The notes below the pieces were generated by a model. That model ran no database searches. It worked only from the letters and a program-made list of their open reading frames with translations, and had not been told where the DNA came from. From NCBI RefSeq assembly GCF_014395785.1, contig NZ_CP060713.1, positions 1,082,501 to 1,146,500 on the forward strand: a stretch of DNA of 64,000 nucleotides. Reading direction: 5' to 3'. Positions within the stretch are counted from its first letter, which is position 1, and every line of letters starts with the position of its first letter. Source of the DNA: Nocardioides mesophilus (lineage in GTDB: Bacteria; Actinomycetota; Actinomycetes; Propionibacteriales; Nocardioidaceae). This document shows, piece by piece, positions 1 to 64,000 of the stretch. A program made the position numbers and the translations under genes.

Positions 1-29
1 GCCCGGCGGACGCGTCCAGCCCGCCGGGC
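1..29 (-). terminator. Rho-independent-type hairpin after the XRE regulator gene
   Basis: Perfect 9-bp inverted repeat (GCCCGGCGG at 1-9, CCGCCGGGC at 21-29) with an 11-base loop. It lies four bases beyond the stop codon of the minus-strand regulator. Any T-tract would fall outside the window. Confidence 0.55.
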
Positions 30-33
30 CCGA

Positions 34-261
34 TCAGCCGCCCGGGCGCACCGAGAGCAGGTCGCCGGGCTGGCACCCCAGGACCTGGCAGATCCGGGTC
101 AGCGTGCTGAACCGGACCGCCCGGGCGCGGCCGTTCTTGAGCACCGAGAGGTTGACCACGGTCACCCCGACCCGGTCGGCGAGCTCGACGAGCGTCATCC
201 CGCGGGTCTCGAGCAGGTCGTCGAGGTGCACCTCGACCGCGTGGTCGTCGGAGCCGGTCAC
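34..261 (-). CDS. XRE/Cro-type HTH transcriptional regulator (YozG-like), 75 aa
   Basis: Small cytoplasmic DNA-binding protein that is almost entirely one helix-turn-helix domain. The segment LVELADRVGVTVVNLSVLKNGRA carries the two HTH helices, followed by the LTRICQVLGCQPGDLL tail typical of the YozG-like XRE family. The GTG start at 261 lies one base from the TGA of the upstream DUF2975 gene, so the two are translationally coupled. In this family the HTH protein is commonly encoded directly after a DUF2975 membrane protein, which suggests a sensor or modulator plus repressor pair. It probably autoregulates through the dyad at 918-954; that link is inferred. Confidence 0.88.
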   Translation of the reverse strand: MTGSDDHAVEVHLDDLLETRGMTLVELADRVGVTVVNLSVLKNGRARAVRFSTLTRICQVLGCQPGDLLSVRPGG

Positions 262-262
262 C

Positions 263-910
263 TCAGACCGTCCCGTCGACGTCGTCCTGGAGGTCGTGGG
301 CGAAGGCCAGCACCCGGGCCACGCTGAGGATCCCCACGCCGGCGATCAGCGCCGTCCACGGCAGGTCCCCCGCGAGCAGGTTGTCGTGCCAGGTCATCCC
401 GCGTACGGCGGACGCCAGCACCAGCTGGGTCGACAACGCGCCCAGCAGCGCCGACACCGGGGCCCCCACGACCAGGAACAGGCCCAGCACCCGGACCGCG
501 CCGGCCACGGCGGAGGAGAACAGCCCGTCGCGGCGGGCGCGACGGATCACCCGCCGGGTCAGGAACAGCGAGCCGAGGAACAGCACCAGCTCCGCGGCAC
601 CGCCCAGCGCACCGCCGAGCCGCGTGCCGAGGCCTGGCGCGGTGTCGCAGACGTGCAGGGTGGCGGTGGACCAGCGCGCGTCCTCGCGCAGCCCGAGCAC
701 CTCCTCCCCCGGCGCATCGTTGCCCCCGAAGGCGACCACGCCCGGACGGGTCGTCGCACACACCTCCGGCTCGCCGAAACCGAGCAGGCTGCCCGAGCCG
801 AAGACGGAGAGCGGCACCAGGATCAGCAGCAGTGCGACCACGAAGGCACCGAGCGTCCACGTCAACCGGTCGATCTGGGCGAGGGCGCGGTCGGCCCTGA
901 GGTCGGTCAT
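263..910 (-). CDS. DUF2975 family membrane protein, 215 aa
   Basis: Predicted integral membrane protein with four hydrophobic segments: about residues 18-38 (LGAFVVALLLILVPLSVFGS), 100-120, 140-160 and 180-200. The extracytoplasmic stretch between the first two contains two Cys residues (VCATT and HVCDT). Length and the partner HTH gene immediately downstream match the DUF2975/YozG arrangement. The function of DUF2975 is unknown; a role in modulating the HTH partner is inference. The ATG at 910 is preceded by TATGGT six bases upstream, so the mRNA is probably leaderless. Confidence 0.82.
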   Translation of the reverse strand: MTDLRADRALAQIDRLTWTLGAFVVALLLILVPLSVFGSGSLLGFGEPEVCATTRPGVVAFGGNDAPGEEVLGLREDARWSTATLHVCDTAPGLGTRLGGALGGAAELVLFLGSLFLTRRVIRRARRDGLFSSAVAGAVRVLGLFLVVGAPVSALLGALSTQLVLASAVRGMTWHDNLLAGDLPWTALIAGVGILSVARVLAFAHDLQDDVDGTV

Positions 911-916
911 GGGCGG

Positions 917-954
917 ACCATATCGCTTTTCGATAGCATCGACCCTCGATATGG
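917..954 (-). promoter_or_regulatory. Nested dyad operator over the DUF2975-XRE promoter
   Basis: CCATATCG (918-925), 5 bases, CGAT (931-934), AGC, ATCG (938-941), 5 bases, CGATATGG (947-954). Both pairs of arms are perfect and the spacers are equal, giving a 37-bp dyad centred on 936. On the minus strand a TATGGT -10 box (922-917) overlaps its proximal arm and ends six bases before the ATG. Autorepression by the XRE protein is the simplest reading. Confidence 0.7.
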
Positions 955-963
955 CAGATCGGC

Positions 964-2124
964 TCAGTCGCCCAGCACGGACGGCAGCACCTCGGCCAGG
1001 TGCTCGTAGTCGGCGACCTCGTTGTACGGCGCCGCCGATAGCCGGATCCAGCCACGACCGTCGTAGGCGACGACCTGCGCCTCGACGCCGCGGCCGCTGA
1101 GCGCCTCGTAGAGCAGTGCCGCCGACTCGGTGGTGTCCGCGACCCCGTCCGGCAGCGGGACCAGCCGCAGGAACGGCCCCTGCTCCAGCGGCCCGGCGGC
1201 CTCGACCGACGGCAGCACCGAGCGCACGGCCGCGGCGCCCGCGTCGAGCAGGTCGCGGGCGGCCACCGCCCGGTCCAGGCCGCCGGTCTCGCGCCAGAAG
1301 TCGACCGCCGCCGCCAGCGCGAACCAGGCGCTGTAGTCGTCGGTGCCGTGGGTGTCGAACGGCAGCGGGTACGGCGCGCCGTGGTTCCAGCTCGTGGTCA
1401 GCGGCAGCACCGCGTCCCGCTCGGCCTCGGCGACCCAGAGCGCGCTGCTGCCCCGCGGCGCGAACCCCCACTTGTGCCACGTTCCGGCCCAGAAGTCGGC
1501 GCCGGTCCCGGCCGGCGGCGCGCCCAGCTGGCCGGGCACGTGCGCGGCGTCGACGAACGTCAGCGCCCCCACCTCGTGGGCCGCCGCGCAGACCTCGGCC
1601 ACCGGCCGCACCGCGCCGGTCGGCGAGCTGATGTGGTCGATCACCACCAGCCGGACCCGATCGCCGCGGCGCTGCACCTCGGCGAACCGCTCGCGGAACG
1701 CCGCGAGCGTCGCGGTCGGGGTCGCGGCGACCGGAGAGGGCACGACGACGTACGACGCACCGGTCCGTTCGCACCAGTGCTCGACCGAGCGGCGTACCGA
1801 CTCGTAGCCCTGCTGGTCGACCACGACCACGTCGTCCGCTCCCAGCCGGCGCTGCCAGGCCAGCCCGGACAGCACCGTCGCGATCGCCTGGGTGACGTTG
1901 CTCAGCAGCGCCACCTCGTCGGCGCCGACGTCGAGGAAGTCCGCGGCGACCGAGCGGGCGCGGGCCTTGTGGGCGCCGATCTCGACGCGGTGGAACCGCA
2001 TCGGGTTCGCCTCGGCGCGGTCACGCCAGCGCCGCTGCTCCTCGGCGACCACGCGCGGGACCGCGCCGAACGAGCCGTGGTTGAGGTGGGTCACGGCGGG
2101 GTCGAGGTCGAAGGCGTCACGCAT
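964..2124 (-). CDS. PLP-dependent class V aminotransferase (isopenicillin N epimerase/EgtE-like), 386 aa
   Basis: Cytoplasmic fold-type I PLP enzyme. The N-terminal LNHGSFG matches the substrate-loop signature of the CefD/EgtE-like branch of class V. DAAHVPGQL holds the Asp that contacts the PLP pyridine nitrogen, and TWHKWGF carries the Schiff-base lysine. The length fits the family. The ATG at 2124 is the first in-frame ATG after a proline/serine-rich shadow region and gives the usual N-terminus. The real substrate cannot be read from sequence: no egtB/egtD or beta-lactam genes are nearby, so it could be a Cys desulfurase-like lyase or an epimerase. Confidence 0.85.
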   Translation of the reverse strand: MRDAFDLDPAVTHLNHGSFGAVPRVVAEEQRRWRDRAEANPMRFHRVEIGAHKARARSVAADFLDVGADEVALLSNVTQAIATVLSGLAWQRRLGADDVVVVDQQGYESVRRSVEHWCERTGASYVVVPSPVAATPTATLAAFRERFAEVQRRGDRVRLVVIDHISSPTGAVRPVAEVCAAAHEVGALTFVDAAHVPGQLGAPPAGTGADFWAGTWHKWGFAPRGSSALWVAEAERDAVLPLTTSWNHGAPYPLPFDTHGTDDYSAWFALAAAVDFWRETGGLDRAVAARDLLDAGAAAVRSVLPSVEAAGPLEQGPFLRLVPLPDGVADTTESAALLYEALSGRGVEAQVVAYDGRGWIRLSAAPYNEVADYEHLAEVLPSVLGD

Positions 2125-2217
2125 CGCGTCAGTGTGCCAGCCGAAAACCGGGTGCCCGCCCCGCCGGGCGCTGGTAGCGTCACCGGGCTTCCACCACGAC
2201 TCCTGCGAGGTCCTCGC

Positions 2218-4413
2218 GTGCCTGCTCCCACGCCCCCGACCACCGACCCCGACCCCCTGTCCGCCCCGACCGCCTCCGGCCCTTCCACCGCCTCCGACTC
2301 CCGCTCCGGCTCCCAGGAGGCCACCCCCGACCTCGACGCCGAGCGGCGGCACCTGGCCGACTCCCGCACCGCGCTGGCCCGGATGCGCGACCGGACCGCG
2401 GCGCTCGACTCCGCCGCCGCCGGCGACTGGGTCAGCCAGCAGTTCCTCGAGTCGGCGATCCTGCGCCGGATGAAGGCGCTCGCCGACGACCCGACCGTGC
2501 CGCTGTTCTTCGGCCGGCTCGACTACGACGAGGCGCACGAGGACGCCCGCGGCGAGCGGTTCTACATCGGCCGCCGCCACGTCAGCGACGAGGTCGGCGA
2601 CCCGCTCGTCGTCGACTGGCGCGCCCGGATCAGCCTGCCGTTCTACCGCGCCTCGCCGCGGCAGCCGATGGGCGTCCGGCTGCGCCGCCGGTTCGGCTTC
2701 CAGCACGGCGAGATGACCGCCTTCGAGGACGAGGACCTGCTGCGAGCCCCGGGCGAGCGACCCGGCGAGGCGGGCGATGAGTTCAGCGTGATCCTCGAGG
2801 CCGAGATCGAACGGCCCCGCGTCGGCCCGATGCGCGACATCGTCGCCACCATCCAGCCCGAGCAGGACGTCATCGTCCGGGCCGCGCTCGAGGAGTCGGT
2901 CTGCGTGCAGGGCGCCCCGGGCACCGGGAAGACCGCCGTCGGGCTGCACCGCGCGGCGTTCCTGCTCTACTCCCACCGCGAGCAGCTCTCCCGCCAGGGC
3001 GTGCTGGTGGTCGGTCCGAACGCGTCCTTCCTGCGCTACATCGGCGACGTGCTGCCGGCGCTCGGCGAGATCGACGCGCAGCAGACCACGATCGAGGGGC
3101 TGGTCGGCGCCACCCTGCGACGGCTGAACGCGAAGTACGTCGTCCGCGGGGCCGACGCCGCCGACGTGGCCACCCTCAAGGGCGACGAGCGGATGGCGCA
3201 GGTGATCGCCCGGGCGCTGTGGTCGCAGGTGCAGGTGCCGGCCGAGGGCCTGGTGCTGCCGCGCGGCGCCCGGCGCTGGCGGGTGGCCACCTACGAGGTC
3301 GAGGAGATCGTCGCGGAGCTGCGCAGCCGCGGGGTCCGCTACGGCGCCGCCCGGGCGATGCTGCCGCAGCGGCTCGCGCACCGGATCCTCACCAAGATGG
3401 AGGACGCCGGCGACTCCCCCGACGACCGGGTGCAGGACGCCGTCGCCCGCACCCGCGAGGTCAAGAGGTACGCCGACGCGGTGTGGCCGGCCGTCGACCC
3501 GGCCCGGCTGGTGCTCGGGCTGCTCGCGGACCCCGGCGTGTTGGCGCGCGCCGCGGACGGGCTGCTGAGCGCCGAGGAGCAGGCCACGCTGCGCTGGGCG
3601 AAGCCGCCGAAGGCCCCGACCTCGGCGCGGTGGTCGCTCGCCGACGCGGTGCTCATCGACGAGGCGCAGGACCTCGTCGAGCGCACCCCGTCGCTGGGCC
3701 ACGTGGTCGCCGACGAGGCGCAGGACCTCTCGCCGATGATGCTGCGCGCCGTGGGCCGCCGGTGCAGCACCGGGTCCACCACGGTGCTCGGCGACCTGGC
3801 CCAGGCGACCACCCCGTGGGCGACCCGGTCGTGGACTGACGCGCTGCGCCACCTCGGCAAGCCGGATGCCCACGTCGAGCAGCTCACCCAGGGGTTCCGG
3901 GTGCCCGGCGAGGTGATCGAGTACGCCGCCCGGCTGCTGCCCACCATCGCGCCGGGCCTGCAGCCGCCGACCTCGGTGCGCCGGGCCCGCGGCGAGCTGT
4001 CGGTCACCCGGGTGCCCGGGCTGGTGGCGGCCACCGCCGCGGCCGCGCGGACCGCCGCGGACCAGGTCGGCTCGGTCGGCCTGATCACCCCCGACGCCCG
4101 GGTGGCCGAGGTGGTGGCCGCGCTCCGGGAGGCCGGGATCGCGCACGCGGTCCTGGGCGAGGAGCCGGCCGGCCCGGTCGACGTCGAGGCGGGCGGCGTG
4201 GAGTTCGACGTCCCCTTCGACGTCGTACCGGCCTCGCTGGCCAAGGGGCTCGAGTTCGACCACGTGCTGCTGCTCGAGCCCGCCGGGATCGTGGCCGGGG
4301 AGCCGGACCGGGTCACCGGGCTGCGCCGGCTCTACGTGTGCCTCACCCGGGCCGTCACCTCGCTGGTGGTGCTGCACACCGAGCCGTTGCCCGAGGAGCT
4401 CGGGACGCCCTGA
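2218..4413 (+). CDS. helD: HelD-type UvrD/Rep-like helicase ATPase (RNA polymerase recycling factor), 731 aa
   Basis: HelD-family proteins are SF1-like ATPases that bind RNA polymerase and release it from stalled complexes; in actinobacteria some give rifampicin tolerance. Visible here are an N-terminal HelD coiled-coil-type region (LDAERRHLADSRTALARMRD), Walker A GAPGTGKT near residue 232, and two acidic motifs in the usual HelD arrangement (DEAQDL near 481 and again near 499, the second being Walker B). The C-terminal motor half ends in LTRAVTSLVVLH. The GTG start at 2218 has GAGG seven bases upstream; the reading frame continues open upstream but without coding character. Divergent from the aminotransferase across 93 bp. 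Confidence 0.88.
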   Translation: MPAPTPPTTDPDPLSAPTASGPSTASDSRSGSQEATPDLDAERRHLADSRTALARMRDRTAALDSAAAGDWVSQQFLESAILRRMKALADDPTVPLFFGRLDYDEAHEDARGERFYIGRRHVSDEVGDPLVVDWRARISLPFYRASPRQPMGVRLRRRFGFQHGEMTAFEDEDLLRAPGERPGEAGDEFSVILEAEIERPRVGPMRDIVATIQPEQDVIVRAALEESVCVQGAPGTGKTAVGLHRAAFLLYSHREQLSRQGVLVVGPNASFLRYIGDVLPALGEIDAQQTTIEGLVGATLRRLNAKYVVRGADAADVATLKGDERMAQVIARALWSQVQVPAEGLVLPRGARRWRVATYEVEEIVAELRSRGVRYGAARAMLPQRLAHRILTKMEDAGDSPDDRVQDAVARTREVKRYADAVWPAVDPARLVLGLLADPGVLARAADGLLSAEEQATLRWAKPPKAPTSARWSLADAVLIDEAQDLVERTPSLGHVVADEAQDLSPMMLRAVGRRCSTGSTTVLGDLAQATTPWATRSWTDALRHLGKPDAHVEQLTQGFRVPGEVIEYAARLLPTIAPGLQPPTSVRRARGELSVTRVPGLVAATAAAARTAADQVGSVGLITPDARVAEVVAALREAGIAHAVLGEEPAGPVDVEAGGVEFDVPFDVVPASLAKGLEFDHVLLLEPAGIVAGEPDRVTGLRRLYVCLTRAVTSLVVLHTEPLPEELGTP

Positions 4414-4416
4414 GCG

Positions 4417-4812
4417 CTACGCCGCGTCCGGGTCGGGCTGGTGGATCCCGAAGGTGTTGCCCTCGGTGTCGAGGTAGTAGCCCTGCCAGGCCATCCCGGT
4501 CAGCGCCATCTTCGGCAGCGCGACCTGGCCGCCGGCGGCCAGGATCCGGTGCTCGGTGGCGTCGTAGTCGCCGATCCCGATCGTGCACACGAACGCGTTG
4601 GTGCCCTGGCCGGCCGCCGGCGCCGGCGCCGGCCGCTGCTGCAGGCCGCCGTTGATCCCGGGCTCGTCCTCCGGCCCGGTCACGATCCCCCAGTACGTCG
4701 AGCCGGTGACCTCGCCGTAGTCCTGGAAGGACCAGTCGAACACGGCGGCGTAGAACGTCTTCGCGCGCTCCACGTCGTCGGCCTGGATCTCGAAGTGCAC
4801 CACCCGGGACAT
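4417..4812 (-). CDS. VOC (glyoxalase/bleomycin-resistance) superfamily protein, 131 aa
   Basis: Single vicinal-oxygen-chelate unit of two beta-alpha-beta-beta-beta modules. It begins VVHFEIQADDVERAKTFYAAVF, with a possible metal-ligand His at the start, and ends MAWQGYYLDTEGNTFGIHQ, the usual second-module signature. The family includes glyoxalases, dioxygenases and antibiotic-binding proteins; the reaction here is unknown. A Pro/Ala-rich loop separates the modules. The stop codon lies three bases from that of the convergent helicase gene. Confidence 0.86.
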   Translation of the reverse strand: MSRVVHFEIQADDVERAKTFYAAVFDWSFQDYGEVTGSTYWGIVTGPEDEPGINGGLQQRPAPAPAAGQGTNAFVCTIGIGDYDATEHRILAAGGQVALPKMALTGMAWQGYYLDTEGNTFGIHQPDPDAA

Positions 4813-4882
4813 GTCTGCTCCTGACGTCGACTGGGCGTCCAGTCTGGCCCGGCGCGGTGCGGTCGCGCCAGCACCGGCCGGG

Positions 4883-5776
4883 TCACTGCTGCAGCACCGG
4901 TACGGCGGCGTACTGGTCCAGCGGCGGGGTGCCGGGGTAGCTCACGGTGAACCGCCCGAGGGGCGCGTCGACGCCGCGGTAGCCGGCGTACGGGCGGGCG
5001 GTACCGATCGGCCGGCCCGCCGGCAGGATCGAGCGGTGGCTGAGGTAGCTGAACACGGCGACCGGCTTCGGTGAGAGGTCCAGGGCCCGGAGCCGGTCGG
5101 CCACCTGGTGGCGTCCGAGCTCGAGCTCGCCACCGCCGGAGCCGAACCGCGCCTGCACGTGCCCGAGCACCGGCACGGTCGTCTCGAGCAGCTGCCCGTC
5201 CAGGACGCTGTAGGCCACCATCGACCGGCGGTCGGGCAGCACCGGGCCGGCCGGGCGCTCTGTCAGCCGCAGGACCGGCACCCCGCCCTCGGACAGCTCG
5301 ACGCGACGGAAGGTCGGGTCCTCGGTGAAGTCCATGTCGGCGACGAACTTCGGGAAGCCCCACAGCTCGCGGCCCCCGTCGCGCGCCTGGGCGGTGGTGA
5401 CCGGCAGGTGCAGCACGAACCCGGGCTGCTCGCGGCGCAGCAACGGCAGCGCCCGCGCGGACTCCCCGACGCTGACCACCGCCGCCACCGAGATCTCCCC
5501 ATAGGGCACCAGGCTGCCGGTGGAGCCGTCGCCGCCGGTCCAGGTGACCGCGTGGTAGCGGAACGCCGTGACCGCGACCATCGCGCGGCCGTCGACCCAG
5601 CGGACCGGGCAGATCGCCTCGGCGGGCAGCTCGGCGGTGACCGCCTCGAGGGAGGCGGTGTGCACCGAGATGAACACGTCGTTGTCGTGGTAGAAGAACG
5701 GCAGGCTGACCCGCGACTCCCCGACCGAGACGTGCCGGCGCGGTTCCCGCCAGTGGTAGAACTCCCTGCGCGACAT
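4883..5776 (-). CDS. Acetoacetate decarboxylase family protein, 297 aa
   Basis: Cytoplasmic ADC-fold protein. ELWGFPKFVADM contains the Lys expected to form the Schiff base in acetoacetate decarboxylase; the downstream strands (FSYLSHRSIL and RPYAGYRGV) follow the family layout. Many actinobacterial members are not true acetoacetate decarboxylases, so the substrate is open. The start at 5776 (MSRREFYHW) is chosen over upstream codons because GGGGAGG sits at good spacing before it. Divergent from the MDR reductase; the intervening 104 bp hold the leaderless promoter of the latter. Confidence 0.84.
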   Translation of the reverse strand: MSRREFYHWREPRRHVSVGESRVSLPFFYHDNDVFISVHTASLEAVTAELPAEAICPVRWVDGRAMVAVTAFRYHAVTWTGGDGSTGSLVPYGEISVAAVVSVGESARALPLLRREQPGFVLHLPVTTAQARDGGRELWGFPKFVADMDFTEDPTFRRVELSEGGVPVLRLTERPAGPVLPDRRSMVAYSVLDGQLLETTVPVLGHVQARFGSGGGELELGRHQVADRLRALDLSPKPVAVFSYLSHRSILPAGRPIGTARPYAGYRGVDAPLGRFTVSYPGTPPLDQYAAVPVLQQ

Positions 5777-5867
5777 GCTCCTGCCTCCCCTGCGGCTCGC
5801 CTCATCGTCGCCTCCAGTGTCGCGCCGGCCGGGAGCCTCGCCAGGGGCCAATGCCCCTTCCAGGGGA

Positions 5868-5873
5868 TACCGT
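5868..5873 (+). promoter_or_regulatory. -10 box TACCGT, leaderless promoter of the MDR reductase
   Basis: TANNNT-type -10 hexamer ending seven bases before the ATG at 5881, with no Shine-Dalgarno sequence between them. No clear -35 is visible. Confidence 0.5.
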
Positions 5874-5880
5874 CGGTGCC

Positions 5881-6906
5881 ATGCGCGCGATCGAGTACTC
5901 CGTCTCGGGTGACCCCGATGTCCTGACCCTCGTCGAGATCCCGGTGCCCGAGCCCGGGCCCGGAGAGGTGCGGGTCAGCATCCACCGGGCCGGGGTCAAC
6001 CCGACCGACTGGAAGAGCCGCCGGGGCGCCCGTCCGGGCGACCCCGTCGACCCGGCGCAGGTGCCGGGCCAGGACGGCGCCGGAGTGGTCGACGCGGTCG
6101 GCCACGGCGTCGAGCCGGCGCTGCTCGGCGCCCGGGTGTGGATCTGGGAGGCGGCGTACGGGCGTCCCCGTGGCGGCACCGCCCAGGAGTACGCCGTCCT
6201 GCCGGCCCGGCACGTGCTGCCGCTGCCGGAGGCGGCCTCGTTCGACCTCGGCGCCGCGCTCGGGATCCCGTCCCTCACCGCGCACCGCTGCCTCACGGTC
6301 ACCGAGGACGGACCGTCGCACCTCGGCCCGGGGGCGCTGGAGGGCCGCACCGTGCTGGTGGCCGGCGGCGCCGGCGCCGTGGGCAACGCCGCGATCCAGC
6401 TGGCCCACTGGTCCGGCGCCACGGTCTTCACCACGGTGAGCAGCCCGGAGAAGGGCCACCTCGCCGCACACGCCGGCGCCGACCACGTCCTCGACTACAA
6501 GCGGCAGGACGTGGCCGCCGAGATCCGCGCCATCGCCCCGGCCGGGGTGGACACGATCGTCGAGGTCTCAGCGGCCCAGAACGCGGAGCTCGACGCGGCG
6601 GTGCTCGCCCGGCACGGCTCCGTGGCCGTCTACGCCGACAACGGCGGCGCGACGGTCACGCTGCCGGTGCGGCCCTCGATGATGCCCAACGTCCGCTGGC
6701 AGTTCGTGCTCGTCTACACCGCTCCGGAGTCGTGGCGCGGCCGGGCCCTGCACGACGTCGAGGCAGCGGTGGCGGCCGGCGCCGTCCGGGTCGGGGACGC
6801 GGCCGGGCTGCCGCTGCACCACTACCCCCTGGAGGAGACCGCCGCGGCGCACGCGGCCGTCGAGAGCGGCGTGGTGGGCAAGGTCATCGTCGACGTGCGC
6901 CCGTAG
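5881..6906 (+). CDS. NADPH:quinone reductase-like medium-chain dehydrogenase (MDR, zinc-independent), 341 aa
   Basis: The GroES-like N-terminal domain begins MRAIEYSVSGDPDVLTL, as in QOR-type reductases. The nucleotide-binding domain has VLVAGGAGAVGNAAIQLA, the NADPH-binding A/GxxGxxG turn, near residue 160. The structural and catalytic zinc cysteines of true alcohol dehydrogenases are absent, which points to a quinone or enone reductase. The natural substrate is unknown. It ends 12 bp from the convergent metallophosphoesterase gene. Confidence 0.88.
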   Translation: MRAIEYSVSGDPDVLTLVEIPVPEPGPGEVRVSIHRAGVNPTDWKSRRGARPGDPVDPAQVPGQDGAGVVDAVGHGVEPALLGARVWIWEAAYGRPRGGTAQEYAVLPARHVLPLPEAASFDLGAALGIPSLTAHRCLTVTEDGPSHLGPGALEGRTVLVAGGAGAVGNAAIQLAHWSGATVFTTVSSPEKGHLAAHAGADHVLDYKRQDVAAEIRAIAPAGVDTIVEVSAAQNAELDAAVLARHGSVAVYADNGGATVTLPVRPSMMPNVRWQFVLVYTAPESWRGRALHDVEAAVAAGAVRVGDAAGLPLHHYPLEETAAAHAAVESGVVGKVIVDVRP

Positions 6907-6918
6907 TCCGGGCCCGGC

Positions 6919-8622
6919 TCACGGGGACGCCGACGCCGCCGGCAGGCCGTCGCCGACGTCCACCCGCGGCAGCACGCGGACCGCACCGTCGGGGTCGAAC
7001 TCGTAGAGCTGGTAGCCGGTGACCAGACCGGATTCCTGGTCGAGGAAGACGACCGGGAACGACGCCTGCTGCCGGGGCCTCGACCACGGCGTGGAGAAGC
7101 GGCCGAGGGTCGGGGTGTCGATGGCGCCGCCGGAGGTGTTGAGCTCCATCACCAGCGTCCAGGTGCCGTCGGAGTTCCAGACCACCCGCGGCTCGATCGG
7201 TCGGTGCCAGTGGCCGTAGAACACCGCCGAGGCGGGCAGGTCCCGGACGCCGTCCTCGGAGCGGAGCGTCGGGCTTCCCCGGCCCTCGAGGAAGTCCGTC
7301 ATGTCGTCGGTGCCGATGAACGCCTGGGCGGCGTAGGCCTCGTGCACCAGCAGCAGGTCCGGCCGGTCCTCCGCCGCGACCTCGAAGAGCCGGGTGCCGA
7401 CGTCGGCCTCGGTCTCCTCGCCGCGCAGCCGGGTCGCCCCGAACAGCTCCGACCGCTCCGGGTCCCCGTCGCCGAGCAGCCGCACGCCGGCCGCCTCCAG
7501 CGTCGACCCGGTCAGCAGCGTCATGCCCGCGTCCTCCATCTGGGTCACGCTGGCGCGGGACTCGTGGTTGCCGGTCACGGCCACGACCGGGGCGTCCCCG
7601 GCGATGCCGGCCTCGTCCTGCACGCAGCCCCGCTCGGCCGCGGTGCCGTTGGTGGTGAGGTCGCCGGTGATCGCCATGAGCGCCGGTACGTCCTCGCCGT
7701 ACCGGTCGCGCAGCAGCGTCACCACGCGTCCCTGGAGGTCGATCATCGAGACGTTGCAGTGCATGTCCGACTGCATCAGCACGGCGGTCTCGCCGTCCCG
7801 GGGGCCGCTCATCCGCGGCGCCTGCTCGGCGAGGGCCTGGGCCGCCTCCTGGCGGTAGGCCTGGGCACGGTCCTCCTGCCGCTGCAGGAGCCGCTGCACC
7901 TTGGGCACCGCGTCGCCGAGCAGCAACCGCAGCAGCGGGCTGTTCGTGGTGCTGCCCTCGGCGACGGTCCCGTCGAGCGCGGGCAGGGCGAGCAGGTCCT
8001 CGGCGGCGACGGCCGTGGCCGCCGGCCGCACCAGGACCAGGCCACCGGCGGTGCTCAGCACCAGCGCCCCGACCACGGCCGCGGCGGTCCGCCGACGCGA
8101 CCGGGCGCCCCCGTTCGCAGGCACGCGCAGCAGCGCGTAGAGCGCCAGCCCTCCGAGCCCCGCGAGCACCCCCTCGGCGAGGAGCAGCCGGTGCAGCAGG
8201 TCGCGAGACAGCAGGTCGACGTACCCCTCCACCGCCGGCCCGGGGTCGTGGAAGAGCCCGGTGTAGAGCTGCAGGATGTCCGGGCTGACGTAGGCGGCGA
8301 GGTCGTCGCCGCCGCTCTGCGGGACGGCGGGCCCTTCGACGGTGGCGACCACCCCCACCGGTCCCCGCGACCGGGGCAGGTAGAGCGTGCCGAGCAGCCC
8401 GAGGCGCAGCTCGCTGCGGCCGGCGGTCGTGAGCGTGAACGTGGTGGGCGTGACCCCGATCGGCTCCTCGACATGGGCGGTGCTGACCGCCCAGCCGAGC
8501 GCCAGCGGCGCCGCGACCACGGCGGCGAGCGCGACCGCCAGCAGCAGCCGGCCCGCCTGTGCCCGGACGGCTGCGGAGCGGCGCGGCGCGGCGGTGGGCG
8601 AGGCTGGGTCGGCGCCGGTCAC
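6919..8622 (-). CDS. Membrane-anchored metallophosphoesterase, 567 aa
   Basis: The N-terminal half contains three predicted membrane helices: about residues 25-45, 160-180 (LLLAEGVLAGLGGLALYALL) and 195-213. The C-terminal half is a calcineurin-like phosphoesterase with metal motifs in order: DMH (D286, H288), GDLTTNG, GNHE and GHWHRP. The catalytic domain probably faces outside. The GTG at 8622 is chosen because it follows TACCCT by exactly six bases; the open frame upstream (to 8778) would overlap the divergent acetyltransferase. The phosphoester substrate is unknown. Confidence 0.84.
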   Translation of the reverse strand: MTGADPASPTAAPRRSAAVRAQAGRLLLAVALAAVVAAPLALGWAVSTAHVEEPIGVTPTTFTLTTAGRSELRLGLLGTLYLPRSRGPVGVVATVEGPAVPQSGGDDLAAYVSPDILQLYTGLFHDPGPAVEGYVDLLSRDLLHRLLLAEGVLAGLGGLALYALLRVPANGGARSRRRTAAAVVGALVLSTAGGLVLVRPAATAVAAEDLLALPALDGTVAEGSTTNSPLLRLLLGDAVPKVQRLLQRQEDRAQAYRQEAAQALAEQAPRMSGPRDGETAVLMQSDMHCNVSMIDLQGRVVTLLRDRYGEDVPALMAITGDLTTNGTAAERGCVQDEAGIAGDAPVVAVTGNHESRASVTQMEDAGMTLLTGSTLEAAGVRLLGDGDPERSELFGATRLRGEETEADVGTRLFEVAAEDRPDLLLVHEAYAAQAFIGTDDMTDFLEGRGSPTLRSEDGVRDLPASAVFYGHWHRPIEPRVVWNSDGTWTLVMELNTSGGAIDTPTLGRFSTPWSRPRQQASFPVVFLDQESGLVTGYQLYEFDPDGAVRVLPRVDVGDGLPAASASP

Positions 8623-8628
8623 TGGGCG

Positions 8629-8634
8629 AGGGTA
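8629..8634 (-). promoter_or_regulatory. -10 box TACCCT, leaderless promoter of the metallophosphoesterase
   Basis: Read on the minus strand, TACCCT is followed by six bases and the GTG start at 8622. No ribosome binding site fits between them, which supports this start. Confidence 0.5.
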
Positions 8635-8737
8635 CAGGCGCCCTCCCCCGTCATCGTCGGATGTGGCAGGGCCCGGCCGGGACCGCAGCACCGGTAAACC
8701 GGTTGAGCAGGTCGGCGCGGGCGGGTTGGCTGGGGGC

Positions 8738-10003
8738 ATGAGCGAGCACCGGATCCGCGTCGGCCCCGCCACGGACACGCAGCGCTACCTGGCGACCGAG
8801 CACACCGTCTGGTTCGGGGAGGTCCCGGCGTCCTCCGCGGAGGAACAGCTGCTCGGCCTTCCCACGGACCAGCGGTTCGCCGCGGACCTCGACGGCTCGG
8901 ACCCGGCGACCTACGCCGGCATCTACGGCGTCTTCCCGCTGACTCTGTCGGTTCCCGGGCCGCACGGCAGGCCTCGGCAGGTGCCCTGCGCGGGACTGAC
9001 CTGGGTGGGGGTGCACCCGGACCACCGGCGCCAGGGCGTGCTGACCGCGATGCTGCGCCACCACTTCGAGCAGGTGCACGAGGAGGCGGACAGCCACGTC
9101 TCGGCCCTCCACGCGAGCGAGCCGGCCATCTACGGACGCCACGGCTACGGCCTGGCCTCCCACGAGCTCTCGGTGAGCCTGGGCCGGGGCTCCACGCTGG
9201 TCGCGCCGCACCTCGAGGAGGCCGCGGGCATGCTCACCACCCGGCTGGCCACGGTGTCCGATCCCGACGTGCCGAAGCGGATGCGGGAGATCCACCTCGG
9301 CTCCGCGGAGCTCGGGGCGGTGGTCGGTGCCGAGGGCTACTACGACCGGGTCTGCCAGATGCTGCCCGAGCAGCTGCGGGACAAGGAGCCGTGGCGGGTG
9401 CTCTTCGCGCGCCGGGACGGGTCCGACGTGGGCTTCGCGATGTTCCGCCGCACGCACAAGTGGGAGCGGGCCAGGCCGTCGGGCGAGCTCGCGGTGTGGG
9501 CGCTGGTCGGCGACCCGGCCGCCCGGCTCGCGCTGCTGCGCCGGCTCGTCGACTTCGACCTGATCGGGACCGTCAAGGTCAACGGCGTGGGAGCGGAGGA
9601 CCCGCTGCTGCTGTGGGTCGGCGGCCCTCGGGCGGCCTCGGACGTGGCGACGTACGACAGCCTCTGGGTGCGGCTGGTCGACCTTCCCGCGGCGCTGCAG
9701 GACCGGACCTGGAGCGCCCCGTGCGACGTCGTGGTCGAGGTCGAGGACACCTCGGCCCCGTGGAACGCCGGCAGCTGGCGGATCCGGGCCGACCGGACCG
9801 GAGCGGCGGTGGTCGAGCCGACGACGGCGGAGGCCGACGTACGCCTGCCGGTGGCGGCGCTGGGAGGGGCCTACCTCGGCGGCGGCAACCTCGTCGCGCT
9901 GCAGCGGGCCGGGCTGGTGGCCGAGCGCCGCGCCGGTGCGGTCGCCGAGCTGTGGCACGCGATGCGCTCCGACGTCGCACCGACCGCCGCCGTGGAGTTC
10001 TGA
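8738..10003 (+). CDS. Eis-type GNAT N-acetyltransferase, 421 aa
   Basis: Multi-domain GNAT of the Eis (enhanced intracellular survival) family, which acetylates amines including aminoglycosides. The acetyl-CoA binding loop is WVGVHPDHRRQGVLTAML near residues 88-105, followed by EPAIYGRHGYG, which contains the Tyr expected to act as general acid. A second GNAT-like domain and a C-terminal sterol-carrier-like domain complete the length. The protein ends in Phe, matching the Eis family, whose C-terminal carboxylate acts in catalysis. Physiological substrate unknown; resistance activity is possible but cannot be asserted. Confidence 0.87.
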   Translation: MSEHRIRVGPATDTQRYLATEHTVWFGEVPASSAEEQLLGLPTDQRFAADLDGSDPATYAGIYGVFPLTLSVPGPHGRPRQVPCAGLTWVGVHPDHRRQGVLTAMLRHHFEQVHEEADSHVSALHASEPAIYGRHGYGLASHELSVSLGRGSTLVAPHLEEAAGMLTTRLATVSDPDVPKRMREIHLGSAELGAVVGAEGYYDRVCQMLPEQLRDKEPWRVLFARRDGSDVGFAMFRRTHKWERARPSGELAVWALVGDPAARLALLRRLVDFDLIGTVKVNGVGAEDPLLLWVGGPRAASDVATYDSLWVRLVDLPAALQDRTWSAPCDVVVEVEDTSAPWNAGSWRIRADRTGAAVVEPTTAEADVRLPVAALGGAYLGGGNLVALQRAGLVAERRAGAVAELWHAMRSDVAPTAAVEF

Positions 10004-10038
10004 GGGTCGGCGGGGCGTCCGGGACGACCGTCACCGGC

Positions 10039-10044
10039 TAGCGT
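10039..10044 (+). promoter_or_regulatory. -10 box TAGCGT, leaderless promoter of the HD protein
   Basis: TAGCGT ends six bases before the ATG at 10051; no Shine-Dalgarno is present. Confidence 0.5.
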
Positions 10045-10050
10045 CGGGTC

Positions 10051-10662
10051 ATGGACCTCGCCGCGCACTGGCCGTTGACCGGGCAGGAGGCGCTGCGCGG
10101 CCGGCTGGAGACCGCGTACGCCGACCCGGCGCGCGGCTACCACGACCGGACCCACCTGGCCGAGGTGCTCACCCGCCTCGACGAGCTCGCCGGGGACCAG
10201 CCGGAGCCGGACCGCCGGCTGCTGCGGCTGGCCGCGTGGTTCCACGACGCGGTCTACGACGCCGGCGGCGACCTCGAGGAGCGCTCGGCCCGGCTGGCCG
10301 AGGCGGAGCTCGCCGCGGCCGGCCTGCCGCCGGCCGAGGTCGCCGAGGTGGCCCGGCTGGTCCGGCTCACCGCCGGGCACCGGCCGGCCGACGACGACCG
10401 GCTCGGCGGCCTGCTCTGCGACGCCGACCTGGCGATCCTGGCCGCCGGCCCGCAGCGGTACGCCGACTACGTCGCCGGCGTCCGGCGCGAGCACGCCGAC
10501 GTGCCGGAGGCGGCGTTCCGGGCCGGCCGGGCGGCGGTGCTGCGCGACCTGGCCGCGAAGCCGACGCTGTTCCACACCGCCCGGGCCCGGGAGCTCTGGG
10601 AGCAGCCGGCGCGGGCCAACCTCGAACGCGAGCTGACCCTGCTCGAGGGCCGGCGCAGGTGA
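10051..10662 (+). CDS. HD-domain metal-dependent phosphohydrolase-like protein, 203 aa
   Basis: Alpha-helical cytoplasmic protein of the predicted HD-superfamily phosphohydrolases. Metal ligands appear as YHDRTHL (first His), AAWFHDAVYD (HD pair) and LCDADLAIL (distal Asp). The length is typical. The substrate is unknown; relatives sit in varied contexts. It converges on the GGDEF-EAL gene with seven bases between stop codons. Confidence 0.83.
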   Translation: MDLAAHWPLTGQEALRGRLETAYADPARGYHDRTHLAEVLTRLDELAGDQPEPDRRLLRLAAWFHDAVYDAGGDLEERSARLAEAELAAAGLPPAEVAEVARLVRLTAGHRPADDDRLGGLLCDADLAILAAGPQRYADYVAGVRREHADVPEAAFRAGRAAVLRDLAAKPTLFHTARARELWEQPARANLERELTLLEGRRR

Positions 10663-10669
10663 GGACCGG

Positions 10670-12805
10670 TCAGCGCGACCGGGCCAGCAGGGCCGCCACC
10701 GAGGCCGGTCCGACCCAGCCCGGGCCGGGCCGCCCGGTCAGGTAGCCCTGGACGTAGGTGGTGCCCGCGGCGCGCACGGCCGCCAGCTCCCCCGGCGTCT
10801 CGACACCCTCGACGCAGACCTGCACCCCGTGCGACCGGGCGAAGTCGACCAGCATCCGCACCACCTCCGCCTGTCCGGGCGCCGCGTCGCAGCCGGCCAC
10901 CAGGCTGCGGTCGATCTTGGCGATGTCGGGGCGCAGGCTGACGATCCGCGCCAGGTCGGTGGCCCGGACGCCGAGGTCGTCCAGGCCGATCCGTGCGCCG
11001 CGGCTGCGGAACCGGTCCAGGTAGCCGCCGACCGTGACGTCGTCGAGGCCGTCGCGATCCTCGTGCAGCTCCACGACCAGCCCGGTCATGTCCTCGGGCA
11101 TCGCCTCCCAGAACCGCGGCGAGCGCATCGCCCGCTCGGAGACGTTCACGAACAGCTCGACTCCGGAGGGCCGGTCGACCAGGTCCAGCGCGCGCTGCAG
11201 CGCGGTCGCCTCCAGCAGGTCGCCGTAGCCCTGCTCGTGCGCCTGGGCGAACACGCTGGGCACGTCGGTGGTGTGCGGGAACCGGCTGAGCGCCTCGTAG
11301 GCGACCACGCAGAGGTCCTCGGCGCTGACGATCGGCTGCACCACCGGGCGCAGCGCCAGCAGCGGCGCCGGCATCACGCCGTCGTGCTCCTCCGCGGCGA
11401 CCACCTGGTCGCGCCCGGAGCGCTTGGCGAGGTAGAGCGAGGCGTCGGCCTGCGCGATCGCCACGGCAGGGTCGGAGCCGTGCGACCACTCCGCGACGCC
11501 GGCGGAGAACGTCTGGCGCCCCGGGGTCACCTCACGCAGCCGGTCGAGCACCAGCACCGCGTCGACGAGCCCGGTGCGCGGCAGGATCACCGCGAACTCC
11601 TCGCCGCCGTACCGCGCCAGCACCTCGTCGCCGGTCAGCGCCGCCGACCACACCTGCGCCGCCTCGCGCAGCAGCTGGTCGCCGGCCGGATGCCCGTAGG
11701 TGTCGTTGTAGCGCTTGAAGTGGTCCAGGTCGAGCAGCGCGATGCACAGGTGCTCGGCGTGGTCGCGGGCCAGCGCGCAGGCACGGGAGAGCTCGTGGTT
11801 CCAGGCGCGCCGGTTCGGCAGCCCGGTCAGCTCGTCGGAGCGGGCCAGCGCGGCCAGCTGCACCGACTGCTCGCTGACCCGGTCCATCAGCCCGACCACC
11901 CGGGTGGTCACCAGCCCGGAGACGAGCAGGCCGAGCACCGCGATCACCACGCCGTACGGCGTCCCGCCCAGCGCCCAGCAGATCGCGAGGGTCAGCGCCG
12001 GCAGCGCCTGGCCGATGCCCATCAGCCACAGCCGCCGCTTCGAGGAGATCCAACTGCCCTTCCAGACGCTGCCGTCGCTCAGCGAGCGCAGCGACGGGTG
12101 CGCGATCCCGGCCGCGAAGAGCACGAACGCGGCCAGCCAGAGCATCCGGACCGGCGCCAGCGCCGAGCTCGGCCCCTGGGTCGTGGTGATCCCGGACCAG
12201 AAGTCGCCGAGCAGCGAGACGAACAGGGCGCCGCTGAAGAACAGGAACGACGGCGCCTGGCGGCCGCCGGCGAGCAGCAGCCGGGTGATCGCGGTCATCA
12301 CCGCGAGGTCGGCGACGGCGTAGCCCACGGTGGTGGTCTTGCTGGCCCAGGAGAAGCTGTCGGCCGCGAGCACCGGGAGGATCAGGAAGACCAGCAGCGG
12401 CACGCTGGCCCCGACCGCGAAGATCGCCGCCTCGGTGCGGCCCGGCATCGGCCGGCCGCGGCTGCGGTGCCGCTCGAACTGCACGACGCCGACGCCGAGC
12501 AGCGCGTAGCCGAAGAGCGCGAGCACGTTCGACGCGCGCGGGAAGTAGTCGATGTGCAGCAGGTGCAGCTCGGCCGCGGCCACCGCGTCGCTGAGGCCGA
12601 GGATCGTGACGGCGGCGACCAGCGTGCCCCAGCCCTGCGCGACCAGTCCCGGCTGGGCGAGCAGGTGCCGCCAGGCGATGACCAGGCAGGTCGCTGTGAC
12701 CACCGTCTGGACGACGTCGCGAGCGGGCGCCGAGGGCAGCAGCGGGAACACGACCGCCGTCACGGCGGCCATGCCCCAGAGCATCCCTCGAGTGGCGCGC
12801 GACAT
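10670..12805 (-). CDS. Membrane GGDEF-EAL protein (cyclic-di-GMP turnover), 711 aa
   Basis: The N-terminal part (about residues 1-300) holds eight to nine hydrophobic segments and no recognised sensor domain. A GGDEF domain follows with an intact active-site GGEEF at 400-404. The EAL domain starts with YEAL (E504) and keeps the Asn (FVNVSE), ELHE, DD (LDDLG), Lys (AKIDRS), EGVET and QGYLTGRP positions. Both synthesis and hydrolysis therefore look possible. The allosteric RxxD inhibition site before GGEEF is replaced by TGDE, so product inhibition is probably lost. GGGAGG precedes the ATG at 12805, and a TAGGCT -10 candidate lies further upstream. Confidence 0.9.
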   Translation of the reverse strand: MSRATRGMLWGMAAVTAVVFPLLPSAPARDVVQTVVTATCLVIAWRHLLAQPGLVAQGWGTLVAAVTILGLSDAVAAAELHLLHIDYFPRASNVLALFGYALLGVGVVQFERHRSRGRPMPGRTEAAIFAVGASVPLLVFLILPVLAADSFSWASKTTTVGYAVADLAVMTAITRLLLAGGRQAPSFLFFSGALFVSLLGDFWSGITTTQGPSSALAPVRMLWLAAFVLFAAGIAHPSLRSLSDGSVWKGSWISSKRRLWLMGIGQALPALTLAICWALGGTPYGVVIAVLGLLVSGLVTTRVVGLMDRVSEQSVQLAALARSDELTGLPNRRAWNHELSRACALARDHAEHLCIALLDLDHFKRYNDTYGHPAGDQLLREAAQVWSAALTGDEVLARYGGEEFAVILPRTGLVDAVLVLDRLREVTPGRQTFSAGVAEWSHGSDPAVAIAQADASLYLAKRSGRDQVVAAEEHDGVMPAPLLALRPVVQPIVSAEDLCVVAYEALSRFPHTTDVPSVFAQAHEQGYGDLLEATALQRALDLVDRPSGVELFVNVSERAMRSPRFWEAMPEDMTGLVVELHEDRDGLDDVTVGGYLDRFRSRGARIGLDDLGVRATDLARIVSLRPDIAKIDRSLVAGCDAAPGQAEVVRMLVDFARSHGVQVCVEGVETPGELAAVRAAGTTYVQGYLTGRPGPGWVGPASVAALLARSR

Positions 12806-12889
12806 GGCAGACGCCTCCCTTCCCGGGCCAAGCCTAGGAAGGGATGTCCGAATAGTCCTCGTTTCGGGGAAACCGTGAGGTGGGTCGGC

Positions 12890-14095
12890 TCACGCCAGCG
12901 CCGGGTAGCGCAGCCTCAGTGACCCGGTCGCGCCGGTGCCGTCGAGGGTGGCCGGGACCCCGAGCGGCAGGGCCAGGTTGCGGGGGCCGTGCCCGACCGG
13001 GGCGCCGGCCAGCACCGGGACGCCGAGCGGGGCGAGCCGGTCGGCGAGCATGCTCCGCACCGCCGCAGGGTCGTCGCCCTCGGTGAAGTCCCCGAGCAGC
13101 ACCCCCCGGCACCCGGCGAACCAGCCGGAGCGGAGCAGGTGGGTGACCATCCGGTCCAGCCGGTAGGTCTCCTCGGCGACGTCCTCGAGCACTACCACCG
13201 AGCCGGCCGCGCCGTGCGATTCCGCGGTGCCGACCGTGCTGGTGAGCAGGGCGAGGTTGCCGCCGACCAGCACGCCCTCGGCACGGCCCGGGTGCAGCAC
13301 CTCCAGCGGCTCCGGGAACGGCGAGAGCAACCGCTCCGGCTCGGTGAGCAGCAGCCGCAGCTGCGCCCGGGAGGAGTCGTCGCCGGAACCGAGGCTGGTC
13401 ACGACCGGCCCGTGCACCGAGGACCAGCCCAGCCGGGCGGCGAGCGCCTGGTGCAGCGCGGTGACGTCGGAGAACCCCACGAGCACCTTGGGGCCGACCC
13501 GGGCCACCGCGGCCCAGTCCACCAGGTCCAGCATCCGCTGGACGCCGTAGCCGCCCCGGGCACAGACGACCCCGCGCACGCCCGGGTCGAGCAGCGCCGC
13601 CTGCAGGTCCGCGGCGCGGTGCTCGTCGGCGGCGGCGAGGTAGTCGAGGTGCTGGTCCCGGCCGAGCACGTGCGACCCGGCCCGGACCTCGAAGCCCCAG
13701 CCCTCGAGCACCGCGACGCCGGCGGCGAGCCGGTCCGCGGGGACCGGGCCCGCGGGCGCGACCACGGCCAGCCGGTCGCCGGGCTCGAGCCGGGGCGCCC
13801 GGAGCAGGGCGACGCCCGGCGCGGTCGGCCGGAGCGCCCCGCGCTGGCGACGCCGCAGCCCCGCCGCCCGCAGCCGGTCGATCAGCTCGCGGCTGCTGGC
13901 CGGCGTCGCCCCGGCGGCCACCACGTCGTGGTAGCGCTCGGCGGGCACGTCGTAGTGGTCGCCGTCGAAGCCGCGACGCGGCACCCCCAGGCCGGCCGCG
14001 AACCGGTGCAGCTCGGCGAAGGTCCAGTCGCTGGCCAGGTGCGACCACATCCGGCCGTGCCCGGGGGCGTTCGGCGGGTCGATGAGCAGCGTCAC
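12890..14095 (-). CDS. DUF4031-LD-carboxypeptidase (S66) fusion, 401 aa
   Basis: Residues 1-85 are a DUF4031 domain (LLIDPPNAPGHGRMWSHL, then FDGDHYDVPAERY). From about residue 105 the protein is a peptidase S66 muramoyl-tetrapeptide carboxypeptidase: GDRLAVVAPAGPV, then CARGGYGVQRMLD, LVGFSDVTALHQA with the nucleophile-region Ser, GNLALLTSTVGT and the C-terminal GAPVGHGPRN with the His. S66 enzymes cleave the L,D bond to the terminal D-Ala of murein tetrapeptides during recycling. The GTG start overlaps the cutC stop by four bases. The function of the DUF4031 half is unknown. Confidence 0.86.
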   Translation of the reverse strand: MTLLIDPPNAPGHGRMWSHLASDWTFAELHRFAAGLGVPRRGFDGDHYDVPAERYHDVVAAGATPASSRELIDRLRAAGLRRRQRGALRPTAPGVALLRAPRLEPGDRLAVVAPAGPVPADRLAAGVAVLEGWGFEVRAGSHVLGRDQHLDYLAAADEHRAADLQAALLDPGVRGVVCARGGYGVQRMLDLVDWAAVARVGPKVLVGFSDVTALHQALAARLGWSSVHGPVVTSLGSGDDSSRAQLRLLLTEPERLLSPFPEPLEVLHPGRAEGVLVGGNLALLTSTVGTAESHGAAGSVVVLEDVAEETYRLDRMVTHLLRSGWFAGCRGVLLGDFTEGDDPAAVRSMLADRLAPLGVPVLAGAPVGHGPRNLALPLGVPATLDGTGATGSLRLRYPALA

Positions 14096-14874
14096 CCGGC
14101 GGACCTGCCGGCCTCGAGCCGTTCGACGTGGGCCACCGCGTCGTCGACCAGCATCCGCCAGGACCGGACGTGGCCGGCGTCGACGTACGCCTTCTGCCAC
14201 GAGCCGCCGGGCCGGACGGAGGTCGCCACCTGGAACTGCCGGATCCCGGCCCGGACCAGCCAGGGCACGTGCTCGCCGCGCAGCCCGCCGGACGCCATCA
14301 CCAGCGCCGCCACCCCGGGCGAGGCCGCGGCCCGCGCGGTGAGGTCGTCGAGGCCGCTGTCGAGGCCGAGCACCGAGCCGGCGGTGAGGACGGCGTCCAG
14401 GCCGGGCAGCCGGCTCACCTCGCGCCAGGCGCGCGCAGTCTCCAGGGCGTCGTCGAAGACCCGGTGGAAGGTCCACGGCAGCCCGGGCAGCTGCCCGGCG
14501 AGGTGCGCGCAGACCTCGACGTCGACCTCGAGCTGGTCGTCGAGGAAGCCGAAGGCGACGCCCTCCGCCCCGACCGAGCGGTAGCTCTCGGCCAGCCCGA
14601 CCAGCCGCACCAGCTCCGCGCCGGTGGTCGTCGAGGAGGAGCTGAGCCGCAGCACCACCCGGACCGGCAGCTCGGTCTCCCTGCACACCGACGAGACCAG
14701 GGCCGGCTCCGGGGAGGTGCCGCCGAGCTCCGGATCGGCCAGCAGCAGCACCCGGTCGGCGCCGCCCTCGTCGGCGCCAGGCACGTCGCGCGGGTGCAGC
14801 ACGACGACCTCCAGCAGCGGTGCCCGGTGCGGACGGGGCTGGTCGGTCTGGGGCGGCGTGCTCACAATGGACAT
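14092..14874 (-). CDS. cutC: CutC family protein (copper homeostasis-type TIM barrel), 260 aa
   Basis: TIM-barrel protein of the CutC family. LLEVVVLHPRDVPGADEGGADRVLL forms the first strand/loop, WTFHRVFDD resembles the conserved FHRAFD motif, and GLDAVLTAGS matches the ILTSG-like segment. The CutC link to copper comes from older genetics and is disputed; catalytic function is not established. The ATG at 14874 lies within eight bases of the opposing start codon of the next gene, so the two promoters must overlap each other's 5' ends. Confidence 0.84.
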   Translation of the reverse strand: MSIVSTPPQTDQPRPHRAPLLEVVVLHPRDVPGADEGGADRVLLLADPELGGTSPEPALVSSVCRETELPVRVVLRLSSSSTTTGAELVRLVGLAESYRSVGAEGVAFGFLDDQLEVDVEVCAHLAGQLPGLPWTFHRVFDDALETARAWREVSRLPGLDAVLTAGSVLGLDSGLDDLTARAAASPGVAALVMASGGLRGEHVPWLVRAGIRQFQVATSVRPGGSWQKAYVDAGHVRSWRMLVDDAVAHVERLEAGRSAG

Positions 14875-15238
14875 CGTGACATCCGACGACGCCCGACCCG
14901 ACGCTCTGCTCTCCGCCCGAGCCCTCGTGTTGCACGACCTCGAGATCACCGGCGCCGCGAACGCCGAGTCGGTCTCGGCGCTCGAGGCGGCGGTGACCAC
15001 CCGGCGGTGGTGGACCTCGCAGTGGGAGGAGGGCCGCACCTACGTCGCCGGCCTGGTCGCCCAGGACGTCCAGGACGCCCTGCTCGACCAGGCCGGGAGG
15101 TGGCCGCTGTGCCACGCCTGCGACGAGCTGGACCCGCACGCGCTGTACATCCACCCCGAGCTCGGCGGCCCGGACCCGACCTGGGTCTGCGAGCACTCCG
15201 GCATCGCCGTGGCGCCGCTCGGAGGGCTCACCCGCTGA
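14867..15238 (+). CDS. Conserved hypothetical protein, 123 aa
   Basis: Not assigned to a named family. Visible features are an acidic, helical first half and a Cys/His-rich second half, CHACDELDP followed by WVCEHSG, which could bind zinc (CxxC plus CxH). An ATG at 14867 overlaps the divergent cutC start; an in-frame GTG at 14876 would leave one base between them and give 120 aa. The 3' end overlaps the convergent sigma-factor partner gene by 11 bp. Confidence 0.7.
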   Translation: MDIVTSDDARPDALLSARALVLHDLEITGAANAESVSALEAAVTTRRWWTSQWEEGRTYVAGLVAQDVQDALLDQAGRWPLCHACDELDPHALYIHPELGGPDPTWVCEHSGIAVAPLGGLTR

Positions 15239-16103
15239 CCCGCTCGAGCGCGGTGGCCACGAACGCCGGACCGTCACAGGTCACGGTGAGCCGGAGCGGA
15301 GCGCCCCGCTGCAGCATCGCCACCACGTCGTCGGCCGGGGGTACGTCGACCCCCCGCGGCAGCCGGACCGGCAGCGTGACGGCGGCGAACGCCGGCGGCA
15401 CGACCGGCGACGGTCCCTGCACCACGACGGTGATCCGGGCCGGCGCGCGCACGTCGCCGTCGAAGCGGACCTTCGCGCGCTGCTCGACCCCGGTCCACGC
15501 ACCGGTCAGGGTGAGCGGCGCGTCCAGGTCGCAGCGCACGGCCTGTCGGGCCCGGGTCAGGAACTCGGGCGCCGTCTTCGCCTCCTCGTCGATCCACACC
15601 TGTCCGTCGGACAGGACCGCGACCCCGGGGTCGACCCCCGGCACGGCCCGCACGGTCGACTCGTAGGTCTCGGCCGCGCCGCCGCCGTCGTCGCAGCCCG
15701 GGTGCACGCCGGTGCCCAGGACCTTCCCGGGGCGCAGCTCGGCCCCCTCCCCCAGGCTGCCGTCGCCGAGGTAGCGGTGGCCGGCGAAGTCCAGCAGCGC
15801 GACGCACTTGGCCTCGCCGGTCCCGCCCGGGTCCGGCGGTCCGGTGAGCAGCGGGACGGCGACGGCCACCGACGCCGCGACCAGGCCGGCGCCCACGAGG
15901 CCGACGGTCAGTCGCCGGCTCCTGGGCCGGCGACCGGGCCCGCGCCCGTGCCGGCTGCCGTGCGGCGCACCTGCCGGCTCCGGGGTGGGTGGCTGCGCGA
16001 GGACGGCACCGGGGGCGAAACCGGGAGCCGTCGCGGCGGCCTGGTGCAACCGCCGGCGCAGCAGCTGCTCCACCTCGGCGGTGGAGCGGTCGGTCTCAGG
16101 CAT
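15228..16103 (-). CDS. Single-pass membrane protein partnered with SigE-family sigma factor (putative anti-sigma), 291 aa
   Basis: Cytoplasmic N-terminus of about 65 residues starting with an acidic helix (TDRSTAEVEQLLRRRLH), one membrane helix near residues 66-86 (LTVGLVGAGLVAASVAVAVPLL), then an extracytoplasmic domain with several Cys. The start overlaps the sigma-factor stop by eight bases. That layout is what anti-sigma factors of SigE-type ECF sigmas show, but no zinc-binding HxxxCxxC motif is visible, so regulation of the sigma factor is inferred from position and topology only. Confidence 0.7.
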   Translation of the reverse strand: MPETDRSTAEVEQLLRRRLHQAAATAPGFAPGAVLAQPPTPEPAGAPHGSRHGRGPGRRPRSRRLTVGLVGAGLVAASVAVAVPLLTGPPDPGGTGEAKCVALLDFAGHRYLGDGSLGEGAELRPGKVLGTGVHPGCDDGGGAAETYESTVRAVPGVDPGVAVLSDGQVWIDEEAKTAPEFLTRARQAVRCDLDAPLTLTGAWTGVEQRAKVRFDGDVRAPARITVVVQGPSPVVPPAFAAVTLPVRLPRGVDVPPADDVVAMLQRGAPLRLTVTCDGPAFVATALERVSG

Positions 16104-16608
16104 CGTCGTCCTCCTCGTGCCCCGCCCAGGTCAGGTCGGCGCGCAGCGTGGCGAGGGCGCGAGCCACCAGGCTGCGCACCGTCGCCTGCCGGCAGCCGAG
16201 CACCTCGGCGATCTGCTGGTCCGGGCAGTCCTCGTAGTAGCGGAGCACCACCGCGGCGCGCTGCCGCGACGAGAGCCTGGCCATCGCGCCCCAGAGCGCG
16301 TCGCGGTCCTCCACGACCGTGCTCGCCGGCGGCGCCTCCAGCGGCGCCCGGCCGGACCGGGTCAGCGCCCGCAGGTGGGCCGCCGCCCTTCGGCCGCCAC
16401 TGCGGTGCAGGTTGACCAGCGACCGCCGCGCGAACGCCTCCGGGTTGTCGATGCCGTCCAGCCCCCGCTTCGTCAGTTGCAGCAGCACCGTCTGCACCAG
16501 GTCCTGGGCGTCGTGCGCCGACCCCGTGAGCAGGTAGGCGAAACGCGTCAGCGCCTGCCCGTCCGCCGCGGCGTAGCCCGCGAGATCACCCGGCGGCGAC
16601 CCGCTCAC
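16096..16608 (-). CDS. SigE-family RNA polymerase sigma factor (ECF), 170 aa
   Basis: Short ECF sigma factor. Region 2 is seen as LTRFAYLLTGSAHDAQDLVQTVLLQL and region 4 as LSSRQRAAVVLRYYEDCPDQQIAEVLG followed by the recognition helix RQATVRSLVARAL. The GTG at 16608 is chosen for its distance from GGGGAAG; an open frame extends to 16668 without coding character. Co-transcribed with the overlapping membrane gene. Confidence 0.87.
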   Translation of the reverse strand: MSGSPPGDLAGYAAADGQALTRFAYLLTGSAHDAQDLVQTVLLQLTKRGLDGIDNPEAFARRSLVNLHRSGGRRAAAHLRALTRSGRAPLEAPPASTVVEDRDALWGAMARLSSRQRAAVVLRYYEDCPDQQIAEVLGCRQATVRSLVARALATLRADLTWAGHEEDDDA

Positions 16609-16711
16609 GCCCACTTCCCCGATGACGTCCACACCCCTTCGACGCACGAGCGGCCGAACTTGTTGCACCAGTGTCGGGCCCCGGTGCTCCGCAGCCGGCC
16701 GGACACGGCGA

Positions 16712-16747
16712 CGGCCCCGTCCCCACCTGCGCGGTGGGGCGGGGCCG
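16712..16747 (-). terminator. Strong GC hairpin ending the cox operon
   Basis: Arms GGCCCCGTCCCCACC and GGTGGGGCGGGGCC pair over 14 bp with one bulge around a five-base loop, 24 bases beyond the coxG stop. There is no U-tract, as is common in high-GC actinobacteria. It separates the hydroxylase operon from the sigma-factor gene. Confidence 0.65.
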
Positions 16748-16770
16748 TCGTCGGGACTGCCCGGGGTCGC

Positions 16771-17532
16771 TCAGCGTCTGCGCAACCACCGGACCAGGAC
16801 CGCCAGCACGACGAGCGCGGCGAGCCCCTGCTTCCAGTACGCCTTCGCCAGCACCGGGAGCACCGTCGCGCCGAGGTTGAGCGCGTCGTCGCCCTGGTGC
16901 TGCACCGGCACCCGGCGGGTCGCCGTCGGGACCTCGGCCACGCCGAGCGGCGGCGCGGTCGTCTCCGCACCGGGTGCCGCCCCGTCGGCGCTCGGAGCGG
17001 CTGCGGTGGGACCCGGGACGGTGGCCGGCCCGGGGGCTCCCGCGGCCGCCGTACCCTCCGCCGGCACCTCCTCGGGAGCCGCGCCCACGGTGCGCTCCAG
17101 GCAGTCGACGAACTGCTGGAGCAGCTTGTCGCTGACGTCCTGGATCACGCCGCGCCCGAACTGGGCGGGCTTGCCGGTGATGGACAGGTCGGTGACCACC
17201 ACGATCTCGGTGGCATCGCCACTGGCCACGACGACCTCGGCGAACGAGGCCGTCACGGTGGCGCCGGCCGTCCCGTTGCCGCGCTTGTCCTTGCCCTTGG
17301 CCTCGACGACGAAGCGGTGGGCCGCCTCGTCCTTCTCCAGGAACGAGCCGGTGCCGGCGTACACCAGCGCGATCGGCCCGAGCTTGACCTTGCAGGTGCC
17401 CTTGAAGTCGTCGCCGGCGACCTCGGTGACGGTCGCCCCCGGGAAGCAGCCCGCCACCGACTCGATGTCGTTGAAGGCCGCCCAGGTCGTGTCCAGGCTC
17501 GCCGGGACGGTGAACCGATGGGTCAGGTCCAC
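16771..17532 (-). CDS. coxG: CoxG: SRPBCC-domain membrane-anchored partner of molybdenum hydroxylase, 253 aa
   Basis: Residues 1-150 form a SRPBCC/CoxG hydrophobic-cavity domain (AFNDIESVAGCFPGATVTEVAGDDFKG is the classic opening). A Pro/Ala-rich linker of about 80 residues follows, then a C-terminal helix (GLAALVVLAVLVRWLRRR) that anchors it to the membrane. Family work indicates CoxG recruits CO dehydrogenase to the membrane and handles menaquinone, coupling oxidation to the respiratory chain. The GTG start lies seven bases after the coxM stop, making it the last gene of the operon. Confidence 0.88.
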   Translation of the reverse strand: MDLTHRFTVPASLDTTWAAFNDIESVAGCFPGATVTEVAGDDFKGTCKVKLGPIALVYAGTGSFLEKDEAAHRFVVEAKGKDKRGNGTAGATVTASFAEVVVASGDATEIVVVTDLSITGKPAQFGRGVIQDVSDKLLQQFVDCLERTVGAAPEEVPAEGTAAAGAPGPATVPGPTAAAPSADGAAPGAETTAPPLGVAEVPTATRRVPVQHQGDDALNLGATVLPVLAKAYWKQGLAALVVLAVLVRWLRRR

Positions 17533-17539
17533 GCCGCGA

Positions 17540-18394
17540 TCACGCTCCCGCAGCCGCGAGCACGGCCCGCCGGGTGAGCACGGTCGCGAGGTGCCGGCGG
17601 TAGTCGGCGTCGCCGTTGAGGTCCGAGGGCGGGTGGGTGCCCTCGGCGGCCGACGCAGCTGCCGCGCGTACGGCCTCGTCGGTGGCCTGCTGGCCGACCA
17701 GCGCCTGCTCCACCGCCCGGGCCCGCAGCGGCGTGGAGCCCATGTTGGTCAGGCCGACCCGGGCCTCGGCGATCGTGCTGCCCTCGAGCCGGACCGCCGC
17801 CGCGACCGCGACGATCGGCCACTGGTGCGCGACGCGCACGAACTTCTCGTAGTGCGCCCCCCACCCGGACCGCTTCGGGAGCCGGACCTCGGTGAGGATC
17901 TCGTCCTCGGCGAGCGCGGTGGTGAACAGGTCGACGAAGAAGTCCTCCGCCGACACGGTCCGGGTGCCGCCCTGGCCGGCGATGACGAACTCCGCGTCCA
18001 GCGCGAGCGCCGGGGCGCCGAGGTCGCCGGCCGGGTCGGCGTGCGCGAGCGCGCCGCCGAACGTGCCCCGGTGCCGCACCTGTGGGTCGGCGACCTCGGC
18101 CACCGCCTTGCTGATCAGCAGCGCGTGCTCGCGGACCAGCGGGTCGGTCTGCACCTCGCTGTGCGGGGTCATCGCGCCGATGACGATCGCGTCGCCGTCG
18201 TCGCGGATCCCGCGCAGCGACTCGATCCTGCCCAGGTCGATGACGAGCTCCGGCGCGTTGAGCCGCATCCGCAGCACCGGCATCAGGCTCTGGCCGCCGG
18301 CCATGATCTTGGCCTCGTCGCCGCCCTCGGCGAGCGCCGACAGCGCCTCCTCGACGGTCGCGGGGGCCACGTAGTCGAACTTGGCGGGGATCAC
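17540..18394 (-). CDS. coxM: Molybdenum hydroxylase FAD-binding medium subunit (CoxM-like), 284 aa
   Basis: FAD-binding subunit of a xanthine-oxidase-family enzyme. [14 protein letters not shown] near residue 33 and [14 protein letters not shown] near 111 are the two FAD-binding motifs; a CO dehydrogenase flavoprotein C-terminal domain follows. It passes electrons from the 2Fe-2S subunit towards the quinone pool. The GTG start overlaps the coxL stop by four bases (GTGA), so expression is coupled. Confidence 0.92.
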
Positions 18395-20895
18395 TGGTCG
18401 GCTCCTTCTCCGGCGCCTGCGGCACCGGCGCTGCGGTCGGCTACGTCCTGCTCGTCGAAGTGCGGTGCCGCCCCACCCGGGGTCGGCGTCGCGCCGCCCG
18501 CGTCCTTGCTGTGGATGGCCTTGTAGATCCGCGCGGGAGTGCACGGCATCTGTACGTCGTTGACGCCGAAGTGCCGGATCGCGTCGACGACCGCGTTGAC
18601 CACGGCCGGGGTCGAGGCGATGCAGCCGGCCTCCCCGACGCCCTTGGTGCCGAGCGTGTTGCTCGTCGCGGGGGACGTGGTGTGCGCGGTGTCGAAGCTG
18701 ATCGTGTCGGCGGCGGTCGGCACGAGGTAGTCCACGAACGACGCGGACACCAAGGTGCCCGACTCGTCGTGCACGGCCTCCTCCCACAGCGCCTGGGCGA
18801 TCCCCTGGACGAGTCCGCCGTGCACCTGCCCCTCGACGATGAGCGGGTTGACGATGTTGCCGATGTCGTCGACGGCGACGTACTTGCGCATCTTCACGCC
18901 GCCGGTCTCGGTGTCGATCTCCACCGCGCACAGGTGCGTGCCGTGCGGGAAGGAGAAGTTCACCGGGTCGAAGGTCGCCTCGGAGTCCAGCGACGGCTCC
19001 ACGCCGTCGGGCAGGTTGTGCGCGGCGAACGCGGCGAGCGCGATCTCACCGATCGCCAGGCCCTTGTCAGTGCCCTTGACGGTGAACCGGCCGCCGGAGA
19101 ACTCCACGTCGTCGGCCGAGGCCTCGAGCAGGTGGGCCGCGATCGGCTTGGCCTTCTCGATCACCTTGTCGGCGGCGCGTATCAGCGCCTCGCCCCCGAC
19201 CACCAGCGACCGGGAGCCGTAGGTGTCCATGCCCTTGTGGGAGATCTGGGTGTCGCCGTGCAGCACCTCGACGTCCTCGAACGCGACGCCGAGCCGGTCC
19301 GCGACGATCTGCGACCAGGCCGTCTCGTGGCCCTGGCCGTGCGGGGAGACGCCGGTGACGACCTCGACCTTGCCGGTGGGCAGCATGCGGATCGCTGCGT
19401 TCTCCCAGCCGCCGGCGCCGTAGTTCAGCGAGCCGAGCACCCGGGAGGGAGCCAGGCCGCACATCTCGGTGAAGGTCGAGATGCCGAGCCCGAGCTGCAC
19501 CGGGTCGTTTGCCTCGCGGCGCCGCTTCTGCTCGGCGCGGAGCTCGTCGTAGCCGAACATCTCCTTCGCCTTGGCGGTGGCGGCCTCGTAGTTGCCGGAG
19601 TCGTACTCCAGGCCGCACACCGAGGTGAACGGGAACTCCTCGTGCTTGATCCAGTTCTTCTCGCGGATCTCCAACGGGTCGACGCCGACCTCGACGGCCA
19701 GCTCGTCCATCAGCCGCTCGATCGCGAACGTCGCCTCCGGCCGGCCGGCGCCGCGGTAGGCGTCGGTCAGCGTCTTGTTGGTGTAGAGGTTCGTGCAGTT
19801 GAACTGGTACGCCGGGAACTTGTAGATCGCGTTGAACATGAACGCGCCGAGGATCGGGACCCCGCCGCCGACCGTGCCGGCGTACGCGCCGAGGTCGGCG
19901 AGCAGGTCGACCTTCAGCGCGGTGACGGTGCCGTCCTTGGTGGCGGCCAGCGTCAGCGTCTGCCACTGGTCACGACCGTGGTGGGCGGCCATCAGGGACT
20001 CGGAGCGGGTCTCGGTGAACTTGCAGGGCTTGCCGGTGCGCCGCGAGGCGAGGACGGTGATGACCTCCTCGGGGACGAACTGGAGCTTGCCGCCGAAGCC
20101 GCCGCCGACGTCGGGGGCGATGACCCGGATCTTGCTCTCGGGGATGCCCAGCACCACAGCGAGGAAGAACCGGGTGACGTGCGGGATCTGGGTCGAGGAC
20201 CACAGCGTCAGCTGCTCCCCGGTCGGGTCGCTCACGAACGAGCGCGGCTCCATGAAGGCGGGGATCAGCCGCTGCTGGCGGTACTCCCGCTCTATCACGA
20301 TGCCGTTGGCCCGGGCCTCCTCGATGGCCGCGTCCACGCCGCTGCCGGTGCCGGCGTTCTCGGAGTCGAACTGCCAGAACGCGGACTTGTTGGTGCCCAG
20401 GTCGGGATGGGCGAGGACCGTGTCCTTCGCCGCCTCCTTGAGGTCGAGGGCCGCGGGCAGCTCCTCGTAGTCGACGTCGACGAGCTCGGCGGCGTCACGG
20501 GCCTCGGCGGCGGAACGGGCGACCACGACCGCGACGATCTCGCCGGCGAACGCGACCCGGTCGACCGCGATCGAGGGGTGCACGGGCGACTTCTGGTCCG
20601 GCGTGATGTTCCACGCGGTCGGCAGCCCGCCCTGCTCGTCGGCGACGTCGGCCCCGGTGATCACCGTGACCACGTTGGTGGCGGCCAGCGCCTCGGAGGT
20701 GTCGACGGAGAGGATCTTGGCGTGCGCGTAGGGGCTGCGCACCATCGCCAGGTGCAGCATGCCGGGCAGCTGGATGTTGTCGGTCCACTTGGTGCGACCG
20801 GTGATCAGCCGCTGGTCCTCCTTGCGGCGGCGGGCCTTGCCGACCTCGGCGGTGGGCGCGCCGTCCTGCTCGGTGCGGTCGTCGGTCATCGTCAT
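18391..20895 (-). CDS. coxL: Molybdenum hydroxylase large subunit, form II CoxL type, 834 aa
   Basis: Catalytic Mo-MCD subunit. [14 protein letters not shown] (Moco binding) and the C-terminal [11 protein letters not shown], with the catalytic Glu, are intact. The active-site loop reads AYRGAGR at residues 379-385; in form I CO dehydrogenase this is AYRCSFR, whose Cys binds copper. The Gly here places the protein in form II, whose members are often not CO oxidisers, so the substrate may be an aldehyde or a heterocycle. The ATG overlaps the coxS stop (ATGA). The C-terminus ends in an Ala/Gly/Asp-rich tail. Confidence 0.93.
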
Positions 20896-21368
20896 GACGT
20901 CGCCCCCGCGCTCGACCCGGCGGCGCTCTGCACGGCCTTCACGATGTTGTGGTAGCCGGTGCACCGGCACAGGTTGCCCTCGAGACCCACCCGGATCTCC
21001 TCCTCGGAGGGGTGCGGGTTGTCGTTGAGCAGGTCGATCGACTGCATGATCATGCCCGGCGTGCAGTAGCCGCACTGCAGGGCGTGGCACTCGTGGAACG
21101 CCTTCTGCACCGGGTGCAGCTCGCCGTCGTGGGCCAGGCCCTCGACGGTGGTGACCTCGTGCCCGTCGGCCTGGACGGCCAGCATGTTGCAGGACTTCAC
21201 GCTCTTGCCGTCGAGGTGGACGGTGCAGGCGCCGCAGTTGCTGGTGTCGCAGCCCACCACGGTGCCCACCTTGCCGAGGCGTTCACGCAGGTAGTGGACG
21301 AGAAGCATGCGTGGCTCGACGTCGTCGGTGTACGACGCCCCGTCGACGGTGACGTTGATCTGGGTCAT
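20892..21368 (-). CDS. coxS: Molybdenum hydroxylase 2Fe-2S small subunit (CoxS-like), 158 aa
   Basis: Two [2Fe-2S] domains. The N-terminal plant-ferredoxin type has [14 protein letters not shown] and a later KSC. The C-terminal helical type has QCGYCTPGM and CRCTGYHNI. The length is normal. First gene of the coxSLMG unit; AGGGAG precedes the ATG. Its promoter region carries the SARP-like repeats described separately. Confidence 0.94.
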
Positions 21369-21410
21369 GTAGCGGCGCTCCCTGAGGGTCCGGTCAGTGT
21401 GACGGAGCCG

Positions 21411-21442
21411 ACACTAGGGAGTCAGGGTTGGCGGAAGGTTGG
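21411..21442 (-). promoter_or_regulatory. coxS promoter: -10 TAGTGT with SARP-type heptamer direct repeats
   Basis: On the minus strand, CCAACCT (21442-21436) and CCAACCC (21431-21425) repeat with an 11-bp period. The second heptamer is separated by exactly eight bases from the -10 box TAGTGT (21416-21411). No -35 consensus is present. This geometry is the textbook operator of SARP activators. The upstream repeat nearly touches the stop codon of the regulator gene. Confidence 0.62.
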
Positions 21443-21443
21443 C

Positions 21444-22736
21444 TCAGCCCCCGGAGGCGGCGAGCCGGCCCTTCAGCAGCGCCCGGGCCGGGTGCCGGTC
21501 CTCCCCCAGCGCGGCCAGCGCCACCTCGATCACCTCGGTGTCGTAGGGCGCGAGCGCGGTGTAGCGGATCACCGCGTGCGGCTGCGGGTCGGCCAGCAGC
21601 GCCTCGCGCACGGCGACGGCGACGTAGTCGGCGAGCTCGGCGAGCGCCGGCGAGTTGGTGCCGGGGAAGAGGTCGCCGCCGTACGCCTCGACCGCGGCCG
21701 CCACCTGCCCGCGGCCGATCAGGTCCAGGACCGTGTCGACGTCGGTGCGCGCGGCCAGCGTGAGCCGGTAGGGCCGCGAGGCCAGCCGGCCGCCCAGGGC
21801 CGAGCGCAGGTGCGAGACCTCCGCCTTCAGCGTGGACAGGGTGACCGCCTTCTCGCCGTAGACCAGCGCGTGCAGCTGCTCCAGCGAGAGTCCCTCCGGG
21901 TGCAGCGCGAGCAGCGCGAGGATCTCGGTCTGCCGGCGGTTCAGCAGCAGCCGCCTGCCGTCGAGGCGGGCCTCGGCGGTGCCGAGCAGGGTCAGGCTCA
22001 GACCCGGGGACTCCGTGGCCGGGGCGGGCGACGGCGACACCGCGGAGGCGGGCCGTCCCGCCGGCGTCGCGCCCGCCGGGCCGGCGCTCCAGCCGACCGC
22101 CGTCGTCGGCAGGGCGTTCTCGATGAGCCGGGCCATCACCCGCGCGGTCGCCAGCCCGATGGGGTGGGTGCGGTCCCAGGTGGTGGAGAGGTCGATGACG
22201 CCGAGCAGCTGCCCGGTCAGCGGGTCGTGCACCGGCGCGGCCCAGCACACCCAGTTGTGCACGATCGGGGCGTAGTGCTCGGCGCTGAAGACCATCGAGG
22301 CCCGGTCGGTGCGCAGCGCCAGGTCGAGCGCGTTGGTGCCGACGCTGGACTCGTCCCAGCGGCCGCCCGCGACGAAGTTGACCGTCTCCGCCTTGCGGCG
22401 CATCACCCGGCCGCCGTACGTCCACAGGATCCGGGTGTCGGGGTCGGTGACCGCGACGACGAGGTCGCCGTCCTCGGCGGTCCGGCGCAGCTCGTCCTCG
22501 ATGCGTGCGACCGCCACCTGCAGCGGGGACCCGTTCCAGAACGCGGTGGTGTCGGACTCGTCGGCCAGCGGGGCCTCGGTGACGTCGCGTCGGACCGCGA
22601 CGCCGGAGCGCTCCCAGCTGCGCAGGATCTCCGGGCGCACCATCGCCGCGAGCGCGTCGCCCTGCTCGACGAAGGCGGTCCAGGCGCGCACGGCATCGAG
22701 CCGCCGGCCGTGCAGCTGCTCGCGTGATCGGTTCAT
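21444..22736 (-). CDS. GAF-domain regulator with SARP-like winged-helix and BTAD-like C-terminus, 430 aa
   Basis: The N-terminal part resembles the sensory half of AcoR-type regulators: LRSWERSGVA near residue 40, then a GAF domain with SSVGTNALDLAL and NWVCWAAPVHDPLTGQLLGVIDLS. No AAA+ domain follows. Instead, after a Pro/Ala linker, residues about 246-330 form an OmpR/SARP-like winged helix (LLLNRRQTEILALLALHPEG, then LSTLKAEVSHLRSALGG), followed by a BTAD-like helical tail. Located between the accessory and structural cox genes, it probably senses the substrate and activates coxSLMG; that is inference. Confidence 0.82.
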   Translation of the reverse strand: MNRSREQLHGRRLDAVRAWTAFVEQGDALAAMVRPEILRSWERSGVAVRRDVTEAPLADESDTTAFWNGSPLQVAVARIEDELRRTAEDGDLVVAVTDPDTRILWTYGGRVMRRKAETVNFVAGGRWDESSVGTNALDLALRTDRASMVFSAEHYAPIVHNWVCWAAPVHDPLTGQLLGVIDLSTTWDRTHPIGLATARVMARLIENALPTTAVGWSAGPAGATPAGRPASAVSPSPAPATESPGLSLTLLGTAEARLDGRRLLLNRRQTEILALLALHPEGLSLEQLHALVYGEKAVTLSTLKAEVSHLRSALGGRLASRPYRLTLAARTDVDTVLDLIGRGQVAAAVEAYGGDLFPGTNSPALAELADYVAVAVREALLADPQPHAVIRYTALAPYDTEVIEVALAALGEDRHPARALLKGRLAASGG

Positions 22737-22824
22737 GCGCTCCCCAGGTGGGTGTGTCCGCCGTCACGCTAGCCGAGGGCTGGTGATCGGCATACGGGAA
22801 ACCTCGGGTGCCGGTATCGCCGGG

Positions 22825-23960
22825 TCAGTGGTGGATCCGGTCCTCCAGCTCCGAGAGCCGCTCGCCACGGCCGCCCCACTGCAGCGCGATGATCTCCGCG
22901 GCGATGCTCACCGCGGTCTCCTCGGGGGTCCGGGCCCCCAGGTCCAGGCCGATCGGTGAGGAGAGCCGGGCCAGCTCGGCGTCGGTCAGCCCGGCCTCGA
23001 CCAGCCGCTCCAGCCGGTCCTCGTGCGTGCGGCGCGACCCCATCGCACCGACGTACCCGACCTCGGGCAGGCGCAGCGCGACCTCGAGCAGCGGGACGTC
23101 GAACTTCGGGTCGTGGGTGAGGACGCACAGCACGGTACGGCGGTCGATCCGGCCGGCCTCGGCCTCCGCCCGGAGGTACTTGTGCGGCCAGGTCACCACG
23201 ACCTCGTCGGCCGCCGGGAAGCGCGAGTTCGTCGCGAACACCGGCCGGGCGTCGCAGACGGTCACGTGGTAGCCGAGGAAGTTGCCGATCCGGGCGACCG
23301 CGGCCGCGAAGTCGATGGCGCCGAAGACCAGCATCCGCGGCGGCGGCGCGAACGCCCAGACGAACACCCGCATGCCCTCGCCGCGCCGCTCCCCCTCGGG
23401 GCCGTAGGTGAGCGTCTGGTGGTGCCCGGCGGCGAGCAGCCCGCGTACGTCGTCGACCACGGCGGCGTCCGCACGCTCGCTGCCGAGCGACCCCTCGACC
23501 TCCGGGGCGCCGTCGGCGGGCGTCACGGGGCGGACCACCACCCGGGCGCCGATCCGGGCCGGGTCGGGGTGCTCGACGACGGTGGCCACCGCGACCGGCC
23601 GGCCGGCCTCGATGTCGTCGGCGACGCGCCCCAGCCAGGGGAAGGTCTGCTGGCTCACCTTCTCCACGAAGACGTCGAGGATCCCCCCGCAGGTGAGCCC
23701 GACCGCGAAGGCGTCGTCGTCGCTGACGCCGTACCGCTTCAGCACCGGCTCGCCGCTGCCGACCACCTCCTGCCCGAGGTCGTAGACGGCACCCTCGACG
23801 CAGCCGCCGGAGACGGAGCCGACCGCCTCGCCGGCGGGGCCGACCAGCATGCTGGCGCCCGGCGGCCGGGGGCGGAGCGGAACGTCGCGATCACCGTCCC
23901 CATGCCGACGGTCTCGCCGGCGCGCCACCAGCGCATCAGCTCGGGAAGCACCTCACGCAT
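22825..23960 (-). pseudogene. XdhC/CoxI-family molybdenum-cofactor insertion protein, frame broken by one missing base
   Basis: XdhC-type chaperones bind and sulfurate molybdenum cofactor and load it into hydroxylases. The start at 23960 gives MREVLPELMRWWRAGETVGMG and TFRSAP; the frame is lost at the G run 23868-23872 and resumes as RPPGASMLVGPAGEAVGSVSGGCVEGAVYD, the XdhC signature. The C-terminal Rossmann domain is intact (RMLVFGAIDFAAAVARIG). Restoring one base gives 378 aa, the normal size, with no other lesion. The 5' end overlaps coxE by eight bases. A sequencing error is more likely than real inactivation. Confidence 0.85.
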
Positions 23961-25091
23961 GGGCCACCACCTCGATCAGGTCCTCGAACGTCGCCAGCGA
24001 GTGACCGGCGACGAAGTCGTCAACGTGGGCGAGCGACGCCACGATTCCCGCCTGCACCGGCTGGTAGCCGGCCTTGCCGACGTGCGGGTTCACCCAGACC
24101 ACCCGGTGGGCCAGCGAGTGCAGCCGGCGCATCTGCTCGCCGAGCAGCGTGGTGTCGCCGCGCTCCCAGCCGTCGCTGAAGATCACGACCACCGCGCCGC
24201 GGGCCAGCCCGCGCTGGCCCCACCGGTCGAGGAAGATCTGCAGCGTCTCGCCGAGCCGGGTGCCGCCGGACCAGTCCGGCACCGTCTCGCCGGCCGCCAC
24301 GATCGCCCGCTCCGGGTCCCGCAGTCCCATCGCCCGGGTGATCCGGGTCAGCCGGGTGCCGACGGTGAACGTCTCGACCCGTCCCTTGGCACCCTGGTCG
24401 CGGGCGGCCGAGCTGAACCGGTGCGCGAGCCGCAGCAAGGCGTCGGCGTACGGGCTCATCGAGCCGGACACGTCCAGCAGCAGCACCACCCGGCGCGGCC
24501 GCTGGGTGCGGCGTCGCCAGGCGATCTCGGCCGGCTCGCCCATCCGGGACAGCATCAGCCGCAGGGTCCGGTCGGCGTCGACCCGACCCCGGTGCCAGGG
24601 CAGCTGCCGGTGCGCCCGGCGCATCGGGGTGCGCGGGCGCAGGGTCTCGAAGAGCGCGGCCAGCCGGCCCTTGTCCAGCGGGCTCATCCCGTCGATGTCG
24701 CGGTGCCGCAGCACCTCGTTGCCGCTGGCGGTGGCCCGCAGCGGGTCGGTGTCGTCCTCCTCGCCGGCACCTCCCCGGTCGGTCTCCTCGAGGGCGGCCT
24801 GGGCGACGGGCGGCCGCTCGGGCGGGCGGCTCTTCTCGCCGGGCCGGTCCTTGCCCTGGAACCAGGCGGTGAAGACCTGGTCGAACCGGTCGAGGTCGTC
24901 GGGCCCGGAGCAGAGCGTGGCGCGGCCGGCCCAGTACGTCGCCCGCTGGTCGCCGAGGTCGACGAGGGCGGTCGCCCGCAGGAAGGTCTGGGCGCGGTCC
25001 ATCGTGACCGGCACACCGGCGGCGCGCAGCGCCCGGGCGAAGCCGAGCAGCAGCTCGTCCGGCGCGTGCACCAGCTCGGCGGCGCGTTCCA

Positions 25092-25092
<1 letters not shown>
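23953..25092 (-). CDS. coxE: CoxE-like VWA domain protein, 379 aa
   Basis: The C-terminal VWA domain has an intact MIDAS: LLLDVSGSMSPY near residue 207 (DxSxS), with later Thr (GGTRLGE) and Asp (FSDGWERGD) positions. The N-terminal 130 residues are helical and charged. In CO dehydrogenase clusters CoxE works with the AAA+ ATPase CoxD in maturing the Mo(-Cu) active site. The start codon shares one base with the coxD stop (TGATG). Confidence 0.9.
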
Positions 25093-26012
<920 letters not shown>

Positions 26013-26058
26013 GCTGGTGAGAGTACCCACGGCCGCCCACCCCGGGTCCCGGTCCGCG

Positions 26059-26670
26059 TCAGGCCAGGTCGCCGGGACGGTCCACGTCGCGGCCGGTGGC
26101 CAGGTCCCCGCACTCCACGAGCCGCACCGGCCGCTGCGCCAGGTAGTCGCGGGCGCCGCGGTCCCCGCGGGCGGCCTCCGCGATGCCCGCCCAGTGCGCC
26201 CGGCCCAGCAGCACCGGGTGCCCCGGCTCGCCGCCGTACGCCGCCCGGGCCAGCGTGTCCGCGCCGGCCCCGCCGGCGAGGAGCCGTCCGACCACGTCCG
26301 CGGTGACGTCCGGCAGGTCGACCAGGGTGACCAGGACCGCGACCGGGCCGCCTGCCTGCCCGGCACCGAGGGCGGCGAGCCCCTGGCGCAGCGACGCCCC
26401 CATCCCTTCGTCCCAGTCGCCGGCACGGACCACGGTGACGGCGGGGTCGCCGGTCCAGCCGGCCTCGTCGAGCAGCGCCACCGCCTCGTCGGCGGCGGCG
26501 CCGAGCACCACCGTGACGCTCGCGCAGCCGCCCTCCAGCAGCAGCCCGACCGCCCGGTCGAGGAACGGCACGCCGCGGGCGTCGCGCAGCTGCGCCTTGG
26601 GCAGCCCCATCCGGCGCCCGGCGCCCGCGGCGAGCAGCAGCCCGGCGACCTCCCGGCCGGCAGCGCTCAC
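26059..26670 (-). CDS. MocA-like molybdenum cofactor cytidylyltransferase (NTP_transf_3), 203 aa
   Basis: MobA/MocA-like nucleotidyltransferase: GLLLAAGAGRRMGLPKAQL is the nucleotide-binding loop, DLPDVTADVVGRLL carries the metal-binding Asp, and GHPVLLGRAHW follows. In a xanthine-oxidase-family cluster this enzyme is expected to convert Mo-MPT plus CTP to the MCD cofactor used by CoxL. The GTG start overlaps the dipeptidase stop by four bases, and 46 bases separate it from coxD. Confidence 0.85.
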   Translation of the reverse strand: MSAAGREVAGLLLAAGAGRRMGLPKAQLRDARGVPFLDRAVGLLLEGGCASVTVVLGAAADEAVALLDEAGWTGDPAVTVVRAGDWDEGMGASLRQGLAALGAGQAGGPVAVLVTLVDLPDVTADVVGRLLAGGAGADTLARAAYGGEPGHPVLLGRAHWAGIAEAARGDRGARDYLAQRPVRLVECGDLATGRDVDRPGDLA

Positions 26671-27803
26671 GCGCCGACCCGTCCGGACGCCGCGGCGGCG
26701 GCCACGCCCTCCATGTCCCGCAGCGCGCGCAGCACGTTGCCGGACCCGAGCTGCGCCAGCTCCGGCTCGGACCAGCCGCGTCCGCGCAGCTCCTCGAACA
26801 GCAGCGGGTAGCCGGAGACGTCCTCCAGCCCCGCCGGGAAGCCGCTGGCACCGTCGTAGTCGCCGCCGAGCCCGACGTGCTCCAGGCCGGCCACCTCCCG
26901 CACGTGCTCCACGTGGTCGGCCACCGCGGCGACCGGCGGCGGGGGCGGCGCGAGGTGGCGGCGCTCGTCGAGGACCGGGTCGACGTGCTCGAACCGGCGC
27001 GGGTCCAGGCCCCGGGAGGCGACCACGTCGAGCGCCTCGAAGAACCAGTCGGCCCAGGCCTGGCTGACGAAGAACGACACGAAGCTCACCATGGCGACGC
27101 CGCCGTTGCCGGCCAGCGAGACCAGGACGTCGTCGGGGACGTTGCGCGGATGGTCGGTCACCGCCCGCGCGGAGCTGTGGCTGAAGATCACCGGCGCCGT
27201 CGTGGTCGCCAGCGCGTCGCGCATCACCGCGTCGGAGACGTGCGAGAGGTCCACGAACATGCCGAGCCGGTTCATCTCGGCGACGACGTCGCGGCCGAAC
27301 GCCGACAGGCCGCCGAGCACCGGGGCGTCGGTGGCGGAGTCGGCCCACGGGGTGTTCTCGTTGTGCGTCAGCGTCAGGTAGCGGGCGCCGCGGCGGTGCA
27401 TCTCGCGCAGCACCTCGAGCGAGGAGTCGATCGAGTGGCCGCCCTCCATGCCGATCAGCGAGGCCACCCGCCCCGAGGCCACGGCCGCCTCCACCTGCGC
27501 GGCGCTGGTGCACAGCGCCAGGTCGTCGGGGAAGGACGCGGCGAGCGCGTGCACGAAGTCGATCTGCTCGTGCGTCGCGCGTACGGCGGCCTCGCCGGTC
27601 AGCGAGCAGGGCACGAACACGGACCAGAACTGGCCGCTCACCCCACCGCTGCGCAGCCGGGGCAGGTCGGTCTGCAGCCGCGGCTCACCGGTGCCCAGCG
27701 ACAGCGCCGAGAGGTCGTAGCCGCAGAGCTCGCGCACCGCCCAGGGCAGGTCGTTGTGGCCGTCCAGGACGCCGATCCGGGCCGGTCGGGAGGGAGCGGT
27801 CAT
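26667..27803 (-). CDS. Membrane dipeptidase family (peptidase M19) protein, 378 aa
   Basis: Binuclear zinc TIM-barrel hydrolase of the renal dipeptidase family. Ligand motifs visible are DGHNDLPW (HxD), LIGMEGGHSID (bridging Glu), VDLSHVSD and IFSHSSARAV (His ligands), and GLGGDYDGASG near the C-terminus. No signal peptide or lipobox is seen, so it is probably cytoplasmic. M19 members cleave dipeptides, often with D-residues, but some act on other amides. It is sandwiched by 4-base overlaps between a GntR regulator and mocA, an unusual position that may hint at the pathway served. Confidence 0.9.
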   Translation of the reverse strand: MTAPSRPARIGVLDGHNDLPWAVRELCGYDLSALSLGTGEPRLQTDLPRLRSGGVSGQFWSVFVPCSLTGEAAVRATHEQIDFVHALAASFPDDLALCTSAAQVEAAVASGRVASLIGMEGGHSIDSSLEVLREMHRRGARYLTLTHNENTPWADSATDAPVLGGLSAFGRDVVAEMNRLGMFVDLSHVSDAVMRDALATTTAPVIFSHSSARAVTDHPRNVPDDVLVSLAGNGGVAMVSFVSFFVSQAWADWFFEALDVVASRGLDPRRFEHVDPVLDERRHLAPPPPPVAAVADHVEHVREVAGLEHVGLGGDYDGASGFPAGLEDVSGYPLLFEELRGRGWSEPELAQLGSGNVLRALRDMEGVAAAAASGRVGA

Positions 27804-28549
27804 GCGTTGCGGGTGACCGGCTGGTTGGGCCGCGAGAGCGGCACCCACAGCGTGTAGCGGTCGGCGCGGAAGGTGGAGCGGGAGACCTCGATGGCGATGT
27901 TGCCGGCGAAGGCGCGGCGGGCGATCCGCAGCACCGGACCGCCGGGCGTGATGCCGAGCAGCTCGGCCTCCTCGGGCCGGGCCGCGGTGGCGTCGACCGA
28001 GTCCTCGCCCCAGGTGGGCAGCAGGTCGCGCCGCTGCAGCTCGGCGTAGAGGCTCTCCGGCAGCGGCTGCTCGAGGAAGTTGGGCACGATGCTGTCGGCG
28101 AGGTAAGCGTCCTCGATGCACATCGGGGTGCCGTCGGCGAGCCGGAGCCGCTGCCAGTGCACGACCTTGTCGCCCTCCTCGATCTCGAGGGCACGGGCGA
28201 CGCCCGGTCCGGCGGCCTCCATCCGGGCCAGCAGCGTGCGGGAGCCGGGGGCCATGCCGCGCCGGCCCATCTCCTCGGTGTAGCTGGACAGCCGCACCTG
28301 GACGTCGATCTTCGCGCGGGCCACGAAGGTGCCGCGCCCGGGCACGCGCTCGAGGAGTCCCTCGGAGACCAGGGCGTCGAGGGCCTGCCGCACCGTCATC
28401 CGGGCAACCCCGAAGTGCTGCACCAGCTCGCGCTCGGACGGCGCGGGGCTGCCCGGCTCGGCACCCTGGATCAGCCCACGGACGTACTCGCGGACCTGCA
28501 CGTGCTTGTGGACCTGTCGAGGTCGCTCCGGCGTCGTCACGTCGGCCAT
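27800..28549 (-). CDS. GntR-family regulator, HutC/UTRA subfamily, 249 aa
   Basis: The N-terminal winged helix (PSERELVQHFGVARMTVRQALDALVSEGLLERVPGRGTFV) is a standard GntR domain. Residues about 90-240 form a UTRA ligand-binding domain (RLRLADGTPMCIEDAYL). GGGGAGG precedes the ATG at 28549. It is first in a chain of overlapping genes running into the molybdenum hydroxylase locus, so it likely controls that operon; ligand unknown. Confidence 0.92.
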   Translation of the reverse strand: MADVTTPERPRQVHKHVQVREYVRGLIQGAEPGSPAPSERELVQHFGVARMTVRQALDALVSEGLLERVPGRGTFVARAKIDVQVRLSSYTEEMGRRGMAPGSRTLLARMEAAGPGVARALEIEEGDKVVHWQRLRLADGTPMCIEDAYLADSIVPNFLEQPLPESLYAELQRRDLLPTWGEDSVDATAARPEEAELLGITPGGPVLRIARRAFAGNIAIEVSRSTFRADRYTLWVPLSRPNQPVTRNA

Positions 28550-28627
28550 CGCACCTCCCCTCGGCCTCGTCCTGCTCACCATAGCCAATCGGCGAGCACC
28601 TGCGTCGTGATGATCGACACGAGGCCG

Positions 28628-28651
28628 AGGGGGCGGGGCGACTTGCCCCCT
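28628..28651 (-). terminator. Hairpin overlapping the ABC permease stop
   Basis: AGGGGGC (28628-28634) and GCCCCCT (28645-28651) form a perfect 7-bp stem with a ten-base loop. It includes the stop codon of the exporter permease. No U-tract. Confidence 0.35.
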
Positions 28652-31196
28652 ATTCGGTGGCGATGGCCTGCAGCACGTCGAGCCGCGCGGCCCGGCGGGC
28701 CGGCAGGACCGCGGCCAGCACCCCGACCAGGCCGGCCGCGACGACGTACAGCAGCAGCTGCCAGCCGGGCACCACCAGGACCTCGAGGCCGTCGTCGCGC
28801 AGCGACGACATCAGCGCGACGCCGAAGACGATGCCCATGCCCACGCCGAGGACCGCACCGAGGACCGCGATCACCACGGCCTCGAGACGGATCATCCGGC
28901 GCAGCTGGGCGCGGCTCAGCCCGATCGCGCGCAGCAGGCCGACCTCCCGGGTCCGCTCGATCACCGACAGGGCGAGCGTGTTGACGATGCCGAGCACCGC
29001 GATCACCAGCGCCAGCCCGAGCAGGGCGTAGATGATCGTGAGCAGCTGGTCGATGGGCGCCCGCTGCTCCTCGGCGAACCCGGCCTGGTCCTTGACGGTC
29101 ACCGTCGGCAGGTCGGCGGTCTGCTCCTCGATGGCGCGCTGCACCGCGAAGGCGTCGACGTTGTCCTTCAGGCCCACCAGCAGGTAGTTGTCGGCCGGCG
29201 CGAAGTCGGCGTTCTCGAGGGTCTTCAGCGTGGTGGTGAACGGCAGGAACAGCAGCGGGCTGTTGGAGTCGTAGATGCCGGTGACCTCCAGCCGCTCCTT
29301 GCCCGAGGGCAGCTTCAGCGTCACGGTGTCGCCGATCGCGAGGTCGTCGTCGGCGGCGCGCGACTCGCTGACCATCACGGTGCCGTCGCGCAGGTCCTCC
29401 ACCGACCCCGAGACCATGCCCACGTCGGCGACCCGCTCCAGCGTCTTCGGCTCGATCCCCATCAGGCCCTGCCCGCCGCCGTCGAAGGAGGCGTTGGCGT
29501 AGCGCAGCCGGCTCACCACGGCGACCCCGTCGGTCTTGGCGATCCGGTCGGCGATCGTGGTGGAGAACGGCACGCCGACCACGTTGGAGACGACCAGGTC
29601 GGCGAAGAAGTTCTCCTTCACCGTCTGGTCGACGCTGGCCTTGGCCGAGGAGCCGAGGATCGACATCGTGGTGACCAGCGCCAGGCCGATCATCAGCGCC
29701 GAGGCGGTGGCGGCGGTGCGCCGCGGGTTGCGCAGCGCGTTCTGCCCGGCGAGGTTCCCCACCGTCCCGTAGACCCGGCGGTAGAGCACCGCGCCGGACG
29801 CCACCACGGGGCGGCTGATCACCGGCGCCGCGGCCGCGACGCCGAGCAGCACCGCGAGGATCCCGCCGCCGACCCACCAGCCCGGCCGGGGCACGTCGGC
29901 GTACAGCCCGGCGAGCATGGCGCCGGCGCCGGCCACGATCAGCACCGCGCCGAACAGCAGCCGCCGGCGCAGCGAGGACTCGGGCATCGCCACGTCGTCG
30001 CGCAGCGCGGCCACCGGCGCGATCCGCGCCGAGCGACGGGCGGGGACGTACGCCGCGGCCACCGTCACGAGCACCCCGACGACGTACGCCGCCAGCACCG
30101 TCCGCGGGGCGAAGACCAGCGACTGGCCGGACAGGTCGAGGCCGAAGGTCGCGAACAGCGTCCGGATGCCCATGGCCAGCAGCACGCCGAGGCCGAGGCC
30201 GATCGTGGCGCCGACGAAGCCGAGCACCACCGCCTCGAACAGCACCGAGCGGGTGACCTGGCGACGGGACGCGCCCAGGGCGCGCAGCAGCGCCAGCTCG
30301 CGGCTGCGCTGCGCGACCAGGATCGAGAAGGTGTTGACGATCAGGAAGCTGCCGACCACCAGCGAGATGCCGGCGAAGATCAGCAGGAACGTGCTGATGA
30401 AGGAGATCGCCTGCACCAGGTCGCTGGCGGACTCGTCGGCGGCCTTGTCCCCGGTGACCGCTTCGAAGCCGGCGGGCAGCCGGGCAGCCACGTTGTCGCG
30501 CAGCTCCGCCTGGCTGATCCCGTCGGCGGTCACCCAGGCGTCGTTGTAGACGTCCTTGCCGTCGACGAAGAGCTTCTGGGCGGTCGCGGTGTCGAAGATC
30601 GTGATCGTCGCGCCGTTGGTCGAGGCGCCGTCCCCGAAGCTGGCCGTGCCGACCAGGGTGGGTCGCAGCACCGGCTGCTTCCCCGAGGTGACGAGCTGGA
30701 CGGTGTCGCCGATCAGGTAGCCGGCCTGCTCGGCGGTGCTCTCGTCGAGGACCACCTGCTTCGGGCCGGTGGGCTCGTGGCCGGCGGTGATCTCCAGCCC
30801 CTCGAGACCGTGCGCGGCCGGGGCGTCATTCCAGTTCAGGCCGATGCCGGGGGCGCCCTGCCCGCCGATGACCTTGCCGTCCTTGCCGACGACGAAGACG
30901 CCGAAGGAGGTCACGTTGCCGTCGGCGCGGGCCGCCCCGTCCACGGAGGCGAGGTCCTGCACCAGGGAGGCGGGAAGGGTCTTGGTGGTCGGGGTGCCGT
31001 CGTCGCTGCTGCCGCCGACCGGGCGGACGACCACGTCGCCGACCGAGGAGGCGAAGATCGCGTCGAAGGAGCGGGCGAGGGTGTCGGTGAAGATCATCGA
31101 GCCGGCCACGAACGCGACGCCGAGGACGATGGCGAACGTGCTCATGAGCAGGCGCAGCTTGCGCCCGAGCAGGCTCTTCCAGGCAGCTTTCAGCAT
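28650..31196 (-). CDS. ABC exporter permease with two FtsX domains (MacB-like), 848 aa
   Basis: Starts MLKAAWKSLLGRKLRLLMSTFAIVLGVAFVAGSM, a first membrane helix typical of actinobacterial FtsX-type permeases. A large extracytoplasmic domain follows, then three helices, a central pair, a second periplasmic-type domain and three C-terminal helices ending ARRAARLDVLQAIATE. Both FtsX cores show the ERTREVGLLRAIG-type coupling loop (first core: AQRSRELALLRALG). Family members export lipoproteins, peptides or drugs or act mechanically; the substrate is unknown. The start shares one base with the ATPase stop. Confidence 0.9.
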   Translation of the reverse strand: MLKAAWKSLLGRKLRLLMSTFAIVLGVAFVAGSMIFTDTLARSFDAIFASSVGDVVVRPVGGSSDDGTPTTKTLPASLVQDLASVDGAARADGNVTSFGVFVVGKDGKVIGGQGAPGIGLNWNDAPAAHGLEGLEITAGHEPTGPKQVVLDESTAEQAGYLIGDTVQLVTSGKQPVLRPTLVGTASFGDGASTNGATITIFDTATAQKLFVDGKDVYNDAWVTADGISQAELRDNVAARLPAGFEAVTGDKAADESASDLVQAISFISTFLLIFAGISLVVGSFLIVNTFSILVAQRSRELALLRALGASRRQVTRSVLFEAVVLGFVGATIGLGLGVLLAMGIRTLFATFGLDLSGQSLVFAPRTVLAAYVVGVLVTVAAAYVPARRSARIAPVAALRDDVAMPESSLRRRLLFGAVLIVAGAGAMLAGLYADVPRPGWWVGGGILAVLLGVAAAAPVISRPVVASGAVLYRRVYGTVGNLAGQNALRNPRRTAATASALMIGLALVTTMSILGSSAKASVDQTVKENFFADLVVSNVVGVPFSTTIADRIAKTDGVAVVSRLRYANASFDGGGQGLMGIEPKTLERVADVGMVSGSVEDLRDGTVMVSESRAADDDLAIGDTVTLKLPSGKERLEVTGIYDSNSPLLFLPFTTTLKTLENADFAPADNYLLVGLKDNVDAFAVQRAIEEQTADLPTVTVKDQAGFAEEQRAPIDQLLTIIYALLGLALVIAVLGIVNTLALSVIERTREVGLLRAIGLSRAQLRRMIRLEAVVIAVLGAVLGVGMGIVFGVALMSSLRDDGLEVLVVPGWQLLLYVVAAGLVGVLAAVLPARRAARLDVLQAIATE

Positions 31197-31984
31197 CAGC
31201 GCTGCTCCGCCGGGTCGGTGGCCGCGCGGTCGAGCTGCCGGGCGTCCATGTGCGCCATCCGGGCCAGCACGGTCTCGCGGTCGGGGTGGCGCAGCTCGTC
31301 GACGACCTTGCCGTCGGCGAGGAAGACCACCCGGTCGGTGTAGGCGGCCGCGACCGGGTCGTGGGTGACCATCACGATCGTCTGGCCGAACTCGTCGACG
31401 GAGCGGCGCAGCAGGGTCAGCACCTCGGCGCCGGAGCGGGAGTCGAGGTTGCCGGTGGGCTCGTCGGCGAAGACGATCGAGGGACGGCTGGCCAGGGCCC
31501 GGGCGACGGCGACGCGCTGCTGCTGGCCGCCGGAGAGGGCGTTGGGCCGGTGGTCGAGCCGGTCGCGCAGCCCGACGGTGTCGATGACGGTGGCGTACCA
31601 GTCGGGGTCCGGCTTGCGCCCCGCGATCGACAGCGGCAGCAGGATGTTCTCCTCCGCGGTCAGGGTCGGCACCAGGTTGAAGGACTGGAAGACGAAGCCG
31701 ATCTGGTCGCGCCGCAGCCGGGTCAGCTCCTTGTCCTTGAGCCGGGAGATCTCGGTCTCGCCGACGAAGACCGACCCGCTGGTCGCGGTGTCCAGCGCGG
31801 CGCAGCAGTGCATCAGGGTGGACTTGCCCGAGCCGGAGGGGCCCATGACAGCGGTGAACTCGCCGCGGTGCAGGTCGAGGGTGACGCCGTCGAGCGCACG
31901 CACCTCGGCCTGGCCGGAGCCGTAGATCTTGGTCAGGTTCAGCACGCGGGCCGCGTGGGTCTGGGTGAGGGTCTGCTCGGTCAC
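31196..31984 (-). CDS. ABC exporter ATP-binding protein (LolD/MacB type), 262 aa
   Basis: Walker A GPSGSGKS near residue 51, Q-loop FVFQSFNLVPTLTAEENILLPL, signature LSGGQQQRVAVARAL and Walker B IVFADEPTGNLDS, all typical of the MacB/LolD subfamily. It powers the permease encoded immediately downstream. The GTG start at 31984 overlaps a short upstream reading frame by four bases. Confidence 0.93.
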   Translation of the reverse strand: MTEQTLTQTHAARVLNLTKIYGSGQAEVRALDGVTLDLHRGEFTAVMGPSGSGKSTLMHCCAALDTATSGSVFVGETEISRLKDKELTRLRRDQIGFVFQSFNLVPTLTAEENILLPLSIAGRKPDPDWYATVIDTVGLRDRLDHRPNALSGGQQQRVAVARALASRPSIVFADEPTGNLDSRSGAEVLTLLRRSVDEFGQTIVMVTHDPVAAAYTDRVVFLADGKVVDELRHPDRETVLARMAHMDARQLDRAATDPAEQR

Positions 31985-32055
31985 GATGAGGTTCTGCCTT
32001 TCAGGGGTTCTCGGCGGGGCGCGGCGTCGGGCTCGTCGCCGCGGTTCTCCGTCAC
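31981..32055 (-). other. Candidate 24-aa leader ORF coupled to the ABC ATPase
   Basis: A GTG at 32055 lies five bases after TAGGTT (32066-32061), a good -10 box. It opens a 24-codon frame whose TGA overlaps the GTG of the ATPase gene as GTGA. The encoded peptide is charged, with four Arg and one Lys. It may be a leaderless translation-coupling ORF, or simply 5' untranslated RNA. Confidence 0.35.
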
Positions 32056-32180
32056 CCCCGAACCTAGGAGGTGGGTGGTGGCCTCCGACACCGGTTTACC
32101 GACTACTTCACCCCTGGTTCGTCCCTGGTTCGACCCTGACCGGACGAATACGACACCCTGGGTCTCATTCGCGCCGCTCC

Positions 32181-32209
32181 TAGAACACCTGTTCGAAGAG
32201 GCGTAGGCT
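32181..32209 (+). promoter_or_regulatory. LexA box (SOS box) and leaderless promoter of alkB
   Basis: TAGAACACCTGTTCGA at 32181-32196 matches the actinobacterial SOS consensus TCGAAC-N4-GTTCGA at all core GAAC/GTTC positions. A TAGGCT -10 box follows at 32204-32209, seven bases before the ATG. The box covers the -35/spacer region, so LexA binding would block transcription. Confidence 0.75.
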
Positions 32210-32216
32210 GCCGGCC

Positions 32217-32885
32217 ATGAGCGTGGACTTCCAGGCGTCCCTCTTCGACGACCTGCTCGGCGAGCCGGCGGCACCGGTCGGCGGCGCGCCGGCCGGGTTC
32301 GGCGACCTCGCCGCCGGCCTGCTGCGGCACCGGCTGGGCGCCGGCGCCTGGGTGGACGTGCGACCCGGCTGGGTCCGCGGGGCCGACGAGCTGTTCGCCC
32401 GGCTGGTGCGCGAGGTGCCGTGGCGGGCGGAGCGCCGGCAGATGTACGACCGGGTCGTCGACGTACCCCGGCTGCTGAAGTTCTACGACGCCCACGAGCC
32501 GCTGCCCGACCCGGTGCTCGCGCAGGCCCGCGAGCGGCTCAGCGCGCACTACGCCGAGGAGCTGGGCGAGCCGTTCACGACCGCGGGCCTCTGCTACTAC
32601 CGCGACGGGCGCGACAGCGTCACCTGGCACGGCGACCGGATCGGGCGCAGCAACCGCCACGACACCATGGTCGCGATCGTCTCCCTCGGCGACGCGCGCC
32701 GGCTCTCGCTGCGGCCGCGGCCAGGCCACGCCACCGGCGAGCCGGTCTCGTTCCTGGTCGGGCACGGCGACCTGCTGGTGATGGGCGGCTCGTGCCAGCG
32801 CACCTGGGAGCACGCCGTCCTCAAGAGCACCCGCCCGGTCGGCCCCCGGGTCAGCATCCAGTTCCGCCCGCACAACGTCCGCTGA
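32217..32885 (+). CDS. alkB: AlkB-like 2-oxoglutarate/Fe(II) DNA repair dioxygenase, 222 aa
   Basis: Oxidative demethylase for alkylated bases. VTWHGDRIGR carries the HxD iron ligands, RTWEHAVLK the distal His, and RVSIQFRPH the 2-oxoglutarate-binding Arg; CYYRDGRDSVTWH is the nucleotide-recognition region. The length is typical of bacterial AlkB. Its own SOS-type promoter fits a role in damage repair. It converges on groL with a shared terminator. Confidence 0.92.
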   Translation: MSVDFQASLFDDLLGEPAAPVGGAPAGFGDLAAGLLRHRLGAGAWVDVRPGWVRGADELFARLVREVPWRAERRQMYDRVVDVPRLLKFYDAHEPLPDPVLAQARERLSAHYAEELGEPFTTAGLCYYRDGRDSVTWHGDRIGRSNRHDTMVAIVSLGDARRLSLRPRPGHATGEPVSFLVGHGDLLVMGGSCQRTWEHAVLKSTRPVGPRVSIQFRPHNVR

Positions 32886-32892
32886 CGAACGA

Positions 32893-32926
32893 CAGGAGGC
32901 CCCGACCAGCCGGTCGGGGCCTCCTG
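32893..32926. terminator. Perfect bidirectional terminator between alkB and groL
   Basis: A 15-bp perfect stem (CAGGAGGCCCCGACC and its complement) with a four-base loop, eight bases after the alkB stop and 47 bases after the groL stop on the other strand. Placed to serve both convergent genes. Confidence 0.82.
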
Positions 32927-32972
32927 CTTGCTGCGGGTGCTGCGGGTGCTGTGGTGCGGGGTGGGGCTGGAC

Positions 32973-34730
<1,758 letters not shown>

Positions 34731-34732
34731 TC

Positions 34733-34759
34733 ATGGCACTCTCACGAGGAGAGTGCTAA
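34733..34759 (-). promoter_or_regulatory. CIRCE element 1 (HrcA operator) at the groL transcription start
   Basis: ATGGCACTC-N9-GAGTGCTAA; the right arm matches the CIRCE consensus perfectly and the left arm differs at two outer positions. It lies just downstream of the -10 box, over the predicted +1. Confidence 0.88.
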
Positions 34760-34763
34760 TGAC

Positions 34764-34793
34764 TTTTTAGCACTCGCCCCACCCGAGTGCAAG
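34764..34793 (-). promoter_or_regulatory. CIRCE element 2 overlapping the groL promoter
   Basis: TTAGCACTC-N9-GAGTGCAAG at 34767-34793; the left arm is perfect. Read on the minus strand it contains -35 TTGCAC (34792-34787), a 17-bp spacer and -10 TAAAAA (34769-34764). HrcA bound here would occlude both promoter boxes. The predicted 5' UTR is about 155 bases. Confidence 0.85.
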
Positions 34794-34824
34794 GCGGCGC
34801 GATGCGGCGGGGGTCCCGACTGTC

Positions 34825-34845
34825 CAGACCATGCGGCATGGTCTG
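34825..34845. promoter_or_regulatory. 21-bp perfect palindrome upstream of the groL promoter
   Basis: CAGACCATG, CGG, CATGGTCTG: nine-bp perfect arms. It sits about 30 bp upstream of the groL -35 box and beyond the terminator of the preceding gene, so an additional regulator site is the likely reading. The protein is unknown. Confidence 0.5.
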
Positions 34846-34914
34846 TCCGGGCCATTGACCCCCTCGACGGCCCGGTCCTAACCTGGGACCACCTCGTGGG
34901 TGCGACGGGGTTTC

Positions 34915-34950
34915 GGCCGGAGCGGCGCGCGCGAGCGCGCAGCTCCGGCC
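34915..34950 (-). terminator. Terminator of the ATP-grasp gene
   Basis: GGCCGGAGC (34915-34923) and GCTCCGGCC (34942-34950) form a 9-bp stem that extends through inner GCGCGC pairing. It begins two bases after the TAA stop. Confidence 0.7.
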
Positions 34951-34952
34951 AC

Positions 34953-35828
34953 TTACGTGTGCGGGCCGGTGTCCCCGAGCGCGTTCGCGACCAGGTCCGC
35001 GAACGCCTCCGCCAGCTGCGGCACCAGGTCGAGGTAGAGCCCCGGCTCGGTCACCTCCAGCTCGCTGAGCACCAGCTCGCCGCCCGGGAGCCGCATCAGG
35101 TCGGCCCGCGCATAGGCCAGCGGTACGCCGAGCAGCCGCTGCGCCGTCTCCACCGCCTCGCCGGCCAGGGCGGCGGCCTCAGTGCTCACCGGGACCGGGA
35201 CGGAGGCACCGCCGTACTCCTCGTGCACCCGGATCTCCCCGCCGGCCGGCCGCTTCTGCACCTGCGCGACGACCTGACCGCCCAGCACGAACACCGAGGT
35301 CTCCCCCTCGGTGCGGACCGACTCCACCAGCGGCTGCACCACCCAGGGGCCCGGCGCGAGCCCGGACGCGGGCTCGACGCCCGGACCGGCTGCGGGCGCG
35401 GGGTCGACCACCAGGACCCCGCGACCACCGGCACCGACGCGTGGCTTGACCACGGAGCGCCCGAACGCGGCGATCGCCGGCGCCAGCCCGCTGCGGTCCT
35501 CGACCACGACGGTGGGCACGACGGGCAGGCCGGCCTCGGCCAGCTGCACGAGGTAGGACTTGTCGGTGTTCCAGGCGAAGGCCGCGGCGCCGTTGAGCAG
35601 GGCCGGCCCCACCGAGTCCGCCCAGCCGAGGAACTCCTGGTGCCGGTGCTCGTAGTCCCACGTGCTGCGCACCGCGACGACGCCGGCCTCATCCCACCGC
35701 TGCGCCGGGTCGTCCCAGACGGTCCATCGCGCCGAGACGCCCCGCGCGGCCAGCGCCTCGAGGAGCAGCCCGCCGCCGACCTCGCCGTCGGGCAGCGCGG
35801 AGCAGGTCACCAGCAGCACCTCGGTCAT
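34953..35828 (-). CDS. ATP-grasp domain protein (RimK/glutathione synthetase-like), 291 aa
   Basis: ATP-grasp ligase fold: an N-terminal Rossmann-like domain (LLVTCSALPDGEVGGGLLLEALAARG), VAVRSTWDYEHR, then the ATP-binding part with VVKPRVGAGGRGVLVVD (phosphate loop), WVVQPLVESVRTEGETSVFVLGG and the metal-binding end YARADLMRLPGGELVLSELEVTEPGLYL. Members ligate carboxylates to amines. There is no biosynthetic cluster around it, so the substrate is unknown. Confidence 0.84.
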   Translation of the reverse strand: MTEVLLVTCSALPDGEVGGGLLLEALAARGVSARWTVWDDPAQRWDEAGVVAVRSTWDYEHRHQEFLGWADSVGPALLNGAAAFAWNTDKSYLVQLAEAGLPVVPTVVVEDRSGLAPAIAAFGRSVVKPRVGAGGRGVLVVDPAPAAGPGVEPASGLAPGPWVVQPLVESVRTEGETSVFVLGGQVVAQVQKRPAGGEIRVHEEYGGASVPVPVSTEAAALAGEAVETAQRLLGVPLAYARADLMRLPGGELVLSELEVTEPGLYLDLVPQLAEAFADLVANALGDTGPHT

Positions 35829-35838
35829 GCGACCGACG

Positions 35839-36129
35839 CTATCGAGGCGCCGACCGCTCCGGGGACGCGGGCAGCCGCAGCGAGCGCAGGCCGCCCAGCT
35901 CGACCCAGACCCGGTCCGGGGCGCGCACCACCCGGAGCAGCACGGCGTCGCACCCGCGACAGCGCAGCACCCAGTCCTCCCCGTGCCGGTAGGCCACCGT
36001 GGCCGCGAGCGGTGCCCGGGCGCCGCAGCCGAGGCACTCCCCGCGGGCCGCGGTGAGGTCGACGCCGAACGCCTCGGCCAGCGTCCCTGCCGCGGCGTTG
36101 CCGTCCAGGGGCTCGTGCTCGCCGCTCAT
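35839..36129 (-). CDS. DUF6510-type zinc-ribbon protein, 96 aa
   Basis: Small protein with two CxxC pairs, ECLGCGARAP and LRCRGCDAV, that probably bind one zinc. The ATG overlaps the stop of the oxidoreductase gene (ATGA), making it the last gene of the sulfite-oxidase-like module. In actinobacteria this three-gene order recurs as I recall; the role of the zinc protein is unknown. Confidence 0.75.
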   Translation of the reverse strand: MSGEHEPLDGNAAAGTLAEAFGVDLTAARGECLGCGARAPLAATVAYRHGEDWVLRCRGCDAVLLRVVRAPDRVWVELGGLRSLRLPASPERSAPR

Positions 36130-36848
36130 GGTTCCCCACCTCCTCCGAACCGCTCGGTGCGGATCCGGCCCGGCTCGTGGCCGAGCCCGACGAGCAGGCC
36201 GGTGACCGCCTCGACGAAGCCGGTGGGCCCGCAGACGAAGACCGTCGGCACCAGGGCCGGCTCCCAGGTCGCGGCGGCCAGGTCGGCGGCCCCCAGCCGG
36301 GCCCGCCTCGGCGCCCCGGTGGGCGGTCGCCGGGTCCAGAAGCACCGGACCTGCGGGCCGGCGGCGGCTCTGCCGAGCCGCTCCAGCTCGGCGGTGTAGA
36401 GCGCCGCGTCCGGGTCGCGCACGGAGTACAGCAGCCGCATCGGCGTGCTGTCCCGGAGCCGTTCGCGGGTGCGCAGCATCGCCATCAACGGCACCACGCC
36501 GCTGCCGCCGGCCACGAGCTGGACCGGCTGCCCGCCGTCCGGGTGCCAGACGAACCACCCTCCCAGGGGTCCGCGCAGCTCTAGGACGGTGCCGACCGCG
36601 AGGCTTCGCACGAGGTACGGCGACACCTCGCCGCCGTCGACCTCGACGACCGTGAGCTCCACGTCGGCGCCGGCCGCCGACGCCACCGAGTAGGACCGGA
36701 CCGCGGTGTAGCCGTCGGCCGCGGTGAGGCGTACGTCGACGTGCTGGCCGGCGCGGTGACCGGGCCAGCCGGGCACGTCGAGCACGAGGGTCCGCGCCTG
36801 GGCCGTCTCCTCGCGGACCTCCCGGACCGTGCCGAGCAGCCAGCTCAC
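36126..36848 (-). CDS. FAD/NAD(P)-binding ferredoxin-reductase-like oxidoreductase, 240 aa
   Basis: FNR-type reductase without its own iron-sulfur domain. [11 protein letters not shown] is the FAD-binding RxYS motif, [15 protein letters not shown] the NAD(P) pyrophosphate loop, and [13 protein letters not shown] the C-terminal signature. Coupled by GTGA to the upstream sulfite-oxidase-like gene, it is the probable electron partner of that molybdoenzyme. The GTG at 36848 is chosen for the overlap. Confidence 0.86.
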
Positions 36849-37443
36849 TCCTCGGAGTACCTCTGCTCGCGCCACGGGTCGCCGTAGGCGTGGTAGCCGA
36901 GGCTCTCCCAGAACCCGGGCTCGTCGTCCACCATCAGCCGGAGCCGGCGCAGCCACTTGGCGCTCTTCCACAGGTAGAGGTGCGGCACCAGCAGCCGCAC
37001 CGGCCCGCCGTGCTCGGGGAGAGCGGCTCCCCGTCGTAGGCGTGCACCACCCAGGCCTTGCCGTCGAGCAGGTCCTCCAGCGGCAGGTTGGTCGTGTAGC
37101 CGCCGTCGCTGGCCGCCATCACGAAGTCGGCCTCGGTCTCCACGTCGGCCAGGATCGCGTCGAGGCTCACCCCGGTCCAGCTCGTGCCGAGCTTGGACCA
37201 CCGTGTGACGCAGTGCAGGTCGACGGTGATCTCCTCGTGGGGCAGCGCCTGCAGCTCGGGCCAGGACCAGGCGTGCTCCTCGCCGGTCTCGGTGGTCACG
37301 CTCAGCTGCCAGGAGGCGAGGTCCACCCGCGGCGTGGGCCCGGCGGAGAGCACCGGGAAGTCGTCGGTGAGGTACTGGCCAGGAGGCAGGTCGGAGCGCG
37401 GGCGGCGGGGGCGGCCTGCGAATCCGGGCGTCGGGAGGGCCAT
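36845..37443 (-). pseudogene. Sulfite oxidase-like molybdopterin-dependent oxidoreductase, frame broken by one missing base
   Basis: Cytoplasmic SUOX-fold Mo-MPT enzyme. [20 protein letters not shown] contains the Cys that ligates molybdenum. The frame holds through HAYDGEPL, is lost at the G run 37016-37019, and continues in another frame as [22 protein letters not shown] to [11 protein letters not shown], the normal C-terminus. One added base gives 199 aa, the usual length of this short branch. Signal peptide absent. Probably intact in the organism. Confidence 0.84.
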
Positions 37444-37497
37444 GAGAGGAGTCTGGCACCGGCGCGCGGGCTCTGCCATCGGTCAGATGACTGCTCC

Positions 37498-38223
37498 TCA
37501 CCCCTTCAGCCGGTAGCCGACGAGCAGCGGTCCCCCGGCGCGCAGCAGCACCTCGACCGCGGCCCGGTGCAGCACCGCGGTGTCGCCGTAGAGCACAACG
37601 TGCCGGTGCCCGTCGACCAGCCGCTCGGCCAGGTCCGGGTCGGCGTCGCGCAGGGCCCGGGCCAGGGCCTTGCCGCCCCCGCTCCAGCGACCGGCCGTGG
37701 CCAGGGCCAGCTCGGCGGTCCGCTGCAGCACCGCGCCGGCCAGGTGGACGAGCTCGTCCTCCACGTCGCAGCCGGCCAGGTCGTCGAGCAGGTCGGTCAG
37801 CCGGTAGCGCATCGCGTCGAGCTCGGCGGCGTCCAGCGCTGGCGGGCCGGCGGCGATCCGGGCGGCCGCGGTCGCCGCGATCTCCGGGGCGATCCCGGCA
37901 GGGTCGGTGAGCACCGCCCCGAGCGCGCACATCCTCAGCAGCGAGCAGACCCGACGGCCGGCGTCCAGCGCCCAGAAGTGGTCGAGGCTCTGCCGGGTGT
38001 GCACGAACGCCTCCACGGTCCACCGCTCGTGCTCGAAGGTCTCCCGGTACGGCGCCGGCGGCCCGGCGAGCAGCACCACCACGTCGAGGTCGGAGGTGGG
38101 CGTCCGCTCGGCGGTGAGCACGCTGCCGCCGAGGAACGCCGCCCGCGCCTGCGGGAAGCGGCTGCCCACGAACGAGGCGGCGGCTTCGAGCGGCTCGGGT
38201 CGGTCGCCGTACATGGCCACCAT
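37498..38223 (-). CDS. Nucleotidyltransferase-fold protein (pol-beta-like), 241 aa
   Basis: [23 protein letters not shown] near residue 30 is the GS-x10-DxD signature of the pol-beta nucleotidyltransferase fold (first two carboxylates present). The C-terminal half is all-helical, as in minimal nucleotidyltransferase plus helical-domain proteins that modify antibiotics or tRNA. Substrate unknown. An alternative start at 38214 removes three residues. Confidence 0.75.
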
Positions 38224-38307
38224 CGTGGCGGCTGGGCCGCCCGGATGCGTGGATTTCACTCCGGGCGGGCTATTCCGGACACAGCGCGCCTCCGACACAC
38301 TGGCTCG

Positions 38308-38745
38308 ATGAAGGCTCTCGTGACGGTCGTGGCGCTGCTCGGCGCCCTCGCCGCCGTGACTGCCGGGGTGCTCCCGGCGCTGTCGGTGACGCTCGACGGC
38401 CGCGCTGACGTGACCAGCGCCAGGGCGGCCGTCGCGGCCGGGCCCGCACCGGCCGCCCGGGGCCGGGAGAAGCACGAGAAGAAGAACCGGCCAGAGCCGG
38501 GGTGGATGCGCCACCAGCACGGGCCGGCCAGCCACGGCCGGCTCATGCGCGCCTGGGCGCACTGCGTTGCCGAGCACGCATCGGCCCGCCGGGACGGCGG
38601 CGACGACGGCCGTGGGGACGCCGGGGGCTCCGAGGACCGGTTCGACCCGGAGTCTGCCTGCGGCACCCGTCCGGTCCCTCCGGGTCGGCAGCACCGACCG
38701 GGTGACACCGGCGAACAGCCGGACCGGGACGGCGACGAGCGCTGA
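38308..38745 (+). CDS. Putative secreted hypothetical protein, 145 aa
   Basis: Begins with a clear signal-peptide-like segment (MKALVTVVALLGALAAVTAGVLPALS). The mature part is hydrophilic and charged, with a Lys-rich patch (REKHEKKNRPE), a His-rich patch (WMRHQHGPASHGRLMRAWAHC) and an acidic low-complexity tail. Codon positions look coding. No family recognised; the gene is supported by signal peptide, base composition and tidy fit between neighbours. Confidence 0.6.
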   Translation: MKALVTVVALLGALAAVTAGVLPALSVTLDGRADVTSARAAVAAGPAPAARGREKHEKKNRPEPGWMRHQHGPASHGRLMRAWAHCVAEHASARRDGGDDGRGDAGGSEDRFDPESACGTRPVPPGRQHRPGDTGEQPDRDGDER

Positions 38746-38776
38746 GGCGCGCCACGGCGCCGGCCGCGGCCGGGGG

Positions 38777-39055
38777 TCAGCCGCCGGCGACGGCGGGGAT
38801 CACCGAGACCTGGGCCCCCTCGGGGGTGGCCGTGTCGAGCGCCTCGAGGAACCGGACGTCGTCGTTGCCGACGTAGACGTTCACGAACCTGCGGATCGCG
38901 CCCTGGTCGTCGAGGATCCGGGCCTTGATGCCGGGGTGGTGGGCGTCGAGGTCCTCAAGCACCTCGGCCAGGGTGCCGCCGGAGGCGGGCACCTCGGACT
39001 GCCCCCCGGTGTAGGTGCGCAGGATGGTCGGGATACGGACCGAGACGGTGCTCAT
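38777..39055 (-). CDS. CysO-like MoaD/ThiS-family sulfur carrier protein, 92 aa
   Basis: Ubiquitin-like beta-grasp protein. VRIPTILRTYTGGQ, RRFVNVYVGNDDVRF and the C-terminal VSVIPAVAGG closely resemble mycobacterial CysO, whose terminal Gly-Gly is thiocarboxylated to donate sulfur for cysteine synthesis. The usual partners (CysM, Mec) are not in the window; the gene instead follows thrC by 40 bases in the same SAM-riboswitch-controlled unit, which suggests a sulfur-transfer role in methionine-linked metabolism (inferred). Confidence 0.9.
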   Translation of the reverse strand: MSTVSVRIPTILRTYTGGQSEVPASGGTLAEVLEDLDAHHPGIKARILDDQGAIRRFVNVYVGNDDVRFLEALDTATPEGAQVSVIPAVAGG

Positions 39056-39095
39056 GCGGGGCTCCTCTGGGACGGTCGGGACGGCGGGGCGGCGC

Positions 39096-40394
39096 TCAGG
39101 CCAGGCCGGTCGCGGTGAAGGCGGCGTAGCTCGGGTCGATCGTGGCGGCCGGGCCGACCCGGTCCGCGATCGCGTCGAGGGTCTTGAGGCCGTCGCCGGT
39201 GTTGAAGACCACCGTCTCGGCGTCCGGGTCGAGCTGGCCGGTCTCCACGAGCTTCTTCAGGGTAGCGATGGTGACGCCGCCGGCGGTCTCGGCGAAGATC
39301 CCCTCGGTGCGCGCGAGCAGCTGGATGCCGTCGCGGACCTCCTCGTCGGTGACGTCCTCGACGGCCCCGCCGGTGCGCCGGGTCACGTCGAGCACGTAGG
39401 GCCCGTCGGCCGGGTTGCCGATCGCGAGCGACTTGGCGATGGTGTCCGGCCGGACCGGGCGTACGACGTCGTGGCCGGACTTGAAGGCCGCCGACACCGG
39501 CGAGCAGCCGGTCGCCTGGGCGCCGTACACCTTGTAGGGCGTCTCCTCGACCAGCCCGAGGCGGGCCAGCTCGGTGAAGCCCTTGTCGATCTTGGTCAGC
39601 TGCGCGCCGGAGGCGACGGGCACGACCACCTGCTGCGGGAGCCGCCAGCCGAGCTGCTCGGCGACCTCGTAGGCCAGCGTCTTGGAGCCCTCGGCGTAGT
39701 AGGGGCGGACGTTGACGTTGACGAACGCCCAGCCCTCCTCCTCGCCGGCGATCTCCGAGGCGAGCCGGTTCACGTCGTCGTAGTTGCCGTTCACGGCGAC
39801 CAGCGAGTCGGTGTAGACGGCGCTGGTGAGCACCTTAGCCCGCTCCAGGTCGGCGGGGATGAACACCACGGTCTTCATCCCGGCGCGGGCCCCGGCGGCG
39901 GCGACGGCGTTGGCGAGGTTGCCGGTCGAGGGGCAGGCGAACACCGTCATCCCGAGCTCGCGGGCCGCGGACAGGGCGACCGCGACGACGCGGTCCTTGA
40001 AGGAGTGCGTCGGGTTGCCGGAGTCGTCCTTCACCCAGAGGTTCTTCATGCCGAGCGCGCGGCCGAGGTTGTCGGCCTTCAGCAGCCGGGTGAAGCCGGG
40101 CTCCATGTTCGGCGAGGAGGCGATGTCGGTGGGCACCGGCAGCAGCGCCTGGTAGCGCCAGATGTTCTTCGGCCCGGCCTCGATCTCGGCGCGGGTGATG
40201 CTCGGGTAGTCGTAGGCGATCTCCAGGGGCCCGAAACACTCCTGACAGGCGTAGAACGGGCCGAGCTCCTGGGTGGCGCCGCACTCGCGGCAGACCAGGT
40301 TGCGCGCGTTCCCGAAGGCGCCGTCGCGGAGGTGGCGGCCGGCCGCGCTGGGGCCGGTGCTGCCGGTGCTGGTGTCGAGGACTGACGTGCTCAA
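39096..40394 (-). CDS. thrC: Threonine synthase, 432 aa
   Basis: PLP enzyme making threonine from O-phosphohomoserine. NPTHSFKDRVVAVA carries the Schiff-base Lys, and CPSTGNLANAVAAAGARAG binds the PLP phosphate. An N-terminal Cys4 element (LVCRECGATQE and ACQECFG) gives a rubredoxin-like zinc knuckle. The TTG at 40394 is the likely start: AAGGAG stands at proper spacing, while the in-frame ATG at 40412 lies inside the last stem of the riboswitch. Controlled by SAM. Confidence 0.93.
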   Translation of the reverse strand: MSTSVLDTSTGSTGPSAAGRHLRDGAFGNARNLVCRECGATQELGPFYACQECFGPLEIAYDYPSITRAEIEAGPKNIWRYQALLPVPTDIASSPNMEPGFTRLLKADNLGRALGMKNLWVKDDSGNPTHSFKDRVVAVALSAARELGMTVFACPSTGNLANAVAAAGARAGMKTVVFIPADLERAKVLTSAVYTDSLVAVNGNYDDVNRLASEIAGEEEGWAFVNVNVRPYYAEGSKTLAYEVAEQLGWRLPQQVVVPVASGAQLTKIDKGFTELARLGLVEETPYKVYGAQATGCSPVSAAFKSGHDVVRPVRPDTIAKSLAIGNPADGPYVLDVTRRTGGAVEDVTDEEVRDGIQLLARTEGIFAETAGGVTIATLKKLVETGQLDPDAETVVFNTGDGLKTLDAIADRVGPAATIDPSYAAFTATGLA

Positions 40395-40407
40395 GAAGGG
40401 TCTCCTT

Positions 40408-40552
40408 CTCATCTTCCCCGCTCGCCGGCTCTCGGCAACGGGACGGAATTAGCACCGTGGCCGCACGACGTCCGCGTCTCTCGCGGAGGTCGTCGCGGCG
40501 GGTTGCCGGGGCTTCGTCGGGCCGTGTCCCTCTGCCCCTCTTGATGAGCAGG
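40408..40552 (-). promoter_or_regulatory. SAM riboswitch (S-box type) upstream of thrC
   Basis: On the minus strand: P1 5' strand CTCATC (40548-40543), the AAGAG...AGGGA core, GGCCCGACGAAGCCCCGGCAACC-type segment with GGCAACC at 40507-40501, then GGTGCTAATTCC around 40453-40445, and P1 3' strand GATGAG (40413-40408). These are the conserved S-box core elements. The thrC ribosome binding site AAGGAG follows directly after P1, so control of translation initiation is likely. SAM-I and SAM-IV share this core; which class it is needs structural alignment. Confidence 0.88.
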
Positions 40553-40556
40553 CACC

Positions 40557-40586
40557 ACTGTAGGTAGCCGTCTCAGGATGTGTACA
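40557..40586 (-). promoter_or_regulatory. Promoter of the thrC riboswitch transcript
   Basis: -35 TGTACA (40586-40581), 18-bp spacer, -10 TACAGT (40562-40557). Predicted +1 is near 40550, immediately at the 5' edge of the riboswitch P1 stem. Confidence 0.55.
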
Positions 40587-40690
40587 GCAGGTCCACCATC
40601 CGAGACATGGTGTCCCGCTGCTCAGACCGACGCGCCGTCCGAGGGCCCCGGCGCCGCCCCGGAACCGGGACTCCGGGCACCATGGACCCC

Positions 40691-41122
40691 ATGGACAGGT
40701 GGCGCCTGCGGCAGGTGCTCAACGGCGTGAACGGGTCGACCGCGCTCGGTCTGGTCGTGGCCCGGGCCGGTCGGGCCCGGCTTGCGCCGGGGCCGCGCCA
40801 CCTCCTGCTGGCCACCGGCTACCGGCTGCCGCTGCCGGTCGCCTCGGCCTTCACGCTGGGCAACGTCGTGCTGACCCGCCACGACGAGGACTGGCTGGCC
40901 CGGCGACCGCTGCTGCTCGCGCACGAGGAGCGGCACACCTGGCAGTACGCCGCCTGCCTGGGGCTGCCGATGCTGCCGCTGTACGCCGTCGCTGCCGGCT
41001 GGTCGCTGCTGCGCGGCAGCGACCCGGCCACCCACAACGCCTTCGAGCGGCTCGCCGGGCTGGCCGACGGCGGCTACCCGCTGCTCAGCGCCCGGGAGCG
41101 GCGGCGCGCGCCAGCTGCCTGA
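40691..41122 (+). CDS. Hypothetical protein with HExxHxxQ motif, 143 aa
   Basis: LLLAHEERHTWQYAACLG contains HExxHxxQ, the zinc-site pattern seen in DUF4157-like metallopeptidases. Hydrophobic stretches flank it (ASAFTLGNVVL and LGLPMLPLYAVAAGWSLL), so it may be membrane-associated. Proteolytic activity is not established; no other catalytic element is obvious. ATG at 40682 is an alternative start three codons upstream. The 3' end overlaps the convergent otsB gene by 38 bp. Confidence 0.72.
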   Translation: MDRWRLRQVLNGVNGSTALGLVVARAGRARLAPGPRHLLLATGYRLPLPVASAFTLGNVVLTRHDEDWLARRPLLLAHEERHTWQYAACLGLPMLPLYAVAAGWSLLRGSDPATHNAFERLAGLADGGYPLLSARERRRAPAA

Positions 41123-41932
41123 GCAGACCGAGCACGCCCTCGGGACCCGGCACCACCAGGTCGGCGATCTCGGCGAGGGCCTGCTCCTCGGCCGAGCCCG
41201 AGCAGACCAGCAGCACCGGCAGTCCCTGGTCGCGGTAGGAGCGGGCCGCCTCGAACGCCTCGAGGTCGCCGAGGTCGTCGCCGGCGAAGAGCACCGCCCC
41301 CGCGTCGACGTCGGCGACCGCCTGGCGCAGCGCGTGACCCTTGTGCATCCCGGGGGCCCGGACCTCCAGGACCAGCCGGCCCGGCTCCAGGGCCAGGCCG
41401 TGGCGCTCGGCGGCGTCGGTGAGCCGCGGCTGCAGCCGGGCGAACGCGGCCGCGGGCTCCGCGAGCCGGCGGGTGTGCACCGCGACCGCCAGCCCCTTGT
41501 GCTCGACGAAGGCCTCGCCGGCGTCCGCGTCCGCCAGCAGCGCCGGCAGCTCCTCGAGGAAGGCCGCCAGCCCGGCGGGCACCTCCGGGCTGCTGAAGGA
41601 CCGGCCCCGGGAGTCCCACTGCTCGTTGCCGTACTGCCCGCGCACCATCAGCAGCGCCTCGGGGGCAGCGCGTCGGCGACCTCCTCGAGCCGGCCCAGCT
41701 CGACCACCTGGCGGGCCGGCCGGCCGGTGATCACCGCGACGGCCCGGACCCGGCTGGCCAGCTCGACGAGCACCTCGGGGCCGTCGGGATGGATCCGGGC
41801 CCGGTCGGGGTCCTCGACGATCGGGGCCAGCGTGCCGTCGAAGTCGAGGCCGACGAGCGCCTCACGCGCGACGCCGGCCACGGCGTCGTACCGGGAGCGG
41901 GCCTGCGGGTCGAGCACCTCGATCGCGTCCAT
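41085..41932 (-). pseudogene. otsB: Trehalose-6-phosphate phosphatase OtsB, frame broken by one missing base
   Basis: HAD-superfamily phosphatase for the second step of trehalose synthesis; the OtsA partner is at 52327-53769. The N-terminal part has the nucleophile motif VGLDFDGTLAPIVEDPDRARIHPD and VAVITGRPARQVVEL. The frame is lost at the G run 41661-41665 and resumes as GQYGNEQWDSRG; KGHALR and LFAGDDLGDLEAF (HAD motifs III-IV) follow. One added base restores 282 aa. Likely a sequencing error. MDAIEVL at 41932 is the preferred start. Confidence 0.87.
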
Positions 41933-41983
41933 GGCCCCACCCAACCACGACGCCGCGGAGCGCGCAGCCCGCGGTCGCGGGGC

Positions 41984-42532
41984 TCAGCCGTCGTAGTCGC
42001 TGGTGAGGATCACCGTCAGCCGGTCCAGGCGCATCTCGCCCTGTGCGGGCATCAGCCGCGTGATGCCCAGGTCGCGGCCGAGCAGCTTGGCCTCCGCGCT
42101 CAGCCGGGCCGGGTAGTAGACGGTGCTGGCCGGGATGGTGCCGTACCAGTTGTCGGAGCCGACGACCTGCCAGCCCGCGCCCTGGGCACGGGCGGCGGTG
42201 CTGCCGGCGAGGCCGCTGATCCCGGAGTTGTTGTAGACCTCGACGTAGGTCTCGCCGCGCTTGACCGGCGGGCTCTTCGGCGGCTTCGGCTTCTTCTCGC
42301 GCTTCTCGCGGATGACCGGCTCGGGAGCCTTGCTGACCGGGGTCACGCTGGGCTGCGCCGAGCTGGCCACCGGGGCGGCCGACTGCTGCGGCTCGGGCTG
42401 GTCGGAGCCGGTGGTCAGGAAGGCGACACCGGCGACCACGACCGCGCCCGCGGAGAGCAGCGCGACGGGTGAGGTGAGGGCCATCCCCCGCTGGTCGAGG
42501 ACGCGGCGGCCCAGCCGTGTCGTGCGGCCCAT
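41984..42532 (-). CDS. LytR C-terminal domain protein, 182 aa
   Basis: One N-terminal membrane helix (LTSPVALLSAGAVVVAGVAFLTT, about residues 19-41), a Pro/Ser/Lys-rich spacer, and a C-terminal LytR_C domain (TYVEVYNNSGISGLAGSTAARAQGAGWQVVG). The domain is found outside the membrane in actinobacterial cell-wall proteins, but this protein lacks the LCP catalytic domain. It starts one base after the DUF3263 stop; this pair is a conserved actinobacterial arrangement. Confidence 0.88.
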   Translation of the reverse strand: MGRTTRLGRRVLDQRGMALTSPVALLSAGAVVVAGVAFLTTGSDQPEPQQSAAPVASSAQPSVTPVSKAPEPVIREKREKKPKPPKSPPVKRGETYVEVYNNSGISGLAGSTAARAQGAGWQVVGSDNWYGTIPASTVYYPARLSAEAKLLGRDLGITRLMPAQGEMRLDRLTVILTSDYDG

Positions 42533-42533
42533 C

Positions 42534-42833
42534 TCAGACCTCGAAGCCGAGGCGGCGGGCGGAGCGGGCCCGCTGACGGGCGGCGCGCAGCCGGCGCAGC
42601 CGTCGCACCAGGAGCGGGTCGAACGCGATGGCCTCGGGACGGTCGATCAGGGCGTTGAGCACCTGGTAGTACCGGGTGGAGGACATGTCGAACTTGTCGC
42701 GGACCGCCTGCTCCTTGGCGCCGGCGTACTTCCACCACTGGCGCTCGAAGTTCAGGATCTCGCGGTCGCGCTCGGACAGCTCCTCGCCGATCGCGGCGTC
42801 GGGTCCGTCGGGCAGTGCGTTCGCGGCGTCCAT
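42534..42833 (-). CDS. DUF3263 family protein, 99 aa
   Basis: Small basic helical protein: LSERDREILNFERQWWKYAGAKEQAVRDKFDMSSTRYYQVLNALIDRPEA is the DUF3263 signature and resembles a helix-turn-helix, so DNA binding is plausible. The C-terminus is Arg-rich. Conserved next to LytR_C genes in actinobacteria; function unknown. Confidence 0.9.
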   Translation of the reverse strand: MDAANALPDGPDAAIGEELSERDREILNFERQWWKYAGAKEQAVRDKFDMSSTRYYQVLNALIDRPEAIAFDPLLVRRLRRLRAARQRARSARRLGFEV

Positions 42834-43046
42834 GTGTCGACTCCTGGGTCTGGCGGTGGTGGTGTCCGGGGCGGTGCGGGACCGTTCCCGACTCCTCGCG
42901 CCCCATCGTAGGCGACGAACCACAACCATGTCATTCGCTCGGGCGAGTCTGGTCCCGTGTCGCGCCGGGGCGCCTGGGAACGCCCGCGTGACGCCACCGA
43001 CGCGGTCGGACGGGCGCCGGGAGCCACCTCGGGGAACAATGACCGG

Positions 43047-44105
43047 GTGACCAGCCTCCTCGCCGACCTGCCCCCGCTCGACGTCGCCGCCGGCCCCCGG
43101 GTCGCCGCCCCGCTGCCCGCGGACCGCCCGGTCCGCTGGGGGGTGCTGGCCACCGGGAAGATCGCCACCACCTTCGCCCGGAACCTGGCGCAGGCCGACG
43201 GGTGCGAGGTCACCGCGGTCGCCGCCCGGCGCCTGGAGTCCGCCGTGCGGTTCGCCGCCGAGCACGGCATCGGCACCGCCTACGGCGACTACCGGGCGCT
43301 GGTGGAGGACCCCGAGGTCGACGTCGTGTACGTCGCCACTCCGCACGCGCTGCACAAGGAGCACGTGATGCTCGCCTTCGAGGCCGGCAAGCCGGTGCTG
43401 TGCGAGAAGGCGATCACGCTGACCGGCGACGACGCCGCCGAGCTGGCCGCGGAGGCCCGGGCCCGCGGCCTGTTCCTCATGGAGGCGATGTGGATGCGCT
43501 GCCTGCCGATGATCCGTCGGCTCGGCCAGCTCGTCGACAGCGGCGCGATCGGCGAGGTCCGGCAGGTCCGCGCCGACCTCGGCTTCCGGGTCGACAAGCC
43601 GCCGACCGACCGGCTGCTCGACCCCGCGCTCGGCGGCGGCGCGCTGCTCGACATGGGGATCTACCCGCTGACCTTCGCCCACCTGTTCCTCGGCGAGCCC
43701 GCCCACGTGGCGGCCACCGCCGGGCTGTCCGGGAGCGGCGTCGACCTCGACATCGCGATGGTGCAGTCCTACGCCTCGGGCGCGATCGCCGCGCTGACCG
43801 CGTCGATGACCTCACTGTCGCCGCGCACCGCCTCGATCGCCACCGACCTGGGCCGTCTCGACTTCGGCGAGGCGTTCCACCACCCCCGGACGGTCACCTG
43901 GACCGGCGCCGACGGCAGCACCGAGACGCTGCACGAGCCGTTCCTCGGCACCGGCCTGGTGCACGAGGCGCTCGAGGTCGTCCGGTGCCTGCGCAACGGG
44001 GAGATCGAGAGCCCGCTGGTGCCGCTGGACGAGACCGTGGCGCTGATGCGGCAGATGGACGTGATCCGCCGTCAGGTCGGGGTCCGCTACGCCGCGGACC
44101 GCTGA
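43047..44105 (+). CDS. Gfo/Idh/MocA family NAD(P)-dependent oxidoreductase, 352 aa
   Basis: After a 30-residue N-terminal extension, the Rossmann domain begins RWGVLATGKIATTFARNL (GxGxIA pattern with Thr in place of the second Gly). GKPVLCEKAITL contains the EKP-like motif with its Lys, here EKA. The C-terminal alpha/beta domain includes GGGALLDMGIYPL. Probable sugar or polyol dehydrogenase; substrate unknown. The GTG at 43047 is chosen; the frame extends upstream without coding character. Confidence 0.85.
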   Translation: MTSLLADLPPLDVAAGPRVAAPLPADRPVRWGVLATGKIATTFARNLAQADGCEVTAVAARRLESAVRFAAEHGIGTAYGDYRALVEDPEVDVVYVATPHALHKEHVMLAFEAGKPVLCEKAITLTGDDAAELAAEARARGLFLMEAMWMRCLPMIRRLGQLVDSGAIGEVRQVRADLGFRVDKPPTDRLLDPALGGGALLDMGIYPLTFAHLFLGEPAHVAATAGLSGSGVDLDIAMVQSYASGAIAALTASMTSLSPRTASIATDLGRLDFGEAFHHPRTVTWTGADGSTETLHEPFLGTGLVHEALEVVRCLRNGEIESPLVPLDETVALMRQMDVIRRQVGVRYAADR

Positions 44106-44106
44106 C

Positions 44107-44125
44107 CCCCGGACCGGGCCCGGGG
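44107..44125 (+). terminator. Hairpin after the Gfo/Idh/MocA gene
   Basis: CCCCGG (44107-44112) and CCGGGG (44120-44125) flank a seven-base loop, directly after the stop codon. Short stem and no U-tract. The rest of the 200-bp gap to the next gene has only a weak -10 candidate (TACGTT, 44265-44270). Confidence 0.4.
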
Positions 44126-44305
44126 CACCCCGGGACGTGCCTGGGCGCCCGGATGTGACGAGAACATGACGATTGTTGCAACGAGCGGCCGCTGAACCTT
44201 GCGGTCCCGTGACAGCTGACGCCATACCCCTGCGGTGACCTTCCTCACCCGGTCCGCCGCTGCCTACGTTGACGCCTCCACCCATCCCGATCCCTGGAGG
44301 CGACG

Positions 44306-45940
44306 ATGCGCACTCACCGAGGACTGCGCCTGTCCGCGGGCCTGGTGGCAGCAGCGATGCTGCTCACCGCCTGCGGACAGGACTCCGGCGACGACGGGGG
44401 CTCGACCTCCGGCGCGTCGGGCGGAGGCTTCTCCGTCTACGTCTGCGAGCCCGAGCACCTGGTCCCGCAGAACACCAACGAGACCTGTGGCGCCGAGGTG
44501 CTGAACGCGCTGTTCACGCCGCTGGTCAACTTCGACCCCGAGACCTCCGACCCGCTGTGGGGCGAGGACAGCGACGACGCCGTCGCCGCCTCGGTCGAGT
44601 CCGAGGACCAGCAGAACTGGACGATCACCCTCAAGGAGGGCTGGACGTTCCACAACGGCGAGCCGGTCGACGCGGCCTCCTACGTCCGCGCCTGGAACGC
44701 CGGCGCCTACAGCCCCAACGCCTACGGCAACTCCTACTTCTTCGAGAACATCGTCGGCTATGACGACCTGCAGGCCCCCGAGGGCGGCGGCGAGCCGAAG
44801 GCCACCGAGATGTCGGGGCTGAAGGTGGTCGACGACCAGACCTTCACCGTCGAGCTGAAGGCACCGTTCAGCCAGTTCCCGCTGACCATCGGCTACACCG
44901 CCTTCTACCCGCTGCCCAAGGCCTACGAGGACGACCCCAAGGCGTTCGAGGAGCAGCCGATCGGCAACGGCCCGTTCCAGATGGACGGCTCGTGGGAGCA
45001 CAACCAGCAGATCAAGGTGAAGCGCTACGAGAACTACGGCGGCGAGGCGGCCAAGGCCGACGAGGTGACGTTCGCCATCTACTCCGACGTGAACACCGCC
45101 TACAACGACCTGCTCGCCGGCAACCTCGACGTCATGGACGCGGTGCCGCCCGAGCGGATCGCCGACGCGAAGGCCCAGTTCGGCGACCGCTTCATCGAGC
45201 GGCCGAGCTCGTCGTTCACCTACGTCGGCTACCCGCTCTACGACCCGGCGTTCCAGGACGTCCGGCTGCGCAAGGCGATCTCGATGGCGATCGACCGCGA
45301 GGCGATCATCAAGGCGATCTTCAACGGCTCCTTCACGCCGGCGAAGTCCCTGGTCTCCCCGGTGGTCGCCGGCTCCCGGGGTGACCCGTGCGGCGAGGCG
45401 TGCAGCTACAACCCGGAGAAGGCCAAGGAGCTGTTCGACGCCGCCGGCGGCTACGACGGCACGCTGACGCTGTGGTTCAACAGCGGCGCCGGCCACGAGG
45501 CCTGGATGGAGTCGGTCTCCAACCAGCTGCGCAGCAACCTCGGCATCGAGAACATCAAGTTCAAGTCCCTCGAGTTCGCGGAGTACCTCGCGCTGCTCGA
45601 CGCCGAGAAGGTCACCGGGCCGTTCCGGCTCGGCTGGGTCATGGACTACCCCAGCCCGCAGAACTACCTGGAGCCGATCTACAGCACCTCGGGCTCGTCG
45701 AACAACTTCGGCTACTCGAACAAGAAGGTCGACGCGCTGATCGAGAAGGGCAACGCGGCCGAGACCGTCGAGGCGGGCATCGAGTTCTACCAGCAGGCCG
45801 AGGACCTGATCCTCGCGGACATGCCGAACATCCCGATGTGGTTCGGGCAGGTCCAGGCCGCGCACACGGAGAACGTCGAGAACGTCGTGATCGACGCCTT
45901 CACCCGGGTGAACGTCTCCGACATCGAGGTCGTCGGCTAG
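44306..45940 (+). CDS. Peptide/oligopeptide ABC transporter substrate-binding lipoprotein, 544 aa
   Basis: SBP_bac_5 family extracellular binding protein. Signal peptide with lipobox LTAC (Cys23). Family features include NETCGAEVLNALFTPLVNF, WTITLKEGWTFHNGEPVDAASYVRAW and AISMAIDREAIIKAIFNG. GGAGG precedes the ATG. It heads a five-gene importer operon; a stable hairpin separates it from the permease genes. Typical ligands are di- or oligopeptides; specificity cannot be read. Confidence 0.94.
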   Translation: MRTHRGLRLSAGLVAAAMLLTACGQDSGDDGGSTSGASGGGFSVYVCEPEHLVPQNTNETCGAEVLNALFTPLVNFDPETSDPLWGEDSDDAVAASVESEDQQNWTITLKEGWTFHNGEPVDAASYVRAWNAGAYSPNAYGNSYFFENIVGYDDLQAPEGGGEPKATEMSGLKVVDDQTFTVELKAPFSQFPLTIGYTAFYPLPKAYEDDPKAFEEQPIGNGPFQMDGSWEHNQQIKVKRYENYGGEAAKADEVTFAIYSDVNTAYNDLLAGNLDVMDAVPPERIADAKAQFGDRFIERPSSSFTYVGYPLYDPAFQDVRLRKAISMAIDREAIIKAIFNGSFTPAKSLVSPVVAGSRGDPCGEACSYNPEKAKELFDAAGGYDGTLTLWFNSGAGHEAWMESVSNQLRSNLGIENIKFKSLEFAEYLALLDAEKVTGPFRLGWVMDYPSPQNYLEPIYSTSGSSNNFGYSNKKVDALIEKGNAAETVEAGIEFYQQAEDLILADMPNIPMWFGQVQAAHTENVENVVIDAFTRVNVSDIEVVG

Positions 45941-45956
45941 CACCCCCGGAACCGGC

Positions 45957-45999
45957 CCTCCCGGGCAGCCGCTCCCTCCTCCCCAGGCTGCCCGGGAGG
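45957..45999 (+). other. Intercistronic hairpin between binding protein and permease genes
   Basis: CCTCCCGGGCAGCC and its perfect complement form a 14-bp stem with a 15-base loop, 17 bases after the stop. In ABC operons such hairpins act as partial terminators or mRNA stabilisers, keeping the binding protein in excess. Confidence 0.75.
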
Positions 46000-46053
46000 A
46001 CCACCTCTCGCTCCTTCCCCTGCTCCCACTCGCTCTCGACCAGGAGGTCCCCC

Positions 46054-46976
46054 ATGGGTCGCTACGTGGTGCGGCGGCTTCTCCAGGCGATCCCGGTGTT
46101 CATCGGGACCACCTTCATCATCTTCGCGCTCGTCTACGCGCTGCCCGGCGACCCGATCCGGGCGCTGGCCGGCGACAAGCCGATCTCGCCGTCGGTCTAC
46201 GCCGAGCTGCAGGACCGCTACAACCTCGACGACCCGTTGCTGGTCCAGTACGGCAAGTACATGGCCGGCCTCGTCCAGGGCGACTTCGGGGAGAGCTTCC
46301 GCGGCCGTGAGGTCTCCGAGATCATGGCCGAGCGGTTCCCGGTCACGGTCAAGCTGGCCCTGGTCGCCTTCGGGTTCGAGATCCTGATCGGCATCGCCGC
46401 CGGCGTGCTCGCCGGGCTGCGCAAGGGCTCCTACATCGACAACCTGGTGCTGCTCAGCACGACGCTGGTGGTCTCGGTGCCGGTCTTCGTGCTCGGGTTC
46501 ACCGCCCAGATCCTGCTGGGGGTGAAGCTCGGCTGGTTCCCGATCGCCGGGGTCTCCCAGGGCTGGTACAGCTACCTGCTCCCGGGCTGGTACTCGGCGC
46601 GATCTCGCTGGCGTACGTCGCCCGGCTGACCCGGACCAGCCTCGTGGAGAACCTGCGGGCCGACTACGTCCGCACCGCGACGGCCAAGGGGCTGACCCGC
46701 GGTCGGGTGGTCGGGCGGCACGCGCTGCGCAACTCGCTGATTCCGGTGGTGACCTACCTGGGCATCGACCTGGGGGCGCTGATGGGCGGCGCGATCATCA
46801 CCGAGGGCATCTTCAACCTGCCCGGCATCGGCCAGCAGGTCTTCCTCTCGGTCCGCACCCAGGAGGGGCCCGTCGTGGTCGGCATCGTGACCGCGCTGGT
46901 GCTGGTCTTCATCCTGGCCAACCTGGTCGTCGACCTTCTCTACGCCGTACTCGACCCGAGGATCCGCTATGAGTGA
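46054..46976 (+). pseudogene. Peptide ABC transporter permease (DppB/OppB type), frame broken by one missing base
   Basis: Starts MGRYVVRRLLQAIPVFIGTTFIIFALVYALPGDP, the standard DppB N-terminus, after CAGGAGGT. The first four helices are in frame through SQGWYSYLLPG; the frame is lost at CCCGGG (46581-46586) and continues as AYVARLTRTSLVENLRADYVRTATAKGL (the EAA loop) to the C-terminus. Adding one base gives 307 aa, the normal length. It overlaps the next permease by eight bases. Confidence 0.88.
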
Positions 46977-47892
46977 GACCCGCACACCCGTCGCCACCGA
47001 GCAGGCCGCGCCGGCCCCGCCGGAGGAGTCCGAGGAGCTCTCCGGGCGCAAGGCCAGCCTCTGGGCGGACGCCTGGCGCGAGCTGCGGCACAACCCGATC
47101 TTCCTGGTGTCCGCGAGCCTGGTCGTCATCTTCGCGGTGATGGCGGCCTTCCCCCAGCTGTTCACCGACGGCGACCCGCGCAACTGCCCGCTGGAGCGCT
47201 CGCTGGGCTCCCCGAGCGCCGAGCACTGGTTCGGCTTCGACCTGCAGGGCTGCGACTACTACACGCTGGTCGTCTACGGCGCCCGCGTGTCGATGGTCAT
47301 CGGCACCGTGGTCACGTTCTTCTCCGTGCTGATCGCGCTGGTGCTCGGCTCGCTGGCCGGCTACTACGGCGGCCTGGTGGACACCGTCATCTCCCGGTTC
47401 ACCGACGTCGTCTTCGGGCTGCCGTTCATCCTCGGCGCCATCGTGGTGCTCAGCGTGGTCAGCGAGCAGAGCCTGTTCTGGGTGGTGGTGGTCCTGGTGC
47501 TGCTGGGCTGGACGACGATGACCCGGCTCACCCGGTCCTCGGTGCTCAGCGTGCGCGACGCCGACTACGTGAAGGCGGCCAAGGCGCTCGGCGCCGGCGA
47601 CCTGCGGATCCTGACCCGGCACGTCCTGCCCAACGCGATCGCTCCGGTGATCGTCTACGCGACCATCTACATCGGCATCATCATCGCCGCCGAGGCCGCG
47701 TTGAGCTTCCTCGGCGTCGGCCTCCAGCTGCCGGCGATCTCGTGGGGGCTGATGATCAGCGAGGCGGACACCCGGGTGCTCTCCTCGCCGCACCTGCTGC
47801 TGTTCCCCGGTCTCTTCCTGAGCCTGACGGTGCTCAGCTTCATCCTCATGGGCGACGCGCTGCGCGACGCCCTCGACCCCAAGCTGAGGTGA
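46969..47892 (+). CDS. Peptide ABC transporter permease (DppC/OppC type), 307 aa
   Basis: BPD_transp_1 permease with an OppC N-terminal region. After about 45 cytoplasmic residues come six membrane helices. The EAA loop is seen at DADYVKAAKALGAGDLRILTRHVLPNAIAP, where the ATPase docks. Two Cys in the first external loop (NCPLE and QGCDYY) may pair. It forms the translocation pore with the upstream permease. Confidence 0.94.
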   Translation: MSETRTPVATEQAAPAPPEESEELSGRKASLWADAWRELRHNPIFLVSASLVVIFAVMAAFPQLFTDGDPRNCPLERSLGSPSAEHWFGFDLQGCDYYTLVVYGARVSMVIGTVVTFFSVLIALVLGSLAGYYGGLVDTVISRFTDVVFGLPFILGAIVVLSVVSEQSLFWVVVVLVLLGWTTMTRLTRSSVLSVRDADYVKAAKALGAGDLRILTRHVLPNAIAPVIVYATIYIGIIIAAEAALSFLGVGLQLPAISWGLMISEADTRVLSSPHLLLFPGLFLSLTVLSFILMGDALRDALDPKLR

Positions 47893-47893
47893 C

Positions 47894-48906
47894 ATGAGCC
47901 AGCCCACGAAGCAGCCCCTCCTGCACGTCGACGACCTCGCCGTCGAGTTCCGCACCCGGGACGGCGTCGTGCACGCGGTCGACGGGGTGGACTACACGCT
48001 GAACCGCGGCGAGACGCTGGCCATCCTCGGCGAGTCCGGCTCCGGCAAGAGCGTGACCGCCCAGGCGATCATGGGCATCCTCGACTCACCGCCCGCGTTC
48101 GTGACCCGCGGAGCGGTCCGCTTCGAGGGCGCCGACCTGCTGACGATGCCCGAGGACCAGCGGCGACGGATCCGCGGGGAGCGGATCTCGATGATCTTCC
48201 AGGACGCGCTCAGCGCGCTGAACCCGGTCTACCCGGTGGGCTGGCAGATCGCCGAGATGTTCCGCGCCCACCGCGGCACCTCCAAGGACGAGGCCCTGCG
48301 GCACGCCGCGGAGCTGATGGACCGGGTGCACATCCCCTCGGCGACCGAGCGGGTGGGCGACTACCCGCACCAGTTCTCCGGGGGATGCGGCAACGGGTGA
48401 TGATCGCGATGGCGCTCGCGCTCTCCCCCGACATCGTGATCGCCGACGAGCCGACCACGGCGCTCGACGTCACCGTCCAGGCCCAGATCATGGACCTGCT
48501 CGCCGAGCTGCAGCGCGACACCGGGATGGGACTGATCCTGATCACCCACGACCTCGGCGTCGTCGCACAGGTCGCGGACCGGGTCTCGGTGATGTACGCC
48601 GGCCGGGTCGTGGAGACCGCCGGCATCGACGACCTCTACGCCCGGCCCGCGCACCCCTACACCGAGGGGCTGATCGCCTCCATCCCGCGGCTGGAGCAGA
48701 AGGGCGTCCGGCTCACCCCGATCGGCGGCGCACCTCCGAACCTCACCCACGTCCCCACCGGGTGCAGCTTCCACCCCCGCTGTCCCCGGGTGCGCCCGCA
48801 CTGCAGCGCCGACGAGCCGCCGTTGTACGAGGTCGCCGCCGACCGGCGCAGCGCCTGCCACTACTACGAGGAGGTGCTCCATGACACCGAGCGCGCAGAC
48901 GCCTGA
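47894..48906 (+). pseudogene. Peptide ABC transporter ATPase (DppD/OppD type), frame broken by one missing base
   Basis: Walker A LGESGSGKSVTAQA is in the first frame through YPHQFSGG. The frame is lost in the signature motif at the G run 48380-48384 and resumes as [29 protein letters not shown] (signature and Walker B), with the C-terminal oligopeptide domain containing CSFHPRCPR. One base added gives 337 aa. Loss would kill the importer, yet every other gene is intact, so an error is likely. Confidence 0.88.
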
Positions 48907-49903
48907 GCCGCTGCTGTCGGTCCGCGGGCTGACCAAGCACTTCCCGCTGACCCAGGGCATCCTGTTCAAGAAGACGGTCGGTCACGTCCAGGCCGTCGAC
49001 GGGGTCGACTTCGACCTCTACCCGGGCGAGACCCTCGGCCTGGTCGGCGAGTCCGGCTGCGGCAAGTCGACCCTGGCCAAGCTGCTGCTCCGGCTCGAGG
49101 AGCCCACCTCCGGCACGGCGACGTACCGCGGTGAGGACCTGTTCACGATGAGCCGCAAGCGGCTGCGGGAGGTCCGCCGCGACATCCAGATCGTGCTGCA
49201 GGACCCCTACACCTCGCTGAACCCGCGGATGACCGTCGGCGACATCGTCGGGGAGCCGTTCGAGATCCACCCCGAGGTGGCGCCGAAGGGCGAGCGCCGG
49301 GCGAAGGTGCAGGAGCTGCTCGAGGTGGTGGGGCTCGACCCGGACCACCTCAACCGCTACCCGCACCAGTTCTCCGGCGGCCAGCGCCAGCGCATCGGGA
49401 TCGCCCGCGGGCTCGCGCTGCGGCCGCGGATCATCGTCTGCGACGAGCCCGTGTCGGCGCTCGACGTCTCCGTCCAGGCGCAGGTGGTGAACCTGCTGGA
49501 GTCGCTGCAGGCCGAGTTCGACCTGTCCTACCTGTTCATCGCCCACGACCTCTCGGTCGTCCGGCACGCCTCGGACCGGGTGGCGGTGATGTACCTCGGC
49601 CGGGTCGTCGAGACCGGCACCGAGGAGGAGATCTACGAGCACCCGACCCATCCCTACACGCAGGCGCTGCTGTCCGCGGTGCCCTCGCCCGACCCGCGGC
49701 ACCGCGGCCGGTCGGACCGGATCCTGCTGCACGGCGACGTGCCCAGCCCGGCGAACCCGCCCTCGGGCTGCCGGTTCCGGACCCGCTGCTTCAAGGCGCA
49801 GGACCGCTGCGCCGAGGAGGACCCGCAGCTGCTGCCGCGCTCGGCCTCCCACCCGGACGCCTGCCTGTTCTCCGAGGAGATGCATGTGGTCCCCACCAGC
49901 TGA
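48881..49903 (+). CDS. Peptide ABC transporter ATPase (DppF/OppF type), 340 aa
   Basis: Walker [13 protein letters not shown] near residue 61, signature [17 protein letters not shown], Walker [19 protein letters not shown] and the C-terminal oligopeptide-transport domain with [14 protein letters not shown]. The N-terminal insert [19 protein letters not shown] is typical of OppF. The start lies 26 bases inside the preceding ATPase gene, coupling the pair. Confidence 0.95.
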
Positions 49904-49927
49904 TCCGGCTGGGGGCCGGCCCGGATC
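49902..49927 (+). terminator. Hairpin after the peptide importer operon
   Basis: GATCCGG (49902-49908) and CCGGATC (49921-49927) with a 12-base loop, overlapping the stop codon. It also lies directly before the next operon, so an operator role is possible. Confidence 0.4.
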
Positions 49928-49945
49928 CAGTACATGATGGTGCCC

Positions 49946-50635
49946 ATGCGTGGCCAGGGGAGACGAGTGCTGCTCGTCGAGGACGATGCACGGATCCGGC
50001 GGGTGCTCGCGATCGCGTTGCGCGACGAGGGCTACCGGGTGGTCGAGGCCGACACCGGCGAGGGCGCCCTGGAGCGTCACGCCGAGTCGCCGGTGGACGT
50101 GGTGATCCTGGACCTGATGCTGCCCGGCCTCGACGGCTTCGAGGTCTCCCGCCGGATGCGCCGGACCTCGGACGTACCGATCATCGTGGTCTCCGCCCTC
50201 GGCGACAGCCACGACATCGTCGCCGGCCTGGAGGCGGGCGCAGACGACTACATGACCAAGCCCGTGGTCGCCAAGGAGCTGTCGGCGCGGATCCGGGCGC
50301 TGCTGCGCCGCAGCAGGTCCTCGCAGCAGCAGCTGCCCACCATCGTCGTGGGCAGCCTGGAGATCCGTCCCCGGGAGGGCGTGGTGCTGCGCGACGGCCA
50401 CCCGGTGGCGTTGACCACCACCGAGCTCCGGCTGGTCGAGCGGCTCGCCGGCCGGGTCGGTGAGCCGGTCAGCCGCGAGACGCTGCTGACCGAGATCTGG
50501 GGCTACGACTACTTCGGCGACAACCGTCTCGTCGACGTCCACATCAGCCGGCTGCGCAGCAAGATCGAGCCGGACCCCGGCAACCCGCGACACGTGGTGA
50601 CGGTCCGCGGCCTGGGCTACAAGCTGGCGCCGTGA
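49946..50635 (+). CDS. OmpR-family two-component response regulator, 229 aa
   Basis: Receiver domain: LLVEDDARI (acidic pair), VVILDLMLPGLDGF (phospho-acceptor Asp near 53) and MTKPVVAKEL (Lys). C-terminal OmpR winged helix: LTTTELRLVERLAGRVGEPVSRETLLTEIWG then RLVDVHISRLRSKIE. The ATG at 49946 gives a normal N-terminus; an ATG at 49934 would add four residues. Coupled by GTGA to its kinase. Confidence 0.92.
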   Translation: MRGQGRRVLLVEDDARIRRVLAIALRDEGYRVVEADTGEGALERHAESPVDVVILDLMLPGLDGFEVSRRMRRTSDVPIIVVSALGDSHDIVAGLEAGADDYMTKPVVAKELSARIRALLRRSRSSQQQLPTIVVGSLEIRPREGVVLRDGHPVALTTTELRLVERLAGRVGEPVSRETLLTEIWGYDYFGDNRLVDVHISRLRSKIEPDPGNPRHVVTVRGLGYKLAP

Positions 50636-52002
50636 CCCGGCTCCGGTTCGGGCTGCGCGGCCGGGTCAGCGCCGCCTTCGCGGTCGGTGCGCTGGTGCTC
50701 TCGGTGCTGCTGGCCGTGACCACCCACGCCATCGCCAGCAACTACCTCACCGACCAGCGCTACGCCACCGTGCTGCGCCAGGCGGTGTTCAACGCCCGTG
50801 CCGTGAACGCCGCGCTCTCCACGACCCGGCCCGCCGTCGCGCAGCTGCTCGAGCAGCTCGAGGTCTCCAGCGGCGAGGCGTCCAGCCCGCTCGCCTGGGT
50901 GGACGGGCGGTGGTTCGCCGACCAGCTGCCCGGCGGGGTGGACGTGCTGCCGAGGTCGTTCGTGGCGGCGGTCGAGGCCGGCCGGCCGGTGCAGCAGAGG
51001 TTCCGCACCCGCCAGGGCCTGGTGGTGGCCATCGCGCTGCCGCTCGAACCGACCGGGGGCTCCTACGTCGAGGTGTTCAGCCTCCGTGAGCTGGACCAGG
51101 TCCTGACCACCCTGGCGGTGACCTTCAGCGGGACCGCCACGATGACGACGCTGCTCGGGCTGCTGCTCGGGCTGTGGGCGAGCCGCCGCGCGCTGCGCCC
51201 GCTGAGCGAGGTGACCGCGGCGGCCGGGGCGATCGCCGAGGGCGACCTCGGCGCCCGGCTGCAGGCGCACCGCGACCCCGACCTCGAGGGGCTCGCCACC
51301 GCGTTCAACCGCACCGCCGACCGGCTGCAGGCCCGCGTGGAGCGCGACGCCCGGTTCGCGGGCAACGTCAGCCACGAGCTGCGGACCCCGCTGACCACCC
51401 TGGTCAACGCCGCCGAGCTGCTGACCGGCCGGGCCGCGCGGCTCGACACCGAGGGCCGCGAGGTGCTCGGCCTGCTCACCGACGAGGTGCAGCGGTTCGC
51501 GCAGATGGTCGAGGACCTGCTGGAGATCTCCCGGGCCGACTCGGGAGCGGCGCAGATGCGGTGGGAGCCGACGGCCCTCGGCGACCTGGTCACCCTGGTC
51601 GCCGACCGCTGCGCCGGCCGGCCGGTCACCGAGGTGGAGCCGGGGGCGCGCAAGGTCACCGTCGCGGTGGACCGGCGGCGGCTGGAGCGGGTGGTCGCCA
51701 ACCTCGTGAACAACGCCGAGGTGCACGCCGGCGGTGCGACCCGGGTGCTGGTGAGCCGGCAGCCGGACACCGTGCGGATCGCGGTCGAGGACGCCGGCCC
51801 GGGGGTCTCGGAGCCGGACCAGGAGCGGATCTTCGAGCGGTTCTCCCGCGGCGTGGCGCACCGCTCCGACAACCCCGACGGGGTCGGGCTCGGGCTGGCG
51901 CTGGTCTTCGAGCACGTCCGCCTGCACGGCGGCCGGGTCTGGGCCGAGGCCAACGAGCCGCGCGGCGCCCGCTTCGTCGTCGACCTCCCGGTGCGGCCGT
52001 GA
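50632..52002 (+). CDS. Two-component sensor histidine kinase, 456 aa
   Basis: Two membrane helices (about residues 13-33 and 160-180) enclose a 125-residue extracytoplasmic sensor. HAMP domain, then H-box GNVSHELRTPLTTLVN, N-box RVVANLVNNAEVHA, G1 VEDAGPGVSE, F-box IFERFSRG and G2 GVGLGLAL are all intact. The order regulator, kinase, lipoprotein resembles envelope-stress systems such as Cse, but stimulus and targets are unknown. Confidence 0.92.
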   Translation: MTRLRFGLRGRVSAAFAVGALVLSVLLAVTTHAIASNYLTDQRYATVLRQAVFNARAVNAALSTTRPAVAQLLEQLEVSSGEASSPLAWVDGRWFADQLPGGVDVLPRSFVAAVEAGRPVQQRFRTRQGLVVAIALPLEPTGGSYVEVFSLRELDQVLTTLAVTFSGTATMTTLLGLLLGLWASRRALRPLSEVTAAAGAIAEGDLGARLQAHRDPDLEGLATAFNRTADRLQARVERDARFAGNVSHELRTPLTTLVNAAELLTGRAARLDTEGREVLGLLTDEVQRFAQMVEDLLEISRADSGAAQMRWEPTALGDLVTLVADRCAGRPVTEVEPGARKVTVAVDRRRLERVVANLVNNAEVHAGGATRVLVSRQPDTVRIAVEDAGPGVSEPDQERIFERFSRGVAHRSDNPDGVGLGLALVFEHVRLHGGRVWAEANEPRGARFVVDLPVRP

Positions 52003-52235
52003 GCGGGCACCGGGGCGGGGCCGCTGCCGGCGTACCGCAGGAGGCACGTGGCCGTGCCCGTCAGCCGTGGCGACGGCTGCTGGTCCGCGCCGTGTGCGTG
52101 GCGCTGCTGTGCGGCAGCGCGGGGTGCGGCCTCTCCGCGCAGCCCGGTCCGGAGCCGCTGCCCCGGGACCGGTTGCCGTCCCCGTTCGACGGGGTGCCGG
52201 CCGGCGACAGCGCCGAACCCTCCGACGCGCCCTGA
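51999..52235 (+). CDS. Small putative lipoprotein of the two-component operon, 78 aa
   Basis: The GTG overlaps the kinase stop by four bases (GTGA). A basic N-terminus (RARQPWRRLLVRA) leads into a hydrophobic stretch and GSAGC, a weak lipobox with Cys43; the mature part is only about 35 residues, Pro/Asp-rich. It may be a sensor accessory like CseA, though here it follows the kinase. The support is position, signal-like N-terminus and lipobox. Confidence 0.6.
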   Translation: MSGHRGGAAAGVPQEARGRARQPWRRLLVRAVCVALLCGSAGCGLSAQPGPEPLPRDRLPSPFDGVPAGDSAEPSDAP

Positions 52236-52314
52236 CCGGCGGCCCGCCGGGCCGGGACGGGCCGGGCACGGACGGGGGCCGGTTGGCCATGGCGGTCCGG
52301 TCGGGGCTCCGGGT

Positions 52315-52320
52315 TAGGTT
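52315..52320 (+). promoter_or_regulatory. -10 box TAGGTT, leaderless promoter of otsA
   Basis: Ends six bases before the GTG start at 52327; no Shine-Dalgarno. Confidence 0.5.
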
Positions 52321-52326
52321 GGTCCG

Positions 52327-53769
52327 GTGAGCCCACAGCACACCGCCGACTTCCTCATCGTGGCCAACCGGCTGCCCGTGGACCGGGTGGTCCACGACGA
52401 CGGCTCGGTGGACTGGCGGCGCTCCCCCGGCGGTCTGGTGACGGCGATCGAGCCGGTGATGCGCGCCCACGACGGCGCCTGGATCGGCTGGTCGGGCGGC
52501 ACCGACGAGGAGATCGAGCCGTTCGTCGAGGACGAGATGACCCTGGTCCCGGTGCCGCTGAGCGAGCAGGAGGTCGAGGAGTTCTACGAGGGCTTCTCCA
52601 ACGCGACGCTGTGGCCGCTCTACCACGACCTGGTCGCCAAGCCGGAGTTCCACCGGGAGTGGTGGGAGGCCTACGTGCGGGTGAACCGCCGCTTCGCCGA
52701 GCGGACCGCGGCGGCCGCCGCCGACGGCGCCACCGTCTGGGTGCAGGACTACCAGCTGCAGCTGGTGCCGGCGATGCTGCGCGAGCTGCGCCCGGACCTG
52801 CGGATCGGCTTCTTCCTGCACATCCCGTTCCCGCCGCTGGAGCTCTTCCAGCAGATCCCGTGGCGGCGGCAGCTGCTCGAGGGGCTGCTCGGCGCCGACC
52901 TGGTCGGCTTCCAGCGGCCGAACAACGCGCAGAACTTCGTGCGCCTGGTCCGCCAGCGGGTCGGCCACAAGACCCACCGTGACCTGGTCTACCTGCCCGA
53001 CGGCCGCACCGTCGAGGCGGCCGCGTTCCCGATCTCGATCGACGCCAAGGGCCTGGAGCAGCTCGCGCGCACCGAGGAGGTCGCGGCGCGCGCCAAGGAG
53101 ATCCGCGAGCAGCTCGGCAACCCGCGACACGTGCTGCTCGGCGTGGACCGCCTCGACTACACCAAGGGCATCTACAGCCGGCTGCGTGCCTTCGGCGAGC
53201 TGCTCGAGGAGGGCGCGATCTCCGTCGAGGACGCCGTCTTCGTCCAGGTCGCGACGCCCTCGCGCGAGCGGGTCGACCAGTACCGCCGGCTCCGCGACGA
53301 GGTGGACCGGCTGGTCGGCCGGATCAACGGCGACCTCGGCCAGCTCGGCCGCCCCGCGATCCACTACCTGCACACCTCGCAGCCGCGGGAGGAGATGGCG
53401 GCGCTGTTCCGCGCCGCCGACGTGTGCGTGGTGACCCCGCTGGCCGACGGGATGAACCTGGTCGCCAAGGAGTACGTCGTCGCGCGCTACGACGGCGGCG
53501 GGGCCCTGGTGCTCTCGGAGTTCGCCGGAGCGGCCGGCGAGCTGCGGCAGGCGTTCATGGTGAACCCCTACGACATCAACGGCATGAAGGGCGCGATCCT
53601 CGAGGCGATGCGGGCCCGGCCCCAGGAGCTCGCCCGGCGGATGAAGGCGATGCGCCGCACCGTGATCGAGAACGACGTCGCCGACTGGGCGCAGAAGTTC
53701 CTCGACACCCTCGCGATGGAGCGCCCGCACCACGAGAAGCACGTGCGGCCCACGCACGCCACGGAGTGA
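52327..53769 (+). CDS. otsA: Trehalose-6-phosphate synthase OtsA, 480 aa
   Basis: GT20 glycosyltransferase joining UDP-glucose (or GDP-glucose) and glucose-6-phosphate. ANRLPVDR and [14 protein letters not shown] form the N-terminal donor loop, [15 protein letters not shown] and [18 protein letters not shown] are family signatures, [13 protein letters not shown] binds the donor phosphates, and [13 protein letters not shown] is the C-terminal motif. The phosphatase gene otsB is 10 kb upstream on the other strand, so the two steps are not in one operon. A HEAT-repeat gene is coupled to its 3' end. Confidence 0.96.
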
Positions 53770-54308
53770 GCCTCCCGCCCCCCGGCGACCTGACGGCGGC
53801 GCCGCGCGACCTGGTCCACGACCTCGCCGGGCTGCTGGGCGGGGCGGAGGTGGTGCGCCGCTGCGTGGAGCTGCTCGACGGCGGCGACCCCCGGCCGGAG
53901 CTCGACCTGCTGCCGCACCTGGCCGGCCGGCCCGGCGTGGCCTACCCCGCCGGCGGCTGGCCGCCGTACTGGCCGCGGGTCTGGGCCGCCCGCGCGCTCC
54001 TGTACGTGTGGGACGACTCCGCGGCACCTGCGGTGCTCGCGGGGCTGGGCGACGACTCGTGGCGGGTCGTCGAGATGTGCCTGAAGGTGAGCGCCCTGCG
54101 CGAGCTGCCGGCCGGCGACCGCGGTGTCGCGGCCACCGCCCACGAGCTGTCCCGGGTGCGCTCGGCGGCGCTCCGGGCACTCGGCGCCGGCGGCGACGTC
54201 GAGCACGTGCCGGCGGTGCGGGCCGGGCTCGACGATCCCGACGAGCAGGTGCGCCGGTCCGCGGCCCGCGCGCTGGACCGGATGCGGGAGCGGCTCGACC
54301 TGGGCTGA
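53766..54308 (+). CDS. HEAT-repeat domain protein, 180 aa
   Basis: The GTG overlaps the otsA stop (GTGA). The protein is all-helical with at least two HEAT-like units towards the C-terminus ([58 protein letters not shown]). HEAT proteins are scaffolds. Coupling to otsA suggests a link to trehalose synthesis, but nothing in the sequence shows it directly. Confidence 0.78.
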
Positions 54309-54370
54309 GCCGGCGTGCTCAGTGGTCGATATCGCCCGAACAACCCCTCCCGCGTGAGGTGACCCGCTGG

Positions 54371-54376
54371 TAACTT
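54371..54376 (+). promoter_or_regulatory. -10 box TAACTT, leaderless promoter of the hydrolase gene
   Basis: Ends six bases before the ATG at 54383. Confidence 0.5.
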
Positions 54377-54382
54377 GTCGGC

Positions 54383-55696
54383 ATGGATCTGATCCCCAAG
54401 CCGGACCAGATCGTCTCCGCTGCCGCGAACGTGGCCCACAAGCTGCTGTACGGCGGCCTGGCCGATCTCCGCCCCATGCCCCGGACGCTGATCGACGACG
54501 GGGTGATGCGCGAGGTCTACCACTACCGGCCGCGCGCGGCGGGGAGCCGCGGACGCGAGCACGGCGACCCGGTGCTGCTGGTGACGCCGCTGGCCGCGCC
54601 CGCGCTCTGCTTCGACCTGCGCCGCGGCTGCTCGCTGGTCGAGCACCTCGTCGACGCGGGACGCCGCACCTACCTCGTGGAGTACGGCGAGGTCTCCTTC
54701 GCCGACCGCAAGCTCGGGATGGAGCACTGGGTCGACGAGGTGATCCCGGCGGCGATCGAGGAGGTCAGCCGGCACGCGGGAGGCCGGCCGGTGCACCTGG
54801 TCGGCTGGAGCGTCGGCGGCACCTTCGCGCTGCTCACCGCCGCGGACCGCCCCGATCTGCCGATCGCGTCCCTGACCACGATCGGCTCCCCGATCGACGT
54901 CACGCAGGTGCCGATGGTGGCGCCGATCCGGCCGTTCCTGGGCCTGGCCGGCGACCGGGCCGGGCTGGTCACGCAGGCCTACCGGCTGATGGGCGGCGCC
55001 CCCAAGCCGCTGGTGCGGCGGGCCTTCCAGCTCACCGGCTTCAACAAGCTGGTCACCAAGCCGATCGCGATCGCCGCCAAGCTCGACGACGCCGACTTCC
55101 TCGCCCAGGTCGAGGCGGTGGACCGGTTCACCGCGAACATGATCGCCTACCCCGGCCGCACCTTCGGGCAGCTCTACCACCGGATCCTCAAGGGCAACCA
55201 GCTCGCCTCGGGCACCGTCACCATGGACGACCGGCAGATCGCGCTCGCCGACCTGCGGGTGCCGTTGATGGCGCTGGGCGGCGCCTCGGACGGCATCGCG
55301 CCGGTGGACTGCGTCCGCCCGATCGTCGACCTGGTGCCGCACGTCGAGGACCTGCGCTTCGAGGTCGTGCCCGGCGGCCACCTCGGGATGCTCACCGGAC
55401 GGGCCGCCCGCACCACCACCTGGCGGCTGCTCGACGAGTGGATCGCCGCGCACTCCTCCCCCGAGCCGGAGCCGGCGACCAAGAAGGCGGCAGCCAAGAG
55501 AGCGGCGGCGAAGAAGCCGGCGGCCAAGAAGGCGACCGGCAAGAAGGCCACCGCGAAGAAGGCGGCAGCCAAGAAGGCGAGCACCAAGCGGACGGGCTCC
55601 GGCGCCGGGGCCGCGGGCACCGAGGACTCGATCGGCACGAACCCGCGGCGCCGCTACACCTCCTCCGGCAGCCGAGGGCTCGCTTCACGCCCGTAG
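54383..55696 (+). CDS. Alpha/beta hydrolase (PHA synthase-like fold) with Lys/Ala-rich histone-like tail, 437 aa
   Basis: Residues 1-360 resemble the PhaC-like alpha/beta hydrolase fold: PVLLVTPLAAPALCFDLRRGCSLVEHL, then the nucleophile elbow HLVGWSVGGTFAL (G-x-S-x-G, Ser where PHA synthases have Cys), and the C-terminal GGHLGMLTG with the catalytic His. Residues 367-403 are a run of KKAAAK-type repeats, as in histone H1 and in the PHA-granule protein PhaF. It may bind DNA or polyanions. True PHA synthesis is doubtful without the Cys; a depolymerase, esterase or granule-associated role is possible. Confidence 0.8.
   Translation: MDLIPKPDQIVSAAANVAHKLLYGGLADLRPMPRTLIDDGVMREVYHYRPRAAGSRGREHGDPVLLVTPLAAPALCFDLRRGCSLVEHLVDAGRRTYLVEYGEVSFADRKLGMEHWVDEVIPAAIEEVSRHAGGRPVHLVGWSVGGTFALLTAADRPDLPIASLTTIGSPIDVTQVPMVAPIRPFLGLAGDRAGLVTQAYRLMGGAPKPLVRRAFQLTGFNKLVTKPIAIAAKLDDADFLAQVEAVDRFTANMIAYPGRTFGQLYHRILKGNQLASGTVTMDDRQIALADLRVPLMALGGASDGIAPVDCVRPIVDLVPHVEDLRFEVVPGGHLGMLTGRAARTTTWRLLDEWIAAHSSPEPEPATKKAAAKRAAAKKPAAKKATGKKATAKKAAAKKASTKRTGSGAGAAGTEDSIGTNPRRRYTSSGSRGLASRP
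55481..55591 (+). repeat. Coding low-complexity Lys/Ala repeat
   Basis: 37 codons that alternate AAG with GCG/GCC, encoding degenerate 5-residue KKAAA-type repeats at the end of the hydrolase. It is in frame and expressed as a basic tail, not an intergenic repeat. Confidence 0.85.
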
Positions 55697-55699
55697 CCT
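55694..55699 (+). promoter_or_regulatory. -10 box TAGCCT, leaderless promoter of the FetB-like permease
   Basis: TAGCCT overlaps the stop codon of the preceding hydrolase gene (TAG at 55694-55696) and ends six bases before the GTG at 55706. Confidence 0.45.
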
Positions 55700-55705
55700 G
55701 AGCCG

Positions 55706-56503
55706 GTGCTCCCCCTGACCGCCCCCGTCGCGGCCGCCACCACCGCGCCCGCGCCCGACTGGCGGCTCGCGGCCGTTCTCGTCGCCCTCGTCGTGGTCGC
55801 CGTGCTGGCCTCGCGGATCGGCGGGCTCGGCGTGGAGCGGGACCAGCTGGTCGCGGCGTCCCGCGCGGTGGTCCAGCTCGCGGTCGTCTCGCTGGTGATC
55901 GCGGCGGCGCTGGGCTCGCTGGCGTGGTCGCTCGCCTTCGTGGCGCTGATGTTCGTGGTCGCCTCGTTCACCTCCACCGGACGGATCCGGGCACCCCGGG
56001 CGCAGCTGCCCTGGGTGATGCTGGCGATCGCGGCCGGCGCAGTGCCGGTGCTGGTGCTGATCCTCGGCTCGGGGGTGGTGCCGTTCAACGGCCCCGGCAT
56101 CGTGCCGATCGCGGGGATCGTCATCGGCAACACGATGACCGCCGCCACCCTGACCGGCCGGCGCGCCTACGACGAGATCACCGGCTCGTTCGGCTCCTAC
56201 GAGGCCGCCCTGGCGCTCGGCCTGAGCAGCCCCGCGGCGGCGTACGAGGTGATCGCGCCGACCGCCCGCGAGGCGCTCGTCCCCGGGCTCGACCAGACCC
56301 GCACGGTGGGCCTGGTGACGCTGCCCGGCGCGTTCATCGGAGTGCTGCTCGGCGGCGGCACCGCCCTGGAGGCCGGGGCCGCGCAGATCCTGGTGCTGCT
56401 GGGCCTGATGGCCGGCCAGGCCTTGACCGCCTCCGTACTGTTGCGGCTGGTCGCCCGGGGGCGCGTGGTCCGCGCGGACCTCGCCGACCGCTACCCCCGC
56501 TGA
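55706..56503 (+). CDS. FetB/UPF0014 family ABC transporter permease, 265 aa
   Basis: Seven predicted membrane helices. The signatures IVIGNTMTAATLTGRR and the ALALGLSSPAAAYEVIAPTAREAL loop, then GLVTLPGAFIGVLLGG, are diagnostic of the UPF0014/FetB family, which in E. coli with the ATPase FetA exports iron. No FetA-type ATPase is adjacent. Only nine bases separate the GTG start from the preceding stop codon. Confidence 0.88.
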   Translation: MLPLTAPVAAATTAPAPDWRLAAVLVALVVVAVLASRIGGLGVERDQLVAASRAVVQLAVVSLVIAAALGSLAWSLAFVALMFVVASFTSTGRIRAPRAQLPWVMLAIAAGAVPVLVLILGSGVVPFNGPGIVPIAGIVIGNTMTAATLTGRRAYDEITGSFGSYEAALALGLSSPAAAYEVIAPTAREALVPGLDQTRTVGLVTLPGAFIGVLLGGGTALEAGAAQILVLLGLMAGQALTASVLLRLVARGRVVRADLADRYPR

Positions 56504-56535
56504 TCCCCCGCTGGTCTCCCCCAGGAGGTACGTCG

Positions 56536-57453
56536 ATGCACCGGCTCGCCCCCGCGCTGCTGGTCCTCGCGCTGGCCGTGGCCGGGTGCAGCGGCTCCCC
56601 CTCCGCCGACGCGCCGGCGACCGGGAGCACGTCCTCGGCACCCTCACCAGCCGCCGGCGGCACGGTGCAGCCCGGGACCGAGCAGTACGTCGCCCTGGGC
56701 GACTCGTTCACCGCCGGGCCGCTGATCCCCACCACCGACGTGGCGGCCGGCTGCTTCCGCTCGGACCGGAACTACCCGGCGCTGCTCGCCGCCGACCTCG
56801 GCCTCGACCTCACCGACGTCAGCTGCAGCGGCGCGGACACCGCCGACCTGGTGGGCCGCCAGCGCACGGTGAACGACACGACCGTCCCCCCGCAGCTCAG
56901 GGCGCTTCGCCGCGGCACCGCCCTGGTCACGCTCGGCATCGGCGGCAACGACCTCGACCTGTTCTCCACGCTGGTGAACCTCTGCCCGCGGCTGCGCGCG
57001 CAGGACCCGGCCGGCAGCCCGTGCGCCGACGAGCTGGCCCGGCGTGGCGAGGACCTGCGGAGCACCACGGCCCGGATCGGGCAGCGGGTCGCCGACGCCG
57101 TCGAGGAGGTGCAGCAGCGGGCCCCGGACGCCCGGGTGGTGCTGGTCGGCTACCTGCGGATCGCCCCCACCGACGGCTCCTGCCCGCGCCGGCTGCCGTT
57201 CGCGACCGGGGACCTCGCCTTCGGCGACCGGGTGATCCGGTCGCTGAACGCGGCGCTGGCCGGGGCGGCACGCCGTACCGGGGTGGAGTTCCTCGACATG
57301 TACGCCGCCTCCGAGGGCCACGACGTGTGCAGCGACCAGCCGTGGGTCAACGGCCGGCGCACCGACACCGGCAGCGCGCTCGCCTACCACCCGTTCCTCA
57401 GCGGCATGCGCGCGGTCGCCGACGGGCTCGAGGCCCTGCTTCGCGACCAGTGA
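56536..57453 (+). CDS. SGNH/GDSL-family hydrolase lipoprotein, 305 aa
   Basis: Signal peptide ending in the lipobox VAGC (Cys18), a Ser/Ala/Pro-rich linker, then an SGNH hydrolase: YVALGDSFTAG (block I Ser), SGADTADL, LVTLGIGGNDLDL (block III Asn) and a C-terminal YHPFLSGM supplying the His. Four further Cys probably form disulfides outside the cell. Probably an exported esterase or lipase. AGGAGG stands seven bases before the ATG. Confidence 0.88.
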   Translation: MHRLAPALLVLALAVAGCSGSPSADAPATGSTSSAPSPAAGGTVQPGTEQYVALGDSFTAGPLIPTTDVAAGCFRSDRNYPALLAADLGLDLTDVSCSGADTADLVGRQRTVNDTTVPPQLRALRRGTALVTLGIGGNDLDLFSTLVNLCPRLRAQDPAGSPCADELARRGEDLRSTTARIGQRVADAVEEVQQRAPDARVVLVGYLRIAPTDGSCPRRLPFATGDLAFGDRVIRSLNAALAGAARRTGVEFLDMYAASEGHDVCSDQPWVNGRRTDTGSALAYHPFLSGMRAVADGLEALLRDQ

Positions 57454-57508
57454 TCCGGCCCGGCCCGTCCGTGCAGCAGGCGGACCAGGTTGTGAGAGAG
57501 TCCGGCTC

Positions 57509-58720
57509 GTGAGCGCCGAGACCGTCGAGATCGCCCAGCAGCTCGGGCCGGACCTGGTGACGCTGCGCCGCCGGCTGCACCGGATCCCCGAGATCGGCCT
57601 GCACCTGCCGAAGACGCAGCAGCTGCTGCTCGAGGAGCTCGCCGGCCTCGACGTCGAGGTGCACCGCGGCCGGACGCTCTCCTCGCTCACCGTGGTGCTC
57701 CGCGGCCGGGCGACCCGCGACGACGGCTCGCGCGGGGTGGTGCTGCTGCGCGGCGACATGGACGCGCTGCCGGTCGCCGAGGAGGTCGCGTCCGACCACG
57801 CCTCCGAGCACGAGGGCGTCATGCACGCCTGCGGCCACGACCTGCACATGGCCGCCCTGGTCGGTGCCGCGCGGATCCTGCACCGGGTCCGCGACCGGCT
57901 CGCCGGCGACGTGGTGCTGATGTTCCAGCCGGGCGAGGAGGGCCCCGGCGGCGCCGAGCCGATGCTCGCCGAGGGCCTGCTGGACGTCGCCGGCGCCCGC
58001 GTGGAGGCGGCGTACGCCCTGCACGTGATGTCCTCCGAGCACCCGGCCGGACAGTGGTTCGCGCGCCCCGGCCCGCTGTTCGCGGCGGCCGACGAGGTGC
58101 ACGTCCGGGTGCTGGGCTCGGGCGGCCACGGCTCCGCGCCGCACCGGGCGAAGGACCCGATCCCGGCCGCCTGCGAGATGGTGCTCGCGCTGCAGGCGAT
58201 GAAGGCCCGCACCGCCGACGTCTTCGACCCGGTCGTCGTCAACGTAGGACTGATCGCCGCCGGCACGAAGGAGAACATCATCCCCGACGAGGCCTACTTC
58301 GAGGCCACGGTGCGCACCCTGTCGGAGCCGACCCGCGCCCGCGTGCACGCGGCGATCACCAGGACCGTCTCCGGCATCGCGGCCGCGCACGACCTCGAGG
58401 TGGAGGTCGAGCAGGTCCGCGGCTACCCGGTGACCGTCAACGACGAGGCGGAGTACGCCCTCGCCCACCGCACGGTGCTCGACCTGTTCGGCGCCGCGCG
58501 CTTCACCACGATGCCGCACCCGGACCTGGGCGCGGAGGACATGGCCTTCGTGCTGCGCGAGGTGCCCGGCGCCTACTTCAACCTCGGCGCCTGTCCTGGG
58601 CCGGACCCGCTGACCGCCCCCGACAACCATTCGCCGCGCGCCGCCTTCGACGACTCGGTCCTCCCGGACGCCGCCGCCTGGCTGGCCGAGGTGGCGCTGC
58701 GCCGGCTGGCCGGCGCATGA
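57509..58720 (+). CDS. M20-family amidohydrolase (IAA-amino acid hydrolase/hippurate hydrolase type), 403 aa
   Basis: Metal-dependent amidase. [13 protein letters not shown] opening, [20 protein letters not shown] (metal His/Asp), [15 protein letters not shown] (catalytic Glu pair) and [16 protein letters not shown] in the dimerisation domain are all present. It hydrolyses N-acyl amino acids; exact substrate unknown. The ATGA overlap with ung couples the two, although no functional link is evident. Confidence 0.9.
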
Positions 58721-59403
58721 GCACGCTCGCGGAGCTGGTCGCGCGGGGGCTGGTGGCCGCCGACTGGGCCGAGGCGCTCGCCCCGGTCGAGGACGACCTC
58801 GTCCGGATGGGCCGGTTCCTCCGCGCCGAGGTCGCGGCCGGGCGGCGCTACCTGCCCGACGGCGACCACATCCTGCGGGCCTTCAGCCGGCCCCTCGCCG
58901 ACGTGCGCGTGCTGGTGGTCGGGCAGGACCCGTACCCGACGCCCGGCCACCCGGTGGGGCTGTCGTTCTCGGTCGCGCCCGGGGTGCGCCCGCTGCCGAA
59001 GAGCCTGGTGAACATCTTCAAGGAGCTGGTCGCCGACGTCGGCTGCCCGCCGCCGACCGACGGTGACCTGACGCCCTGGTTCGAGCAGGGGGTGATGCTG
59101 CTGAACCGGGTCCTGACCGTGGCCCCGGGAACACCGGCCTCGCACCGGGGCCGGGGCTGGGAGCAGGTCACCGAGCGTGCCATCGTGGCGCTGGCCGGGC
59201 GCGGCGGTCCGTGCGCGGCGATCCTGTGGGGCCGTGACGCCCAGGGGCTCAAGCCGGTGCTGGGCGAGGTCCCCTGGGTGGAGTCGCCCCACCCGTCCCC
59301 GCTGTCGGCCTCCCGCGGGTTCTTCGGCTCGCGGCCGTTCAGCCGGGTCAACGACCTGCTGGTGCGGCAGGGCGGCAGCCCGGTCGACTGGGCGCTCCCC
59401 TGA
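58717..59403 (+). CDS. ung: Uracil-DNA glycosylase, family 1, 228 aa
   Basis: Removes uracil from [25 protein letters not shown] has the catalytic Asp, PRSLxN-like [13 protein letters not shown] follows, then [11 protein letters not shown] and [11 protein letters not shown] with the catalytic His. Full length for the family. Coupled by ATGA to the amidohydrolase and convergent with the MarR gene. Confidence 0.95.
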
Positions 59404-59412
59404 CGGGCGCCC

Positions 59413-59886
59413 TCAGCAGCGGGAGTCGAGGTCGCCGGCCGCGTCGATCCGCTCCACGATGTGGCCGGCGACCCGCTCCAGCGCGGCGACGTCCTCGGGA
59501 GAGAGGTCCTCGAAGACCAGCGAGTGCACCGTGGCGACGTGACCGGGGGCGGCCTTGCGGAGCACCTCCCAACCCTCGTCGGTCAGCGTCACCAGCGTCA
59601 CCCGGCGGCTGTCCGGGCACGGGCGGCGCTGCACCCAGCCCTTCTTCTCGAGCTTGCTGATCACGTGCGAGAGCCGGGACAGCGAGGCGTTGGTCGTGGC
59701 GGCGAGGTCGCTCATCCGCCGGGTGTGGTCCTCGGCCTCGGAGAGCATCGCCAGGCACAGGTAGTCGAAGTGCGTGAGGTCGGAGTCGCGCTGCAGCTGG
59801 GAGTCCAGCGTCGGACCGAGCTTGAGCATCACGCCGGCGAGCTTCAGCCAGGCGTCGAGCTCCTTGTCGGTCAGCCATCGGGTCAT
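59413..59886 (-). CDS. MarR-family transcriptional regulator, 157 aa
   Basis: Winged-helix dimer typical of MarR: LTHFDYLCLAMLSEAEDHTRRMSDLAATTNASLSRLSHVISKLEKKGWV is the DNA-binding region, with the wing PDSRRVTLVTLTDEG. The ATG lies six bases after its own -10 box, so the message is leaderless. Divergent from the dioxygenase gene with one shared palindrome, so it probably represses both. Confidence 0.93.
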   Translation of the reverse strand: MTRWLTDKELDAWLKLAGVMLKLGPTLDSQLQRDSDLTHFDYLCLAMLSEAEDHTRRMSDLAATTNASLSRLSHVISKLEKKGWVQRRPCPDSRRVTLVTLTDEGWEVLRKAAPGHVATVHSLVFEDLSPEDVAALERVAGHIVERIDAAGDLDSRC

Positions 59887-59892
59887 GGCCGC

Positions 59893-59938
59893 AGCATAGC
59901 CCCCGATACTTGATGCTTCAACTTTCTCGGAGTAGCCT
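59893..59938. promoter_or_regulatory. Back-to-back marR/dioxygenase promoters sharing one palindromic operator
   Basis: TTGATGCTTCAA at 59910-59921 is a near-perfect dyad. Rightward, its left half is the -35 TTGATG, followed by 17 bp and -10 TAGCCT (59933-59938). Leftward, its right half is the -35 TTGAAG, followed by 17 bp and -10 TATGCT (59898-59893), then six bases and the marR ATG. A bound MarR dimer would cover both -35 boxes at once. Confidence 0.8.
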
Positions 59939-59963
59939 GCTCACAGAACCCCGAGGAGCAGCC

Positions 59964-60806
59964 ATGACCGACCAGAACCACCCCACCGACCACGCCTCGC
60001 CCGCCGCCACGATCCCTGCGGCCACCGGGCCTGCCCGGATGCCCGCGCTCTACATCGGGCACGGCGCGCCGCCGCTCCTCGACGACCCGCTGTGGAGCGG
60101 TCAGCTGGCGTCCTGGGCCCGGGACCTGCCCCGGCCCACGGCGATCCTGATCGTCTCCGCGCACTGGGAGTCCGCCCCGGTCAGCCTCTCCGCCACCGCC
60201 GCCGGCACCCCGCTGGTCTACGACTTCGGCGGCTTCGCGCAGCGCTACTACGAGATGACCTACGTGACACCAGACGCGTCGGCGCTCGCGCGCCGGGTAG
60301 CCGCGATGATGCCCGACCGCGAGCCGGTCCACCAGCACGCGAGCCGCGGGCTCGACCACGGCGCCTGGGTGCCGCTGAAGATCATGTACCCCGACGCCGA
60401 CATCCCGGTGCTGCAGATGTCGCTGCCCACCCAGGACCCCTACCGGCTGCTCGAGATCGGCCGCCGGCTGCGCCCGCTGCGCGACGAGGGCGTGCTCGTC
60501 GTCGGCTCGGGGTTCCTCACCCACGGCCTCCCGTTCCTCCGGGAGTTCCGCATCGAGGCCGCGGCGCCGGGGTGGTCCACCGAGTTCGACGCGTGGGCCG
60601 CCGAGGCGCTGGCCCGGGGCGACGTCGACGAGCTCGCCGCCTTCCGCAGCAAGGCGCCCGGGATGCCCTACGCGCACCCGACCGTCGAGCACTACACACC
60701 GCTGTTCATCACCCTGGGTGCCGCGGCGGACCCGGAGACCCCGGGCGAGCAGCTGATCGACGGCTACTGGATGGGCCTGTCCAAGCGGTCCCTCCAGGTG
60801 GCCTGA
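59964..60806 (+). CDS. Class III extradiol dioxygenase (DODA/LigB type), 280 aa
   Basis: LigB-fold Fe/Zn enzyme. Metal-binding His appear in LYIGHGAPP and LIVSAHWES; GLDHGAWVPLKIMYP and VLVVGSGFLTHGLPFL supply the further active-site His. The family is close to 4,5-DOPA dioxygenases and YgiD; the phenolic substrate is unknown. The N-terminal 35 residues are low-complexity. GAGGAG precedes the ATG at 59964. Control by the divergent MarR suggests induction by a phenol or quinone. Confidence 0.88.
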   Translation: MTDQNHPTDHASPAATIPAATGPARMPALYIGHGAPPLLDDPLWSGQLASWARDLPRPTAILIVSAHWESAPVSLSATAAGTPLVYDFGGFAQRYYEMTYVTPDASALARRVAAMMPDREPVHQHASRGLDHGAWVPLKIMYPDADIPVLQMSLPTQDPYRLLEIGRRLRPLRDEGVLVVGSGFLTHGLPFLREFRIEAAAPGWSTEFDAWAAEALARGDVDELAAFRSKAPGMPYAHPTVEHYTPLFITLGAAADPETPGEQLIDGYWMGLSKRSLQVA

Positions 60807-60830
60807 GCGCCCGCCGCTGCCGTCGACGGC

Positions 60831-61544
60831 TCAGCCCAGCCAGCGGTAGCGCCGCTCCGGGCGGCCCGCCTGACCGTAGCGCAGCCCGACCTCCGCACGG
60901 CCGGTCTCCGCGAGGTGCTCGAGGTAGCGGCGGACGCTGACCCGGGCGAGCCCCACCTGCTCGGCGCACTCGGCGGCGCTCAGCGTCGGCTGCTCGGCCG
61001 CGCCCTGCTCCTTCAGCGCCCGGGCGACGAGCTGCAGCGTCTGCACGGTCAGCCCCTTGGGCAGGTCGGCGCCGCCGGGCCGGGCGGCGCGCTGACCGCC
61101 GAACAGCGCGTCGACCTCGCGCTGCGCCATCTCCCCGTCGCCCTGGGTGGCCGCCGCCTGCACCGAGCGGCGCCGGCGGGCGAACTCGGTCAGCCGCTCG
61201 CGCATCACCTCGGCGGTGAACGGCTTGATGAGGTACTGCACGGCGCCGCCGCGGAAGGCCTCCTGCACCGTCTCGAGGTCGCGGGCCGCGCTCACCACGA
61301 GCACGTCGACCGGGTCGGCCTGCGCGCGCAGGCTGCGGAGCACCTCGAGCCCGGTCATGTCCGGGAGGTAGATGTCTAGCAGCACCAGGTCGGGCCGGTG
61401 CTCGCGCACCGCCGCCAGCGCCGCCTCCCCCGAGCGCGCCTCGGCGACCACCTCGAAGCCGGGCACCCGCTCGACGAACTTGCGGTGCACACGCGCCACC
61501 ATGAAGTCGTCGTCGACGACGAGCACCCGCAGCGGCGGGGTCAC
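60831..61544 (-). CDS. CitB/DcuR-type response regulator, 237 aa
   Basis: Receiver domain with VVDDDFMVARVHRKFVE, LVLLDIYLPDMTGLEVL (phospho-Asp) and YLIKPFTAEVM. The linker resembles citrate-family regulators (FARRRRS), and the C-terminal helix-turn-helix is LSAAECAEQVGLARVSVRRYLEHLAETG. The ATG overlaps the kinase stop (ATGA). It likely controls the divergent tricarboxylate-binding gene. Confidence 0.9.
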   Translation of the reverse strand: MTPPLRVLVVDDDFMVARVHRKFVERVPGFEVVAEARSGEAALAAVREHRPDLVLLDIYLPDMTGLEVLRSLRAQADPVDVLVVSAARDLETVQEAFRGGAVQYLIKPFTAEVMRERLTEFARRRRSVQAAATQGDGEMAQREVDALFGGQRAARPGGADLPKGLTVQTLQLVARALKEQGAAEQPTLSAAECAEQVGLARVSVRRYLEHLAETGRAEVGLRYGQAGRPERRYRWLG

Positions 61545-63225
61545 GACGGCACCTCCTCGGGTCGTGGCGCCGGCGACACCGGCGAGGTCAGGGGCAGCAC
61601 GGCCGTGAAGACGGTACGCCCCCGCGGGGTCCGCTCCACCTGGACGCCCCCGCCGCGCTGCTCGCAGACCAGCCGGCTCAGCGCGAGCCCCCAGCCCCGG
61701 CCACCCGGGTCCGAGGTCGGCTTGGTGGAGAAGCCCTGGTCGAAGACGCGTGAGGCCAGGTCGTCGGGCACCCCCGGACCGTCGTCGGTGACCCGGACCC
61801 GGACCGCGCCGTCCTCGACGACGAGCCGGACACCGACCGATCCGCGACCGGCGGCGACGGCCTCCATCGCGTTGTCCACCAGGTTGCCGAGCACGGTGAG
61901 GATGTCCGCCGAGAGCGCGCCCTCGACCGCCGGCAGCGCGGTGTCGTCGTCGAGGTCGAGGGTGACGCCGAGCTCGGCGGCGCGGCTACCCTTCGCGACC
62001 AGCAGTGCGGCGACCGAGGCGTCCTGCACCCGGGCGACGACGCGGTCCACCCAGCCGGCCCGGGCCCGCGCCTGGGTGGTGACGAAGCTGGCCACCTCGT
62101 CGTACTCGCCGAGCTCGATCAGCCCGGCGATGGTGTGCATGCGGTTGCTGAACTCGTGCGCCTGCGAGCGCAGCGTGTCGGTGGTCCCCGCCAGACGTCG
62201 AGCTGCCGGTTGAGGTCCACGAGCTCGGTGCGGTCGCGCACGGTGGTGACCCAGCCGATCCGGGTGCCCTGGTTGACCACGGGCATCTGGTTGAGCACCA
62301 GCACCCGTCCCCCGGCGGCCACCGCGAGGTCGTCGGCGCCGGCCCGGCCGCCGAGCACCCCGGTGAGGCTGTCGGGCAGCGCCAGCTCCTGCACCGGGCG
62401 GCCCACCACCTCCGTCGGCAGCCCGAGCAGCCGGACCGCCTCGTCGTTGACCAGCGTCACCCGGCCGGCGGTGTCGACGCCCACCACGCCCTCGCGCAGG
62501 CCGTGCAGCATCGCCTCCCGGTGCTCGACGAGGCCGGCGATCTCCTCCGGCTCCAGGCCGAGTGTCTGCCGCTTGATCCGGCGCGAGAGCAGCAGGCTGC
62601 CGCCGAGGCCGACCAGCGAGCCGACCAGCACGTAGATCACCAGCGTCGGCGCCGTCGCGCCCAGCCGCTCCCAGGTGGTCGGGTAGTCCCGGCCGACGAG
62701 GACGTAGCCGACCACGTCGCCGATCCCCACCCCGTCGCCGCTGCGCACCGCCTGCACCGGTGCCCGCGCCTCCACCGCCCGGCCGCCGTCGCGGGTGACC
62801 ACCCCGACCCAGGAGCGGCCCGCGCCGGGACGGGTCACGGAGCGCCCGATGTCCGCGGGGTCCGAGGAGTGCACGACGGTCCCCGCAGCATCGGTGACCA
62901 GGACGTACGACGAGCCGGAGCTGGCGCGCGACCGCTCCGCCTCCCCGGCCACCCCGGCGTCGGTCCCCGAGGCCAGCCCGGTCTGCAGCACCCGGGTGCC
63001 GGCGACCGTCTCGGCGGTCGCCAGCACCCGCCGGCTCTCGGTGCGTCGGAACGCGACGTCGTTCTGCACCAGCGTCACCGGCGTGACGCCGAGGACGACC
63101 AGCAGCACGATCACCGCCTGCAGGCCGAGCAGCTGCCCGGCCAGGGAGACACGACGGATCCGGGGCCTGGCGGGCACCCGGGGCCGCGCGGGCTTCGGCA
63201 GCTTCACGGGGCGAGTCTCACCCAT
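61541..63225 (-). pseudogene. CitA/DcuS-type sensor histidine kinase, frame broken by one missing base
   Basis: Two membrane helices (about residues 35-55 and 190-210) flank an extracytoplasmic PDC/CitA-type sensor (GSSYVLVTDAAGTVVHSSDPADIG). A cytoplasmic PAS domain follows, then LNRQLDVWRG, where the frame is lost at the C run 62186-62189. It resumes in another frame with the H-box region (HEFSNRMHTIAGLIELGEYDE) and the ATPase domain (DNAMEAVAAG; DDGPGVPDD). One base restores 561 aa. Probably intact in the organism. Start could also be the GTG at 63207. Confidence 0.87.
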
Positions 63226-63248
63226 CGGGGCGGGCCGGCGCACGACGC

Positions 63249-63254
63249 TACGCT
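63249..63254 (+). promoter_or_regulatory. -10 box TACGCT, leaderless promoter of the TctC gene
   Basis: Ends six bases before the GTG at 63261, in the short divergent region shared with the kinase gene. Confidence 0.5.
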
Positions 63255-63260
63255 GCCCGG

Positions 63261-64000
63261 GTGTCGAGACGCGCCCGAGAGATCGCCAGGTGCGCCGCGG
63301 TGGTCCTCGCCGTGCTCCCGGTCGCGCTCGCCGGCTGCTCGGCCACCTCTCCCGAGGCCTCGGCCACCGACCAGCTCCGGATCATGGTGCCGAACGCGGC
63401 CGGCGGCGGCTACGACACCACCGCCCGCACCGTGGCCGTGGTGCTCGAGCAGGAGGGCATCACCGAGCGCCCGGAGATCTTCAACCTCGAGGGCGGCAGC
63501 GGCGGCGTCGGTCTGGCCCGCACCGTCCACGAGCGCGGCAACCCCGACCTGCTGATGATGATGGGCCTGGGGGTGGTCGGAAGCGTGCACACCAACGACA
63601 TCGCCGCCGACCTGGACCAGGTCACGCCTGTCGCCCGCCTGCTCAGCGAGCCGGAGGTCGTGCTGGTCCGGACCACCTCGGAGCACCGGGGCCTGCGGTC
63701 GCTGGTGCGGGCCTGGCGCGAGGACCCCGGCAGCATCGTGGTGGGCGGCGGCTCGCTGGCCGGTGGCCCGGACCACCTCGCCACCCACCTGCTCGCCCAG
63801 GCGGTGAGGATCGACCCCCGCAAGGTGCGCTACCGGCAGTACGACGGCGGCGGGCCGCTCCTCGCCGCGCTCTTCACCGGCCGGGTGGACGTGGCTGTCT
63901 CCGGGGTGCTGGAGAACATCGAGCAGGTCCGCGCCGGCGCGGTCCGGGTGCTCGCGGTGACCGGCGAGCACCGGGTGCCCGGCGTCGAGGCCCCGACGCT
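63261..64000 (+). CDS. TctC-type tripartite tricarboxylate transporter binding lipoprotein, partial (cut by window end)
   Basis: Starts at GTG 63261 and stays open to the last base (246 codons). Signal peptide with lipobox LAGC (Cys26). IMVPNAAGGGYDTTARTVAVVLEQEG and NLEGGSGGVGLARTVHERG are the Bug/TctC ligand-loop signatures, and VRYRQYDGGGPLLAALFTGRVDVAVSG follows in order. It should feed TctA/TctB membrane proteins beyond the window. Divergence from a CitA/CitB-type system suggests induction by a citrate-like acid. Confidence 0.9.
   Translation, partial: MSRRAREIARCAAVVLAVLPVALAGCSATSPEASATDQLRIMVPNAAGGGYDTTARTVAVVLEQEGITERPEIFNLEGGSGGVGLARTVHERGNPDLLMMMGLGVVGSVHTNDIAADLDQVTPVARLLSEPEVVLVRTTSEHRGLRSLVRAWREDPGSIVVGGGSLAGGPDHLATHLLAQAVRIDPRKVRYRQYDGGGPLLAALFTGRVDVAVSGVLENIEQVRAGAVRVLAVTGEHRVPGVEAPT

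Follow-up and report, generated by a model that had tools for sequence, protein, structure and literature searches.

How might a molybdenum (Mo) hydroxylase operon be switched on by a regulator that carries a GAF sensor, and what would this regulator recognize on the DNA? The question is raised by a locus of Nocardioides mesophilus, of which we analysed a stretch of 64 kb (hereafter the window). The gene order on the minus strand is MoxR-like, coxE-like, xdhC-like, regulator, coxS, coxL, coxM and coxG-like, and 75 bp separate the stop codon of the regulator from coxS.

25092 to 26012, minus strand: MoxR/CoxD-like AAA ATPase (Pfam AAA)
23953 to 25092, minus strand: CoxE-like VWA protein
22825 to 23928, minus strand: XdhC/CoxI-family maturation factor
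21444 to 22736, minus strand: GAF-SARP-like one-component regulator, an open reading frame of 430 residues with an ATG start
20892 to 21368, minus strand: coxS-like 2Fe-2S subunit of the Mo-hydroxylase, the target gene (Pfam Fer2_2 and Fer2)
18391 to 20895, minus strand: coxL-like molybdopterin subunit with AYRGAGR
17540 to 18397, minus strand: coxM-like FAD subunit, its start assigned by us within the open reading frame 17540-18931
16771 to 17532, minus strand: coxG-like protein (Pfam COXG)
16096 to 16668, minus strand: ECF-like sigma factor gene, downstream of coxG

Between the MoxR-like gene and that of an M19 peptidase, a frame on the minus strand (26059-26669) resembles by eye a molybdenum-cofactor nucleotidyltransferase (MocA-like).

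We considered the possibility that the target enzyme was an aerobic CO dehydrogenase. A CSFR motif is expected in the CoxL of form I CO dehydrogenase; a motif search did not find it in the CoxL of the window, where the active site reads AYRGAGR. This protein scored 659 bits with the NCBIfam model for CODH, whose cut-off is 991. CO dehydrogenase was therefore rejected, on the grounds of the AYRGAGR site and of scores below the NCBIfam cut-offs.

Domains and predicted fold of the regulator

22086 to 22640, minus strand: DhaR/AcoR-type N-terminal sensor with GAF, residues 33-217 (Pfam GAF at 111-209)
21747 to 22007, minus strand: OmpR-type winged helix, residues 244-330, with the recognition helix at 300-313 containing Lys304 and His309
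21447 to 21746, minus strand: six-helix tail, residues 331-430, shortened BTAD-like (helices at 332-429 in the model)

An earlier note, made from the sequence alone, had described this protein as an AcoR-like GAF sensor joined to an OmpR/SARP-type winged helix with a BTAD-like tail and no AAA+ domain. A Pfam scan placed GAF above its cut-off and Trans_reg_C at 22 bits, below the cut-off of 26.2; at E <= 1 it returned no BTAD, AAA+, Fis-type HTH or receiver domain, in agreement with the note as regards AAA+. The NCBIfam model DhaR matched residues 30-210 with 65 bits, far under its full-length cut-off of 551.

The fold was predicted with AlphaFold2 from alignment A3 (67 of the 71 rows of alignment A2). 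The resulting model (mean pLDDT 90.8, pTM 0.53), in which residues about 213-239 form a low-confidence linker, replaced a shallower first one with a pLDDT of 60.3. Residues 33-217 aligned with E. coli DhaR-N (4lrx) by VIA-align at Z 23.7 over 184 residues and 2.5 Å. The sensor thus contains GAF as had been claimed, with DhaR-N as the closest solved structure. Residues 244-430 of the predicted model aligned with the SARP domain of AfsR (Z 15.8, 187 residues, 4.1 Å) and with EmbR (Z 14.4, 188 residues, 4.5 Å), and plain OmpR-type domains matched about 244-328 only, at Z about 9-10 over about 83 residues. Comparison by hhalign of residues 240-430 with 17 SARP domains from related genomes gave Prob 97.7 and E 9.4e-12 over 175 columns. 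By itself, the tail reached Prob 2.9; the GAF part reached Prob 0.1. Going by the model, residues 244-430 form a SARP-like unit whose BTAD would be short and diverged, and this unit stands behind the sensor, not before it. The OmpR/SARP-type assignment is thereby supported, no unlike fold having emerged. For the BTAD-like tail the signs are mixed: the AfsR structure aligns through residue 430, yet the tail is shortened, has a low Prob by itself and belongs to a family in which Pfam BTAD matches 0 of 67 members.

The operator at the coxS promoter and its conservation

21436 to 21442, minus strand: upstream heptamer CCAACCT of the operator, kept in relatives
21425 to 21431, minus strand: downstream heptamer CCAACCC, 11 bp from CCAACCT, kept in relatives
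21411 to 21416, minus strand: -10 hexamer TAGTGT, 8 bp past CCAACCC; TANNNT stands at 8 or 9 bp in 66/66 relatives

Between the stop codon of the regulator and coxS, the minus strand is laid out as CCAACCT-4 bp-CCAACCC-8 bp-TAGTGT. No -35 was found at this promoter, the best match to TTGACA at spacings of 15-19 being 2/6. The heptamers, their 11-bp period, the 8 bp to TAGTGT and the lack of a -35 had been given by the earlier note, correctly to the base. SARP sites consist of direct repeats at 11 or 22 bp and, according to PMC10936776, their 3' repeat lies 8 bp from the -10. The arrangement that the note had called SARP-like, with repeats at 11 bp, is thus matched in the window.

The coxS operator is the sole match of its kind in the window (at least 10/12, with TANNNT at 8 or 9 bp). 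A site of the accessory operon (MoxR-coxE-xdhC-regulator) was looked for in the same 64-kb scan and rejected, as none was found. The whole genome of 4.49 Mb contains one perfect match to the compound pattern, which is the coxS operator, and three matches with two mismatches, all of them one identical repeated sequence; the backwards control gave one match. As only one site was perfect, we discarded the idea that the genome contains a larger regulon.

We aligned 12 orthologues and searched bacterial genomes with this alignment. Of the 162 relatives found, the best 80 were taken; their titles read Nocardioides, Marmoricola, Pimelobacter or Nocardioidaceae. After 14 loci without coxS had been dropped, 66 with regulator and coxS were compared. 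In all 66 of these loci from the best 80 of 162 relatives, CCAACC-N5-CCAACC was present at 11/12 or better within 400 bp before coxS (12/12 in 43 and 11/12 in 23), a score reached by 0.3% of shuffled coxS upstreams. TANNNT followed the second heptamer at 8 bp in 50 loci and at 9 bp in 16. Both heptamers and the gap of 8 or 9 bp are therefore kept throughout, and the non-conservation that the earlier note had named as speaking against its proposal was not encountered. Where the gap is 8 bp (50 loci), the repeats and the -10 hardly change, and most of the intervening bases vary. Other repeat periods also matched at the coxS upstreams, most of them in 1-4 of the 66 and period 15 in 10 of the 66.

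No repeat of at least 11/12 was found upstream of coxL, coxM, xdhC, coxE, the coxG-like gene or the regulator (0 of 59-77 each); at a lower score of 10/12, coxL upstreams matched in 11/64 loci. The upstreams of the MoxR-like gene reached 11/12 in 34/69. When the -10 was included, 1.44 Mb of loci contained 93 compound sites, 63 at coxS, 30 at the MoxR promoter and none elsewhere, compared with one site in the reversed control, which is valid here as it includes the -10. About half of the relatives' loci thus carry a second copy of the operator at the MoxR-coxE-xdhC-regulator promoter. Since that operon ends with the regulator, positive autoregulation is implied in those species.

In the 66 loci, the match to the regulator precedes coxS, its end lying 82 to 5642 bp away, and in two genomes (G010 and G012) regulator and coxS are on different contigs. 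Because the motif stays with coxS in each case, we assign the operator to coxS.

Operator type follows regulator type

The motif could accompany the enzyme or the regulator. Among 58 relatives searched, 32 had a CoxL match and 28 were compared, each with a readable coxS orthologue (73-100% identical); G032, in whose locus no coxS start was present, and G023, G035 and G057 were left out. Where a genome had two close CoxL copies (G004 and G008), the better one was used, and the second cox operon of G004 also has the motif (11/12). The upstream of G007 comprised 112 bp only. The motif (11-12/12) was present at coxS in 11/11 genomes with a regulator orthologue and in 0/17 without one, the best score among the latter being 10/12 (G019). 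A naive one-sided Fisher test, which counts the genomes as if they were unrelated, gives 4.7e-8. Two genomes of the window's own genus (G003 and G005, coxS 84% identical) lack both the regulator orthologue and the motif, and so does G029, despite having the most similar CoxL of all (86%). Relatives of the GAF half occur elsewhere in the genomes of G003, G019, G026 and G029.

The exact form CCAACCTTNNNCCAACC had 10 matches among the 58 genomes, 9 of them at coxS. With one mismatch it matched many unrelated places (27/58 genomes), and only the exact form was therefore used. The exact match in G007 was put down to chance, as none of the 14 query genes was near and there was no match to the regulator.

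The coxS upstreams of G029, G003 and G005 share another stretch (CTTGTC...CAAARCGGCRACGATC-like). In these three genomes, coxS seems to have been rewired to another promoter.

Four of the 17 genomes without an orthologue (G011, G014, G031 and G036) contain a relative of the regulator at E <= 1e-70 that has arginine at position 304 (Arg-type), in three of them 1.7-1.8 kb from coxL. In G014 and G036 the Arg-type frame is short: it has 372 and 370 codons, respectively, and stops about 60 codons early, inside a longer match. The coxS promoters of all four have GCAACG repeats (11-12/12), not CCAACC, and the GCAACG score in the 13 other orthologue-less genomes was 10 in G019 and at most 8 in the rest. 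This natural swap of the operator in 4/4 Arg-type genomes supports direct recognition. No TANNNT was found 8 or 9 bp past the GCAACG repeats of these four; their promoter geometry differs, and the 8/9-bp rule is thus not universal. Their repeats end beside TTGTGG, with TANNNN 17 bp further on. From these upstream sequences, the activator of the four genomes may be positioned upstream of a -35-like element without taking its place.

Sequence relatives of the regulator are common, which qualifies the interpretation in the earlier note: of 148 genomes from the class, 56 contain a match at E <= 1e-25, and some of these matches do not span both halves. A second group of relatives, mostly 58-64% identical to the one in G011, provided 30 loci. 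A repeat search at periods 8 to 23 found GCAACG at 11 bp in 11 of them, and other periods gave repeats common to more loci, up to 20, so that taken alone this search is no more than suggestive of GCAACG at 11 bp. An aldehyde dehydrogenase gene follows directly downstream in 21 of the 30 (called by Pfam Aldedh for the one tested and by the N terminus for the others). All 21 have GCAACG-like repeats (10-12/12), followed by TANNNT 9 bp past the last heptamer; this gap is measured from the best pair in 19, and in two the best pair is one or two repeats further up.

At several aldehyde dehydrogenase loci, L227, L230, L241 and L249 among them, the -10 is often inside a palindrome, TGTGAC-TANN-GTCACA. 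The CRP site is TGTGA-N6-TCACA. The resemblance suggests added catabolite control at Arg-type promoters.

A further 57, more distant loci were scanned at 11/12 or better plus TANNNT at 8 or 9 bp; the helix is not readable in L032 and L262, and L016 and L080 both denote one place of a single genome. Loci of regulators with Arg304 had GCAACG in 33/44, all with the 9-bp gap, and CCAACC in none; those with Lys304 had CCAACC in 8/11 and GCAACG in none. Reversal is no control for CCAACC alone, which is unchanged when written in reverse (10 matches vs. 10 in the control), and permuted cores were used instead: 14 permutations of CCAACC gave 3 matches in total vs. 9, and 20 permutations of GCAACG gave 0 vs. 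33. In the DNA scanned, no site was found at 11 of the 44 Arg-type loci, including the relative in the window's own genome (L082), nor at three Lys-type loci, from M. dioxanotrophicus (L087), L185, which has a near match, and Nocardia (L255).

The eight Lys-type loci with CCAACC are from one Mycolicibacterium, one Deinococcus and six mutually related Acinetobacter; one Acinetobacter member (L258) has no Pfam match at all. Lys-type sites precede the smo monooxygenase (131 bp), a Rieske/PQQ-dehydrogenase pair (202 bp) and aldehyde dehydrogenases (111-114 bp), of which that of L261 is unannotated and was recognized by eye. The L259 site precedes lipA (129 bp), opposite an operon for a 2-oxo-acid, perhaps acetoin, dehydrogenase. 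In Deinococcus aetherius (L086:7840), a CCAACC repeat (12/12) occurs 143 bp before the start of the regulator, without TANNNT at 8-9 bp. As judged from its position, autoregulation is possible there.

The Mycolicibacterium protein, MYCCH_RS28740 of M. chubuense NBB4, is 39% identical over 97% of the query and likewise has Pfam GAF with a weak Trans_reg_C, and a CCAACC repeat with an 8-bp gap before the smo genes; it differs in adjoining an alkane monooxygenase cluster. On pMYCCH.01, CCAACC repeats with 8-bp gaps were seen 131 bp before the smo gene (L084:12467) and 156 bp before sigC (L084:9278). Table 5 of PMC8784404 enters the protein as 'AcoR; CadC1 HTH domain', and that paper describes the control of the smoXYB1C1Z monooxygenase and the role of MYCCH_RS28740 as being without experimental evidence. 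The repeats near MYCCH_RS28740 offer a candidate explanation for the control of smo.

Which residues might distinguish the two operators? Positions 269 and 304 fully separate 33 Lys-type from 38 Arg-type proteins, and position 309 does so nearly. The split at 269, 304 and 309 may simply reflect descent, many positions of the GAF part splitting likewise. His309 was rejected as the sole specificity residue, because regulators of the CCAACC kind have H, R, T or Q there. By way of the SARP consensus and residue spacing, not of superposition, Lys304 corresponds to Arg87 of AfsR, Ala305 to Thr88 and His309 to Arg92.

We lean towards the view, with moderate confidence, that these proteins form a large, cross-phylum family of GAF-SARP one-component activators, in which a DhaR/AcoR sensor has been transferred from a sigma54 AAA+ engine to one of SARP type that uses the primary sigma factor. 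They would act on xCAACx direct repeats with an 11-bp period, situated 8-9 bp from the -10, the choice between CCAACC and GCAACG being tied to Lys or Arg304 (with Gln/His269 and His/Arg309 as co-varying candidates), and control aldehyde, alkane, Mo-hydroxylase and perhaps acetoin genes.

Proposed mechanism and its significance

Like the SARP activators (AfsR, and EmbR as an FHA-fused relative), the regulator has, in the model, an OmpR-type winged helix and then a helical tail, perhaps a BTAD, and shares with them direct repeats at 11 bp, a 3' repeat 8 bp from the -10 and the lack of a usable -35. Unlike them, it carries the SARP-like unit at the C terminus (sensor 33-217 before winged helix 244-330), with a tail that counts about 100 residues where theirs has about 150, a GAF sensor, a Mo-hydroxylase as target and no match to Pfam BTAD. 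Because the SARP domain is not N-terminal, and with mixed signs of a BTAD, we do not file it as a canonical SARP. With the AcoR/DhaR-type sigma54 activators it shares the DhaR-type sensor half, but neither the AAA+ sigma54-interaction domain nor the Fis-type HTH; with the OmpR/PhoB response regulators it shares the winged-helix fold, but it has no receiver domain, and their match stops at about residue 328. That the regulator would work like a SARP is well supported by the site geometry, the predicted fold and the comparative footprint.

In PMC10936776, AfsR protomers are described as binding two 11-bp repeats side by side, with sigma region 4 placed on protein and not on a -35. An operator in SARP arrangement together with a predicted SARP fold leads us to infer activation by sigma adaptation, and with it binding, operon structure and effector gating. 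The regulator is thus very probably a cytoplasmic one-component activator working by SARP-like sigma adaptation at coxS, as indicated by operator, conservation, geometry and co-occurrence at the sequence level and by the modelled fold. The DhaR/AcoR-type GAF half would sense an effector and control the winged helix and shortened BTAD; two protomers would bind side by side on the two coxS heptamers; and the bound regulator would recruit RNA polymerase as AfsR does, a protein platform for sigma region 4 replacing the -35. The coxS-L-M-G genes would thereby be switched on and, in many relatives though not visibly in the window, so would the MoxR-coxE-xdhC-regulator operon, creating a positive loop.

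We considered the possibility that the regulator binds this site but is gated by a protein partner, as DhaR is by kinase subunits. The closest solved structure to its N-terminal half, E. coli DhaR-N, was indeed crystallized with DhaK and DhaL. Yet, no dihydroxyacetone-kinase family was found among the 15 neighbouring proteins scanned, and the family members adjoin unrelated enzymes, which is better suited to small molecules; we regard a protein partner as rather unlikely. Repression at the coxS promoter, by a site that overlaps the spacer and could block polymerase, appears improbable, since an unaided polymerase would find no -35 and the position fits the activating SARP arrangement. Still less probable is that the repeats serve a different DNA-binding protein, whose co-occurrence with the regulator is due to linkage. 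Co-occurrence is not causation and the genomes are related, but the same-genus G003 and G005, with similar coxS and no orthologous regulator, have no motif, and the Lys/Arg type predicts the motif across phyla. Finally, we give hardly any credence to the repeats and TAGCGT forming a promoter for an alternative (ECF) sigma factor. In its favour, an ECF-like sigma gene is present in the window, sigC lies beside the M. chubuense homologue, and CAACC could pass for an ECF -35. Against it, a 34-37% match to the sigma gene of the window was found in 4 of 80 loci only (51 of the 80 exceed 20 kb, and some are too short to show it), conservation extends to two copies at an 11-bp period, the type of motif follows the type of regulator, and in Acinetobacter the sites are followed by sigma70-like, A+T-rich -10s, for example TATATT and TATGAT.

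Among the titles and abstracts listed for the open-licence PMC literature, none describes a GAF-SARP regulator or a CCAACC operator, and no promoter mapping for smo was found. In the literature searched, the regulator is thus undescribed, save for the architecture entry in PMC8784404.

If the preferred reading of sigma adaptation by a GAF-SARP activator is true, it would supply the operator, the promoter logic and a possible rule of DNA recognition for a regulator family of wide occurrence, whose members appear in the records examined as 'GAF domain-containing protein', 'transcriptional regulator' or 'hypothetical protein'. It would place SARP-style sigma adaptation in ordinary catabolism, probably also outside Actinomycetota. 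Actinobacteria are not known to have sigma54, and the finding would hint at the way in which a sensor usually coupled to this factor can be of use where it is absent. Control of smoXYB1C1Z in M. chubuense would become directly testable, and predictable operators would make GAF-SARP proteins usable as biosensors.
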